From a virus, in the IMG/VR virus record IMGVR_UViG_3300044705_000037, positions 1 through 38,834 of that record: a stretch of DNA of 38,834 nucleotides; one strand, 5' to 3'. Made by a program: the position numbers and the translations under genes. The notes beneath the pieces were generated by a model that did not search any database, was not told where the DNA came from, and saw only the letters and a list, made by a program, of their open reading frames with translations. The number at the start of each line of letters is the position of its first letter. Position 1 is the stretch's first letter. Shown here in pieces: positions 1 through 38,834 of this stretch.

Positions 1-127
1 GAGCTGAACAAGGGACTGACGTTTCTTGCCGGTGGACACGCTCCGGGATTCATGCGGGGAGACGTTCCGGGATCCGAGCTCCAATTCAAATGGCGAGGGT
101 GGAGTCACCTTCCCTTCGATCACACCG
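1..127. repeat. Terminal direct repeat, copy 1 (circular assembly overlap)
   Basis: The first 127 bases are identical to 38708-38834. Joining the ends keeps one reading frame open across the junction, so the molecule is circular or circularly permuted. The length of exactly 127 matches a common maximum assembly k-mer, so this is probably an assembly overlap and not a packaged terminal repeat. Confidence 0.95.
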
Positions 128-2991
128 CTCATGTTCCGACGACAGGTCCGAAGAACTTCCCCGAATTGCTTGACTCCATTCACAAGGAAGGTTTCTGGAA
201 GCCGGTTTTAGAACTCCCAATTATCGACATTTTCCCAGGAACCCAGACGGCGAAAGCTGCGTCTGAGACCGTACCGAGTGAGAAGTTCTTCGGCTATTCG
301 CTGCCCGGTGGAGTTAGCGGTCTTGTCCACGCTTTGCGAGACGACCCGACCAACATCGTTTTGGATCTCGCTCCTGTTGCTCATGAGGGAAGCAAACTTC
401 TGACGCGGGGGTCGGATCTTTCGGAGGAGGCTGCACAACACGCTGAGGACATCGGGTTCGCTGGACGGGCGGCCAAGTACCGCAAGTCTGGTCTTCCTCC
501 CCTTCCGGCAACCGGAGCTGTCTACCGACGAGTCGAAAGAAAGATCGAAGGCAAGTTTCCCAAGGTTCACGGTTACCTACCGACTGATCTGCTCCGAAAG
601 TCGGGACTGGGTGGTGCGCAGATGCGCCATCTCATGCGAATGATCGGCGAGGGCAGAAGTCATCACATGGCGTCGTTGAACAGTGAGTTGACTCGTCTGT
701 CCGGCATGGACAAGAAATTCGGCATGAAGACCGCCGATATCGAACGGGTGACCTCGGACATGGTTCACCCCTACGACAACTGGCGAACGACGTTGAAGGA
801 CGGCAAGCCCCGTCCCGCTAATGAAGTCAAGTGGATCCAGTGGATCGACTCCGAGACCAAGTTTTTGAAGGAGCAGTTCCCCCAGGAGTTCTTCTCCTGG
901 GGTGGTGAGGACTTTCTCCGTAGTCAGCATCCCGCGTTCGCCAAAACGGTGGACAGCGTAAACAAAGCACTCACTCGTCTCGACCAATTACGTCAGCAGA
1001 TGCTCACGGAGACCGATCCGGCCAAGCTTTCAAAGATCGGTCGTTTCTACAATCAATGGCTTCCGAAGTACGAGGAGAGAACTCTCAAGGCTTGGGAGCA
1101 GTTCGGGACACGCCCTCCGGCCAAGTACATGGACCTCACGCTCGATCATGTCCGTGCAAGAGAGATGCAGTTGTTGGAACAACGCAGTGGAGGAAACCTC
1201 GATCCTCATACCCAGGAGATGATTTCGTCTGGCATGTACGAGGACGCAGGGATATCCAAAGCTGAGCATGACGCCTTGCGTCGTGAGGAAGCAGCCAAGT
1301 GGCAGGACTATCGACACCTTGATCCGTCCTACGTCCATCACGTTGCCTATGACGAAGCTGGAGATGCGGCGCGACCGCGACTGATCACACGCATCACTAA
1401 ACCGAACGAGTTGAAGGCTCGGGCTTGGGACATGCGCCCGTGGATTGAGAATGCTTCTGTAGCCGTGTCGCATCAGTGGGCCGACTACGTTCACTATCTG
1501 GAGACCCAAAGACTCTCCGAGACAATGAAGGATTCTTCGGTCGTTCTCAGCCGTGAGGACATGATGGCCGAGACGCAGCGGTGGGCTAAGCTCATGAAAC
1601 AGGCCGGCGACAAACGGTCCTACGACTTGCTTTTAGACAATCTCCGGTCCCGGTACATGGTCTATGACCCGCGTTCGCTGTTTCCGCGTGAAGGTGGTGT
1701 GGGTTCTGGGGGCCGGGGTGATTTCTACATCCCCAAGGAACTTGCCAGAGCGTTGGAGCAGATGCGTCCGAAGGACAACTTTCTCAATGTCTCTTCGGTT
1801 GTCGGTCGGGGGATGGCTGCCGGTGCCCATCTGTTCCGCCTCTCCTACCTATATTTCAGGCCCTTCTACTACGTCCACGTTCTTGCTTCCGGTGCGGTAT
1901 TGACGCTGGCGCGAGGAGGCCCTAGGGATCTTCTCATGCTCCCAGAAGCTCTTCATGCGCTGATGACGGGTGACTACGGAAAGTTTCCCTCCGACCTTGG
2001 TTTAGGAACAGCGCGTATGGGAGCTCCGGAAGAGAACCGATTCATCGCCGGTGGCGCTCTCGGCGACAAGATGCTTCACGACTACGGCCAGATGGGTGAC
2101 GCCCGTTACGTTGCACGGCGGGTTGAGCATTTCACCCATTCGCTTGCTTCCTCGGCGCAGGACATGTGGAAGGCGGCCTCTTACCTCGCTGAGATGAAGC
2201 GGGCAAGCCGAAACCTGTCTACAGAAGAAGCCATGTCGTTAGCTGTGGAACACGCCAACAAGGTGTTTGGAACCATGGATGATCTCACGCCGTTCGAAAG
2301 GACCGTGGTTCGCCAGGTTCTTCCGTTCTATGCCTGGTCGAAGCATCTGGTTCAGTACGTTGTTTCCTACCCCTTCGATCATCCATGGAGGGCAGCCATC
2401 GCCAACAACCTCGGTCAGGCCGTTCTGGAGGATTGGGCTGCTCAGAAAAAGGATCTTCCCGCGCGGTATATGACGTACTTCTGGTTGGGTCAGAACAAGA
2501 AGGGCGAAGAGTTGCTCTTCCCCGCTTCTGGGTTGTTTCCCTTCGTTCAGGTGGCTGACATGTTCAACTTCGCGGGGTTCATGTCTCGCATGGATCCACG
2601 GCTCCAGGCCGTCTTGGAGTCGCGGGGCGTCGATCCAACGACTGGAGGTCCGATCCCAGACTGGCAACTCGCCCATCGCTTTGATGAGCGTTTAGGAAAG
2701 GAAGTACCTGTTCTTCCTTCGTTGCCGTCTGAACTGGCAAAGACGATGATCGGCCAAGCCGACCCTCTGTTATTTGATGACAACCTCAAGGCGTATTACG
2801 CACAACATCCCGACAGGCTCAGGGAAGCGTTGTTCAGGGCGTGGGCTGGGATCTCCCCCATGTGGAGAGACATCCCAACACAGCAGAAGGCCTTCCAGCG
2901 CCAGCAGCAATTCACCGCTTTGGATGAGCGCAAAAGGCTTCGGCGGCAACACAAGACGGCTGCGAGTTCAAGCGGGTACTGGCCGAAATGA
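1..2991 (+). CDS. Large internal virion (ejection-type) protein, main part; gene starts at 38516 and crosses the junction
   Basis: This is the C-terminal 996 residues of a protein of about 1,060 residues whose start lies at 38516 (64 codons before the junction). The frame is open through the joined ends. It is rich in charged helices over most of its length, with a hydrophobic stretch near the middle (about 1840-1910). Around residue 830 it has the motif PFERTVVRQVLPFYAW, which recurs in large internal proteins at the end of short-tailed phage structural operons. It follows the virion lysozyme gene and overlaps the methyltransferase gene by ATGA. By position and size it is probably injected with the DNA to build the trans-envelope channel. 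No enzyme motif was recognised, so the role rests on context and that one motif. Confidence 0.75.
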   Translation, partial: ELNKGLTFLAGGHAPGFMRGDVPGSELQFKWRGWSHLPFDHTAHVPTTGPKNFPELLDSIHKEGFWKPVLELPIIDIFPGTQTAKAASETVPSEKFFGYSLPGGVSGLVHALRDDPTNIVLDLAPVAHEGSKLLTRGSDLSEEAAQHAEDIGFAGRAAKYRKSGLPPLPATGAVYRRVERKIEGKFPKVHGYLPTDLLRKSGLGGAQMRHLMRMIGEGRSHHMASLNSELTRLSGMDKKFGMKTADIERVTSDMVHPYDNWRTTLKDGKPRPANEVKWIQWIDSETKFLKEQFPQEFFSWGGEDFLRSQHPAFAKTVDSVNKALTRLDQLRQQMLTETDPAKLSKIGRFYNQWLPKYEERTLKAWEQFGTRPPAKYMDLTLDHVRAREMQLLEQRSGGNLDPHTQEMISSGMYEDAGISKAEHDALRREEAAKWQDYRHLDPSYVHHVAYDEAGDAARPRLITRITKPNELKARAWDMRPWIENASVAVSHQWADYVHYLETQRLSETMKDSSVVLSREDMMAETQRWAKLMKQAGDKRSYDLLLDNLRSRYMVYDPRSLFPREGGVGSGGRGDFYIPKELARALEQMRPKDNFLNVSSVVGRGMAAGAHLFRLSYLYFRPFYYVHVLASGAVLTLARGGPRDLLMLPEALHALMTGDYGKFPSDLGLGTARMGAPEENRFIAGGALGDKMLHDYGQMGDARYVARRVEHFTHSLASSAQDMWKAASYLAEMKRASRNLSTEEAMSLAVEHANKVFGTMDDLTPFERTVVRQVLPFYAWSKHLVQYVVSYPFDHPWRAAIANNLGQAVLEDWAAQKKDLPARYMTYFWLGQNKKGEELLFPASGLFPFVQVADMFNFAGFMSRMDPRLQAVLESRGVDPTTGGPIPDWQLAHRFDERLGKEVPVLPSLPSELAKTMIGQADPLLFDDNLKAYYAQHPDRLREALFRAWAGISPMWRDIPTQQKAFQRQQQFTALDERKRLRRQHKTAASSSGYWPK

Positions 2992-3641
2992 TCCTTCCTC
3001 TCGACTACCCCCACGGAGAACTGGAGCTCTACGCCGACTCCGAAACTGAGAAGACCCTGCGGGTAGGAGCCTGTAAGAAAGAACCGGAGACGATTGCTTT
3101 CCTGGAGTCCATCCCCAAAGGCAGAGTCTTCTACGACATCGGGGCCAACGTCGGGAGCTACACCCTCATCGCTGCCTACCTGAAGCTCAAGGTCCACGCC
3201 TTCGAACCGGTGGGAGCCAACTACCAAAAGCTCATCAGGAACCTGGCTTTGAACAACCTGAACGCGAGTCTTCACCCGGTTCTTCTGTGGAGCAAGACGG
3301 GGAGCGTGGGCTTCCGGCTGTCCTCCGACGAGCCGGGAGCCGCTCTCCATGAAGTCTCTGACTCCGCCGAGCCTTGGATGTGCTGGACTCTGGACGACTG
3401 GATCGACTGGCAGAAGATTCCCTCTCCGCAGTACATGAAGCTGGATGTGGACGGTGCAGAGCTAGAGGTTCTGAGAGGCGCTACAAAGGCCCTGCAAGGC
3501 GTTAGAAGCCTTCAGGTGGAGCAGGACGCCACAAAGCCCGAAAATGACGTAAAAGGTCTGCTGTCCGGACTAGGCTTCACCCAGGTCAAAGAAACGGTTC
3601 ACGGAGGCGGACCCATATCCAATGTCCTATGGAGCAGGTAG
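2988..3641 (+). CDS. FkbM-family SAM-dependent methyltransferase
   Basis: The protein has 217 residues. The SAM-binding loop FYDIGANVGSYT lies at residues 48-59, and the family hallmark LDVDGAELEVLRGA lies near residues 152-165. FkbM-type enzymes O-methylate small molecules and sugars, often in glycan clusters. The start ATG overlaps the stop of the virion protein (ATGA), so it is translated with late genes. With NeuA, NeuB and the cupin elsewhere in the genome, a role in modifying a surface or virion glycan is a reasonable inference, but the substrate cannot be read from sequence. Confidence 0.85.
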   Translation: MILPLDYPHGELELYADSETEKTLRVGACKKEPETIAFLESIPKGRVFYDIGANVGSYTLIAAYLKLKVHAFEPVGANYQKLIRNLALNNLNASLHPVLLWSKTGSVGFRLSSDEPGAALHEVSDSAEPWMCWTLDDWIDWQKIPSPQYMKLDVDGAELEVLRGATKALQGVRSLQVEQDATKPENDVKGLLSGLGFTQVKETVHGGGPISNVLWSR

Positions 3642-3644
3642 TTA

Positions 3645-4046
3645 ATGGAAGTGTTAACCCTGGATCGCCTGGTAGGAACGGTGCCTGATCAAGTCGATCT
3701 TCGCGACTACCTCGAACGGCTCATCGAGGTCACAGAGACATCCATCCAATCCCGGATGCTGTCCCTTGAAAAGACCATCGACACCGCGTTGTCGGCCATG
3801 AACTCCAAACTGGAGACCCTGACAACAGCCAATGCCCGGATGATCGAACTGCAAGCCACCTACGTCACCAGGGATCTGTACGACAAGCTGCACGCCGAGC
3901 TGGAGCAGCGGGTGGACAGCCTCGAAGGTCAGCAGAACGTCGAGCGCGGAAGGAGGGACTCGGCGCAGCGGCTCATCGGGATCCTGGCCCTGCTCGGGAC
4001 CTTCCTCGGCTCCCTAGCCACGATCCTGTACTACGTCCATCGCTAG
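3645..4046 (+). CDS. Coiled-coil protein with C-terminal membrane anchor, lysis-module candidate
   Basis: The protein has 133 residues. Residues 15-100 form heptad-like helices rich in Leu, Glu and Gln, followed by RR and one hydrophobic segment (about 110-130, IGILALLGTFLGSLATILYY) and a short basic tail. It therefore looks like a cytoplasmic coiled coil anchored in the membrane. It directly precedes the holin-like gene with no spacing (TAG then ATG), so it probably helps control lysis timing or acts as a second holin component. No family assigned. Confidence 0.6.
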   Translation: MEVLTLDRLVGTVPDQVDLRDYLERLIEVTETSIQSRMLSLEKTIDTALSAMNSKLETLTTANARMIELQATYVTRDLYDKLHAELEQRVDSLEGQQNVERGRRDSAQRLIGILALLGTFLGSLATILYYVHR

Positions 4047-4238
4047 ATGACGAAATACCTGAAAGCCGTGGTGGCCTTCCTGGCCCCGACGATCACCCAG
4101 CTAACGGTTCAGCTTCAGCAGCCCAAACCCGACTGGCACGCCATGGGGGTGACGGCGATTGTCGGGGTGTTTACCGCCCTAGTGGTGTGGGCTGTACCAA
4201 ATACGACTCCGCAACAACCCAATCCTCCGGCGAGTTGA
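4047..4238 (+). CDS. Holin-like small membrane protein
   Basis: The protein has 63 residues. A first hydrophobic segment (YLKAVVAFLAPTIT) is followed by a short polar loop with a Trp, then a second segment (GVTAIVGVFTALVVWAVPN) and a Pro-rich polar tail. This pattern, including VVWxVPN after helix two, is typical of holins of actinobacterial phages. It starts immediately after the preceding stop. Its last 68 bases overlap the 3' end of the opposing neuA gene, so the two transcripts converge without an intergenic terminator. Confidence 0.7.
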   Translation: MTKYLKAVVAFLAPTITQLTVQLQQPKPDWHAMGVTAIVGVFTALVVWAVPNTTPQQPNPPAS

Positions 4239-4908
4239 TGTCCAAGGCTTCGGCGCCTTCAACAATGAACCCCGCCACCCGTGACCCGCTGATGGAGTTC
4301 AATTCCAAGGGAGTACGGGTCCAGGCGATCTCCAGTCCCCCCGTCTGGACGTAGACCGGGGGAAGCGACTGAGTGGGTTCGTTGTGCATCCTTTTGCCGA
4401 GCCCTGGATCGAGCATGGGTTTCATCTCCGAATTGAGGTTGAAGACCCACATCTTCCCCGGGTGTTCAGAAACTTCTCTGACGGCCCTCAGGGAGTCGTA
4501 GCGGTCCCGCAGACTCATCCATTCGCTGACTGCCGCCTGAATGGTCTCAGGACCTCTGAAGGGGCTTGTAGGACGTAGGAGGCAGTACTCGTCATCGGGT
4601 TCAGGAAGGCCTCGGGTTTGGTCGTAGCGGAAGTCCTGGGCGTGCAAGGCATGTTTGATCCAGTCCAGGTCCGGTGAGTCGTCCTGGGCCAAGTGTTCTG
4701 GACGCATCACGATCTCGAGCTTCCCGCACCAGTCCAAGGCTGTCTTGGCGATCTCTTCTGAATCTGTTGATAGGACGATCCGATCGAAGCACTCGGCATC
4801 GAAGGCAGCTTGGAGGGTGTGTACCAATAGTGGTTTGTCGTCAAGGAGTCTCAGATTCTTGTTCGGAATGCGCTTGCTTCCCGATCTGGCACCGATGAGA
4901 GCGATCAC
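4171..4908 (-). CDS. neuA: CMP-nonulosonate (acylneuraminate) cytidylyltransferase
   Basis: This enzyme joins CTP to a sialic-acid-like sugar to give the CMP-activated donor. Residues 6-18 carry the nucleotide loop GARSGSKRIPNKN, 46-53 carry LSTDSEEI, 112-118 carry RPTSPFR, and the C-terminal part keeps PPVYVQTGG and ALDINSPEDW. Its 245 residues are normal for the family. I chose the GTG at 4908 because it overlaps the cupin stop (GTGA), has GGGAG upstream and begins the protein where the family does; a GTG five codons upstream is possible. It is the second gene of a two-gene minus-strand unit placed between the holin and the endolysin. CMP-Neu5Ac, CMP-legionaminate and CMP-Kdo-like substrates cannot be separated by eye. 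Confidence 0.88.
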   Translation of the reverse strand: MIALIGARSGSKRIPNKNLRLLDDKPLLVHTLQAAFDAECFDRIVLSTDSEEIAKTALDWCGKLEIVMRPEHLAQDDSPDLDWIKHALHAQDFRYDQTRGLPEPDDEYCLLRPTSPFRGPETIQAAVSEWMSLRDRYDSLRAVREVSEHPGKMWVFNLNSEMKPMLDPGLGKRMHNEPTQSLPPVYVQTGGLEIAWTRTPLELNSISGSRVAGFIVEGAEALDINSPEDWVVAESYLVQPTPLGR

Positions 4909-5330
4909 CACCACTTCTCCCACATCGTCACGTCCTCCGGTCCTGTAGACGGCAAAGCATCGGGCGGTACTGGAACCCCGAACTGTTCTTCCATGCCCTC
5001 ACGGTCGTTTCTGTGCGGCGTGGAGACTTCCAGGATCACGCAGTCGGTCACCGCTTCTTCCTGGTGAATACATCCCGGAGGGAAGTGAACACTCTGACCC
5101 CGCTTCAAGGGGACGGTGATGATCGACTCACCTTCGGTGTAGCGAACCAGAAGACGTCCCTTGAGGACGTGTCCTGACTCATCCTTGAAGTGATGCCGCT
5201 GCAACCTGCCTTTTGTTCCGGCCTTCATGTAGAGCAGCTTCATCGTTGCCACGCCGGGAACGAGAGCCGCAACGACCTCGGTGCCCCAAGGGCGTTGCTC
5301 GCTGAGGGGTTCGTAGAATTCAGGCTTCAT
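4905..5330 (-). CDS. Single-domain cupin protein
   Basis: The protein has 141 residues with ATG at 5330. It shows cupin motif 1 in altered form (RHHFKDESGHVLKGRLLVRY, residues about 43-62) and motif 2 (FPPGCIHQEEAV), the double-stranded beta-helix fold used by sugar isomerases, epimerases and WbuC-like proteins. It is the first gene of the unit with neuA and overlaps it by GTGA, so it probably acts on the same sugar, for example as an isomerase, epimerase or binding protein. Substrate unknown. No confident promoter or ribosome site was seen in the 50-bp divergent gap to the endolysin. Confidence 0.75.
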   Translation of the reverse strand: MKPEFYEPLSEQRPWGTEVVAALVPGVATMKLLYMKAGTKGRLQRHHFKDESGHVLKGRLLVRYTEGESIITVPLKRGQSVHFPPGCIHQEEAVTDCVILEVSTPHRNDREGMEEQFGVPVPPDALPSTGPEDVTMWEKWW

Positions 5331-5346
5331 CCGGTCCGCAAGGACT

Positions 5347-5374
5347 ATGACAGATGTCGCAGACAAAGTAGAGT
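5347..5374 (+). promoter_or_regulatory. Putative promoter of the endolysin unit, leaderless start
   Basis: The -35 is ATGACA (5347-5352), followed by a 16-bp spacer and the -10 TAGAGT (5369-5374). The endolysin ATG begins six bases after the -10, so the transcript would start on or next to the A of ATG. No Shine-Dalgarno precedes that ATG. The geometry matches the promoter before 10089. Confidence 0.5.
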
Positions 5375-5380
5375 CATCAG

Positions 5381-5998
5381 ATGCGGACGATGTTCGACGC
5401 AGTAGACGCCAAGGATGTTCCTGCTTCTGGGTTTGACCTGCTTGCCGGCTACACAAACGGCCAGTACAAGAGCTACGGTCCACTTCTCCAGCGGTTCCCC
5501 AACACCGTGGTCGTTCCGATAGACGTCCTCAACCAACCAGGGATGGGACGGGTTCTTGACATCGAGACCGGGGACGCCACACCCGCCGATGCTCCCAGGT
5601 GGTTCGACAACTCCATCACCCTGGGGGTTCACCGACCGACCCTGTACTACTCAGCTTCTCTCCACAGCGCCGTGAAGGGGTCTATGGGGTCACGAAAGTA
5701 CGATGCCTGGATCGCTGAGTACGGACCCCAGTTAACGGTTCACAGCGATGCTCAGGTCAATGTGGTGGCCTGGCAGAAGGCCGATCACGGACCCCACGGT
5801 GAGAACATCGACGTATCGGACGTTTTTGACGACACTTGGAACCCGACAGGAGACGACATGACCCCAGAAGAATCGAGCAAGCTCACCCAGGTCTGGAGCG
5901 AGGTCCACCAGATCTTCGCTCCCCAGAACACCCAGATCATCCAGCTCCTCCAGGAGATCAAAGGGTTGCTTCAGAACCAGCAACCTGCTAGTCAGTAG
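5381..5998 (+). CDS. GH25-like TIM-barrel endolysin (Rv2525c/DUF1906-type)
   Basis: The protein has 205 residues. The first 150 follow a beta/alpha barrel pattern with FDAVDAKD at the N-terminus, GYTNGQYKSY at about 23-32, and the acidic strand VLDIETGDATP at 58-68, which fits a GH25-type D-x-E catalytic pair. HGPHGENIDVS near residue 140 is also typical. These domains are common in lysis genes of actinobacterial phages and probably cut peptidoglycan. The C-terminal 40 residues form a helical, coiled-coil-like tail. There is no signal peptide, so release would depend on the holin. The start is set by the leaderless promoter. Confidence 0.72.
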   Translation: MRTMFDAVDAKDVPASGFDLLAGYTNGQYKSYGPLLQRFPNTVVVPIDVLNQPGMGRVLDIETGDATPADAPRWFDNSITLGVHRPTLYYSASLHSAVKGSMGSRKYDAWIAEYGPQLTVHSDAQVNVVAWQKADHGPHGENIDVSDVFDDTWNPTGDDMTPEESSKLTQVWSEVHQIFAPQNTQIIQLLQEIKGLLQNQQPASQ

Positions 5999-6000
5999 GT

Positions 6001-6432
6001 ATCTCACATAGAAACTGGGCCCTCGGCCTAGTGCTCGTCCTCTCGCTGACGGGCTGTCACTCCACAAAACCCAAGGAGTACAGCCGCATATCTCAGACCC
6101 CGCAAAGAGACGACTACTGGGTAGCTGAGTACCAGATCTGGAAAGCAAGGCCCGTCACAGCCCCGAGAAAGCCCCTTAGAGCCTCCGTAACCCCGACGTG
6201 GGCATGTATCGCCAAATACGAGTCGGGGACCAACTGGCGCTATTCAGACGGGACCTACGAAGGGGCCTACAACTTCACCCCTGGGACGTGGAGGTCTTCC
6301 AAACCACCCGGATATCCGGACCATGCCTACGACGCCACGCCGGCACAACAGACCCTCGTTGCTGACAGGGTTCTACGGTCTCAGGGGTGGGGAGCCTGGC
6401 CTGTTACGTCTCGGAAGTGCGGGTATCGGTAG
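6001..6432 (+). CDS. Rpf-like lysozyme/transglycosylase with lipoprotein signal, probable ATC start
   Basis: The catalytic domain follows the resuscitation-promoting factor pattern: WACIAKYESG with catalytic Glu near residue 74, NFTPGTWRSS, then QGWGAWPVTSRKC with a paired Cys. This fold cleaves the glycan strand of actinobacterial walls. From the ATC at 6001 the N-terminus reads ISHRNWALGLVLVLSLTGC: a basic n-region, hydrophobic core and perfect lipobox. The only standard start in frame (GTG 6031) removes the n-region and most of the hydrophobic core. ATC lies two bases after the endolysin stop. The 3' end overlaps the opposing gene at 6404 by 29 bases. Confidence 0.7.
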   Translation: MSHRNWALGLVLVLSLTGCHSTKPKEYSRISQTPQRDDYWVAEYQIWKARPVTAPRKPLRASVTPTWACIAKYESGTNWRYSDGTYEGAYNFTPGTWRSSKPPGYPDHAYDATPAQQTLVADRVLRSQGWGAWPVTSRKCGYR

Positions 6433-6874
6433 GCTGCTGGTCGAGCCACGCATCAATCCGAACGACGCCAAAGTGGGTTGTTGGCCCACCCTCTCCGTGA
6501 TCCTCGTCTAGCTTCTGGTTGGCACTGATCGTCCGCAGAAGTTCCGTAGCCTCGGCAAGCTGGCGGCGTACTGCTGCGATCTTGTCCTTCAGGTCTACGA
6601 CTGCCCTCTGTAGGTGTTTTACGACCTGCTTGTGGTCGGCGAGATTGGCGTTGGCGGCTGCAAGGTCTGCCTTAAGGGCTTGGTGTCCAGCAGCGTCTAA
6701 CACGGCACGGACTATCTCTACGGCCTTCTCTAGCCGTTCCTGGTCAAGGTTCCCAGCAGGCCAGTCGGTGTGCCATAGCAACGCGTTAAGGGCGCTGACG
6801 AACGCTGCCGTCTCAGGCTCTAAGAACAACGCTTGGACAACCTGCTGCACGTCGGGGTCGGTGTGGGGGTTCAT
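6404..6874 (-). CDS. Hypothetical coiled-coil protein
   Basis: The protein has 156 residues with ATG at 6874, chosen because GGAGGGA stands just upstream and ATGA overlaps the previous gene. The N-terminal half is a compact, mixed helical region with Trp and acidic residues. Residues 70-120 are a long amphipathic helix rich in Ala, Leu and Lys, consistent with a coiled coil. Last gene of the minus-strand operon. No family recognised. Confidence 0.75.
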   Translation of the reverse strand: MNPHTDPDVQQVVQALFLEPETAAFVSALNALLWHTDWPAGNLDQERLEKAVEIVRAVLDAAGHQALKADLAAANANLADHKQVVKHLQRAVVDLKDKIAAVRRQLAEATELLRTISANQKLDEDHGEGGPTTHFGVVRIDAWLDQQPTDTRTSET

Positions 6875-7065
6875 CGCTTCCCTCCAACAAGTAGGTAGTA
6901 CGAGCTTCCTTTGGTGCCGTGGTTGCCGACTACCTGGTAGTCCCCTGCCCACTTCTTACCGAAAGCGACACCGCGCAGGAACTCGGTATCAACCTCGAAC
7001 GCAAACCAGCGGCGGACGACGTGCTTCCACAGCCACGCATCCAGGCGCGTTCTCAGGCTGCTCAC
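6871..7065 (-). CDS. Small hypothetical protein, basic and aromatic
   Basis: The protein has 64 residues from a GTG. The N-terminal half is basic with Trp (RLDAWLWKHVVRRWF) and the remainder has Gly/Tyr-rich strands (WAGDYQVVGNHGTKG). The start overlaps the stop of an upstream frame (GTGA) and its own stop overlaps the next ATG, so it is translationally coupled on both sides. Function unknown. Confidence 0.7.
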   Translation of the reverse strand: MSSLRTRLDAWLWKHVVRRWFAFEVDTEFLRGVAFGKKWAGDYQVVGNHGTKGSSYYLLVGGKR

Positions 7066-7162
7066 TTCTTCCCTCGCTTCTCTAGCTCGGACAGGAAGGC
7101 ATCGACGTGATGGACCGCGAAGTGAACGGTCGGTCCTGCCTCACCATGCGTATGTCAGTCAC
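7062..7162 (-). pseudogene. Small ORF with apparent frameshift
   Basis: A GTG at 7162 has AGGAAG upstream and overlaps the NinG-like stop by GTGA. Its frame reads VTDIRMVRQDRP and stops at 7082. The protein-like sequence lies in another frame, GEAGPTVHFAVHHVDAF to a stop at 7062, which overlaps the next GTG (GTGA). Both couplings are kept only if the reading shifts by -1 near ATGGTG at about 7145-7150. The second frame has no ATG, GTG or TTG of its own. Either a one-base deletion or a real frameshift is possible. Confidence 0.45.
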
Positions 7163-7509
7163 GAAAACTTCCTAATCAACTCGTCCAAATCCTGTTTCTC
7201 CATGCTCAAAGCCTTTTGGCGGATGGAGGCGAACGTGGCCCCCCCAATCTCGGAGATGATCCACAGTTCTGCTTCGAGGGGGTTCATATGCCACCAGTGA
7301 TGACAGCCAACACAAAGCGTGATGCAGTTTTCGGGCAACCAGCGAACGGCCCTGTACCTGCGGCTGACGATATGGGCTGCTTGGCAGCGATTGGTCGTAC
7401 CGCATCTTCGACAACACCCGTCCCTGTCCCGTATCCACAGGCTGAAGAGCTGATCAAGCTTCTTGACTCGGTTGACGCGCTTTCTTGGCTTCCTTTTGGC
7501 GGTCTTCAT
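7159..7509 (-). CDS. NinG/HNH-type zinc nuclease-like protein
   Basis: The protein has 116 residues from ATG 7509. A basic N-terminus (KTAKRKPRKRVNRVKK) precedes the zinc-bound core: CCRRCG near residue 34, AAHIVSRRYRAVRW, then LCVGCHHWWHMNP and a C-terminal helix. This order is that of lambda NinG and related recombination or junction-associated proteins with an HNH-like fold. In this genome it is the only candidate for DNA recombination work. It overlaps the upstream gene by 56 bases. Confidence 0.72.
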   Translation of the reverse strand: MKTAKRKPRKRVNRVKKLDQLFSLWIRDRDGCCRRCGTTNRCQAAHIVSRRYRAVRWLPENCITLCVGCHHWWHMNPLEAELWIISEIGGATFASIRQKALSMEKQDLDELIRKFS

Positions 7510-7651
7510 CGGTGAAGTAGGTCCTTGCTCGGTTGTCCATAGCCAAGATCTCAACGGCGGTGGCGATGCGTTCGAAGGCCTTGGCTATGCGTTCGAGAGC
7601 AAAGCCAGATCGGTTGGCTCCGTAGAGGCGCTCGTCTTCGGTGAGGCTCAT
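7454..7651 (-). CDS. Small hypothetical helical protein
   Basis: The protein has 65 residues, mainly a helix in the first half (ERIAKAFERIATAVEILAM) and a charged tail. ATG 7651 overlaps the previous stop (ATGA). Its 3' end lies inside the NinG-like gene in another frame. Function unknown. Confidence 0.6.
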   Translation of the reverse strand: MSLTEDERLYGANRSGFALERIAKAFERIATAVEILAMDNRARTYFTDEDRQKEAKKARQPSQEA

Positions 7652-7887
7652 GGCTGGTTTGAGGTCAGAAACTTCTTGGTGTCTGCCACGAACCTCAAAT
7701 CAGTGAGACTCCAATTCTCAACAGGGTCCTCGCCAAACTCAACGAGGAACCGATCGTCTGTTCGAAGGTTGCGAATCTCTCGGGTCGTGAAGTTGATATG
7801 GGTGTTGACGATCAACGCTCGTCCGTTTGCAAGACGAAGTACGGCTCTGGTCCGCCAGCCCCTCGTCCATCTCTTCAGTCGCTTCAT
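7648..7887 (-). CDS. Small hypothetical protein with basic N-terminus
   Basis: The protein has 79 residues. It begins MKRLKRWTRGWRTRA and continues with beta-strand-like segments (VLRLANGRALIVNTHINF) and an acidic C-terminal half. Coupled by ATGA to genes on both sides. No family recognised. Confidence 0.65.
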   Translation of the reverse strand: MKRLKRWTRGWRTRAVLRLANGRALIVNTHINFTTREIRNLRTDDRFLVEFGEDPVENWSLTDLRFVADTKKFLTSNQP

Positions 7888-8021
7888 CGTTCTGAGTGTC
7901 GATAGAACGCAGGGGCCACCGAAGCCGCCGACTTCTCAGTCGGATCACACCCCTGCGTTCTGGCCACCTTCAGAAGCCGATGGACGGAAGCGAACAGCAA
8001 AGCGATAGCGAGGATGATCAA
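7884..8021 (-). CDS. Small membrane protein, TTG start
   Basis: The 45-residue product has an N-terminal hydrophobic helix (IILAIALLFASVHRLLKVA) and a polar tail ending YRHSER. The TTG overlaps the upstream stop (TTGA) and the stop overlaps the next ATG (ATGA), so it fills an otherwise empty gap exactly. A membrane peptide of unknown role. Confidence 0.65.
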   Translation of the reverse strand: MIILAIALLFASVHRLLKVARTQGCDPTEKSAASVAPAFYRHSER

Positions 8022-8389
8022 CGAGACAACTCCATCTCGCTACGCACTAGGAAAGCCAACCCGTTCCAGGCCCGCAGCTCCTCGCGGAGACTCCTGATTC
8101 TCTCCAAGGCTGCCTCTCTTTCCGAATTGGCCAGGTGGCTCTCAAACCGCTGATCGGCAGTCATAGCCTGGGCGGTCATCTTGCGGGCCTCCTGGGTGCC
8201 TTCCTGGGTCTGTAGAAAGGCTTTGGCTTGGGCCACCCTGTAGTCCCGGTCCAGCTTGGCTGCCTTGTGGGTCTTCTCCGTCAGTTCCGAATGGGCCTGG
8301 GTCAAGGCTTGTAAGCACCCCGTCATCCCCGATTGGATTTCCAGCGGCGAGAAGAGCTGCGTTGCGACGGAGCCGATTGACGAAGCCAA
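8018..8389 (-). CDS. Hypothetical helical protein
   Basis: The protein has 123 residues from TTG 8389, which has AGGAG eight bases upstream. From about residue 22 it is a long charged helical protein (KAAKLDRDYRVAQAKAFLQ, NSEREAALERIRSLREELR). An internal ATG at residue 22 is an alternative start. The first 20 residues compete with a more protein-like reading in another frame (see the overlapping ORF). Confidence 0.65.
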   Translation of the reverse strand: MASSIGSVATQLFSPLEIQSGMTGCLQALTQAHSELTEKTHKAAKLDRDYRVAQAKAFLQTQEGTQEARKMTAQAMTADQRFESHLANSEREAALERIRSLREELRAWNGLAFLVRSEMELSR

Positions 8390-8462
8390 CTAGGAAACTC
8401 CTGTCGATCTCTGAGGGTTTGAGTGCGCGGTCAACGGCGGCAACCCACTCAGGCTGAGGCAA
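8142..8462 (-). other. Overlapping alternative-frame ORF, part may be coding
   Basis: From TTG 8462 (GGAAGG upstream) the frame reads a convincing amphipathic segment (EWVAAVDRALKPSEIDRS, then FLVGFVNRLRRNAALLAAG). After about 8340 it turns Gly/Pro-rich like a shadow frame, while the +1 frame becomes clearly coding. Coding appears to move between frames here. This may be an overlapping gene, or one gene with a frameshift joining it to the 8018 gene. Confidence 0.3.
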
Positions 8463-8919
8463 GGTCTTCGACCTTCCAGGCCAACCATCCGCAAGAAGGA
8501 ATTTCCTGGATCCACTTCTTGGACCCGTTGTCGGTGACGAAGTGACCCTTGCCGCCGCATTTGAGCTCAGGCAGAGCGGGTTTGCCCTGATCCCCACGCT
8601 TGATGTTGGCAGCACGGTTGTCCTTGACCTTCTGACCGCACTGGGGGCAGGTCGTAGGAATGCCATTAGAGGCGCTAGAAGGGGCCTGTGGGGCGTTCTG
8701 AGACGCCATAGGCTGCGGAGTGCCCGAGAAGGTCTGATGGATGTTCTGGACGGCTTCCTGATGTGTCGGGGCCATGACCCACTCAACGAACATCCCTGCC
8801 AGTTCGGTGACCTCTGAGTAGACGTTTCCCATGTCGAAGGTCGGAGGCATGCGGGAGGCAAGGACGGTGCCGGCGACTTTCAAGCAGGACTGGCGAATGA
8901 TCTGAAGTTCGGTGCTCAC
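8449..8919 (-). CDS. Hypothetical protein with C-terminal zinc ribbon
   Basis: The protein has 156 residues from GTG 8919 (GTGA overlap). Residues 1-65 are helical (LKVAGTVLASRM, VTELAGMFVEWVM). A Ser/Pro/Gln linker leads to CPQCGQKVKDN near residue 91 and ELKCGGKGHFVTDNGSKKW, a zinc-ribbon-like element. Phage proteins with this layout are often near single-strand-binding or recombination genes, but I cannot assign a function. Confidence 0.68.
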   Translation of the reverse strand: MSTELQIIRQSCLKVAGTVLASRMPPTFDMGNVYSEVTELAGMFVEWVMAPTHQEAVQNIHQTFSGTPQPMASQNAPQAPSSASNGIPTTCPQCGQKVKDNRAANIKRGDQGKPALPELKCGGKGHFVTDNGSKKWIQEIPSCGWLAWKVEDLASA

Positions 8920-9584
8920 TTGACCAGCTCCCGCCAGTCGGCACCGTAGACCTCAACGATGGGAAGCATGAGGAGATCTTTCTGCTCCTGAGAGAAGCGA
9001 GGACCGACAGGGGCGAGCGCAGCCCAGGCAGCAACCCCGGCAGCAGCCCTGGCAGCATCCCCGGCAGCATCCCAGGCAGCATCCCAGGCAGCAGCCCTGG
9101 CAGCATCCCCGGCAGCATCCCAGGCAGCATCCCAGGCAGCATCCCTGGCAGCATCCCCGGCAGCATCCCCGGCAGCAGCCCTGGCAGCAACCCAGGCAGC
9201 AGCCCTGGCAGCATCCCAGGCAGCAGCCAGGTGTGCTAGCTGCGTGGCATTTGACCGAGCGAATAACCGAACGAGGTCGGCCCACTCCTTCCAGTTGGGG
9301 CCGAAGGTCTTCTCGAAGTCATCGTCTGTCAGGTCAAGGCCTTTGAGGAGGAACAAGACTTCATCCCGATCCCGTCCCGGAGCGTCGTTCCATTCGGTTC
9401 CGTAGCCATTGGCGTGGAGCCAAGCGGAAACGATGTAACCGTCACCCTTCTGCGGGCTGCACATCCGAACTGCCTGGTGCAGGCAGACCGATCCGTCCTC
9501 TCCCGTCCAGGAACCGGAGACCCAGCCCTTTTTGAGGATCTGATCGGCTGCCTGCCAGGGAACTTGCGCTAGTTCGTTGGCCAC
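8916..9584 (-). CDS. Ala-rich DAAW/DAAG/DAAR tetrad-repeat protein
   Basis: The protein has 222 residues from GTG 9584 (GGGAGA upstream). Residues 1-115 are an ordinary globular-looking domain with Trp and Cys (WVSGSWTGEDGSVCLHQAV). Residues about 119-189 are some 17 tetrads of the form [D/A/V]-A-A-[W/G/R], then a 30-residue C-terminal cap. The tetrads would place Trp, Gly and Arg along a helix at four-residue spacing. Ala-rich repeats of this kind occur in other phage proteins of unknown function. Its first bases overlap the previous small gene. Confidence 0.72.
   Translation of the reverse strand: MANELAQVPWQAADQILKKGWVSGSWTGEDGSVCLHQAVRMCSPQKGDGYIVSAWLHANGYGTEWNDAPGRDRDEVLFLLKGLDLTDDDFEKTFGPNWKEWADLVRLFARSNATQLAHLAAAWDAARAAAWVAARAAAGDAAGDAARDAAWDAAWDAAGDAARAAAWDAAWDAAGDAARAAAGVAAWAALAPVGPRFSQEQKDLLMLPIVEVYGADWRELVK
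9018..9230 (-). repeat. Imperfect 12-bp tandem repeats inside the DAAW gene
   Basis: On the plus strand the unit is GGCAGCATCCCM or GGCAGCAGCCCT, repeated about 17 times and encoding the tetrads. Unit variants are shuffled and not in blocks, consistent with slippage and unequal exchange. Antisense Pro/Leu/Gly-rich frames across it are shadows. Confidence 0.9.
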
Positions 9585-9727
9585 GTCTTCTCCCGGTCTC
9601 GGCGTTTCTCACAGATGTTGCATCGGCATGGTCTTCCCAGGGGATCCAACCCCAGGACAACCCCGTCACGTTGGTGAATGGCTTGCTGAATGGCGTACTC
9701 AGCCGCGAGTTCTTGGTCTCTACTCAT
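9569..9727 (-). CDS. Small Cys-rich protein
   Basis: The 52-residue product (MSRDQELAAEYAIQQ at the start) has a Cys cluster CRCNICEKRR near residue 34, which could bind zinc, and a charged tail. ATG 9727 overlaps the stop of the HTH gene. The 3' end overlaps the start of the DAAW gene by 16 bases. Function unknown. Confidence 0.65.
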   Translation of the reverse strand: MSRDQELAAEYAIQQAIHQRDGVVLGLDPLGRPCRCNICEKRRDREKTWPTN

Positions 9728-9887
9728 CGGCCATCAGGACGTTGATAGCGCCCTTGTCGAGCAGAGACTTCCAAAGCTGCTGACCACGCTGGCGGGAAAC
9801 GCCGAGAAGCTTGGAGGCTTCAGAGCTCCGCATCCCGCGTGCCAACAGCTTGAGGAACTTGTCTTCCTGCTCGGTGAGTTCGGACAC
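9720..9887 (-). CDS. Small helix-turn-helix protein
   Basis: The 55-residue product from GTG 9887 reads as a single HTH: LTEQEDKFLKLLARGM, then SSEASKLLGVSRQRGQQLWK and a short tail ending ADE. The pattern resembles the HTH of sigma-like and LuxR-like proteins. It probably binds DNA in early regulation. No dimerisation or sensor domain is present. Confidence 0.7.
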   Translation of the reverse strand: MSELTEQEDKFLKLLARGMRSSEASKLLGVSRQRGQQLWKSLLDKGAINVLMADE

Positions 9888-9927
9888 GCGGGAAGCTTAG
9901 AAGCAGCCAGTGACAGAAGTCAAGAAC

Positions 9928-10089
9928 CTAGGCGGCGTCTACGTCGTGTGTGGCGACCTCAGGACCGCCTACGGCGGCAGACGGCTCGCCGTCCTCAAGG
10001 GCTTCGGCAAGCAACCGAATCGTCTTCCGTAACAGCTCAAGCGAGCCCTGGGAGTAGTCCTCCGGGTTGAACAGGGTCAGTTGCTGCAT
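9928..10089 (-). CDS. Small hypothetical protein, first gene behind a leaderless promoter
   Basis: The 53-residue product begins MQQLTLFNPEDYSQGS, then has a helix (LELLRKTIRLLAEALEDGE) and a flexible Ala/Val tail. ATG 10089 has no Shine-Dalgarno but stands six bases after a -10 element. Function unknown. Confidence 0.65.
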   Translation of the reverse strand: MQQLTLFNPEDYSQGSLELLRKTIRLLAEALEDGEPSAAVGGPEVATHDVDAA

Positions 10090-10095
10090 GAGTCA

Positions 10096-10123
10096 ACCGT
10101 ATCCCTGTTACCTGAAATGTAAA
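10096..10123 (-). promoter_or_regulatory. Putative early promoter, leaderless
   Basis: On the minus strand: -35 TTTACA (10123-10118), 16-bp spacer, -10 TACGGT (10101-10096), then six bases to ATG 10089. It probably drives the long minus-strand operon down to 6404. Confidence 0.5.
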
Positions 10124-10126
10124 CCC

Positions 10127-10279
10127 CTACGCCAAGGCGAGAACCAGGCCGGCGATACAGGCCAGCAGCAGACCCACGACGGTGACGATGGTCGGGGCTT
10201 GCTTGAAGACCAGATCCACCAAGGCAAGGACTCCGCCTACGGCGAATAGGACGGCTGCTGCGTTGTGTAGGACGGTCAT
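10127..10279 (-). CDS. Small membrane protein with two helices
   Basis: The 50-residue product from ATG 10279 has two hydrophobic segments (LHNAAAVLFAVGGVLALVDL and APTIVTVVGLLLACIAGLVL) separated by VFKQ. There is no ribosome site; TAATAG stands seven bases before ATG, so it may also be leaderless. It could be a superinfection or membrane-modifying early protein, but nothing specific is recognised. Confidence 0.6.
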   Translation of the reverse strand: MTVLHNAAAVLFAVGGVLALVDLVFKQAPTIVTVVGLLLACIAGLVLALA

Positions 10280-10344
10280 GAAGGTTCTATTACCCGTTTT
10301 CGGGCAGCCCTCTCCGAAGGGGGAACCTGAAGAGAGGGCTCTGC

Positions 10345-10373
10345 TTGCCAATCACATGGCTGTGATTTATGCT
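10345..10373 (+). promoter_or_regulatory. Promoter with internal palindromic operator for the MerR-like gene
   Basis: The -35 TTGCCA (10345-10350) and -10 TATGCT (10368-10373) are 17 bp apart. The spacer is almost wholly a perfect inverted repeat AATCACA-TGGC-TGTGATT (10350-10367). The GTG start is eight bases after the -10, so the message is leaderless or nearly so. An operator between -35 and -10 is the classic position for MerR-type regulation, so autoregulation by the gene product is likely. Confidence 0.65.
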
Positions 10374-10381
10374 CGCAGTGC

Positions 10382-10657
10382 GTGAAACACAGTGATGTAA
10401 CACACACCGATCTACCTGCGGAAAGACTCTACCGCTCGATGGAGGTCTGTCGCAAGACTGGTATTACCTACCGTCAGCTCGACTACTGGACGCGCATAGG
10501 ACGTATCAAGGCCGCCAAGATCATGCAGGGCGGCAAGACGGTTGAGCGGGTCCACAGCGGCACGCAGCGGTACTACTCCTACGAAACCATCCAGGAGATC
10601 CGCAACATCCTTCAGCGGGTGGACGAGTGCCCGACGTGTCACAGGCGGTTTGCATGA
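10382..10657 (+). CDS. MerR-like HTH regulator with C-terminal CxxC
   Basis: The protein has 91 residues. Residues 15-45 match a MerR-type winged HTH (RSMEVCRKTGITYRQLDYW, then TRIGRIKAA), followed by the wing (HSGTQRYYSYETIQEIRNIL) and a terminal CPTCHRRF. It lacks the long dimerisation helix of full MerR proteins, like many phage excisionase or regulator proteins. GTG 10382 is chosen from the promoter position. It probably controls the divergent early promoters. The next gene overlaps its stop by ATGA. Confidence 0.75.
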   Translation: MKHSDVTHTDLPAERLYRSMEVCRKTGITYRQLDYWTRIGRIKAAKIMQGGKTVERVHSGTQRYYSYETIQEIRNILQRVDECPTCHRRFA

Positions 10658-10860
10658 CCACAGGTAGTCCACAGGTTGTGGATCTAGCGATCCCCAAGCA
10701 CGGCGGTCTAGCGTGCCTTGTGTCGGATGTTCGGGAGCGTCAGGCCGAGGACACCCGTCCCCGCTTCCAAACCTGGCGCTCTCAAACGCCCGATAGCAAG
10801 ACGAGCAGGTCACAGACCCTCCGTAATTCCCCCAGGTACAGCGAACCCACTAGCCGCTGA
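10654..10860 (+). CDS. Small hypothetical protein
   Basis: The 68-residue product begins MTTGSPQVVDLAIPKHGG and ends in a Ser/Thr/Arg-rich tail of low complexity. Its ATG overlaps the regulator stop. Support is limited to the overlap and an open frame. Confidence 0.4.
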   Translation: MTTGSPQVVDLAIPKHGGLACLVSDVRERQAEDTRPRFQTWRSQTPDSKTSRSQTLRNSPRYSEPTSR

Positions 10861-10875
10861 GATCGGGAGGTCAAT

Positions 10876-10974
10876 ATGCAAACCAACCCCTCTAGGGGTG
10901 TCCTTTGCCTCAAACGCGGGCAGCGCTCCAGGGCAAACCCTTCCGCCCTCCTGCAATCCGAGCAGGGGAAATGA
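10876..10974 (+). CDS. Very small basic protein
   Basis: The 32-residue product (MQTNPSRGVLCLKRGQRSR at the start) has GGGAGG five bases before its ATG and overlaps the next gene by ATGA. Its coding sequence contains a 6-bp inverted repeat, ACCCCT-CT-AGGGGT. Function unknown. Confidence 0.5.
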   Translation: MQTNPSRGVLCLKRGQRSRANPSALLQSEQGK

Positions 10975-11138
10975 ACAAGAGATACCGGAAGGTGACCAAG
11001 GGCCGGCGTCCTTCGGACCCCAAGGCGTATTGGCGAGCTGTCAAGGAGTGCAGAGCTAACGAAGCCCGCTCAGGGCCCGTCACAAGCCGTCAGATGACCC
11101 CTGAAGAGCGCAAGAGGTACGGTCTCCCACTTCGCTGA
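10971..11138 (+). CDS. Small basic protein
   Basis: The 55-residue product is Lys/Arg-rich throughout (MNKRYRKVTKGRRPSDPK) and ends MTPEERKRYGLPLR. GCAGGGG precedes the ATG. It could bind nucleic acid. It closes the regulator unit; the opposing terminator follows. Confidence 0.6.
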   Translation: MNKRYRKVTKGRRPSDPKAYWRAVKECRANEARSGPVTSRQMTPEERKRYGLPLR

Positions 11139-11167
11139 GAAGTTCGAAGTAGATCCTTCCTAGACAG

Positions 11168-11190
11168 CAAGAAACGCCCCGAAGGGCGCT
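11168..11190 (-). terminator. Rho-independent terminator on the minus strand
   Basis: Read on the minus strand: CGCCC-TTCG-GGGCG, a stable UUCG-loop hairpin, followed by TTTCTTGC. It lies about 20 bases after the stop of the minus-strand zinc-ribbon frame at 11212, which supports that frame as a transcribed gene. On the plus strand no U-run follows. Confidence 0.65.
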
Positions 11191-11211
11191 CCCTGCTCCT
11201 TGAGAGGAGGT

Positions 11212-11391
11212 CTAGCGTAGCCGACCTATCGCGTTGCTGTCGAGAAGTTCCTGTGCTGTTGCTAGTGGGCTCATGGGGTTGCTCTCCTTGGCGGATAAGA
11301 GGTTTGAGATCTCAACGGTGTGACGTTCGCAGACTGGGCACGTAAGACCGGGCTCCTCGGGCCATCCAACCCCCTCACGTAGCTGCGCCGT
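11212..11391 (-). CDS. Small zinc-ribbon protein without a standard start codon
   Basis: The frame reads REGVGWPEEPGLTCPVCERH, then TVEISNLLSAKESN and a helix ATAQELLDSNAIGRLR to TAG at 11212, where the terminator follows. CPVC suggests half a zinc site. No ATG, GTG or TTG is in frame before the Cys pair. The boundary given uses an ACG (MAQLREGVGW-like N-terminus). An internal ATG at 11274 with AAGGAG would give only 20 residues. A one-base loss in the G5 run at about 11376 is another explanation. Confidence 0.45.
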   Translation of the reverse strand, partial: TAQLREGVGWPEEPGLTCPVCERHTVEISNLLSAKESNPMSPLATAQELLDSNAIGRLR

Positions 11392-11393
11392 GG

Positions 11394-11447
11394 GAGCAAG
11401 GGCGCTAGCCCTAGGCTCTTGCGGAAATCGAAGAAACGAAACAGACT
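11394..11447 (+). promoter_or_regulatory. Palindrome and putative promoter of the late operon
   Basis: An imperfect palindrome GAGC-a-AGGGC-gcta-GCCCT-ag-GCTC spans 11394-11418. It abuts TTGCGG (11419-11424), a 17-bp spacer and CAGACT (11442-11447), six bases before ATG 11454, which lacks a ribosome site. The -10 is weak, as expected for an activator-dependent late promoter. Confidence 0.4.
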
Positions 11448-11453
11448 GAGAAC

Positions 11454-11717
11454 ATGATCTGGTTGGCCATAGCAGCAGGAGTCGGAGCAGGGGTACTTCT
11501 GGGATTTCTGGTAACCATCTACCTCGTTGAGAAGTTGCTTCCCCAGATAGTGAGTCACCTCACATTTTCCCTGGTCAACCCCGGTAACGAGGAAATCGTA
11601 GCCCAGCCGGAGAATCAGGCAAACCTCTCAGATCTCCTCAAGGACCTCAGCAGCCAACTGGAACCTGAGCCACTGCCCAAAGACCTGGATTGGATGGAAG
11701 ATGTCTCGCCCAGCTAA
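11454..11717 (+). CDS. Membrane-anchored hypothetical protein
   Basis: The protein has 87 residues. One N-terminal transmembrane helix (LAIAAGVGAGVLLGFLVTIY) is followed by an acidic, Pro-rich soluble region. It is the first gene of the late operon and overlaps the next gene by 17 bases. Function unknown. Confidence 0.65.
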   Translation: MIWLAIAAGVGAGVLLGFLVTIYLVEKLLPQIVSHLTFSLVNPGNEEIVAQPENQANLSDLLKDLSSQLEPEPLPKDLDWMEDVSPS

Positions 11718-11940
11718 CCCTCAGTACACAGAGAACGAACTACGGCAGCGAGCAATCAACTGGGCCTTCGTCCAGCTGGGCAAGAGAGACTCCAGCCTTC
11801 CGGAGGGGTTCAATACCAAGTTCGAGATTGTAAAGCTCATCTTGCGATCCGGAGTGGGAAGTGTCAGCCGTAAGGAAGAAGAGCAAGCACAAGTTGACAC
11901 CGCCCTGGACCGGCTGCACCGGATGAAGCAGGCGTCTTGA
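11701..11940 (+). CDS. Small helical protein, possible small terminase
   Basis: The protein has 79 residues and is largely helical (ENELRQRAINWAFVQLGKR, EEEQAQVDTALDRLHRMK). Its place two genes before TerL is where a small terminase subunit is often found, but no HTH is evident and the length is short. The methyltransferase start overlaps its stop (TTGA). Confidence 0.55.
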   Translation: MSRPANPQYTENELRQRAINWAFVQLGKRDSSLPEGFNTKFEIVKLILRSGVGSVSRKEEEQAQVDTALDRLHRMKQAS

Positions 11941-12590
11941 GACCGCGGTTACTGGATCTGTTCTGTGGTGCCGGCGGTGCGGCAATGGGCTACCACAGGG
12001 CGGGGTTTGATGTGGTGGGCGTGGACATCAAGCCGCAGCCGAACTATCCGTTTGAGTTCGTGCAGGCGGATGCTCTTGAGTACTGCGACCCTCAGCACGT
12101 CCACATGATGTACGACGCCATTCACGCCTCTCCTCCGTGTCAGGCGTACACGACGATTGGAAAGTGGGTCGGCAAGAAAACCCACAATCTCCGCGATCAC
12201 CCCGATCTCTACGGCCCAACTCGAGAGATGCTGCACGCATCTGGACTGCCCTGGGTCATCGAAAACGTCATCGGTGCCCCGTACACCCACGGTGTGACTT
12301 TATGCGGGTCGATGTTCGATCTGCCCATGCGCCGGCACCGCAACTTTGAAACGAGCTTCCTCATCTTCCAGCCGTCTCATCGCCACAACGGGCAGAAGAT
12401 ATACGCCTTCTACGGCCACGGCGGTAGGAAGGTTCTAGGGGGTCAGGAGCGTCCTCCTTCGCGTGAGGGTCCGGCACTCTTTGGAATGCCTTGGGCGAAG
12501 TGGGACGAGATCGTCCAGGCCATCCCCCCCGCCTACACCCAGTTCATCGGTGAGCAGTTGCTGGCACACCTCGGGGTCAGGGCGTCTTGA
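11937..12590 (+). CDS. DNA (cytosine-5) methyltransferase, short phage type
   Basis: The protein has 217 residues. Motif I LLDLFCGAGGAAMG (5-18), motif IV SPPCQ with catalytic Cys (65-69) and motif VI IENV (108-111) are intact, and the end keeps the AIPPAYTQFIGE region of motifs IX-X. The target-recognition region is very short compared with usual enzymes of over 300 residues. It probably methylates phage DNA against host restriction. No cognate nuclease is next to it. TTG starts are coupled on both sides. Confidence 0.88.
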   Translation: MRPRLLDLFCGAGGAAMGYHRAGFDVVGVDIKPQPNYPFEFVQADALEYCDPQHVHMMYDAIHASPPCQAYTTIGKWVGKKTHNLRDHPDLYGPTREMLHASGLPWVIENVIGAPYTHGVTLCGSMFDLPMRRHRNFETSFLIFQPSHRHNGQKIYAFYGHGGRKVLGGQERPPSREGPALFGMPWAKWDEIVQAIPPAYTQFIGEQLLAHLGVRAS

Positions 12591-14281
12591 GTGAAGTCCT
12601 TGAGTCGGATCTCTCCTGGCTTATCGGGACCCTCAAGATTCGCAACAAGGACCAAGCCACCGTCCCGCTGAGCCTCAACTGGTGCCAGAAGCTCCTCATT
12701 GCCGAAGTTGAGAAGGCCCAGTCCGAGCAGAGGCCTTGCAGGTTAATTGTTCTTAAAGCCCGTCAGGTTGGAATCTCCACTCTGTCCGAAGCGTTGTTGT
12801 TCACCAAGGCGGTAACTCAACCCAACTCCAACTGCGTGGTCGTGGCCCACGACTCTTCTTCCTCCGAGACCCTGTTCAACATGACCCGCTTCTACTACGA
12901 GACCTGGAACCTTCGGAAGTACTTTCCCCATAAGTACGCCACTAGAAGGCAGCTGACGATCAGACACCCGGACAACGAGTACTCCAACATCTGGGTCATG
13001 ACCGCCGAGCACACCCAGGCCGGCAGAGGAAGAACGATCCACGCCGCCCACTATTCCGAGGTCGGATTCTGGTCGGACCCAACCGAAGCCATGCTGGCGT
13101 TCAACCAGGCCATGCCCAACCGTCCTGGGACTCTGGCCATCATCGAGTCCACGGCCAACGGAAGAGGCAACTGGTTTCACAACGCCTGGGAGATGGCCGA
13201 AGCCGGGGAGACCGACTACGTGCCGTTGTTCTTCACCTGGTTCATGCACCATGAGTACATCCCGTGCTTCGGATGGGGGTGTGTGGATGGTTCGTGTCCG
13301 ACGTGCGTCGATGCTTCACGAATTGCCCCTGAGAACGACGATGAGAAAGACCTGGTACGGATGGGCTGTGACCTACCTCATCTCGCCTGGAGACGGTGGG
13401 CTATTCCCAACCTGTGTAACGGATCACTGGATCAGTTTCATCAGGAGTACCCGTCTACGGCGGAGGAGGCCTTCATTCTCTCTGGGCTTCCTGCTTTCCC
13501 CGAAGCACAGCTCATGGAGGTCTTCGAGCCGCTGTCCTACCGAAGAGTCCGCCTAGAGATCGACAAGGCTCATCTCGGCAAGGTCAAGCCCGTGTACTCG
13601 ACCACCGGGCCTCTTCGCGTCTACAAGGAACCCTCCGCCGACGAGAGGTGGGGGCAGTACTTCATCGGTGCCGATCCCTCCTGGGGAGTGGCAGACGGGG
13701 ACTGGGCAGCGGTTCAAGTGATCAACCGCCACAACCACGAGCAGGTCGCCGTGTGGCACGGCAAGGTCAACCCCATCCAGTTCGCCGATGAGCTGGCGAA
13801 ATTGGGAGCCTGGTACAACAACGCCGTCATCGCCGTGGAAGTCGATGGTCCGGGCTACGGAACCGTGGACCGACTTTCCGAGATCTACCCCAACGTCTGG
13901 ATGCACCGCCTGGCCGACCGCTTTCCGGGCAAGAAGAACTCCAAGATCGCTCTTGGTTTTTCGGCTTCCTGGAAGAGAAAGCAGTGGGCCATCGAAAAGC
14001 TCGGTGAGCTGATCGAACGGGGCGGAATGATCCTGCACGACCGCCAGACCCTTGCCGAGCTTCGGGATTATGCCTTCCTCGGAGGAAGAGGCTTCGGTGA
14101 GGTATTCGGGCCCTCAGGAGACGGCCACGACGACCTGGTGATGTCACTGGCCATCTGTCTACTGTGTGAGTCCTCAGAACCGCCCCTGGAGGCCTACAAC
14201 GCCCCTGTGGAGCGTCCTGACGGCTTGATCTTCGGGGAGCGGACAGAGTTGGCCGATTGGGTGGCGGAGCAGATCGGATGA
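12587..14281 (+). CDS. terL: Terminase large subunit
   Basis: The protein has 564 residues from TTG. The ATPase half has the Walker A variant KARQVGIST (57-65), acidic Walker B region HYSEVGFW (155-162) and coupling segment IIESTANG. The nuclease half has FIGADPSWGVADGDWAA (about 357-372), VEVDGPG (about 416) and GDGHDDLVMS (about 511), giving the RNase H-like acidic triad. It cuts and pumps DNA into the prohead through the portal encoded just downstream. It overlaps the HNH gene by ATGA. Confidence 0.92.
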   Translation: MSEVLESDLSWLIGTLKIRNKDQATVPLSLNWCQKLLIAEVEKAQSEQRPCRLIVLKARQVGISTLSEALLFTKAVTQPNSNCVVVAHDSSSSETLFNMTRFYYETWNLRKYFPHKYATRRQLTIRHPDNEYSNIWVMTAEHTQAGRGRTIHAAHYSEVGFWSDPTEAMLAFNQAMPNRPGTLAIIESTANGRGNWFHNAWEMAEAGETDYVPLFFTWFMHHEYIPCFGWGCVDGSCPTCVDASRIAPENDDEKDLVRMGCDLPHLAWRRWAIPNLCNGSLDQFHQEYPSTAEEAFILSGLPAFPEAQLMEVFEPLSYRRVRLEIDKAHLGKVKPVYSTTGPLRVYKEPSADERWGQYFIGADPSWGVADGDWAAVQVINRHNHEQVAVWHGKVNPIQFADELAKLGAWYNNAVIAVEVDGPGYGTVDRLSEIYPNVWMHRLADRFPGKKNSKIALGFSASWKRKQWAIEKLGELIERGGMILHDRQTLAELRDYAFLGGRGFGEVFGPSGDGHDDLVMSLAICLLCESSEPPLEAYNAPVERPDGLIFGERTELADWVAEQIG

Positions 14282-14649
14282 ACCTCGAAGACAAGGTTGA
14301 CCGAAGACCCAACGGCTGCTGGATCTACAAGGGCAGGGTCGATCCGGTCTGGGGATATGCCGTCTCAAACGGCAAAGCCTTTCATCGCGTGGTCTATGAA
14401 GAGCTTGTAGGCCCGATTCCCGAAGGCATGGATCTGGACCATAAGTGCCTCAATCCCGCGTGCTGCAATCCGGAACACCTGACTCCCCTGACCAAGACCC
14501 AGCATCGCTGGTTGACTCACAGAAGGCAGTTCGGTCAGATGCCCCGCTCCTCCCTTCGCGTGGCTCGAAGGCTTCACGACCGGGTAGCCAAGACCACCTA
14601 CCCCGACATGCGTAACGAGCGGCAGGTACGCAAGCGCAAACCCAACTAG
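14278..14649 (+). CDS. HNH endonuclease
   Basis: The protein has 123 residues. CWIYKGRVDPVWGYA is followed by HRVVYEELVGPIPEGMDLDH, KCLNPACCNPEHL and a basic C-terminus, the standard phage HNH (zinc-bound) homing-type arrangement. Genes of this type beside terminase can be either free-standing homing endonucleases or packaging helpers. ATG 14278 overlaps the TerL stop. Confidence 0.85.
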   Translation: MNLEDKVDRRPNGCWIYKGRVDPVWGYAVSNGKAFHRVVYEELVGPIPEGMDLDHKCLNPACCNPEHLTPLTKTQHRWLTHRRQFGQMPRSSLRVARRLHDRVAKTTYPDMRNERQVRKRKPN

Positions 14650-14750
14650 CTCCTCTCGCTGAGCCTTGCGGGGTCTGTGGCTTTCCTTACACTTGGATCG
14701 AAACACCGGACCGGGTGTGGTGCCTGAACTGTCAGGAGAGTTTTTGCCCG
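14628..14750 (+). other. Zinc-ribbon reading frame without standard start or stop
   Basis: In the frame open after 14610 the sequence reads QLAPLAEPCGVCGFPYTW, then IETPDRVWCLNCQESFC: two CxxC pairs, a clear zinc ribbon. There is no ATG, GTG or TTG before the first pair (an ACG is at 14628) and no stop before the next gene. At TTTTT (14741-14745) a -1 slip would fuse it to the next zinc-ribbon protein. Confidence 0.4.
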
Positions 14751-15136
14751 TCTACCCGTTACGGTGTCGAGATTGCGGACACAGGTCCGAACACATCCAC
14801 TCCATCCACGTCGGGTGTCACGATTCACCAAGCGTTTGCCTTGAGTGTGGGGGGACGGTCCGTCGTGAATACACTGTTCCCGCCGTCCCAAAGGCTACGG
14901 CGTTCCGTCCTCACTACAACCGCAGCGTGGGGGCGTACGTACGTAACAGACGGGAGTTCCTGGATCATCTCCACAAGGGTTCAGACGCCATGTCGGCGCG
15001 TATGGGTTTCGATCACAACTACCAACCCATAGACCCTCAGGAAGTTCCCGGAAGAACCGAAGAAGGTCTCGATTCGACCTACCGCCAGCGCAGGGCCAAG
15101 GGGCTGGATGAGCCCAAGCGGAAGATCATCTCGTGA
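14744..15136 (+). CDS. FmdB-like zinc-ribbon protein
   Basis: The protein has 130 residues from TTG 14744, with AGGAGA directly upstream. YPLRCRDCGHRSEH near the start and SVCLECGGTVRREY at about 34-47 form a four-Cys ribbon like FmdB-type proteins. The rest is charged and probably helical (YVRNRREFLDHLHK). Such proteins often sit beside portal genes in phages of this kind; their role is unknown. Its stop overlaps the next start. Confidence 0.68.
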   Translation: MPVYPLRCRDCGHRSEHIHSIHVGCHDSPSVCLECGGTVRREYTVPAVPKATAFRPHYNRSVGAYVRNRREFLDHLHKGSDAMSARMGFDHNYQPIDPQEVPGRTEEGLDSTYRQRRAKGLDEPKRKIIS

Positions 15137-15648
15137 GTTTCTTTAGGACGCTTGAACATGCTCTTGGGTCTGTGGTTCACGATGTCTCTCAAGCTCCGAA
15201 GGCGATGCACGATGCTGTTGAGTACTTGATGGGTCAACACCAATCCCAAGCCAAAGGGTCGTCTGTCGGTTCTCAGTTCATGGCTCCAGAAGATCCGCGA
15301 CTTCGAGGGTTTGACGCCAACACGTTCCTTCAAACGGGAAAGAAGGTTTATGAACCGAGTGTTGATCAGCAGCAAAGACAGGGATATGGGAACTATAGAT
15401 GGTCTGCGGGGGGCGGAGCGTACGAAGGGGATCGGTTTCTTCCGGCTCCTCCGGGAGCCCGTAGAGGGGGGTATGTTGTAGACCCGACTACGGGCAGGCC
15501 GTATAACTGGACGGGCGATCTCAGGGGTGCTCCTAGTCCCCCTCAACAGGATTCTCAATATCCTTACCAGGCTCCGTCCATGTTCGATCCCAAAATTCTT
15601 CAGGGGATTCTGACCTTGTTCGGTCATCTCATACGGGGCCATCTGTGA
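15133..15648 (+). CDS. Hypothetical Gly/Pro/Gln-rich protein
   Basis: The protein has 171 residues from GTG. A helical N-terminus (FRTLEHALGSVVHDVSQAP) is followed by a long Gly/Tyr/Pro-rich flexible part and a hydrophobic end (ILQGILTLFGHLIRGHL). Located between terminase and portal with GTGA overlaps on both sides, so a minor structural protein is likely. No family recognised. Confidence 0.65.
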   Translation: MSFFRTLEHALGSVVHDVSQAPKAMHDAVEYLMGQHQSQAKGSSVGSQFMAPEDPRLRGFDANTFLQTGKKVYEPSVDQQQRQGYGNYRWSAGGGAYEGDRFLPAPPGARRGGYVVDPTTGRPYNWTGDLRGAPSPPQQDSQYPYQAPSMFDPKILQGILTLFGHLIRGHL

Positions 15649-17465
15649 CCATTCCCGCTCTGTCTCCCTCACTCGAAGACGGACCCACCCTTCGTCTCGT
15701 TGACGAGCTGTTCTCTCAAGCCAAACGGGAGAAGCGGAAGATCCTTCCCGAATGGCAACGCTACTACCGCGTCGTCAGGAATCAGATGTGGTCCCAGTAC
15801 CGACAACCCTGGCTTCCCTCTCCGTCGAGCAGTGAGATCTTCCCGACCTTCCACACTCTCGTGTCCTGGATGACGGACCAGAAGCCTGAGTTCCAAGTCC
15901 TTCCTCATCCGGATCTGGCAGCACTTGGAACCAAGACCCCGCAGATCCCCGAACTGCTGCAATCAAGAGCCCACGACATGGTCGATGTCCTGAACTACTG
16001 GTGGCTGGACCAGAAGGTGACCTTCGAGATCCAGGCAGCGATGTGGGATGCCTTGACCTTTGGGTGTGGCCTTCTACGAACGGGGTGGGACGAGTCCCTG
16101 TTCGGGGGCGCAGGAGAAGCCACCCTGCGAAGGGTCGATCCCTTCTCTGTCCTTCCCGATCCTCAGGCTGGGTCCCTAGATGACGCCAGGTACATCCTCG
16201 AAGTCAGACGAGTCCCGTTCTGGGAGATCAAGCAACGCTTCCCCGAACGGGCTGATTACGTCGTCCTCGATCAGGGACGCGACGAGGATGCTCCGCAGCG
16301 CGAGAAGCGTGGGATGTTCGAACGCCTTCCCCTTGCCAATCTCGGCGCAACAGGAGTTACGGGAGAGTTTCCTGGAACAAACACTCCTGGCATACCTCCC
16401 CTATTCGGACCTCCGGGATCGTCCTCGGAAGACTTCACCAAGACGGTCCTCCTCAAGGAAGCCTGGGTCCGCTCGATCAGACGGGTCGAGATCCCGGTCA
16501 TCGAAAACGCTAAAGTCCGCACGGTAACTGCCGATCTCCCCCAGTGGGACTACGTCGCCACCGCCTCAGGGGTCGTGCTGACTCCCGACACCTCAAACCC
16601 CTTCAACCACGGCATGTGCCCCTACGTGCGAATCCCTATGGTCGAGCAGGGAGAGTTCTGGTCCATCCCGCTGACAGAGCACTTGATGCCGGTCCAGATC
16701 GCCATGAACCGCCTTCTTGCCGCGGCGCACATCAACGCCGAGCTCGTGGGCAATCCGATCATGCTGGAAGGCAAGAACACGGGATTGACGAGAACCAAGA
16801 TCGTCAATCGCCCCGGGGGACGCTTAACTGTCAACGACCAGTCCTTCGACAAGATCAAATGGCTCGAGCCTCCGAACATGCCCCAGTTCGTCCACCAGCT
16901 CATCCAGTGGTACCGCGACACCGTGGACCGCATCTCAGGCATTTCATCCTTGCGTGGGGGTCAGCTTCGTAAGAACACCCCAGGAGAGGCCGTAGACGCC
17001 GTCCAGGAGGCTTCCTTCGTCCGCATCCGGGCAGTGATGAGGAACATGGAAGACGGCCTGGGGGAAGCCCTGGAGCAGGTTGTGAGCAACATCGTCCAGT
17101 TCTACGTGGAACCGAGAACCATCCCGCTTTTAGAACCGGACGGCAAGAAGACCTTCAAGATGATGGGCCCCCGATACTTCTACTACCCCAAGGCCAACAA
17201 GGCCGGCGAGTTCAAAGGCGACGACGAGCCCATGAGGTTCACGACCACCGTGGAAGCAGGAAGCTCCCAACCCACCTCACGACACGCCAAAGCAGCAGAA
17301 GGAGACAACCTCGCCGCCATGGGTGTCATCGGTCCCCGGACCTTGCTGACGAAGTACCACCACATGAACCCCGCCGATGTAGACGAAGCCCTGGCCGAAG
17401 TCCAGCAGATGCAACAAAACCAACAGCAGGTCGGTCAAACAGATCAAAGGATCAGGAGGTCTTAG
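15645..17465 (+). CDS. Portal protein
   Basis: The protein has 606 residues, normal for portals of short-tailed phages. Features include an N-terminal W-x-x-Y-Y-R-x-V motif (PEWQRYYRVVRNQMW), a middle beta-rich wing with DPFSVLPDPQA, the long helix region PVQIAMNRLLAAAHINAELV, DRISGISSLRGGQ, and a Gln-rich C-terminus. It forms the dodecameric DNA channel at the capsid vertex. The position right after TerL supports this. Confidence 0.88.
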   Translation: MTIPALSPSLEDGPTLRLVDELFSQAKREKRKILPEWQRYYRVVRNQMWSQYRQPWLPSPSSSEIFPTFHTLVSWMTDQKPEFQVLPHPDLAALGTKTPQIPELLQSRAHDMVDVLNYWWLDQKVTFEIQAAMWDALTFGCGLLRTGWDESLFGGAGEATLRRVDPFSVLPDPQAGSLDDARYILEVRRVPFWEIKQRFPERADYVVLDQGRDEDAPQREKRGMFERLPLANLGATGVTGEFPGTNTPGIPPLFGPPGSSSEDFTKTVLLKEAWVRSIRRVEIPVIENAKVRTVTADLPQWDYVATASGVVLTPDTSNPFNHGMCPYVRIPMVEQGEFWSIPLTEHLMPVQIAMNRLLAAAHINAELVGNPIMLEGKNTGLTRTKIVNRPGGRLTVNDQSFDKIKWLEPPNMPQFVHQLIQWYRDTVDRISGISSLRGGQLRKNTPGEAVDAVQEASFVRIRAVMRNMEDGLGEALEQVVSNIVQFYVEPRTIPLLEPDGKKTFKMMGPRYFYYPKANKAGEFKGDDEPMRFTTTVEAGSSQPTSRHAKAAEGDNLAAMGVIGPRTLLTKYHHMNPADVDEALAEVQQMQQNQQQVGQTDQRIRRS

Positions 17466-17816
17466 GTGGCCATCAAGTCAACATCCATTTCGCTGACAAC
17501 GACTCCGCAGTTGATCGTCGGCTCCACAGCGGTCCAGGGGTCGGGGACGGCAACGCTCATCGACTTACAGAGAGCCTCAGACGGTGATCCGGTTCAGGTG
17601 ACGCTGTCGTTTTCCGGCACCACGCCCTGCTTCCTGCAAGGCGGTAACGCCGCCCTCGGTGCCGCACCGACGGTGTTCTCCATGTCCACCAACCCCTCCA
17701 ACCTATCGGCGGTGCTGAACTTCACCTTCTACACCCAGTCCGATGCCCTCTGGGCGGGGACCACGGCTGCGGGAGGGACGCTGTTCGTCATCGGGACGAG
17801 GCAGCAGAGCGCGTGA
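17466..17816 (+). CDS. Small beta-rich virion/decoration protein
   Basis: The 116-residue product is made of alternating strands rich in Thr, Ser, Ala and Gly (ISLTTTPQLIVGSTAVQGSG) with a conserved-looking Cys-Phe, typical of head decoration or small beta-sandwich structural proteins. GTG overlaps nothing but follows the portal stop directly. Function inferred only from composition and position. Confidence 0.6.
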   Translation: MAIKSTSISLTTTPQLIVGSTAVQGSGTATLIDLQRASDGDPVQVTLSFSGTTPCFLQGGNAALGAAPTVFSMSTNPSNLSAVLNFTFYTQSDALWAGTTAAGGTLFVIGTRQQSA

Positions 17817-18103
17817 GCTTTGACGGCGGGATCTGGTCCTACATGGCCTCCACAGGCGCTGTGGGGACCACACACGTCATCCAGAAGGGCCAGAAGCTGC
17901 TGTCGCTTCGAGCCTTCGCCAAGACGGCAGACGGCAAAATTCAGATCACCCGAGGCACGGATACGACCTCTGGGTCCTCGACGGCCGACTTCATCGCTGT
18001 GAGAACAGGCACCGGCTTTGACTGGACGCCCGCCGGAAAGATCTCCCCTTGCGTGATCCTTGCCACCTCGCAGTGCGATGTGTTCATCGAGCGGTCGTCG
18101 TGA
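17813..18103 (+). CDS. Small beta-rich structural protein
   Basis: The 96-residue product is strand-rich (KLLSLRAFAKTADGKIQIT, GTDTTSGSSTADFIAV) and coupled by GTGA overlaps to genes on both sides. It is probably a minor capsid or decoration protein. No family recognised. Confidence 0.6.
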   Translation: MSFDGGIWSYMASTGAVGTTHVIQKGQKLLSLRAFAKTADGKIQITRGTDTTSGSSTADFIAVRTGTGFDWTPAGKISPCVILATSQCDVFIERSS

Positions 18104-19194
18104 GTAAGAGAATCCGAACCATCGGAGGTTCGGGTGGCGGTCAAGGCCCTGGAACAGCAGCTACGGTCAAGGTCGGTCCTGACTACGGCACGACCAACGA
18201 GAAGGTCGAGCTGCACCTGTCTCACCCTCAGGAGACCGTGCAGTACCCGATGACTCTTGAGGGCCACGTCCAGCACTCCCAGGAGCAGCAGACCTACCCG
18301 ATGTCTCCGGGCGGTCAGCTGGAGATGCACATCGGGTCTGTAGAGCAGGCCACCTACCCTATGAATCCGGGTGGACAACTGGAGTTACATCTCTCCCAGC
18401 TCAAGGAGTGCGGAACCTATCCCATGTCTCCTGGGGGTCAACTGGAAGGCCACGTCCAGCACAGCCAGGAGAAGGCCACCTACCCCATGAACCCCGGAGG
18501 CAATCTGGAGATGCACATCTCCGGATCGGTTAACGGTCCTCCGCAGTTCGAGAACTCGTTTACGGTGGGGTCTACAGCCTCGTCGGCGGCTGCCTTCACA
18601 GGGATTACAACGCTGATAGGTGCATATCTGCTTGCTGGTGTCTACACGGCAGGCGGAGCAGGAACAACCCAGACTCCTCCTGCGGGGTGGACCGAAATTC
18701 TGAATACCACCAACCTGTCTGGTACCACGGGATGCAAGGTGGGAACGTGGTATCGCTTCGTCCAGGCGGGAGATCCCTCCTCGTGGACGTTTAATACCAA
18801 CAGCCCTTCAGGAGTCGTCTGCGGGATCATCGGTCAATTTTCTGCCGTGGATTCAGGAGCGCCCATCAATGCGTCCGGAAAGTCAACTGGCGAGACGACG
18901 GCTGCTGTGGCGGCTTCGGTTACCGTGCCCAACCCCAATTGCATGGTGGTGGGAGTGGCTGGATTCACTCATACCGTTACCGGTCCTGTCTTCGCTGCCG
19001 TTTCGCCCTACACCCAAAGGGCCACCTCGACAGGGGCCATCACCGGGGTAACGGGTGGGATCGAGATGTGCACCCATGTTCAGATGACCTCAGGGGCTTC
19101 TGGGACGATGACGGTGAACACCGGCGAGTCGGTAGCCGGGTTGTGGACGGCTCAGATCATTGCTTTGCATTCCACGGTAAGGGTGATTGCATGA
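18100..19194 (+). CDS. Repeat-bearing virion adhesin with C-terminal beta-sandwich domain
   Basis: The protein has 364 residues from GTG. Residues about 35-150 hold five units of 17-21 residues, each starting YPM and reading like YPMSPGGQLEMHI; units 1 and 4 share GHVQHSQE. The remaining 210 residues are a beta-sandwich with the pattern APAGWTEILNT, WYRFVQAGDPSSWTF, GQFSAVDSGAPI. The same pattern is found in the two large proteins at 26811 and 28112. It is probably an exposed head fibre or decoration protein. Confidence 0.68.
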   Translation: MSKRIRTIGGSGGGQGPGTAATVKVGPDYGTTNEKVELHLSHPQETVQYPMTLEGHVQHSQEQQTYPMSPGGQLEMHIGSVEQATYPMNPGGQLELHLSQLKECGTYPMSPGGQLEGHVQHSQEKATYPMNPGGNLEMHISGSVNGPPQFENSFTVGSTASSAAAFTGITTLIGAYLLAGVYTAGGAGTTQTPPAGWTEILNTTNLSGTTGCKVGTWYRFVQAGDPSSWTFNTNSPSGVVCGIIGQFSAVDSGAPINASGKSTGETTAAVAASVTVPNPNCMVVGVAGFTHTVTGPVFAAVSPYTQRATSTGAITGVTGGIEMCTHVQMTSGASGTMTVNTGESVAGLWTAQIIALHSTVRVIA

Positions 19195-19361
19195 AAGTCG
19201 GAGACCTCAGATACAAGATCACCATGACTACCTGGGCCGTCCCCGGCAAGGAGCAGACCCTAGACGAGTTGATCTCCTTGTTCGAGTCACGGGGAACCGT
19301 TATTCTCCAGGTGGACCGGGAAGGCAACCGTCTACTGGTAGGGAAAGCCGAACTTGCCTGA
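19191..19361 (+). CDS. Small hypothetical protein
   Basis: The 56-residue product (MKVGDLRYKITMTTWAVPGK at the start) is a short alpha/beta protein. ATGA overlap upstream and an overlap with the next TTG downstream show tight coupling. Function unknown. Confidence 0.6.
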   Translation: MKVGDLRYKITMTTWAVPGKEQTLDELISLFESRGTVILQVDREGNRLLVGKAELA

Positions 19362-19542
19362 CAAGTGTCCGAATCTCCGCTGGCCCATCTGGCAGAACAG
19401 GGAGATTACCGACCCTCAAGAACTTGAAAATCTGGGCTACCTGGATTTCAAGCCCAAGGTCTGCGGAGCCGATCTGTCGATAGCCCAGGAAGGCCGCTGT
19501 CGTGTCTGTGGAAGGAAGATAAGTGGCTTCACGCATAGTTAA
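19354..19542 (+). CDS. Small Cys-rich (zinc-ribbon-like) protein
   Basis: The 62-residue product from TTG has CPNLRWPIW near the start, VCGADLSIAQ in the middle and CRVCGRKISG near the end, so four Cys are available for a metal. Lies within the structural operon and overlaps both neighbours. Function unknown. Confidence 0.58.
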   Translation: MPDKCPNLRWPIWQNREITDPQELENLGYLDFKPKVCGADLSIAQEGRCRVCGRKISGFTHS

Positions 19543-19957
19543 TCAAGGCTTGGTTTCGGCCTGTAAGAACGTGTTCGCTGGCATCCTCACTTCAGCCAAG
19601 CCTGTGTCTTCGATGAGTTGGGATTCAGGCACCGGAGCGGGTAACGCTCTTGCTTCTACCGACTCTGCTCTCAACGCACACGGGGCCATCGCTTCTTTTG
19701 CCGTCAATGCCTTGGACGCTGCTTCGACCCTCACCGGTTCTACGGCGACTCCTCCGACGGCAACGCTGCAAGGCACCCTTACCACCGCTCAGCTAGCGAC
19801 TGTGACTATCGGTCGGATCATCCTTCACCAGGACACCTCAGCCAACGTCACCACGGCTTCCAACACGATTTGGGGCGGGGTCGATCAGCAGTCGATTCTC
19901 AAGACCACAGAGTTCCAGCTCGTCTCTCAGCTTCAGTGCACTCTTGTCTCTACCTAG
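19523..19957 (+). CDS. Beta-rich virion protein
   Basis: The 144-residue product from GTG (GGAAGGAAG upstream) is rich in Ala, Ser and Thr with repeated short strands (ATLQGTLTTAQLATVTIGRI) and no charged clusters, typical of phage head or fibre surface proteins. No family recognised. Confidence 0.6.
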   Translation: MASRIVNQGLVSACKNVFAGILTSAKPVSSMSWDSGTGAGNALASTDSALNAHGAIASFAVNALDAASTLTGSTATPPTATLQGTLTTAQLATVTIGRIILHQDTSANVTTASNTIWGGVDQQSILKTTEFQLVSQLQCTLVST

Positions 19958-19979
19958 GGTTTAGAATCCGGAGGACGAC

Positions 19980-20396
19980 ATGGCCGTACAAAGAGGCAAC
20001 AACTCTTCGGTTACCAACCAATCCGGTTCGGCTGTCTCCGGTTCTGCGGTAGGTGGTCAGGTCACCGGAGTCGTTTCGGGTTCCGGTGGGAACGTCAACC
20101 TCCGTCGAACGAATAGTTCTTCCGGTCAGACCCTTTCCACCAACCCCGTCACGGTCAGGAACACCAACCGCTCCACAACCACGTCTAGGGGGTCCTCATC
20201 TTCCGGAGGCACATCTTCAGGGGGCAGTTCTTCTGGGGGCGCAGGAGGGTCTTCTGGCGGCTCTGGTGGCGGTTCTACGGGAGGAAGTAAGCCACCCGTC
20301 ACCATTGTTGACGTCGGGAGATTCGCTCGCCGTAGAGGCCGCCCCTCCTTTCGCGGACCCTCTTCGCGCTACAGCCGCAAAGAGAGAAGGCGCTGA
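19980..20396 (+). CDS. Ser/Gly-rich linker protein with Arg-rich C-terminus
   Basis: The 138-residue product has GGAGG before the ATG. Residues 1-70 are Ser/Asn/Thr/Val-rich, 70-105 are almost pure Gly/Ser, and the last 30 are strongly basic (FARRRGRPSFRGPSS and RKERRR). The basic end resembles the micro-proteins directly downstream, and a role in binding packaged DNA is possible. It overlaps the next gene (TGATG). Confidence 0.6.
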   Translation: MAVQRGNNSSVTNQSGSAVSGSAVGGQVTGVVSGSGGNVNLRRTNSSSGQTLSTNPVTVRNTNRSTTTSRGSSSSGGTSSGGSSSGGAGGSSGGSGGGSTGGSKPPVTIVDVGRFARRRGRPSFRGPSSRYSRKERRR

Positions 20397-20539
20397 TGGC
20401 CGAGTACGTCTCCATCCACGACGGTCGTAAAGCAGAGGTAGACGACGGTGGGATGCAGAACGCCGGTCAGGCCCGTAAGAACGTCCGGAAGTTCGGCAAG
20501 CGCCACTCCCGCAAGTCAAGAAAGAGCCGGAGGAAGTAA
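20396..20539 (+). CDS. Lys/Arg-rich micro-protein
   Basis: The 47-residue product starts MAEYVSIHDGRKAEVDDG and ends in a dense basic tail (RKFGKRHSRKSRKSRRK). First of four consecutive tiny basic proteins. Coupled by TGATG and TAATG overlaps. Probably nucleic-acid binding. Confidence 0.6.
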   Translation: MAEYVSIHDGRKAEVDDGGMQNAGQARKNVRKFGKRHSRKSRKSRRK

Positions 20540-20598
20540 TGCCCAGACCGTCATCCAAGAAGTCCCGCAACAACAAGAGGGCATCGGGGAGGAAGTGA
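20539..20598 (+). CDS. 19-residue basic peptide
   Basis: The whole product is MPRPSSKKSRNNKRASGRK. The ATG overlaps the preceding stop (TAATG), and GGAGG in its own 3' end serves the next gene. It is protamine-like in composition. A peptide this short is supported mainly by coupling and by its likeness to its neighbours. Confidence 0.45.
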   Translation: MPRPSSKKSRNNKRASGRK

Positions 20599-20599
20599 C

Positions 20600-20767
20600 A
20601 TCCCCTTCGCGTCAGAAGCTCAGCGTAGGTATCTCTGGAAGTTTGAGCCTCGTATCGCTGAGAAGTGGGCTCACGGAGAACATTCGTCATCAGGCCCCCA
20701 TAGGATGCCGAAAGGTCGGAAGATGAAACGAGGACGTAGACACAGCCGTCGCGGTAAGAGATATTAG
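20600..20767 (+). CDS. Small conserved phage protein (PF-x-S-x-AQRRYL type), ATC start
   Basis: The 55-residue frame reads IPFASEAQRRYLWKFEPRIA, then EKWAHGEHS and a basic tail (RKMKRGRRHSRRGKRY). Phages commonly carry a small protein starting MPF-x-S-x-AQRR[YF]L with IA-x-x-W downstream. Here the Met position is ATC (20600), preceded by GGAGG at seven bases. No ATG, GTG or TTG is available in frame until the basic tail. The GTG frame overlapping it is not protein-like. Confidence 0.65.
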   Translation: MPFASEAQRRYLWKFEPRIAEKWAHGEHSSSGPHRMPKGRKMKRGRRHSRRGKRY

Positions 20768-20787
20768 AAGCGACTTAACCGGTAAGG

Positions 20788-20809
20788 CCCGCTCCCACAT
20801 CTGAGCGGG
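20788..20809 (+). other. RNA hairpin before the 15-residue peptide gene
   Basis: A perfect 7-bp stem CCCGCTC/GAGCGGG encloses an 8-base loop. No U-run follows, so it is not a terminator by itself. It may stabilise or shield the message of the tiny gene 25 bases downstream. Confidence 0.55.
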
Positions 20810-20833
20810 AGGTTGGGGATGGAGGTGAAATAC

Positions 20834-20881
20834 ATGGCCAAGCGTGGAGGCAGGCGCGGACGGCGTCACCGCCGGAAGTAA
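20834..20881 (+). CDS. 15-residue protamine-like peptide
   Basis: The product is MAKRGGRRGRRHRRK, ten of 15 residues basic. GGAGGTGA stands five bases before the ATG, one of the best ribosome sites in the genome, which argues that the frame is used. It is flanked by hairpins on both sides and is the last gene before a strong terminator. Confidence 0.55.
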   Translation: MAKRGGRRGRRHRRK

Positions 20882-20891
20882 GCATTGAAGA

Positions 20892-20912
20892 GTTCGTCCT
20901 AGCTAGACGAAC
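20892..20912 (+). other. Perfect inverted repeat
   Basis: GTTCGTC-CTAGCTA-GACGAAC, a 7-bp stem and 7-base loop, 11 bases after the peptide stop and 16 bases before the terminator stem. It may be an RNA-processing or protein-binding hairpin. Confidence 0.55.
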
Positions 20913-20928
20913 GTCGAAGGGTTGGACT

Positions 20929-20961
20929 GGACCGGGAAGGAATTCCGGTCCTTTCTTTTTT
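20929..20961 (+). terminator. Rho-independent terminator inside the structural operon
   Basis: A 7-bp stem GGACCGG/CCGGTCC (20929-20935 with 20945-20951) is followed by TTTCTTTTTT. This is the strongest terminator in the window. It separates the basic-peptide genes from the scaffold and coat genes. I see no convincing promoter right after it, so partial readthrough may set the level of capsid proteins. Confidence 0.8.
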
Positions 20962-20995
20962 GGTCCGGTCCCACCCTTAGACGTAAGGAGAAGAC

Positions 20996-21139
20996 ATGGC
21001 ACAGGAATCAGGAGTCAGCGGGAAGGGCAACGCACAAATTCCCAAGCCGCGTACCGGCAAGAACGCCGAGTACCGCCGCATGGGAAACATCCCCGGCAAG
21101 AAGTACGGGGCTGATCCGCACAAGGAAGGCCCGAAGTGA
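20996..21139 (+). CDS. Small basic structural-module protein
   Basis: The 47-residue product begins MAQESGVSGKGNAQIPKPR and is rich in Gly, Lys and Pro. AAGGAGAAGAC precedes the ATG, the same leader as at 24571. GTGA overlap with the next gene. Function unknown. Confidence 0.6.
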   Translation: MAQESGVSGKGNAQIPKPRTGKNAEYRRMGNIPGKKYGADPHKEGPK

Positions 21140-21354
21140 CCACCGAGACCGTGTTCGCCTTCTCCCCGACGTGTGGGTGGAGGGGTCCCGAATCCGAGCT
21201 CGTTGACGGCAAGTGCCCGACGGACGGTTCCGACGTGAAGATCGGCACCCGTTACGAGACGGCTTCCTGGCAGGCCGAGTGGCAGGAGGAAGCAAAGACG
21301 CAGCCGACAGCACCGGAAGTAGATATCCAGGTAGGAGCCGACTCGGATGCCTAG
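21136..21354 (+). CDS. Small acidic protein with Cys pair
   Basis: The 72-residue product from GTG begins TTETVFAFSPTCGWRGPESE and has a second Cys in GKCPTDG, so it may hold a half zinc site. The C-terminal half is acidic and Gln/Trp-rich. Function unknown; it belongs to the scaffold/coat transcript. Confidence 0.55.
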   Translation: MTTETVFAFSPTCGWRGPESELVDGKCPTDGSDVKIGTRYETASWQAEWQEEAKTQPTAPEVDIQVGADSDA

Positions 21355-21691
21355 AGCGGCTACCCAGCAGCAGACTTTCCAGGAGATCATGCAGCAGGTT
21401 CTCCAGAGTCTTGCTGTTGCCGAGATCGCTCCTGACGCCCCTCCCGGGGCGGTGGACCAGATCCGAAAGTCGATCATCGGCATGATGCAGGGCGGTCAGC
21501 AACAGGGGATGCAGATGCAGGCACCTCCGGGCGGTATGCCCGTCCAGCAAGCGGGAGTCTCTCGAGGCCCCACCCCAGGCATGGACACCCAAGGGATGTC
21601 TCAGGACCTCTCCTCCTTGCTGATGGGTCAGGGTCAACCAGGCCCGAATGCACAGGGACCTAGCGGTCCTCCGATGAAACCAGGCCAATGA
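21347..21691 (+). CDS. Gln/Gly/Pro/Met-rich protein before the scaffold
   Basis: The 114-residue product has a helical first third (FQEIMQQVLQSLAVAEIAPD) and a Met/Gln/Gly/Pro-rich flexible remainder. Directly upstream of the scaffold gene with a 4-base overlap. It is probably a capsid-assembly accessory protein; no family recognised. Confidence 0.58.
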   Translation: MPRAATQQQTFQEIMQQVLQSLAVAEIAPDAPPGAVDQIRKSIIGMMQGGQQQGMQMQAPPGGMPVQQAGVSRGPTPGMDTQGMSQDLSSLLMGQGQPGPNAQGPSGPPMKPGQ

Positions 21692-22389
21692 CAGACGACT
21701 TCGAACCGACGACAGAACCAACCCCAGAACCAGAACCAACTCCCGACTACATCGAGCTAGACGGAAGAAGGTTCACCCAAGCCCAGCTTTCTCCCTACGT
21801 CAGGTTCATGGACTGGGCTAAATCCAATCCCCAAGGCTTTGACGACCTGGAAGCCTGGGAGCGGGGAGACAAGGTCATGGTCGCCAAGGAGCAGGTCCAG
21901 CCCTCCCCAGCTCCCGCATCGACGGAACTTGACGATGACTTTCTGTCCCCCGCTCTCAAAGAAGAACTGAAGGCCAGCAGGGACTTTCGGCAGGCCTGGT
22001 ACTCAGAACGCGAAGCGGAGCGCAAAGCCGCGATCGACGCCGGCACACAGAGGTTCTTCGCCCAGTACGGAGACATGAGTCCCGACGAGGTCCAGGAAGT
22101 CCTCCGCACAGCACGGGACAACGAGATGATCCGTATCCAACTCTCGCGTGCTCCTCACGACAAGGTCCAAGCAGTCGAAGTCGCACTCAAGCAGGCCATG
22201 ATGCTGGCCTTCCCAGACCGAGCAGAACAGAAGATCCACGACAAGGTCGTCACCGACCTGGCAGCAAAGAGGAAGGCAGCAGCGGCAACAGGCACCAGTG
22301 TCTCGGCACCGAGAGTTGAGCAGGAACCCGAAGATCCCCACCAGGCGATGATCGAGGAGATCCGCGCCGCAATGAACGAGGCTAACTAG
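21688..22389 (+). CDS. Capsid scaffolding protein
   Basis: The protein has 233 residues. It has an acidic Pro/Glu/Thr-rich N-terminus, a helical charged body (LKEELKASRDFRQAWYSERE, AERKAAIDAGTQRFF) and a basic helical patch (KVVTDLAAKRKAAAATG) before an acidic end. This composition and its place just before the coat gene are those of phage scaffolds, which guide procapsid assembly and leave before DNA packaging. Confidence 0.8.
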   Translation: MTDDFEPTTEPTPEPEPTPDYIELDGRRFTQAQLSPYVRFMDWAKSNPQGFDDLEAWERGDKVMVAKEQVQPSPAPASTELDDDFLSPALKEELKASRDFRQAWYSEREAERKAAIDAGTQRFFAQYGDMSPDEVQEVLRTARDNEMIRIQLSRAPHDKVQAVEVALKQAMMLAFPDRAEQKIHDKVVTDLAAKRKAAAATGTSVSAPRVEQEPEDPHQAMIEEIRAAMNEAN

Positions 22390-22397
22390 GAGGCAGG

Positions 22398-23390
22398 ATG
22401 GCTTCTCCGATTGGAACGTCAACAATCTCTTCGATCTCGCGGCGCAGGATCATGCCTCGGATCACCGACCAGGTCTACAAGTCAAACGCGTTGTTCTACC
22501 GGTGGGACCGTTCCCACAAGATCCGCGTCCAGGGCGGTACCCAGATCGAGGAGCCCTTGCAGTACCGCCGCATGACCTCCTCCGGCTTCTACCGTGGATT
22601 CGACGTCCTGGACACCACGCCGCAGGACATCATCAAGAACGCCGCCTTCGACTGGCGTCAGGCCTACGTCACGGTCTCGGTGGACGGAAGAACGCTGATG
22701 ATCAACGACTCCCCGGAGTCGATTGCCAACCTCATCAGCGCCTACTTCGAAGCAGCACGGGCGGAGATGGAGGAGATCCTGGGCAACGCGCTGTTCTCCG
22801 ACGCAGTGACAGACCCGCTGAAGATCGACGGCATCCAGGGTGCGGTGGATAACGGCACCGTCGCCTCGACATACGGCGGTCTTGGTTCGAGGACGACGAC
22901 CAACTCCTTCTGGCAGCCCGCCACCAACGGCCTGGACACAAGCACAACGACACTGTCCTACTCCGCCATGCTCACGGTCTTCCAGGCCGTGACAGAAGGT
23001 GCCCGCCACCCGACGATCCTTGTCACGACACGAAGCAACTACAACCGCTACAACCTGCTCTTCCAGCCCCAGCAGCGCTTCCCCTCAGAGCCCATGGGCC
23101 AGGACGAACAGCTTGCCAGCGCAGGCTTCACCAACGTCTTGTTCCAGAACGTCCCGATGGTCGTGGATTCGCACTGCAACACGGTTCGTTCGGGGACCAC
23201 GGGAGACTCGCTGTACTTCCTCAACGAGGACTACATCAACTTCGTGGTCAAGGACAACCGCGACATCATCCTGGAGGACTTTCAGCAGCCGGTGAACCAG
23301 GACGCCATGGTGGCCAAGATGCTGTGGATGGGACAGCTGGTTTTCAACAACGTCCAGCTCCAGGGCCTGATGAGTGCGCTGACTGCCTAA
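22398..23390 (+). CDS. Major capsid protein (HK97-fold)
   Basis: The protein has 330 residues with GGAGGCAGG before the ATG. Features include an N-arm with RRIMPRITDQVYKSNALFY, a spine-helix region (SPESIANLISAYFEAARAEM) and A-domain segments (TILVTTRSNYNRYNLLFQPQ, VLFQNVPMVVDSHC), typical of coat proteins of short-tailed and related phages. There is no protease and no long delta domain, consistent with a separate scaffold. The next start overlaps its stop (TAATG). Confidence 0.9.
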   Translation: MASPIGTSTISSISRRRIMPRITDQVYKSNALFYRWDRSHKIRVQGGTQIEEPLQYRRMTSSGFYRGFDVLDTTPQDIIKNAAFDWRQAYVTVSVDGRTLMINDSPESIANLISAYFEAARAEMEEILGNALFSDAVTDPLKIDGIQGAVDNGTVASTYGGLGSRTTTNSFWQPATNGLDTSTTTLSYSAMLTVFQAVTEGARHPTILVTTRSNYNRYNLLFQPQQRFPSEPMGQDEQLASAGFTNVLFQNVPMVVDSHCNTVRSGTTGDSLYFLNEDYINFVVKDNRDIILEDFQQPVNQDAMVAKMLWMGQLVFNNVQLQGLMSALTA

Positions 23391-24295
23391 TGCCGAGACA
23401 GATCGCCATCTGCGGTTTTGCCGACTCCAAGGACCAGGCTCCCTGGGCCGATGACTCCTGGGAGAAGTGGGTCGTCAACGACCTGTACGCCTACGTTCCC
23501 CCACCGGGACGGGTACACAGGGTCTTTGAGATCCACCACCTTCTCGGGTTGGACAACCGCAGAAACCCCAACCACATCGCCTGGATGCAGACCCAAGCCC
23601 CCGCTCTCCAGATTCCCGTCTACATGCAGGAGCCACGTCCGGAGTTCCCCTCTTCGCGTGGTCTTCCAAGACAGGAGCTGATGGAGTGCTTCGGTGATCA
23701 AGCCATGGGTGGAAGAGTCGGGTGTGACTACTTCACCAACTCCATCTCCTGGATGTTCGCCCTCGCTCTGTACGAGACAAGCGAATGGGTCACCGTCAAA
23801 GGCAGAAAGCTGCGTCTGTGCGAGCAGGGGACGAAGATCCACATGTACGGGGTGGACATGGCAGCCGACACCGAGTACGCCGCTCAGAGGCCGTCTGTGG
23901 AGTTCTGGGTGGGAGTCGGCAAGTCCATGGGGTGCGAGATGTACATCCCCGACAACTCCGACATTCTCAAGGCCCCTGCTTTGTACGGGTTCGACACCTC
24001 CGCTCCCCTTCGCGTGAAGATGCAGGGCCGTACCAAGATCCTGCGGGAACAGAAGATGCAACTGGCCGCTCAGAGAAACCAGGTCCAGGCCCAGTTGATG
24101 GAGATCGAAAAGACCATGGCCAAGATCGACGGGTCGGTGGAGATGGCCAAGTACGTCTCCGGGGTCTGGACCATGCCCACAGAGATCGCTGCCGGCGAAG
24201 TCATCGATCCCAAGGAACGCACGGCAGTCCAGATCTCAGACGGTCAACCCGATCCCAACCAGGTCCTGGCAGCAATTCAGCAAGGAGGTCAGTAG
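23390..24295 (+). CDS. Rossmann-like protein beside the coat gene, possible glycosyltransferase-type (DUF115/Maf-like)
   Basis: The protein has 301 residues. The N-terminus (IAICGFADSKDQAPW, WEKWVVNDLY, RVFEIH) and the middle (KIHMYGVDMAADTEYAAQRP, MYIPDNSDILKAP) recall Rossmann-type proteins found near structural genes of environmental phages. The fold may be related to MptE/DUF115 and Maf-type transferases, which move nonulosonic acids onto proteins; this is a weak likeness by eye. The last 90 residues are a coiled coil and acidic tail. If it is a transferase it would be the missing partner of NeuB and NeuA. Confidence 0.5.
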   Translation: MPRQIAICGFADSKDQAPWADDSWEKWVVNDLYAYVPPPGRVHRVFEIHHLLGLDNRRNPNHIAWMQTQAPALQIPVYMQEPRPEFPSSRGLPRQELMECFGDQAMGGRVGCDYFTNSISWMFALALYETSEWVTVKGRKLRLCEQGTKIHMYGVDMAADTEYAAQRPSVEFWVGVGKSMGCEMYIPDNSDILKAPALYGFDTSAPLRVKMQGRTKILREQKMQLAAQRNQVQAQLMEIEKTMAKIDGSVEMAKYVSGVWTMPTEIAAGEVIDPKERTAVQISDGQPDPNQVLAAIQQGGQ

Positions 24296-24561
24296 TGGCC
24301 GCTCTCACAGCAAGCTTCGAGCACGCGATTCAGGGAAACAAGCGTGTCGTCTACGCCACGGTCTCGGCAGGTCTCGGGTCCTCTGCTGATGCGGTGATCT
24401 TCCCGCACCTGACGGTCATCACCGGTGGTGTGGACTTCACCTACACAGCCGCACCTGGAGCAAACCCGGCAGCACCGATCCTCAGTATTTCCGGAACGAC
24501 GGTGAACATCCAAAGCGGGACGACAGGGATCGCCTTCGTCCTCAACTGCGAAGGTCGATAA
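24295..24561 (+). CDS. Small beta-rich head protein
   Basis: The 88-residue product from GTG (TAGTG overlap) is strand-rich with small residues (VVYATVSAGLGSSADAVIF, PILSISGTTVNIQSGTTGI). Composition and location after the coat gene suggest a head decoration protein. Confidence 0.6.
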   Translation: MAALTASFEHAIQGNKRVVYATVSAGLGSSADAVIFPHLTVITGGVDFTYTAAPGANPAAPILSISGTTVNIQSGTTGIAFVLNCEGR

Positions 24562-24570
24562 GGAGAAGAC

Positions 24571-25149
24571 ATGGGCGGTTCAAAGCAGATCGTCAATTCA
24601 AAGGCAGCCTTCGGTGACCCTTCGGACCACATGCTCGGTGGCCGCACCTACACCGAGACCGAGGAGTTCTTCAACGCATCGTCGGTGGGTTCGGTCAAGC
24701 CGGGTCACGCCGTTGTCCTGTCCTCCAACAACAAGGAAGGCAAGGGGGCCACGGCGACCACGGTGAACATGAGCGGCTTCTTCGTGGGCATCGCCGTCAC
24801 CTCGGGAACCTCCTGCACCGATCCCACGGTTGCCACCTCGCTTCAGCCTCAGGGTTGCTGGTTCCGCGCCGTCACCCAGGGTCTTGTCTACGGGGCCTTC
24901 CTGACTTCGGGAACGGTTCCGGGTGACGTGGTGGGTACGACGAACTCAACCGTCTCAGCACCCCTCGGTGGGTATCTGGGTACCGCCACCTCCACAAACA
25001 CGGCAGGGTCGTTCTTCGGTGTGGCGGGTTGGGCTCTGACCTCGGGCTCGACACTGGCCATTACCGGTATCGACTTCCCCGCCGATGCCTCTCACCCTCG
25101 CGGAGTTGTGCTTCTTCGTCCGGCCCTCATCCCAGGATCGACAATTTGA
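24571..25149 (+). CDS. Head decoration-type protein
   Basis: The protein has 192 residues, AAGGAGAAGAC before the ATG. The body is beta-rich and Gly/Thr/Ser-heavy (GHAVVLSSNNKEGKGATA, SGFFVGIAVTSGT, GGYLGTATSTNTAGSFFGVA), resembling DUF2190-like and other capsid-stabilising proteins. Two Cys in the middle are spaced for an exposed loop. The next gene's TTG overlaps its stop. Confidence 0.62.
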   Translation: MGGSKQIVNSKAAFGDPSDHMLGGRTYTETEEFFNASSVGSVKPGHAVVLSSNNKEGKGATATTVNMSGFFVGIAVTSGTSCTDPTVATSLQPQGCWFRAVTQGLVYGAFLTSGTVPGDVVGTTNSTVSAPLGGYLGTATSTNTAGSFFGVAGWALTSGSTLAITGIDFPADASHPRGVVLLRPALIPGSTI

Positions 25150-25676
25150 AAGACCTCCAGGACACCGTTCGTATCAAGAACCTCGGCAAGAAGGAACTGC
25201 GACTTGCCCACAACTCCCGTCTAACTGTTGTGCCGGCTGGTGGAGAGGGGTTTGTTTCGCGGGAGTGCGCCATCATTCACTTCGGCAACCCCGAAGTCCG
25301 AAACGACCCCATGAAGGATCACTCAGAAGACAGAGACGCAAGAAAGCTCGAGTACGAACGTGTCCTGGCCCTGTACGTCCCCCTCAACGACGGAGTCTCC
25401 CGCATCGACATGAAGCTCCTTCCCTCCGTTGAGATCTACGAAGTCACGGGCGAGCAGTGGACTTCTCTTCTGGACGACCCCCAAGGCTTGGAACTTCCCG
25501 CAGTCGGAGCTCCGGAAGTCGATAAGGAGCACATGCTGGAAGCCCTTCAAGCCCAGCTCAACCGTCTCCAGCAGCAGATCAACGACAACAACGAACCGGT
25601 AGCCGTCAACGAGGACTCTCCGAGACCTCCGAGAATGAAGAAGCCTGTCTCGGTCACGGCGCATGAGGACGACTGA
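25146..25676 (+). CDS. Hypothetical structural protein with coiled-coil C-terminus
   Basis: The protein has 176 residues from TTG 25146 (TTGA overlap). The first part is beta-rich (VRIKNLGKKELRLAHNSRLT), the middle acidic, and residues about 125-150 form a heptad helix (HMLEALQAQLNRLQQQIND). The beta-rich part looks like small head-completion or stabilising proteins. No family recognised. Confidence 0.6.
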   Translation: MKDLQDTVRIKNLGKKELRLAHNSRLTVVPAGGEGFVSRECAIIHFGNPEVRNDPMKDHSEDRDARKLEYERVLALYVPLNDGVSRIDMKLLPSVEIYEVTGEQWTSLLDDPQGLELPAVGAPEVDKEHMLEALQAQLNRLQQQINDNNEPVAVNEDSPRPPRMKKPVSVTAHEDD

Positions 25677-25677
25677 T

Positions 25678-26043
25678 GTGGAGTACATCGGCCAGAACTC
25701 ACCGGGAACACGCTCAGAAGACCTAGACCCCAAGGTCGATCTGCTCGACCAGTTAAACGACGCCATCAACAGGCCCATGGTCTCGGTGGTCGTCAACCGC
25801 CAAACCGAGCTACCGGAGTCCGATGGCCAGGTCGGTCAGAAGGAAGCCAACTACACCGACAAGGGCAATTACCCCTGGCAGTGCGGGACATGCAAATTTA
25901 TCGTCTGGGGCCAGTCAGAAGACGATCCCTTCGGTTCGGACAAGGACCGATGCCAGCTCGTAGCCGGTGGGGTCTCCCCTTCTGGGACATGCCGTTTCTG
26001 GGAAGCCAAGCCGGTCTACATCAAGCAGGTGGCGGGCAAATGA
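25678..26043 (+). CDS. HiPIP-like/zinc-type Cys protein
   Basis: The product has 121 residues from GTG 25678 (an ATG five codons upstream is also in frame). The C-terminal half has WQCGTCKFIVWGQ, DRCQLVAGG and SGTCRFWE, four Cys in the order typical of the small phage proteins annotated as high-potential iron-sulphur-like. They are common near tail and head genes, role unclear. ATGA overlap downstream. Confidence 0.58.
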   Translation: MEYIGQNSPGTRSEDLDPKVDLLDQLNDAINRPMVSVVVNRQTELPESDGQVGQKEANYTDKGNYPWQCGTCKFIVWGQSEDDPFGSDKDRCQLVAGGVSPSGTCRFWEAKPVYIKQVAGK

Positions 26044-26399
26044 GTACCACGGCCACAGTCACTATCTCAGGCACCCTCACAGGCCGCGCAGAGGGTGGAA
26101 GTGACCAGTTCTTCATCAAGCTCACCAACACCTCCGCCGCCTCCTACGACGTCCAGACCACGGCCACAACTGCCCAGGCAACCGCTACCTTGCTCACCGC
26201 CCCCACCTCGGCAAAGTTTCTGCTCATCGAGCCCCCTTCCACCAACCGCAACGGACTGCGCCTGACGGGAAGCACGGCAGAGGCAGGTATCCCTCTTTCC
26301 TCCGTTGACCCGACGTTTCTGTCCATCGCCTCCAGTGTCTATTTTGTCTATACGACGGGGACGGACCCGGTTCCCGGGATAAGGATCGTGTTCGTATGA
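26040..26399 (+). CDS. Fibre-region module protein, copy 1
   Basis: The 119-residue product is almost wholly beta strands (VTISGTLTGRAEGGSDQFFI). Its core pattern (TAxATLL..., KFLLIEPPSTNRNGLRLTGS, then AEAGIPLSS and a closing strand IRIVFV) recurs in 29588, 31389, 31779 and the C-termini of 26811 and 28112. It is probably an external virion module that caps or trimerises fibres. Coupled by ATGA to both neighbours. Confidence 0.6.
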   Translation: MSTTATVTISGTLTGRAEGGSDQFFIKLTNTSAASYDVQTTATTAQATATLLTAPTSAKFLLIEPPSTNRNGLRLTGSTAEAGIPLSSVDPTFLSIASSVYFVYTTGTDPVPGIRIVFV

Positions 26400-26809
26400 G
26401 CGGTTTCAACGACTTCCTGAGGGATTCGCTGGTCAAGACGATCTTCCAGAACGCCGCCTACACCACGGTGGGAACGCGGTTCGTCGCGCTGTTCACGGCC
26501 AACCCCAACTCAGCGGGTGGTGGAACCGAGGTCTCAACGGTCGGGACGGGATACAACCGGATGCCCATGTCCACAGCCAACTGGACGACCAACGCCATCG
26601 GAGGTGTGACGAACAACGCCGCCATCCAGTTCACCAACAACGCTCCCGGTGGGTGGGGAACGGTGACCGGTGTTGCCATCATCCAGACCTCAGTCACCGG
26701 AGCGGGCAACTACGAGTTCTGGGGGCCTCTGACGGCAAACGTCACGGTGAACGCCGGTGACATCGTCCAGTTCTCATCGGCGTCTTTGACCATCACGCTG
26801 ACGAGCTGA
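26396..26809 (+). CDS. Tail-fibre-like protein with FNDFLxDxxV motif
   Basis: The 137-residue product begins MSGFNDFLRDSLVKTIFQ and continues TVGTRFVALFTANPNSAGGG, TEVSTVGTGYNRMPM, AIQFTNNAPGGWGTVTGVAI. This is a well-known small phage tail/fibre family: VALFT-x-x-P followed by Gly-Gly-Thr-Glu-Val and a W-G-T-V segment. It is found in tail modules of many phages and is taken to be a structural component of the adsorption apparatus. Confidence 0.72.
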   Translation: MSGFNDFLRDSLVKTIFQNAAYTTVGTRFVALFTANPNSAGGGTEVSTVGTGYNRMPMSTANWTTNAIGGVTNNAAIQFTNNAPGGWGTVTGVAIIQTSVTGAGNYEFWGPLTANVTVNAGDIVQFSSASLTITLTS

Positions 26810-26810
26810 G

Positions 26811-28112
26811 ATGGCTGTTTCCTTCTCTCTCCTGCTGGGGGAGAGGAGCACGGCCAGAACCACGGCCTTCGTCACCTCTTCTGCTTCTCCCTCCAGTGCC
26901 GGTGGCAACATGGTCCTTGCCGCCGTTCTGTCCAGGAACTTCTCTGTTAGCGATCTTCCTTCGCCGAGCATTGATGGGTGGGGTTTGACGTGGAGCCAGA
27001 TCCAGACGGTCGAGATCCAGCAGGGAGGTAACGCCGCACGAAGGCTCTCGTTGTTCAAGAGTTCAGGCACTGCGGTTCCGGGAACCAAGTCCACCATCCA
27101 CTTCTCAGGGACTACCGCTCCTCAAGGGGTGATCTGGTGCTACCTCAATCTCTCTGGGGTTGACACCGCTTCTCCGATCGTCCAGTCGACCTACAACGCC
27201 TCGACGGTCGCACAGAGCAACTGGGGTGTGAACCTGTCCGGGGTCAGCACCAACAACGCCGTCTTCGGAACCTTCGGATCGGTGGCTACCACGGTCATCA
27301 CCACGGGGGTCGGGCTGCAGGTGGTCTACGCCAACTCGACCTTCTTCATCACCAGCACTTCTTTTCCGCTGAACTTCTTCAACGAGTTCGCCGGTTCTGC
27401 CGTGAACTCAGTTGGCACGGTCCAGCCCTCCAACGCCATGAACCAGGCCATCGCCGTGGAGATCGCCGCCCATCTGCAGCCCAATCCCGTGGGAAACATC
27501 CAGGCCAAGGCAAGCGTCGTGGCGACGATCCAGCCCAACGACGACTTGAAGTCCAATATCCAGGCTCAGGCATCGGTTCAGGCAACCCTTACCAGAAGCT
27601 CCTTAGACGCCCTGCAAGCCTCCCTGAACGCCGCTGCGTCGGTTGTCGCCACCCTGACCAGGGGACAGGTCACAAAGGCCCTCAGCGCCTCCCTACAGGC
27701 TGCTGCAACCCTTGTGGGAACGATCTCAGGCCCCGGACCTCAACCTCTGGGCAGAGGAGCCACCAAAAAGCAGTACGTCCTCCAGGCCAGCCTGAGACTG
27801 CAAACCGACGGGTTTCCCCCAATGTCCCGTTCGCGGAGCCTTTCGTCCACGGTGTCTCCGAGGGTCAAGCAGACCCTTGCGGTTTCAGCCGTTCCCCAGC
27901 CCGTCGATCTGACGAGTGTGTCCAACGCCAGGTTCCTTCTCGTGGTTCCGGATGCCACCTTCACCGACCCCGTCTACCTGGGATACAGCGCCGGTGACTC
28001 GGTAGGCATCGCTTTGACAGCGGCGTCGTTGTTCTCGGTCGGTGCCCCCACGACGGGGTTCAACCTGTTCACCTCGGCCAACTCCTGCAACGTGCGAGTG
28101 GGGGTCTTCTAG
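26811..28112 (+). CDS. Modular fibre protein A: beta-sandwich, repeat stalk, C-terminal module
   Basis: The protein has 433 residues. Residues 1-220 form a beta-sandwich (NMVLAAVLSRNFSV, WSQIQTVEIQQGG, YLNLSGVDTASPIVQST) shared with 28112 and with 18100. Residues 220-310 are three or four repeats of about 19 residues with the core ASVVATL (IQAKASVVATI, IQAQASVQATL, LNAAASVVATL), forming a stalk. The C-terminal 120 residues match the fibre-region module. It is probably a host-binding fibre. Confidence 0.68.
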   Translation: MAVSFSLLLGERSTARTTAFVTSSASPSSAGGNMVLAAVLSRNFSVSDLPSPSIDGWGLTWSQIQTVEIQQGGNAARRLSLFKSSGTAVPGTKSTIHFSGTTAPQGVIWCYLNLSGVDTASPIVQSTYNASTVAQSNWGVNLSGVSTNNAVFGTFGSVATTVITTGVGLQVVYANSTFFITSTSFPLNFFNEFAGSAVNSVGTVQPSNAMNQAIAVEIAAHLQPNPVGNIQAKASVVATIQPNDDLKSNIQAQASVQATLTRSSLDALQASLNAAASVVATLTRGQVTKALSASLQAAATLVGTISGPGPQPLGRGATKKQYVLQASLRLQTDGFPPMSRSRSLSSTVSPRVKQTLAVSAVPQPVDLTSVSNARFLLVVPDATFTDPVYLGYSAGDSVGIALTAASLFSVGAPTTGFNLFTSANSCNVRVGVF

Positions 28113-29473
28113 TGGCCATCACCATCAACAACCTCACGTCGGGGGTGAACACGGGGAACACCAGCAAGTGGACGCTTGCCTCCGTTCTTCCGACCTCAGG
28201 CACCCTGCTCCTGCTTGGGATGTACGCAAGGAGTCCGGGAGCAGGAGTTGTTTTTGCTGCTTCTCCGACCATTGCCGGGGCTGGAGCCACCTGGGTGAAG
28301 GTTCAGGAGAGCTCGACCAACTCCACCCAGTACATCGGGTTGTACCGGGCCATGCCCTCTGCGCCGACGAGCGTTGCCATCACCGTCAGCTGGTCGGGTG
28401 CAACGATGAACGGCGGGTGGAGCCTGGCGCAGTTCTCGGGTGTTTCGCTGGCCTCAACAGACGGTGCTGGAGCGATTGTTCAGTCCACCATCGGAACGGG
28501 CGTCACCTCGTCCACAACACCATCGCTCGTCCTCGGTGCCTTTTCCAACTCGTCCAACGCGTCCTACGGATTGTTCGGGCAGGCAGCCGACAACAGAGCG
28601 TTCACCACTGGTGTCGGAATGTCGCTCATTGCTTCGGTGACAAACGCGGCGCCCATCAATATGGCCATGCTCACCGAATGGCGCCTGACGACGAACACAA
28701 CCGTCGATGCAGTTCACCCGACCTCGGTATCACCGGCACGCCAGATCATCGCTGTCGAGATCGCTTCTGTTCCCGGTGGGGTCACCGACAACCTCGCCGC
28801 TTCCATCCTCGCTCCCGCTTCGGTCACCGCGACTTTGGCTCCCTTCAAGAAGCTCAACGCTTCGATAACCGCTTCCGCGACGATCACCGAAGCCAACCTC
28901 ACCCGAGCCGGTACAGACCTGCTCACAGCCTCTCTGAGGGCTGCTGCGACCGTTTCTGCGTCCCTGGGCCAGATCGCTCAAGGAACGGCTTCTGTGAGCG
29001 CAAGAGCGTCTGTGAGGGCCACGCTCAACGTCACCAAGCAGATCATCCGTGCGGCTTCAACCGACGTCTACGACTTCACGGCCAGCCTGCTCATCACCAA
29101 GGACCGAAAGCGCTGGAAGCGAACGATCTTCTCGACCTTCTCCCCCAAGAACTTCCAGCAGGTGGAAGTCACGACGACTCCGTTGACCCTGGTCCCCGAC
29201 GCCAACGCCAGGTGGGTGCTCCTCACCCCGCAATCCACCAATCCCTACTCCCTGCGGATGGTTCAAACAGACGCCTCGATCATCTACGACTCCACCTACC
29301 CCTACGACTCCACGCTCTTCTACGACCCCGGCATCGGTACGGGAGGAGCGCAGGGGTTTGGATTGTCCTCGGTGAACCCCTCGCTGATAGCGGTGTCCAC
29401 GTCTCTTTCGTCCTTTAGCCTGTTCACAACGCTCGACAACTCAATGGCGGAGGTAGGGATTGGCTACCTGTAA
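28112..29473 (+). CDS. Modular fibre protein B, paralogue of A
   Basis: The protein has 453 residues from GTG (TAGTG overlap). Same order as A: beta-sandwich (TLLLLGMYARSPGAG, WVKVQESSTNSTQYIGLYRA, AQFSGVSLASTDGAG), stalk repeats (LAASILAPASVTATL, LTASLRAAATVSASL, VSARASVRATL), then the C-terminal module. A Tyr/Asp-Ser-Thr-rich insertion (YDSTYPYDSTLFYDPG) near the end is unique to this copy and may alter specificity. Confidence 0.68.
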   Translation: MAITINNLTSGVNTGNTSKWTLASVLPTSGTLLLLGMYARSPGAGVVFAASPTIAGAGATWVKVQESSTNSTQYIGLYRAMPSAPTSVAITVSWSGATMNGGWSLAQFSGVSLASTDGAGAIVQSTIGTGVTSSTTPSLVLGAFSNSSNASYGLFGQAADNRAFTTGVGMSLIASVTNAAPINMAMLTEWRLTTNTTVDAVHPTSVSPARQIIAVEIASVPGGVTDNLAASILAPASVTATLAPFKKLNASITASATITEANLTRAGTDLLTASLRAAATVSASLGQIAQGTASVSARASVRATLNVTKQIIRAASTDVYDFTASLLITKDRKRWKRTIFSTFSPKNFQQVEVTTTPLTLVPDANARWVLLTPQSTNPYSLRMVQTDASIIYDSTYPYDSTLFYDPGIGTGGAQGFGLSSVNPSLIAVSTSLSSFSLFTTLDNSMAEVGIGYL

Positions 29474-29615
29474 GTGCAGTCACGACGAGAAGGACCACAG
29501 GGAAGGGGTCTGCAATCACAGGGCCTGTGGGTGCATCAAGCTCCGAAGAGTTGTCGAGCTCAAGGCCGATCTGACGGCAGGGGTGAGATGGGATCAACCG
29601 GACTCATCCGAGTGA
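29460..29615 (+). CDS. Small Cys/His-rich metal-binding protein
   Basis: The 51-residue product from TTG has GGAGG six bases upstream. It begins MATCKCSHDEKDHREGVCNH and continues RACGCIKLRR, giving five Cys and several His spaced like a zinc-binding mini-domain. It overlaps the end of fibre B and the start of the next module in other frames. Function unknown. Confidence 0.65.
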   Translation: MATCKCSHDEKDHREGVCNHRACGCIKLRRVVELKADLTAGVRWDQPDSSE

Positions 29616-29944
29616 AGATCTCTCTCACCGGTCTTCCCGAAGGTGGGAACGACGAGATCTTGTATTCCCTGAACAACACCTCGGCCACGGGCAACTCCAA
29701 CACCACCTCATTGACCACAGCAAAAGGAACGGCGATCTCGGTGGTCATCCCGTCCTCCGGAAAGTTTCTCACCGTCCTTCCTGCCTCGACCAACACCCAA
29801 CCCGTGAGCCTGACCGGTAGCACCTCGGAGGTAGGAGTTAGCCTCTCCCCTCGCGGAGCCTCTGTTGTGAGTGTTCAAGGAGGAAGCACGATCTACTTGT
29901 ACTCCTCACCCTCAGCAGTTACGGCCAGGACGGTGGTCTGGTGA
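29588..29944 (+). CDS. Fibre-region module protein, copy 2
   Basis: The 118-residue product from ATG 29588 (the frame is open further upstream but not protein-like there) repeats the module: [48 protein letters not shown], closing TARTVVW. It directly precedes the tailspike and overlaps it by GTGA. Confidence 0.62.
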
Positions 29945-31389
29945 CAGTCCTATCCAACCCCGGTCCCACCGATGTGATGAACGTTATCTCGCACTCGCAG
30001 CTCCACGACGAAGCCCACAAGGCTTTAGCCGGTGGAGTCTGGGTCAACGTCATGGACCCCACCTACGGTGCCGTAGGAGACGGAGTAACAGACGACACGG
30101 CAGCGGTACAAGCGGCGATCAATGCTCTTGGGGCTTCAGGGGGAACCGTCTACCTTCCTTCCGGCATCTACCGCATCACTTCATCGCTAACCGTTTCCAC
30201 GGCAATCGGGAACATCGCGTTTCGTGGCGTGGGCGGTCCTGGTGAGGCTGCGGCAACGGGATTGGGCACCTCGGAGCTTCTTGTCGACGGGGCCATCTGG
30301 GGACTCCAGATCTACGTCGGCGCTGGGTCGTGTCAATTCCGCGGCCCCTGTATTCGAGATCTTTGCTTCGAAGACAAGAACGGCAACGCTCTCGGCGGCA
30401 TCCAGCTCGGAAATGTTTCCAACTTCCGAGTTCACGACGTCACCTGCTCGGACTTTACCGTCGGAGTGGGGCTGCAGGTCGTTGGGTCGTCGGCAAGCCA
30501 GTACGGAGAGATCCACGGATACAACGCGCGAGGGTCCAAGGTCGCCCTCGATCTCGTCGACACCAATGGCTGCCGGATCTTCGGGGGTTACATCCAGTTT
30601 TCCTCCGACATGGTGACGCTGCCCGCCGGCACCGTGGGCATTCGCCAGGGGAATGCATGCGATACGGTCCGCGTCTTCGGAACCGTGATCCAAGGAGTCG
30701 AATCGGGCATCCTTACGGGCACAGGGACCAACCACGAATACCACGGCGTCCGAATGGAATCCATCTCGACCGGCTACAAAATAAGCGGATCGGACTGCGC
30801 GGTATTCGGGGGCAGCGTCGACAACTCCGGCTTTCTTCCGGGCACAGGGACAGCCTTCGTGGTGGACTCCGGGGTTGCCGGAGCGTGGCTGATGCCCGCC
30901 TCAATAGTCAGCGTCGCGTCGTCGCTTTCGGACTCCGGAACTGAAACCGTGTTCCGGTCTGCGGGTGCGAGAACCCTGCGATTCGGCCAGACGGTTTCAG
31001 TGAACGGTGAAACCTTCACGTTCGGCAGTCACGCTGCCGGAGCCGATGTGGCCGCCTTCTACCGAGCGTTAGGCACCGTTGGCGGCGGTGCTCGTGTGGA
31101 TATCGGGCTGCAAAACGCTTCCGGGACGCCAGTCCCCTATGGGGCTCTCGTCTCCGCGATTGAGGTCAACACCGCTGGCGCACATTCGGGGGATGTTCAA
31201 CTGCTCAGCGCCGAGGCCGGAAGCTTGACACTGCGCGCTCGCCTGCGTGACGACACCCATGTATCGGACGGACAGACGGCCCTGCTTGTTCGTCGGAACG
31301 TCGGGGGAACTTACTCGCTCCAGCAGGTATCAATGGGATCTGCGGATTCTGGCGGTACAGGGTTCAAGGTTCTCCGGGTGCCCAACTGA
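29941..31389 (+). CDS. Tailspike with right-handed beta-helix (pectate-lyase-3 type)
   Basis: The protein has 482 residues from [23 protein letters not shown] at about residues 43-62 is the classic entry of pectate-lyase-3 tailspikes, followed by [13 protein letters not shown] and many short beta-helix rungs ([39 protein letters not shown]). The last 130 residues form a separate beta domain. It probably binds and may cut a host surface polysaccharide. Catalytic residues cannot be named from sequence alone. Confidence 0.82.
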
Positions 31390-31778
31390 TGCCCTCCACC
31401 GTCTCTTTGATCATCCAAGCCACCGTCAGGGGATTTGTCTTCGGCTCCTCAGGAGTCCCTGGAAGTTCTGTCTCAGCTCAGGCCTACCACACGACCTTCT
31501 CAAGCACCTACAGCGGCTTCCTAGACCGCCAGACGGTCATCCAGGTAACGACTGCCCAAGCCACGGCCACACGCCTTGCTGCAGCCGGATCTTCGAATTC
31601 AGGGCTCTTGCTGATCCCGGCAGCCACCTATACCGGCTACTACAACGTCACGGCTTCCACGGCGCAGGTGGGTATCCAGCTCCAAGGCCCCTCGCCGGCC
31701 ATCGTTCCGACTTCTGCTGCCAGCTTCATCTACACCACGAACTCACGAAGCTTTCCCATCCAGGTGGTGCAGATCTAG
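31389..31778 (+). CDS. Fibre-region module protein, copy 3
   Basis: The 129-residue product repeats the module with TTAQATATRLAAAG, LLLIPAATYTGYYNVTAS, QVGIQLQGPSPA and closing FPIQVVQI. TGATG overlap with the tailspike gene suggests that the two are made together and may assemble together. Confidence 0.6.
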   Translation: MPSTVSLIIQATVRGFVFGSSGVPGSSVSAQAYHTTFSSTYSGFLDRQTVIQVTTAQATATRLAAAGSSNSGLLLIPAATYTGYYNVTASTAQVGIQLQGPSPAIVPTSAASFIYTTNSRSFPIQVVQI

Positions 31779-32165
31779 ATGAGCACCGTCAACACCACGG
31801 CAGTAGGACTGAACACCGAAGTCACCATCACCATCCAGATCAAGTCCACCAACGAAGGAGACCAGGACTACACCTTCTCTCTGACCAACACCTCGCAGAC
31901 AGACCGCCTGATGAGAACCATGAGTCTTTCCACGAATCTGGCCGGAGCTCAGTCCATCGCTCTTTCCTCGGGGACCAAGTTCCTCGTCAGCGTCCCCACG
32001 ACGGGAAGTGCGAATCTCTTCATGACCGGCTCTACCAACGAAGCGGGGATGCAGATGTCCACCGTTCTTCCGGGGTTTTTCCCCGTCGCTACTACGGCTG
32101 TCACCAGTCCGTTGTTCTATCAAGTGGGTGGAGGAAGCTTCCTCCTTCGAGTGACGGGGTTTTAG
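31779..32165 (+). CDS. Fibre-region module protein, copy 4
   Basis: The 128-residue product repeats the module: DYTFSLTNTSQTDRLMRT, KFLVSVPTTGSANLFMTGS, EAGMQMSTVLPGFFPV, closing FLLRVTGF. It starts directly after the stop of copy 3, giving a tandem pair. Confidence 0.6.
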   Translation: MSTVNTTAVGLNTEVTITIQIKSTNEGDQDYTFSLTNTSQTDRLMRTMSLSTNLAGAQSIALSSGTKFLVSVPTTGSANLFMTGSTNEAGMQMSTVLPGFFPVATTAVTSPLFYQVGGGSFLLRVTGF

Positions 32166-32411
32166 ATGGCCGACAGAGGAATAGGCGGAGCATACGGCGG
32201 TCAGATCCGCGACATCATCGGGGACTACCGCTCGGGGAACAAGGCTGAGGCCAAACAGGACCTCGGGGAGCTTCGCAGCGAGTTTCGTGGACGCAGGAAG
32301 GCAGGGCTTCCCGAGTTCGGCGTGAGGAAGTCTCCCAGGGCCCGCAGACCGCGTCTGTTCGGTCGGGGACGCAAGCGCATGTCGGCAAGGAAGAGAACCA
32401 GAGAGCCGTGA
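32166..32411 (+). CDS. Small protein with Arg-rich C-terminus
   Basis: The 81-residue product begins MADRGIGGAYGGQIRDIIGD, has a charged helix and ends in a dense basic region (KSPRARRPRLFGRGRKRMSA, RKRTREP). It resembles the basic micro-proteins at 20.4-20.9 kb. Its stop overlaps the GTG of the truncated neuB copy. Confidence 0.6.
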   Translation: MADRGIGGAYGGQIRDIIGDYRSGNKAEAKQDLGELRSEFRGRRKAGLPEFGVRKSPRARRPRLFGRGRKRMSARKRTREP

Positions 32412-32476
32412 ACCGCGCCTACATCGTCGCTGAAGATGCGAGGAGGTATCGTGCAACGCGCGTACTTGGTGGCTGA
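32408..32476 (+). pseudogene. Truncated 5' copy of neuB
   Basis: From GTG 32408 (GTGA overlap with the previous gene) the first nine codons read VNRAYIVAE and match the start of the full neuB at 32451 (VQRAYLVAE): 20 of 27 bases by my count. The frame then diverges and stops at 32476. It looks like the start of an older neuB left behind when a different allele was joined in. Confidence 0.55.
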
Positions 32477-33536
32477 GTTGGGCTCCAACCACCAGGGAGA
32501 CCTCGACCTGGCTTTGCAGATGATCGACGCCGCCGCATCAAGCGGTGCCAACGCCGTCAAGTTTCAGAAGAGAGACTTAACGACCTGCTACACCGCCGAA
32601 TACCTGGCAAGGCCCTATCACTCCGAGAACGCCTTCGGAAACACCTACGGAGAACACCGCAGACACCTTGAATTCGGATACGCCGAGTACCGCCTGCTCA
32701 AACGAAAGGCCAAGCAGGTCGGGGTGGAGTTCGGGGTCACCGCCTTCGATGAGCCCTCCGTGGACTTCCTTGCCGACCTCGGGGTGGACTTCATCAAGAT
32801 CGCCTCAGCGGACATCCACACCACACCGCTTCTGGTCCATGCTGTGGATTCAGGCATTCCCCTGGTGGTCAGTACCGGAACGGCAGACAAGAAGGCCGTA
32901 GAAGCCGCCTACGGCCTTCTGAGGGGCAAAGGAAACGAGTTCTCCCCCAACACCAAGTTCGCCTTCCTTGATTGCCTGGCGACCTACCCCAACGACTACG
33001 AGGACCTCGATCTGGCCTGCATTACCTGGATGAAGCAGGAGTTTCCCGACATCAAGATCGGGGCTTCCCTGCACACCAACGGTCCCGGCTTCGGACTGGT
33101 GGCAAGGGTTCTGGGTGCGGAGATCATCGAGATGCACTTCACCCTGGACCGTTCGATGAAGGGTTCCGACCACGCTTTCTCTTTGGAGCCCCAGGGCCTC
33201 GAGTGGCTTGTCGTCAACATCAGGCGATTCGAGAAGGCCTACAAGGACGGAGACAAGAAGGTTCACCCCAAGGAGATGGACGCCCTGGTGAAGCTCGGCA
33301 AGTCCTTGGTTCTGGCTCACTGGCTGCCGGCGGAGACAAAACTGACCAGAGCAGACCTCCGGTGGAAAACTCCCGGAGGAGGTATCCCCGCGTCCCACCT
33401 CAATGCGATAATCGGCAGGAAGCTGGCGTTTGACCGGGACGCCGACCACATGCTGTCGGAGGAAGATCTTGTCCCAGAGCCAGGCGCTAGACCTGATCAG
33501 CAAGCAGATCACCTTCGCGGAGTCGTTGCTTCCTAA
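32451..33536 (+). CDS. neuB: N-acetylneuraminate synthase-family enzyme
   Basis: The enzyme condenses PEP with a six-carbon amino sugar to give a sialic-acid-like nine-carbon acid. Of 361 residues, the TIM barrel has AELGSNHQGD (8-17), KFQ (37-39), STGTA (141-145), CLATYP, the two metal His in SLHT (208) and EMHFTLD (229), and GSDHAFSL. Two usual residues differ (SDHT to SLHT, EKHF to EMHF). A SAF/antifreeze-like domain (about 285-345, WKTPGGGIPASHL) follows. GTG 32451 has GGAGG close upstream; ATG 32436 is an alternative. It sits in the fibre region, far from neuA, and overlaps the next gene by 68 bases. Confidence 0.88.
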   Translation: MQRAYLVAELGSNHQGDLDLALQMIDAAASSGANAVKFQKRDLTTCYTAEYLARPYHSENAFGNTYGEHRRHLEFGYAEYRLLKRKAKQVGVEFGVTAFDEPSVDFLADLGVDFIKIASADIHTTPLLVHAVDSGIPLVVSTGTADKKAVEAAYGLLRGKGNEFSPNTKFAFLDCLATYPNDYEDLDLACITWMKQEFPDIKIGASLHTNGPGFGLVARVLGAEIIEMHFTLDRSMKGSDHAFSLEPQGLEWLVVNIRRFEKAYKDGDKKVHPKEMDALVKLGKSLVLAHWLPAETKLTRADLRWKTPGGGIPASHLNAIIGRKLAFDRDADHMLSEEDLVPEPGARPDQQADHLRGVVAS

Positions 33537-33693
33537 GCTCCTGGACGCAGATCAACCCAAGGTCCAGACGGAGATCGACGCCCTTAAATCACGGCTCGCT
33601 GAAGCGCTTTCGGTCTACCTATCCAGCATCCAGGCACAAAGCCCCTCAGACGTCCTGGGGAGCCCTCCCAGCCCCGGAGTGACCACGGTTTGA
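33469..33693 (+). CDS. Small helical protein before the adaptor
   Basis: The 74-residue product from TTG (GGAGG six bases upstream) is helical (QALDLISKQITFAESLLPK) with a Ser/Pro-rich end. It overlaps the end of neuB in another frame and the adaptor start (TTGA). Function unknown. Confidence 0.62.
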   Translation: MSQSQALDLISKQITFAESLLPKLLDADQPKVQTEIDALKSRLAEALSVYLSSIQAQSPSDVLGSPPSPGVTTV

Positions 33694-34385
33694 GCCAGAC
33701 ACTAGGAGAGCTGAAAGCGGACATCCTGGCCCACCTGGACGGGTCTCTGACAGGCTTCTGGACAGACGATCAATTGACCCGTTGGGCGAACGAATCATTA
33801 CGTGACATAGCAAGACGAAGCGAAGTTCTCCAGGACATCCGTTCCTACACCGTCATCGCGAATCAACTCACCTACGACCTACCTGAGGACATGATCCGCA
33901 TCTACCGGGTGGAGTACCGAAGAGACTCGGTGGATATCAGACCTTTGGAGTTCCAGCCCTTCCAGTCCATGGACGACATCTGGTACTGGTCAAGGGAGAT
34001 CACCGGATCGGAGCCCGACTACTACACGATCTGGGGCTATCCGGGAGGCGATTCATCGGCTCTGTACCTGTTCCCCGTCCCCTCAGAAACCCTTGCTGAT
34101 GGTCTTCGACTCTTCTACTACCGCCTCCCAAGAAAGATGGTCCAGGACGACGACCTAGCCGATTTACCTGCGGGGTGGGAAGACTTGGTTCCCCTCTACG
34201 TCGAAGTTGTGGCACGGCGTAAGGAAGCACGAGATCAGAGGTGGCAGGAGGCCTTTCAGCTTTACGAGCAAAGACTGGAGCAGATGATCCAGGTCACCCG
34301 TCAATGGACAGATCAGCAGTCCAACAACATCGCCTCCGACTCGGCACGCAGCCTGGCCTACTGGATCAGCGGAACGGAGTGGTGA
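33690..34385 (+). CDS. Head-to-tail adaptor protein
   Basis: The protein has 231 residues from TTG. An N-terminal helical part (LGELKADILAHLDGS, FWTDDQLTRWANESLRDIAR) is followed by YDLPEDMIRIYRVEYRRDSV, a beta region (YYTIWGYPGGDSSALYLFPV) and a helical end with PAGWEDLVPLYVEVVARRKE. This is the usual layout of podovirus adaptors/gatekeepers (T7 gp11 or P22 gp4 role), which form a ring below the portal. Confidence 0.82.
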   Translation: MSQTLGELKADILAHLDGSLTGFWTDDQLTRWANESLRDIARRSEVLQDIRSYTVIANQLTYDLPEDMIRIYRVEYRRDSVDIRPLEFQPFQSMDDIWYWSREITGSEPDYYTIWGYPGGDSSALYLFPVPSETLADGLRLFYYRLPRKMVQDDDLADLPAGWEDLVPLYVEVVARRKEARDQRWQEAFQLYEQRLEQMIQVTRQWTDQQSNNIASDSARSLAYWISGTEW

Positions 34386-34400
34386 ACGTTGCACGTTCAC
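34382..34400 (+). promoter_or_regulatory. Perfect 8-bp inverted repeat
   Basis: GTGAACGT-TGC-ACGTTCAC starts at the adaptor stop and ends 22 bases before the next GTG. The 8-bp stem with a 3-base loop could be an RNA hairpin or a protein-binding site. There is no U-run after it, so a terminator is unlikely. Confidence 0.5.
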
Positions 34401-34421
34401 GGCGCAACCAGGAGCGCGTAA

Positions 34422-35012
34422 GTGCCTCTCCGACTTCCGAAAGTCGTCCTCCCTCCCCTTCCGCTGACAGGATCTACATCTTTCGACAAAGCTTTTGACC
34501 TGTGGCGGCAGGACGTCTCCGACCTGTTCGCCAGAAACTTCCAGGAGATCGAGAACTTTCCTTACGGTCCAGCTGTTTACGCTTACCGCACGACCTCGGC
34601 AACCATCGCCTCAGCCACGGTGTCGGCTCTCAACATGGATGCGAACCTCCAGGACACCGACCGGATGCACACCACGGCAAACGATCAGTCCCGGGTCACC
34701 TTCAACACGGCGGGGTTTTACGTCTATGCCGGCTATCTGCCCTGGAAGGTCACCTCGACGGCAGGAAGCTTCCGTCAAACTTCGATCTGGATCAATGGCA
34801 CGACCTCTTTGGATGAGATGACCGTACCGCCTCGTCTGTCGGGTTCTTTGCAGGGCATCGCTTGTCCGGGGGTGCATTACTTCGCTGCACAGGACTACAT
34901 CCAGCTCGTCGGCAATCACGACGCAGGAGTCAATGTCGGAATCAACGCCACGACAGCCGGTCCCCGTCCTCATCTTGCTGCCGGAATCCTTGTCGAAGTT
35001 CCACCGAAGTAA
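34422..35012 (+). CDS. Tail-module protein with C1q/TNF-like beta domain
   Basis: The protein has 196 residues from GTG, with AGGAG seven bases upstream. After a Pro-rich start and a helix (FDLWRQDVSDLFARNFQEIE), the remaining 150 residues are a jelly-roll-like domain (VYAYRTTSATIASA, VTFNTAGFYVYAGYLPWKV, RQTSIWINGTT, PGVHYFAAQDYIQLVGNHDA), as in phage collar or receptor-binding accessory proteins. It lies between adaptor and nozzle genes. Overlaps the next ATG (TAATG). Confidence 0.62.
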   Translation: MPLRLPKVVLPPLPLTGSTSFDKAFDLWRQDVSDLFARNFQEIENFPYGPAVYAYRTTSATIASATVSALNMDANLQDTDRMHTTANDQSRVTFNTAGFYVYAGYLPWKVTSTAGSFRQTSIWINGTTSLDEMTVPPRLSGSLQGIACPGVHYFAAQDYIQLVGNHDAGVNVGINATTAGPRPHLAAGILVEVPPK

Positions 35013-35083
35013 TGGCTACCAAACGCCTAGCCAAACCCCAGGTCTCCAAAGACGACCGGGGTCTTCAGTGGGAGACCTTATGA
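35012..35083 (+). pseudogene. Truncated 5' copy of the nozzle-like gene
   Basis: The 23-codon frame begins MATKRLAKPQVSKDDRGLQW and stops at 35083. It matches the first 21 residues of the gene at 35513 at 18 positions, while only 44 of 63 bases agree by my count. It keeps the TAATG coupling expected of the original gene. The endonuclease gene begins inside its last codon, so this is probably the original start cut off by an insertion. Confidence 0.8.
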
Positions 35084-35511
35084 AGAGAAGACCCTCGGTT
35101 CCGTGGTCAGAAGAGAAGCGAGCAGCTCATCGGGAGTACTCCAGGAGGTATCGAACGGAGGGTCCGAAGTACCGAAGGGCTTACCCCAATCCTGCTTCTC
35201 GATCTCCATCAACAACAGATATTCATTGGGCTGCTGGGTTTCTTGAAGGGGAGGGTTGTTTTGCTCCGAACATGAAAGGCTGTCAACAGGTAAGTGCCGC
35301 CCAGGTCGAATGGGACCCCCTAGTTCGTTTGGTGCAGATGTTTGGCGGTTCTGTCAACTCCGTTAAGCGCGGTAAGACTACGTTGAAGTGCACCCCTGCT
35401 CTTGTTTGGAGGATTACGGGAGCAAGAGCGCGAGGCGTCATGATGACGCTCTATCCGATGATGTCCCCGAAACGCCAACAGAAGATCCGAGAGTGTCTAG
35501 CAAACGAGTGA
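35080..35511 (+). CDS. LAGLIDADG-type homing endonuclease
   Basis: The protein has 143 residues. After a basic Arg/Tyr-rich N-terminus comes AAGFLEGEGCF (51-61), a LAGLIDADG helix, then VSAAQVEWDPLVRLVQMFGG, VWRITGARARGVMMTLYP and MSPKRQQKI, the standard order of a single-motif enzyme that works as a homodimer. It lies between a truncated and a full copy of the same gene start. Its codons use more AT-ending forms than its neighbours, suggesting recent arrival. Confidence 0.8.
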   Translation: MKRRPSVPWSEEKRAAHREYSRRYRTEGPKYRRAYPNPASRSPSTTDIHWAAGFLEGEGCFAPNMKGCQQVSAAQVEWDPLVRLVQMFGGSVNSVKRGKTTLKCTPALVWRITGARARGVMMTLYPMMSPKRQQKIRECLANE

Positions 35512-35512
35512 C

Positions 35513-37264
35513 ATGGCGACAAAGAGACTCGCTAAGCCGCAGATATCAAAAGATGAGCGCGGATATCAGTGGGAACTGTTCTCCGACTTCAGCAACGGCC
35601 TGTGGCAGAGAGGCGACGACAGGGAGTGTCCGAGAAACGGTCTTCTCTCCCTGACGGACGCCTACCCCTTGCCGACAGGGGGTCTGAGAGCTTGGGGAAC
35701 CTGGCAGCCCATGACCATGACGGGGATCACGAACAACTCCTACATCCTCGGGGTCTGGTCCATCGGAGGAGTCGATCCGTTGGCGGGGATCTACTGCTGC
35801 ACCCTCGAATGTGATCCGACCAACCAGGACAACTCCACCTTCAGGCTCTACAAGCTGTCCGGAACCTCAAACGGCGGAACACCTGAATCCTCGATCACAG
35901 GCGGGACGTGGAACGTCCTGATGACCATCACAGCTTTGAAAGCTTTTTCTGCCACTCAGCACCTGACTCCCTACCGCTTCACCACGGGGGCCAACAACAC
36001 CTATGCCGTGTTCTTCAACCTCGGAGTCGGGACCTCAGCGGCAGCTCCCGTAGCGGACACAACGCTGTCGGGGATCTACAGGTCGGACGGAACCACGGGG
36101 TTCAGGGACTTCTACTTCCCGTGGACGGCAGACTGCTTCGGACATCAGTTGTCGTTGATGTTCACGGCCATCGAGCCCGGAGGTCAGCTGTCCCTGCACA
36201 ACCAGATCGCCTACACCAACGTGGCCTCAGACGCCCAACCCACCACGGTCAACGCCTTCTTCCCACTTCCGAACTTCTCTTCCCCCATCACCTGGGTTTC
36301 TCCCGTGGAGCCTTCCGACCTCATCGTTGCCAAGTCGGAGATCGGCCTTGCGCTGATTCAGGGAGACATCACCAACCCCATCCAACGGCAGATCTCCTTC
36401 GCTCACGCCGTATCGGTTGTCAGACCCGTGAACACCGACACCGGGTTAGCGATCTCGGTCTCTGATGACTCGGTGTATGTCTGGACGGGTTCTCAACTCA
36501 AGGACATCGCCAACCAGCTTTTAGGGAACCCGACAGAACCCACCTTCTTCGGATCGGCAACAGCCAAAGGCTTCGACACCAACCGCTTCGACATCATCGG
36601 AGAACCGACCTTTCGTGTGGCTTCCTGGGGTCACACCGGACAAATGGACTTCGGTGAGTACACGCTGTTCGCGGGAAACACCTACTGCTGGGATGAGAGA
36701 ACGGAAAGCTGGTACCAGTTCACCTCGAATGTCACAAGAGGTGAAGGCCAGCCGGCCCGCTACTGCGTGGACCGGGTGAACCAGCGGGTCTACCAGGCCT
36801 ACAACATGTCCATGCAGTCCTCTCGCCAACTGCTGTGGTGGGAGAACCTCCAGGAGACCGACTACCACAGAGCCTCCTCCTACACCTTCACCCTTCCGCT
36901 GATCTATTCGGATCACGGCTTTACGCAGTTACGGGAGATCGAGTACTACCTGGCCCTGTTCGCACACGAGTCGGTCCTGCAGGTGAGAATCGAGTCCATG
37001 GACCACGAAGGAAACATCACGGTTCAGGATCTTGAGCCACGCACGGTCACCCTTCCAGGAGTGGCACCAGCGGCCGTCAGAGGCGATCTGAGGCCCTCTG
37101 GGGCCTCGACCAGTGTCCGGATAGCAGACATCCCCGGAACGGCCTCCATGTACTGGAAGATCACGACGACTCTTTCTGCGTTGAATCACATCGAAGCTCC
37201 GATGCTGGAGAAGGTCATGGTGGCCACGGCACCGCTGGCAGGAAGGCTTTCCGGTGGCAACTGA
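35513..37264 (+). CDS. Tail nozzle/stabilisation-like protein (beta-propeller type)
   Basis: The protein has 583 residues. After the N-terminus MATKRLAKPQISKDERGYQW comes a long series of beta strands with repeated Gly/Trp/Asp patterns (LRAWGTWQPMTMTGITNNS, VARSW-like blades such as FRVASWGHTGQMDFGEYTL), consistent with a propeller as in the podovirus tail nozzle (T7 gp12 or P22 gp10 role). The position after the adaptor and before the internal virion proteins supports this. The 5' end is a second, diverged copy brought next to the endonuclease gene. Confidence 0.68.
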   Translation: MATKRLAKPQISKDERGYQWELFSDFSNGLWQRGDDRECPRNGLLSLTDAYPLPTGGLRAWGTWQPMTMTGITNNSYILGVWSIGGVDPLAGIYCCTLECDPTNQDNSTFRLYKLSGTSNGGTPESSITGGTWNVLMTITALKAFSATQHLTPYRFTTGANNTYAVFFNLGVGTSAAAPVADTTLSGIYRSDGTTGFRDFYFPWTADCFGHQLSLMFTAIEPGGQLSLHNQIAYTNVASDAQPTTVNAFFPLPNFSSPITWVSPVEPSDLIVAKSEIGLALIQGDITNPIQRQISFAHAVSVVRPVNTDTGLAISVSDDSVYVWTGSQLKDIANQLLGNPTEPTFFGSATAKGFDTNRFDIIGEPTFRVASWGHTGQMDFGEYTLFAGNTYCWDERTESWYQFTSNVTRGEGQPARYCVDRVNQRVYQAYNMSMQSSRQLLWWENLQETDYHRASSYTFTLPLIYSDHGFTQLREIEYYLALFAHESVLQVRIESMDHEGNITVQDLEPRTVTLPGVAPAAVRGDLRPSGASTSVRIADIPGTASMYWKITTTLSALNHIEAPMLEKVMVATAPLAGRLSGGN

Positions 37265-38516
37265 TCCCACCCTCGCCAAGCTTCAGGCTCAGCAGGCTGA
37301 AGCGGTGCAGAAGCGTGAAGAAGCCATAGCCCAGTACAACACCCAGAAAGCCGGAGCTTTGGAGAATCTCGCTTTACAGAAGCGGCAGATGCCCGTGGAC
37401 ATCGAAGCTCTGAAGCGGACTTACGCCTCGGGTGGGGTGATGAACAACCAGATGAACCTTCAAGCCTCTCTTCTCCAGCAGAAGGAACAAAACGCCATCA
37501 ACCAGGCCCAAAGGGACATCAACACGGGAACCTACGTCCAGGGCAAGGAGAACCAGATCTTCTCCGAGCAGCAGTCGCTTCTCCAGCAGGCCATCTCCAT
37601 GCGAAAGCTGGCCGACCAACTCGGTGTCGCAGACCTTCCTGCAGGAACCCTTGCCACCGCTTTCAAGCAGGGTCTTTTGACCCAGGCTCAGTACGAACAG
37701 GCCCTTCAGGCCAACTTCGGATACGGCAAGGCAGAAGCAGACCTCATGGCCCAGATTGCCGAAAAGCAGTTGGAGACGGCTCAGGGAACCATCGGCGGAG
37801 CGGAGCAGGTTCCGTCCTCGGTCCTCACCGCCGAAGGGGTTCCCGCCGATCAGAAGGCAGTAGCGGATCAGATGGGCAAGAAGTACAACATTGACCCACA
37901 GCTTCTCCTGGCTATTGCTTTACATGAGACCAGTTTCGGTACTCAAGGAGCAGGCAGACAGGGTTACATCACAGGCTGTGGAGCAACTGACTCGGGAAAT
38001 CTCCCGCAGTACGCGGGGGTTGAGGCTTCCTATGAGTGCGCAGCCGCCACGCTTGCCAGCAAGGGCATTCACACCATCCAGGACCTGGAGAACTACCAGC
38101 AATCCCACGGACGAAACGCCTACGACGCCACCGACCCCGGGTGGACGGCAGGTGTGGTCAGTTCTTACAACGCTCTTGTCGCCGGCAGCGTTACGCCTGC
38201 AAACACCAAGGGTGACTCGGTCAATGTCGCCGGGGTGGAGATTTCCATCGCCAAGGGCCAGTCGGTCTCCAACCCCGATCAGTTCATCAAGACCTACAAG
38301 ACCGACTACCTGAATGCCCTGGGTTCGGTGAAGATCTACGCCAATGCCAATCCGGGAGCAACTCTGGCTCAGTTCGTTGCCTGGCTCAAGAATCAGAAAG
38401 AAGTCAACGGTAATGAGTCCAGTTCTCAGGCCGATAGTGAGATTGCGACGGCTTCCTGGAACATCTCCCTGGCCTGGTACCGCTATGTCGTCAAGCAGTA
38501 TCCGGAGAACTACTGA
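37254..38516 (+). CDS. Internal virion protein with lysozyme/transglycosylase-like domain
   Basis: The protein has 420 residues from GTG 37254, overlapping the previous gene by 11 bases. Residues 1-185 are Gln/Ala/Lys-rich coiled coil (LAKLQAQQAEAVQKREEAIA). Residues about 205-310 resemble a glucosaminidase/SLT fold: KYNIDPQLLLAIALHETSFG with a candidate catalytic Glu near 224, then a G-x-x-x-Q-G-Y segment and DPGWTAGVVSSYNALV. Probably injected to open peptidoglycan during DNA entry. Overlaps the next gene by TGATG. Confidence 0.75.
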   Translation: MATDPTLAKLQAQQAEAVQKREEAIAQYNTQKAGALENLALQKRQMPVDIEALKRTYASGGVMNNQMNLQASLLQQKEQNAINQAQRDINTGTYVQGKENQIFSEQQSLLQQAISMRKLADQLGVADLPAGTLATAFKQGLLTQAQYEQALQANFGYGKAEADLMAQIAEKQLETAQGTIGGAEQVPSSVLTAEGVPADQKAVADQMGKKYNIDPQLLLAIALHETSFGTQGAGRQGYITGCGATDSGNLPQYAGVEASYECAAATLASKGIHTIQDLENYQQSHGRNAYDATDPGWTAGVVSSYNALVAGSVTPANTKGDSVNVAGVEISIAKGQSVSNPDQFIKTYKTDYLNALGSVKIYANANPGATLAQFVAWLKNQKEVNGNESSSQADSEIATASWNISLAWYRYVVKQYPENY

Positions 38517-38834
38517 TGGGGGGCGGCGGGTACTGGCCTGGTTCGGGTCCCGTCAAGTCCACTTCTAACTCGCCCGTTCACCATGGGTTCTGGGCGGCTA
38601 TCGGCAACTTCTTCCACAAGGCTGCCGGTTATGTCGGTGAACACATCGTCACCAAAGCTGAGAACAAGATCAGAACGAGTCCTCAGATTCCATCACGTCT
38701 CGTAGGAGAGCTGAACAAGGGACTGACGTTTCTTGCCGGTGGACACGCTCCGGGATTCATGCGGGGAGACGTTCCGGGATCCGAGCTCCAATTCAAATGG
38801 CGAGGGTGGAGTCACCTTCCCTTCGATCACACCG
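38516..38834 (+). CDS. Large internal virion protein, N-terminal part (continues at position 1)
   Basis: ATG 38516 overlaps the preceding stop. The start reads MGGGGYWPGSGPVKSTSNSP, then HHGFWAAIGNFFHKAAGYVG, a short aromatic helix that may act as a membrane-active or anchoring segment. The frame runs without a stop into the repeated 127 bases and continues at base 1, giving a protein of about 1,060 residues when the circle is closed. Confidence 0.8.
   Translation, partial: MGGGGYWPGSGPVKSTSNSPVHHGFWAAIGNFFHKAAGYVGEHIVTKAENKIRTSPQIPSRLVGELNKGLTFLAGGHAPGFMRGDVPGSELQFKWRGWSHLPFDHT
38708..38834. repeat. Terminal direct repeat, copy 2
   Basis: Identical to 1-127. The unique genome length is therefore about 38,707 bp. 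Confidence 0.95.

Follow-up and report, generated by a model that had tools for sequence, protein, structure and literature searches.

A phage LAGLIDADG endonuclease gene between two diverged copies of a virion gene tip: a probable homing cassette carrying a replacement gene end

We analyzed a stretch of phage DNA of 38,834 nucleotides (hereafter, the window; positions 1 to 38,834 of the IMG/VR virus record IMGVR_UViG_3300044705_000037), in which the gene of a LAGLIDADG endonuclease is located between two old, diverged copies of the 5′ end of a nozzle-like virion gene, and found the mirror-image arrangement, with copies of a 3′ end, at the portal genes of two other phages. The reading that we favor, with a probability of about 0.74, is that the endonuclease gene and a recoded gene tip together constitute a homing cassette, which would restore the target gene and leave no intact cleavage site in it. 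A preliminary description of this DNA, made from the sequence without database searches, had proposed a gene-tip-replacing homing element. This proposal remains the best reading, with the target gene complete and the two mirror-image cases at hand, but it is supported only in part. Its weaker parts are the destruction of the cleavage site, the target being only conjectured, and the assignment of the remaining short copy (the stub) to the native allele, which is favored by composition only weakly.

Layout of the locus and its parts

The coordinates of the features are listed in Table 1. The stub, the endonuclease gene and the complete nozzle-like gene are arranged head to tail in this order, the last being located two genes downstream of the SU10-type adaptor gene. 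The upstream gene, for which no match was found in Pfam or PHROG, has its TAA at 35010-35012, the final A of which also opens the stub ATG. The stub, which is presumed to be the remnant of the interrupted native 5′ end, is translated as MATKRLAKPQVSKDDRGLQWETL* (23 codons), and its TGA at 35081-35083 overlaps the endonuclease ATG (TTATGA). The endonuclease gene ends with TGA at 35509-35511, and the complete nozzle-like gene, which begins with MATKRLAKPQISKDERGYQWELFSDFSNGL..., starts one base on. Thus, the positions given earlier for the stub, the intervening endonuclease gene and the gene start were correct, as was the claim that the upstream gene still overlaps the stub. The cassette boundary was placed on the basis that the stub and the homology to the second tip end at the same codon. 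A GGGAG sequence is present in the Trp-Glu codons of the stub, 5 bases before the endonuclease ATG, and, judging from this position, the target gene may supply the ribosome-binding site of the endonuclease.

Table 1. Positions of the features of the locus in the window.
Feature	Position	Strand	Basis
SU10-type head-tail adaptor gene	33690..34385	+	Pfam PF24175, E 2.7e-23
Upstream virion-region gene	34422..35012	+	ORF; stop overlaps stub ATG
Stub, first 22 2/3 codons of nozzle-like gene	35012..35083	+	residue match to gene start
Left half of conjectured cleavage site	35067..35079	+	joined to 35581-35588: AGTGGGAGA-CCT-TCTCCGACT
LAGLIDADG endonuclease gene, 143 aa, single motif WAAGFLEGEGCF	35080..35511	+	PHROG 5046, model, Foldseek
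Inferred mobile cassette, endonuclease and recoded tip, 501 bp	35080..35580	+	homology limits; boundary +/- a few bases
Second, recoded gene tip, 22 codons plus TT of codon 23	35513..35580	+	synonymous divergence, codon usage
Complete nozzle-like gene, 583 aa	35513..37264	+	hhalign; N-terminal motif

The endonuclease was assigned to PHROG 5046 with an E of 1e-15. Its AlphaFold model (mean pLDDT 87) has the order alpha-beta-beta-alpha-beta-beta-alpha, and the best PDB matches by Foldseek were I-CreI, which was the top match with a TM of about 0.5, and I-MsoI (E 3e-4 to 1e-3). A profile search of the PDB gave mainly LAGLIDADG enzymes at a weak level (E 0.05), and the Pfam LAGLIDADG_1 match was only below the cut-off; the motif is the invariant core of the family alignment. 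The LAGLIDADG identity claimed earlier is therefore borne out by the motif, the predicted fold order and the top Foldseek match, and the enzyme is, as far as the model indicates, a single-motif LAGLIDADG endonuclease in the homodimer size class, the active form being probably homodimeric. The name "HNH endonuclease" is used for PHROG 5046 by PHROGs as well as by many GenBank records, for example at the family loci L041-L048, and this label is probably an annotation error, considering the motif and the predicted fold. A search of positions 34800-35800 against Rfam gave no match to intron RNA up to an E of 1. Since intron RNA was not detected in this region and the target gene forms a complete ORF of its own, the element is neither an intron nor an intein. 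An intron-borne endonuclease (group I or II) was rejected also because the gene is restored by the second start and not by splicing, and an intein because the endonuclease is encoded in a separate ORF, with a start and a stop of its own, and the stub likewise ends with a stop codon.

For the 583-aa product of the target gene, no match was found in Pfam, PHROG or NCBIfam. In phages whose major capsid protein is related (42-52% identity), the same virion gene block encodes a 540-660-aa protein with an N-terminal motif such as VQWIQIRDFKPGL, NYQWIQIKDFSPGI or TDYIELSDFTPGI. A profile of seven such proteins was aligned with the window protein at an hhalign probability of 78.5 and an E of 1.7e-5, the alignment covering its central part; the motif at the N-terminus, which is QW..x.DFSPGI in common and QWELFSDFSNGL in the window, was matched by eye. 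The earlier label "nozzle" may accordingly be kept in the form of a nozzle-like virion protein of this family, a placement made by sequence. The stub ends inside this motif (QWETL/F), just before the conserved DFSPGI-like part, indicating that the endonuclease sits in the best-conserved stretch of the gene start. The nozzle-like gene is located between the capsid and adaptor genes in the phages G003, G005, G007, G012 and G018 and after the adaptor gene in the window (33690-37264), so that the gene block is rearranged compared with those phages.

Allelic relatives of the nozzle gene were found neither in phages (E up to 10), viral contigs and genome contigs nor in 23 other-phage records reached through related loci; in the examined records of the last kind, a nozzle-like gene precedes the adaptor gene and is too diverged for a blast-type search. 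Scans for relatives with the adaptor, terminase and portal gave nothing or only distant kin. Because no allele without the endonuclease was found in the viral contigs, genome contigs and other-phage records, the empty site is hypothetical.

The window also encodes a NeuB-type sugar synthase between tail genes (32436-33536, +), as well as a cytidylyltransferase (4171-4923, -), a cupin (4905-5483, -) and an FkbM-type methyltransferase (2988-3641, +), and it is possible that these four represent a phage-encoded set for acidic-sugar modification. A run of tandem AARDAAWDAAGDAA-type repeats is present in a DUF6197 protein (8916-9584, -), and at least four TYPMSPGGQLEMHI-type repeats are present in the protein encoded at 18049-19194 (+).

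Divergence and composition of the two gene tips

The stub and the gene start are identical at 18 of 21 residues and 44 of 63 bases, which reproduces both figures of the preliminary description, and the match reaches codon 23, the stub ending in the TT of a Phe/Leu codon. The first 60 amino acids of the nozzle-like gene product gave a score of 100 with the stub, compared with a best score of 55 for random 350-nt windows at other loci (n = 19,878), and no other pair of stretches in the window was equally similar, except for low-complexity or tandem repeats at 9.0 and 18.3 kb. The 19 differing bases represent 14 synonymous and 5 non-synonymous changes, resulting in a pS of 1.05, at which synonymous sites are saturated, and a pN of 0.10. 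When neutral decay with 19 changes was simulated (200,000 simulations per direction), about 9 of the 21 residues were kept and never 18. Thus, the saturation of synonymous sites with retention of the protein indicates that the tips are old alleles and not products of a recent tandem duplication, and the simulations indicate that they diverged under protein-level selection in separate genomes, the stub having been orphaned recently. The earlier claim of another allele as the source of the second start is hence strongly supported, and two further loci of this endonuclease family with the arrangement in mirror image, described below, reinforce it. That the gene start was recently duplicated in tandem, or that sequences of two strains were joined by misassembly, is highly improbable: beyond the presence of two copies and the origin of the record as a metagenomic contig, nothing speaks for it, and it is already contradicted by the synonymous saturation with the protein conserved. 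Furthermore, the longest exact word common to both tips is 9 bp, which is too short to mislead a k-mer assembler and likewise speaks against a recent duplication, and independent contigs have the same design.

With regard to composition, the GC3 was 0.545 for the second tip, 0.68 for the stub, 0.72 for the genome and 0.53 for the endonuclease gene. The codon usage, given the amino acids, was ordinary in the stub (P 0.23) and unusual in the second tip (P 0.004) and the endonuclease gene (P <0.001). The second tip therefore does have the lower GC3 that the preliminary description had led us to expect, but the contrast is weaker than was stated there, since 11% of all 22-codon stretches of the phage have a GC3 as low. 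This weakness is the point in favor of the reverse direction of replacement, in which the second tip and the gene body would be native and the stub and the endonuclease gene, perhaps together with the upstream gene, would have come in. We consider it improbable, because it is the second tip and not the stub that has unusual codon usage, because the low GC3 of the endonuclease gene resembles that of the second tip and because the stub retains the overlap with the upstream gene. Composition and the analogy with known elements thus weakly suggest that the stub is native and that the endonuclease gene and the second tip are incoming. Identical codons were used in the two tips at 3 of 16 positions, compared with 5.4-6.9 expected (P 0.03-0.14), which is at best suggestive of selection for tip dissimilarity beyond saturation.

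Recurrence in the endonuclease family

Relatives of the endonuclease were collected from viral contigs (80), phages (8) and genomes (5), resulting in about 94 loci with some near-duplicates. For 89 loci, we determined whether the end of the gene adjoining the endonuclease recurs on its other side, using swapped loci as the control. Only the window, L075 (IMGVR_UViG_3300009537_002503) and L082 (IMGVR_UViG_3300005536_000013) beat every swapped-locus control. The 5′ tip of the window scored 100 with a null maximum of 64, and the portal 3′ tips scored 89 in L075 and 73 in L082 with a null maximum of 69. When re-tested against about 19,870 random windows, L082 scored 97 against 73, and the score of 89 for L075 was equalled elsewhere only by the homologous portal of L082. 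An all-frames version of the scan was swamped by low-complexity off-frame matches and is not the valid one, and L075 and L082 were missed when the scan was limited to the nearest long ORF, probably because this was not the right one.

In both L075 and L082, the target is the portal gene (PHROG 1216), of which the 3′ tip is duplicated around the endonuclease gene, and the start of the latter overlaps the end of the intact portal copy. The portal of L082 ends with ...DVRNPEDMMPFNDQIAAEVEQQG...GSstop, and after the endonuclease there is a complete remnant, RNPEEILGFTDQTAAAVEQAG...GGAVstop, inside which the endonuclease stop codon lies. The tip pair of L075 is VPQLQGNLQALSTMGAGQ and VPQLQANLNALQSLGAGQ, the remnant running to the contig end. 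The overlapping starts in both loci and the stop in the remnant of L082 indicate that the endonuclease ORF abuts the junctions as in the window. The synonymous divergence of the portal tip pairs was near saturation, with a pS of 0.69 and 0.70 and a pN of 0.24 and 0.23 for L075 and L082, respectively. In all three loci, therefore, the endonuclease gene has a full-length gene on one side and a fragment from one end of that gene on the other, and the copies are diverged alleles with the protein conserved, as in the tip-replacing elements of yeasts and fungal mitochondria (WHO elements and mORFs). The endonucleases of L075 and L082 have an N-terminal Cys/His segment (2393-2500 and 2351-2450, respectively), which is absent from the window enzyme and resembles the zinc-binding part of phage HNH enzymes (PHROG 5351).

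The endonucleases of L075 and L082 are sisters (99/82 support) and are apart from that of the window in the tree, indicating that tip carriage occurs in two regions of the family tree and involves two target genes, one at its 5′ end and the other at its 3′ end; a single early gain in the family would also be compatible with the tree. About 91 of the 94 loci have no detectable tip duplication, and tip carriage is hence not a constant feature of the family. No clear duplication was found at the five genomic loci, and the locus of the nearest endonuclease, L067, is beside unrelated genes without duplication.

The main rival reading is that a free-standing homing gene, located in the donor upstream of an intact nozzle gene and without a stub, was copied together with the adjoining donor gene start in one homing event with co-conversion, in which faulty joining on the left produced the stub as a one-off scar; the element would then not be a cassette that is passed on as a unit. 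Most family members do sit between genes without tip duplicates, and it is established that phage homing enzymes co-convert flanking sequences (T4 SegG, cited in PMC10448857). However, two more phages have the same arrangement at a second gene, the endonuclease ORF in each case adjoining the junctions or lying close to them, and the stub breaks off at the very codon at which the gene body takes over from the second tip with its atypical composition. Such an accident could explain the window alone but not easily a repeated design, and we regard it as unlikely. Taken together, the recurrence at portal genes is, from the comparison of loci, the strongest new evidence pointing to a tip-carrying design.

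Several family members (L083, L084, L086, L091-L094 and L149) are encoded directly downstream of homologous capsid-like genes, L149 being a locus in a Cupriavidus necator genome, and others are beside nucleotide-metabolism genes. In L002 (3840-3990), the last capsid-like codons before a related endonuclease look AT-rich in a GC-rich genome, and this gene end could possibly be another replaced end without a visible remnant.

Proposed mechanism and relation to known elements

Under the homing-cassette reading, the endonuclease would act in a co-infected cell, cutting the nozzle-like gene of a phage genome near codon 23, and repair would copy the 501-bp cassette from the donor genome into the cut, with the upstream gene and the stub as the left homology and the body of the nozzle gene as the right. 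The tip of the recipient would stay behind as the stub, and the carried tip would be joined in frame to the recipient gene body, by which the essential virion gene would be rebuilt. The halves of the cut site would then be separated by 501 bp. Because the tips differ so strongly at synonymous sites, the site would not be cut again, and the stub and the tip would not recombine with each other, an event that would excise the cassette. The cassette may be mobile at present.

When the stub is joined to the gene body, the resulting site holds a near-palindrome centered at the junction with 8 of 9 arm bases paired, and four bases differ at the junction. This near-palindrome is only a candidate for the target of the enzyme. 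It was found post hoc, an equally good palindrome being present at 0.6% of window positions (P 0.006), and its odd-length center is unexpected for an enzyme leaving 4-nt overhangs. At the other junctions, a comparable palindrome was absent in L082 and weak in L075, and we therefore did not use it as evidence. Another palindrome, GGTCTTC-AGTG-GGAGACC inside the stub, was rejected as the target because it survives intact in the stub, where the element would cut itself.

The preliminary description had cited ATP6 of fungal mitochondria as the precedent, which is real (PMC3630166), and the WHO elements of Torulaspora and Lachancea yeasts are a closer one (Coughlan et al. 2020, PMC7282813). In the latter, an endonuclease gene replaces the end of the essential gene FBA1 at each integration; the unit consists of the endonuclease and a cleavage-resistant gene end, and a fragment of the old end remains and serves as a homologous arm (PMC7282813). 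The window likewise has an endonuclease, a replacement gene end and a leftover fragment, and L075 and L082 share even the polarity of WHO (3′ end). The WHO protein is large, HO/VDE-like and encoded in eukaryotic nuclei, with allele-specific cleavage demonstrated and fragment clusters described (PMC7282813), whereas the window has a putative 143-aa single-motif enzyme in a phage, which would replace a 5′ end. Membership in the WHO protein family was rejected, since the enzyme is nearest I-CreI in fold and is located at a phage virion gene, not FBA1. By analogy, the window appears to be the WHO model in mirror image.

In the fungal mitochondrial mORFs of atp6, atp9, cox2 and nad3 (Glomus; atp6 in Allomyces), an endonuclease ORF, which encodes a LAGLIDADG enzyme in most cases and a GIY-YIG enzyme in atp9, adjoins a foreign gene terminus, and the native terminus is left beyond the ORF; the atp6 tips have 63.5% nucleotide and 91% amino acid identity (PMC3630166). 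The window has the same architecture, and its tips are also far more alike in protein than in DNA. The mORFs replace C-termini in mitochondria, whereas the replaced end would be N-terminal in the phage of the window and C-terminal in L075 and L082. Mitochondrial introns of Tremella with N-terminal duplications, for which a route of partial gene replacement has been proposed (PMC7315562), also combine a duplicated gene part with a mobile element, but they are described as introns. Free-standing phage homing genes such as T4 seg are intergenic and spread by cutting near their own site with co-conversion of flanks, and, unlike the window, no duplicated recoded gene tip is described for them in the parts of these sources that we draw on (PMC2988022, PMC10448857). 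The PHROG 5046 enzymes of Arthrobacter, Microbacterium and other phages belong to the same protein family as the window enzyme, and their loci that were examined have no tip duplication. No description of a tip-carrying homing element in phages was found in the literature searched, which took in little of the subscription literature. The design is thus known from yeasts and fungal mitochondria, and what appears from the present loci to be new is that it is phage-borne, involves a different enzyme family and concerns both gene ends.

It may further be proposed that one LAGLIDADG family in phages has acquired recoded ends of essential virion genes (nozzle and portal) time and again, 5′ in some cases and 3′ in others, giving natural "home and rescue" drives that evolved independently of those in fungi and in which recoding blocks both recutting and excision by recombination. 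We consider the chances for and against this proposal to be even. The evidence base of the present analysis consists of metagenomic contig sequences, with three cases in about 94 loci. The cassettes are short and well defined (about 0.5 kb, with a homodimer-sized enzyme), which makes the mechanism directly testable by a cleavage assay. If the homing-cassette reading is true, homing genes could enter the coding sequences of essential phage genes with neither an intron nor an intein, since they would bring along the part of the gene that is lost. Partial-gene mosaicism of virion genes in phages would then have a mechanism, and engineered homing drives with a recoded rescue would have a counterpart in nature.
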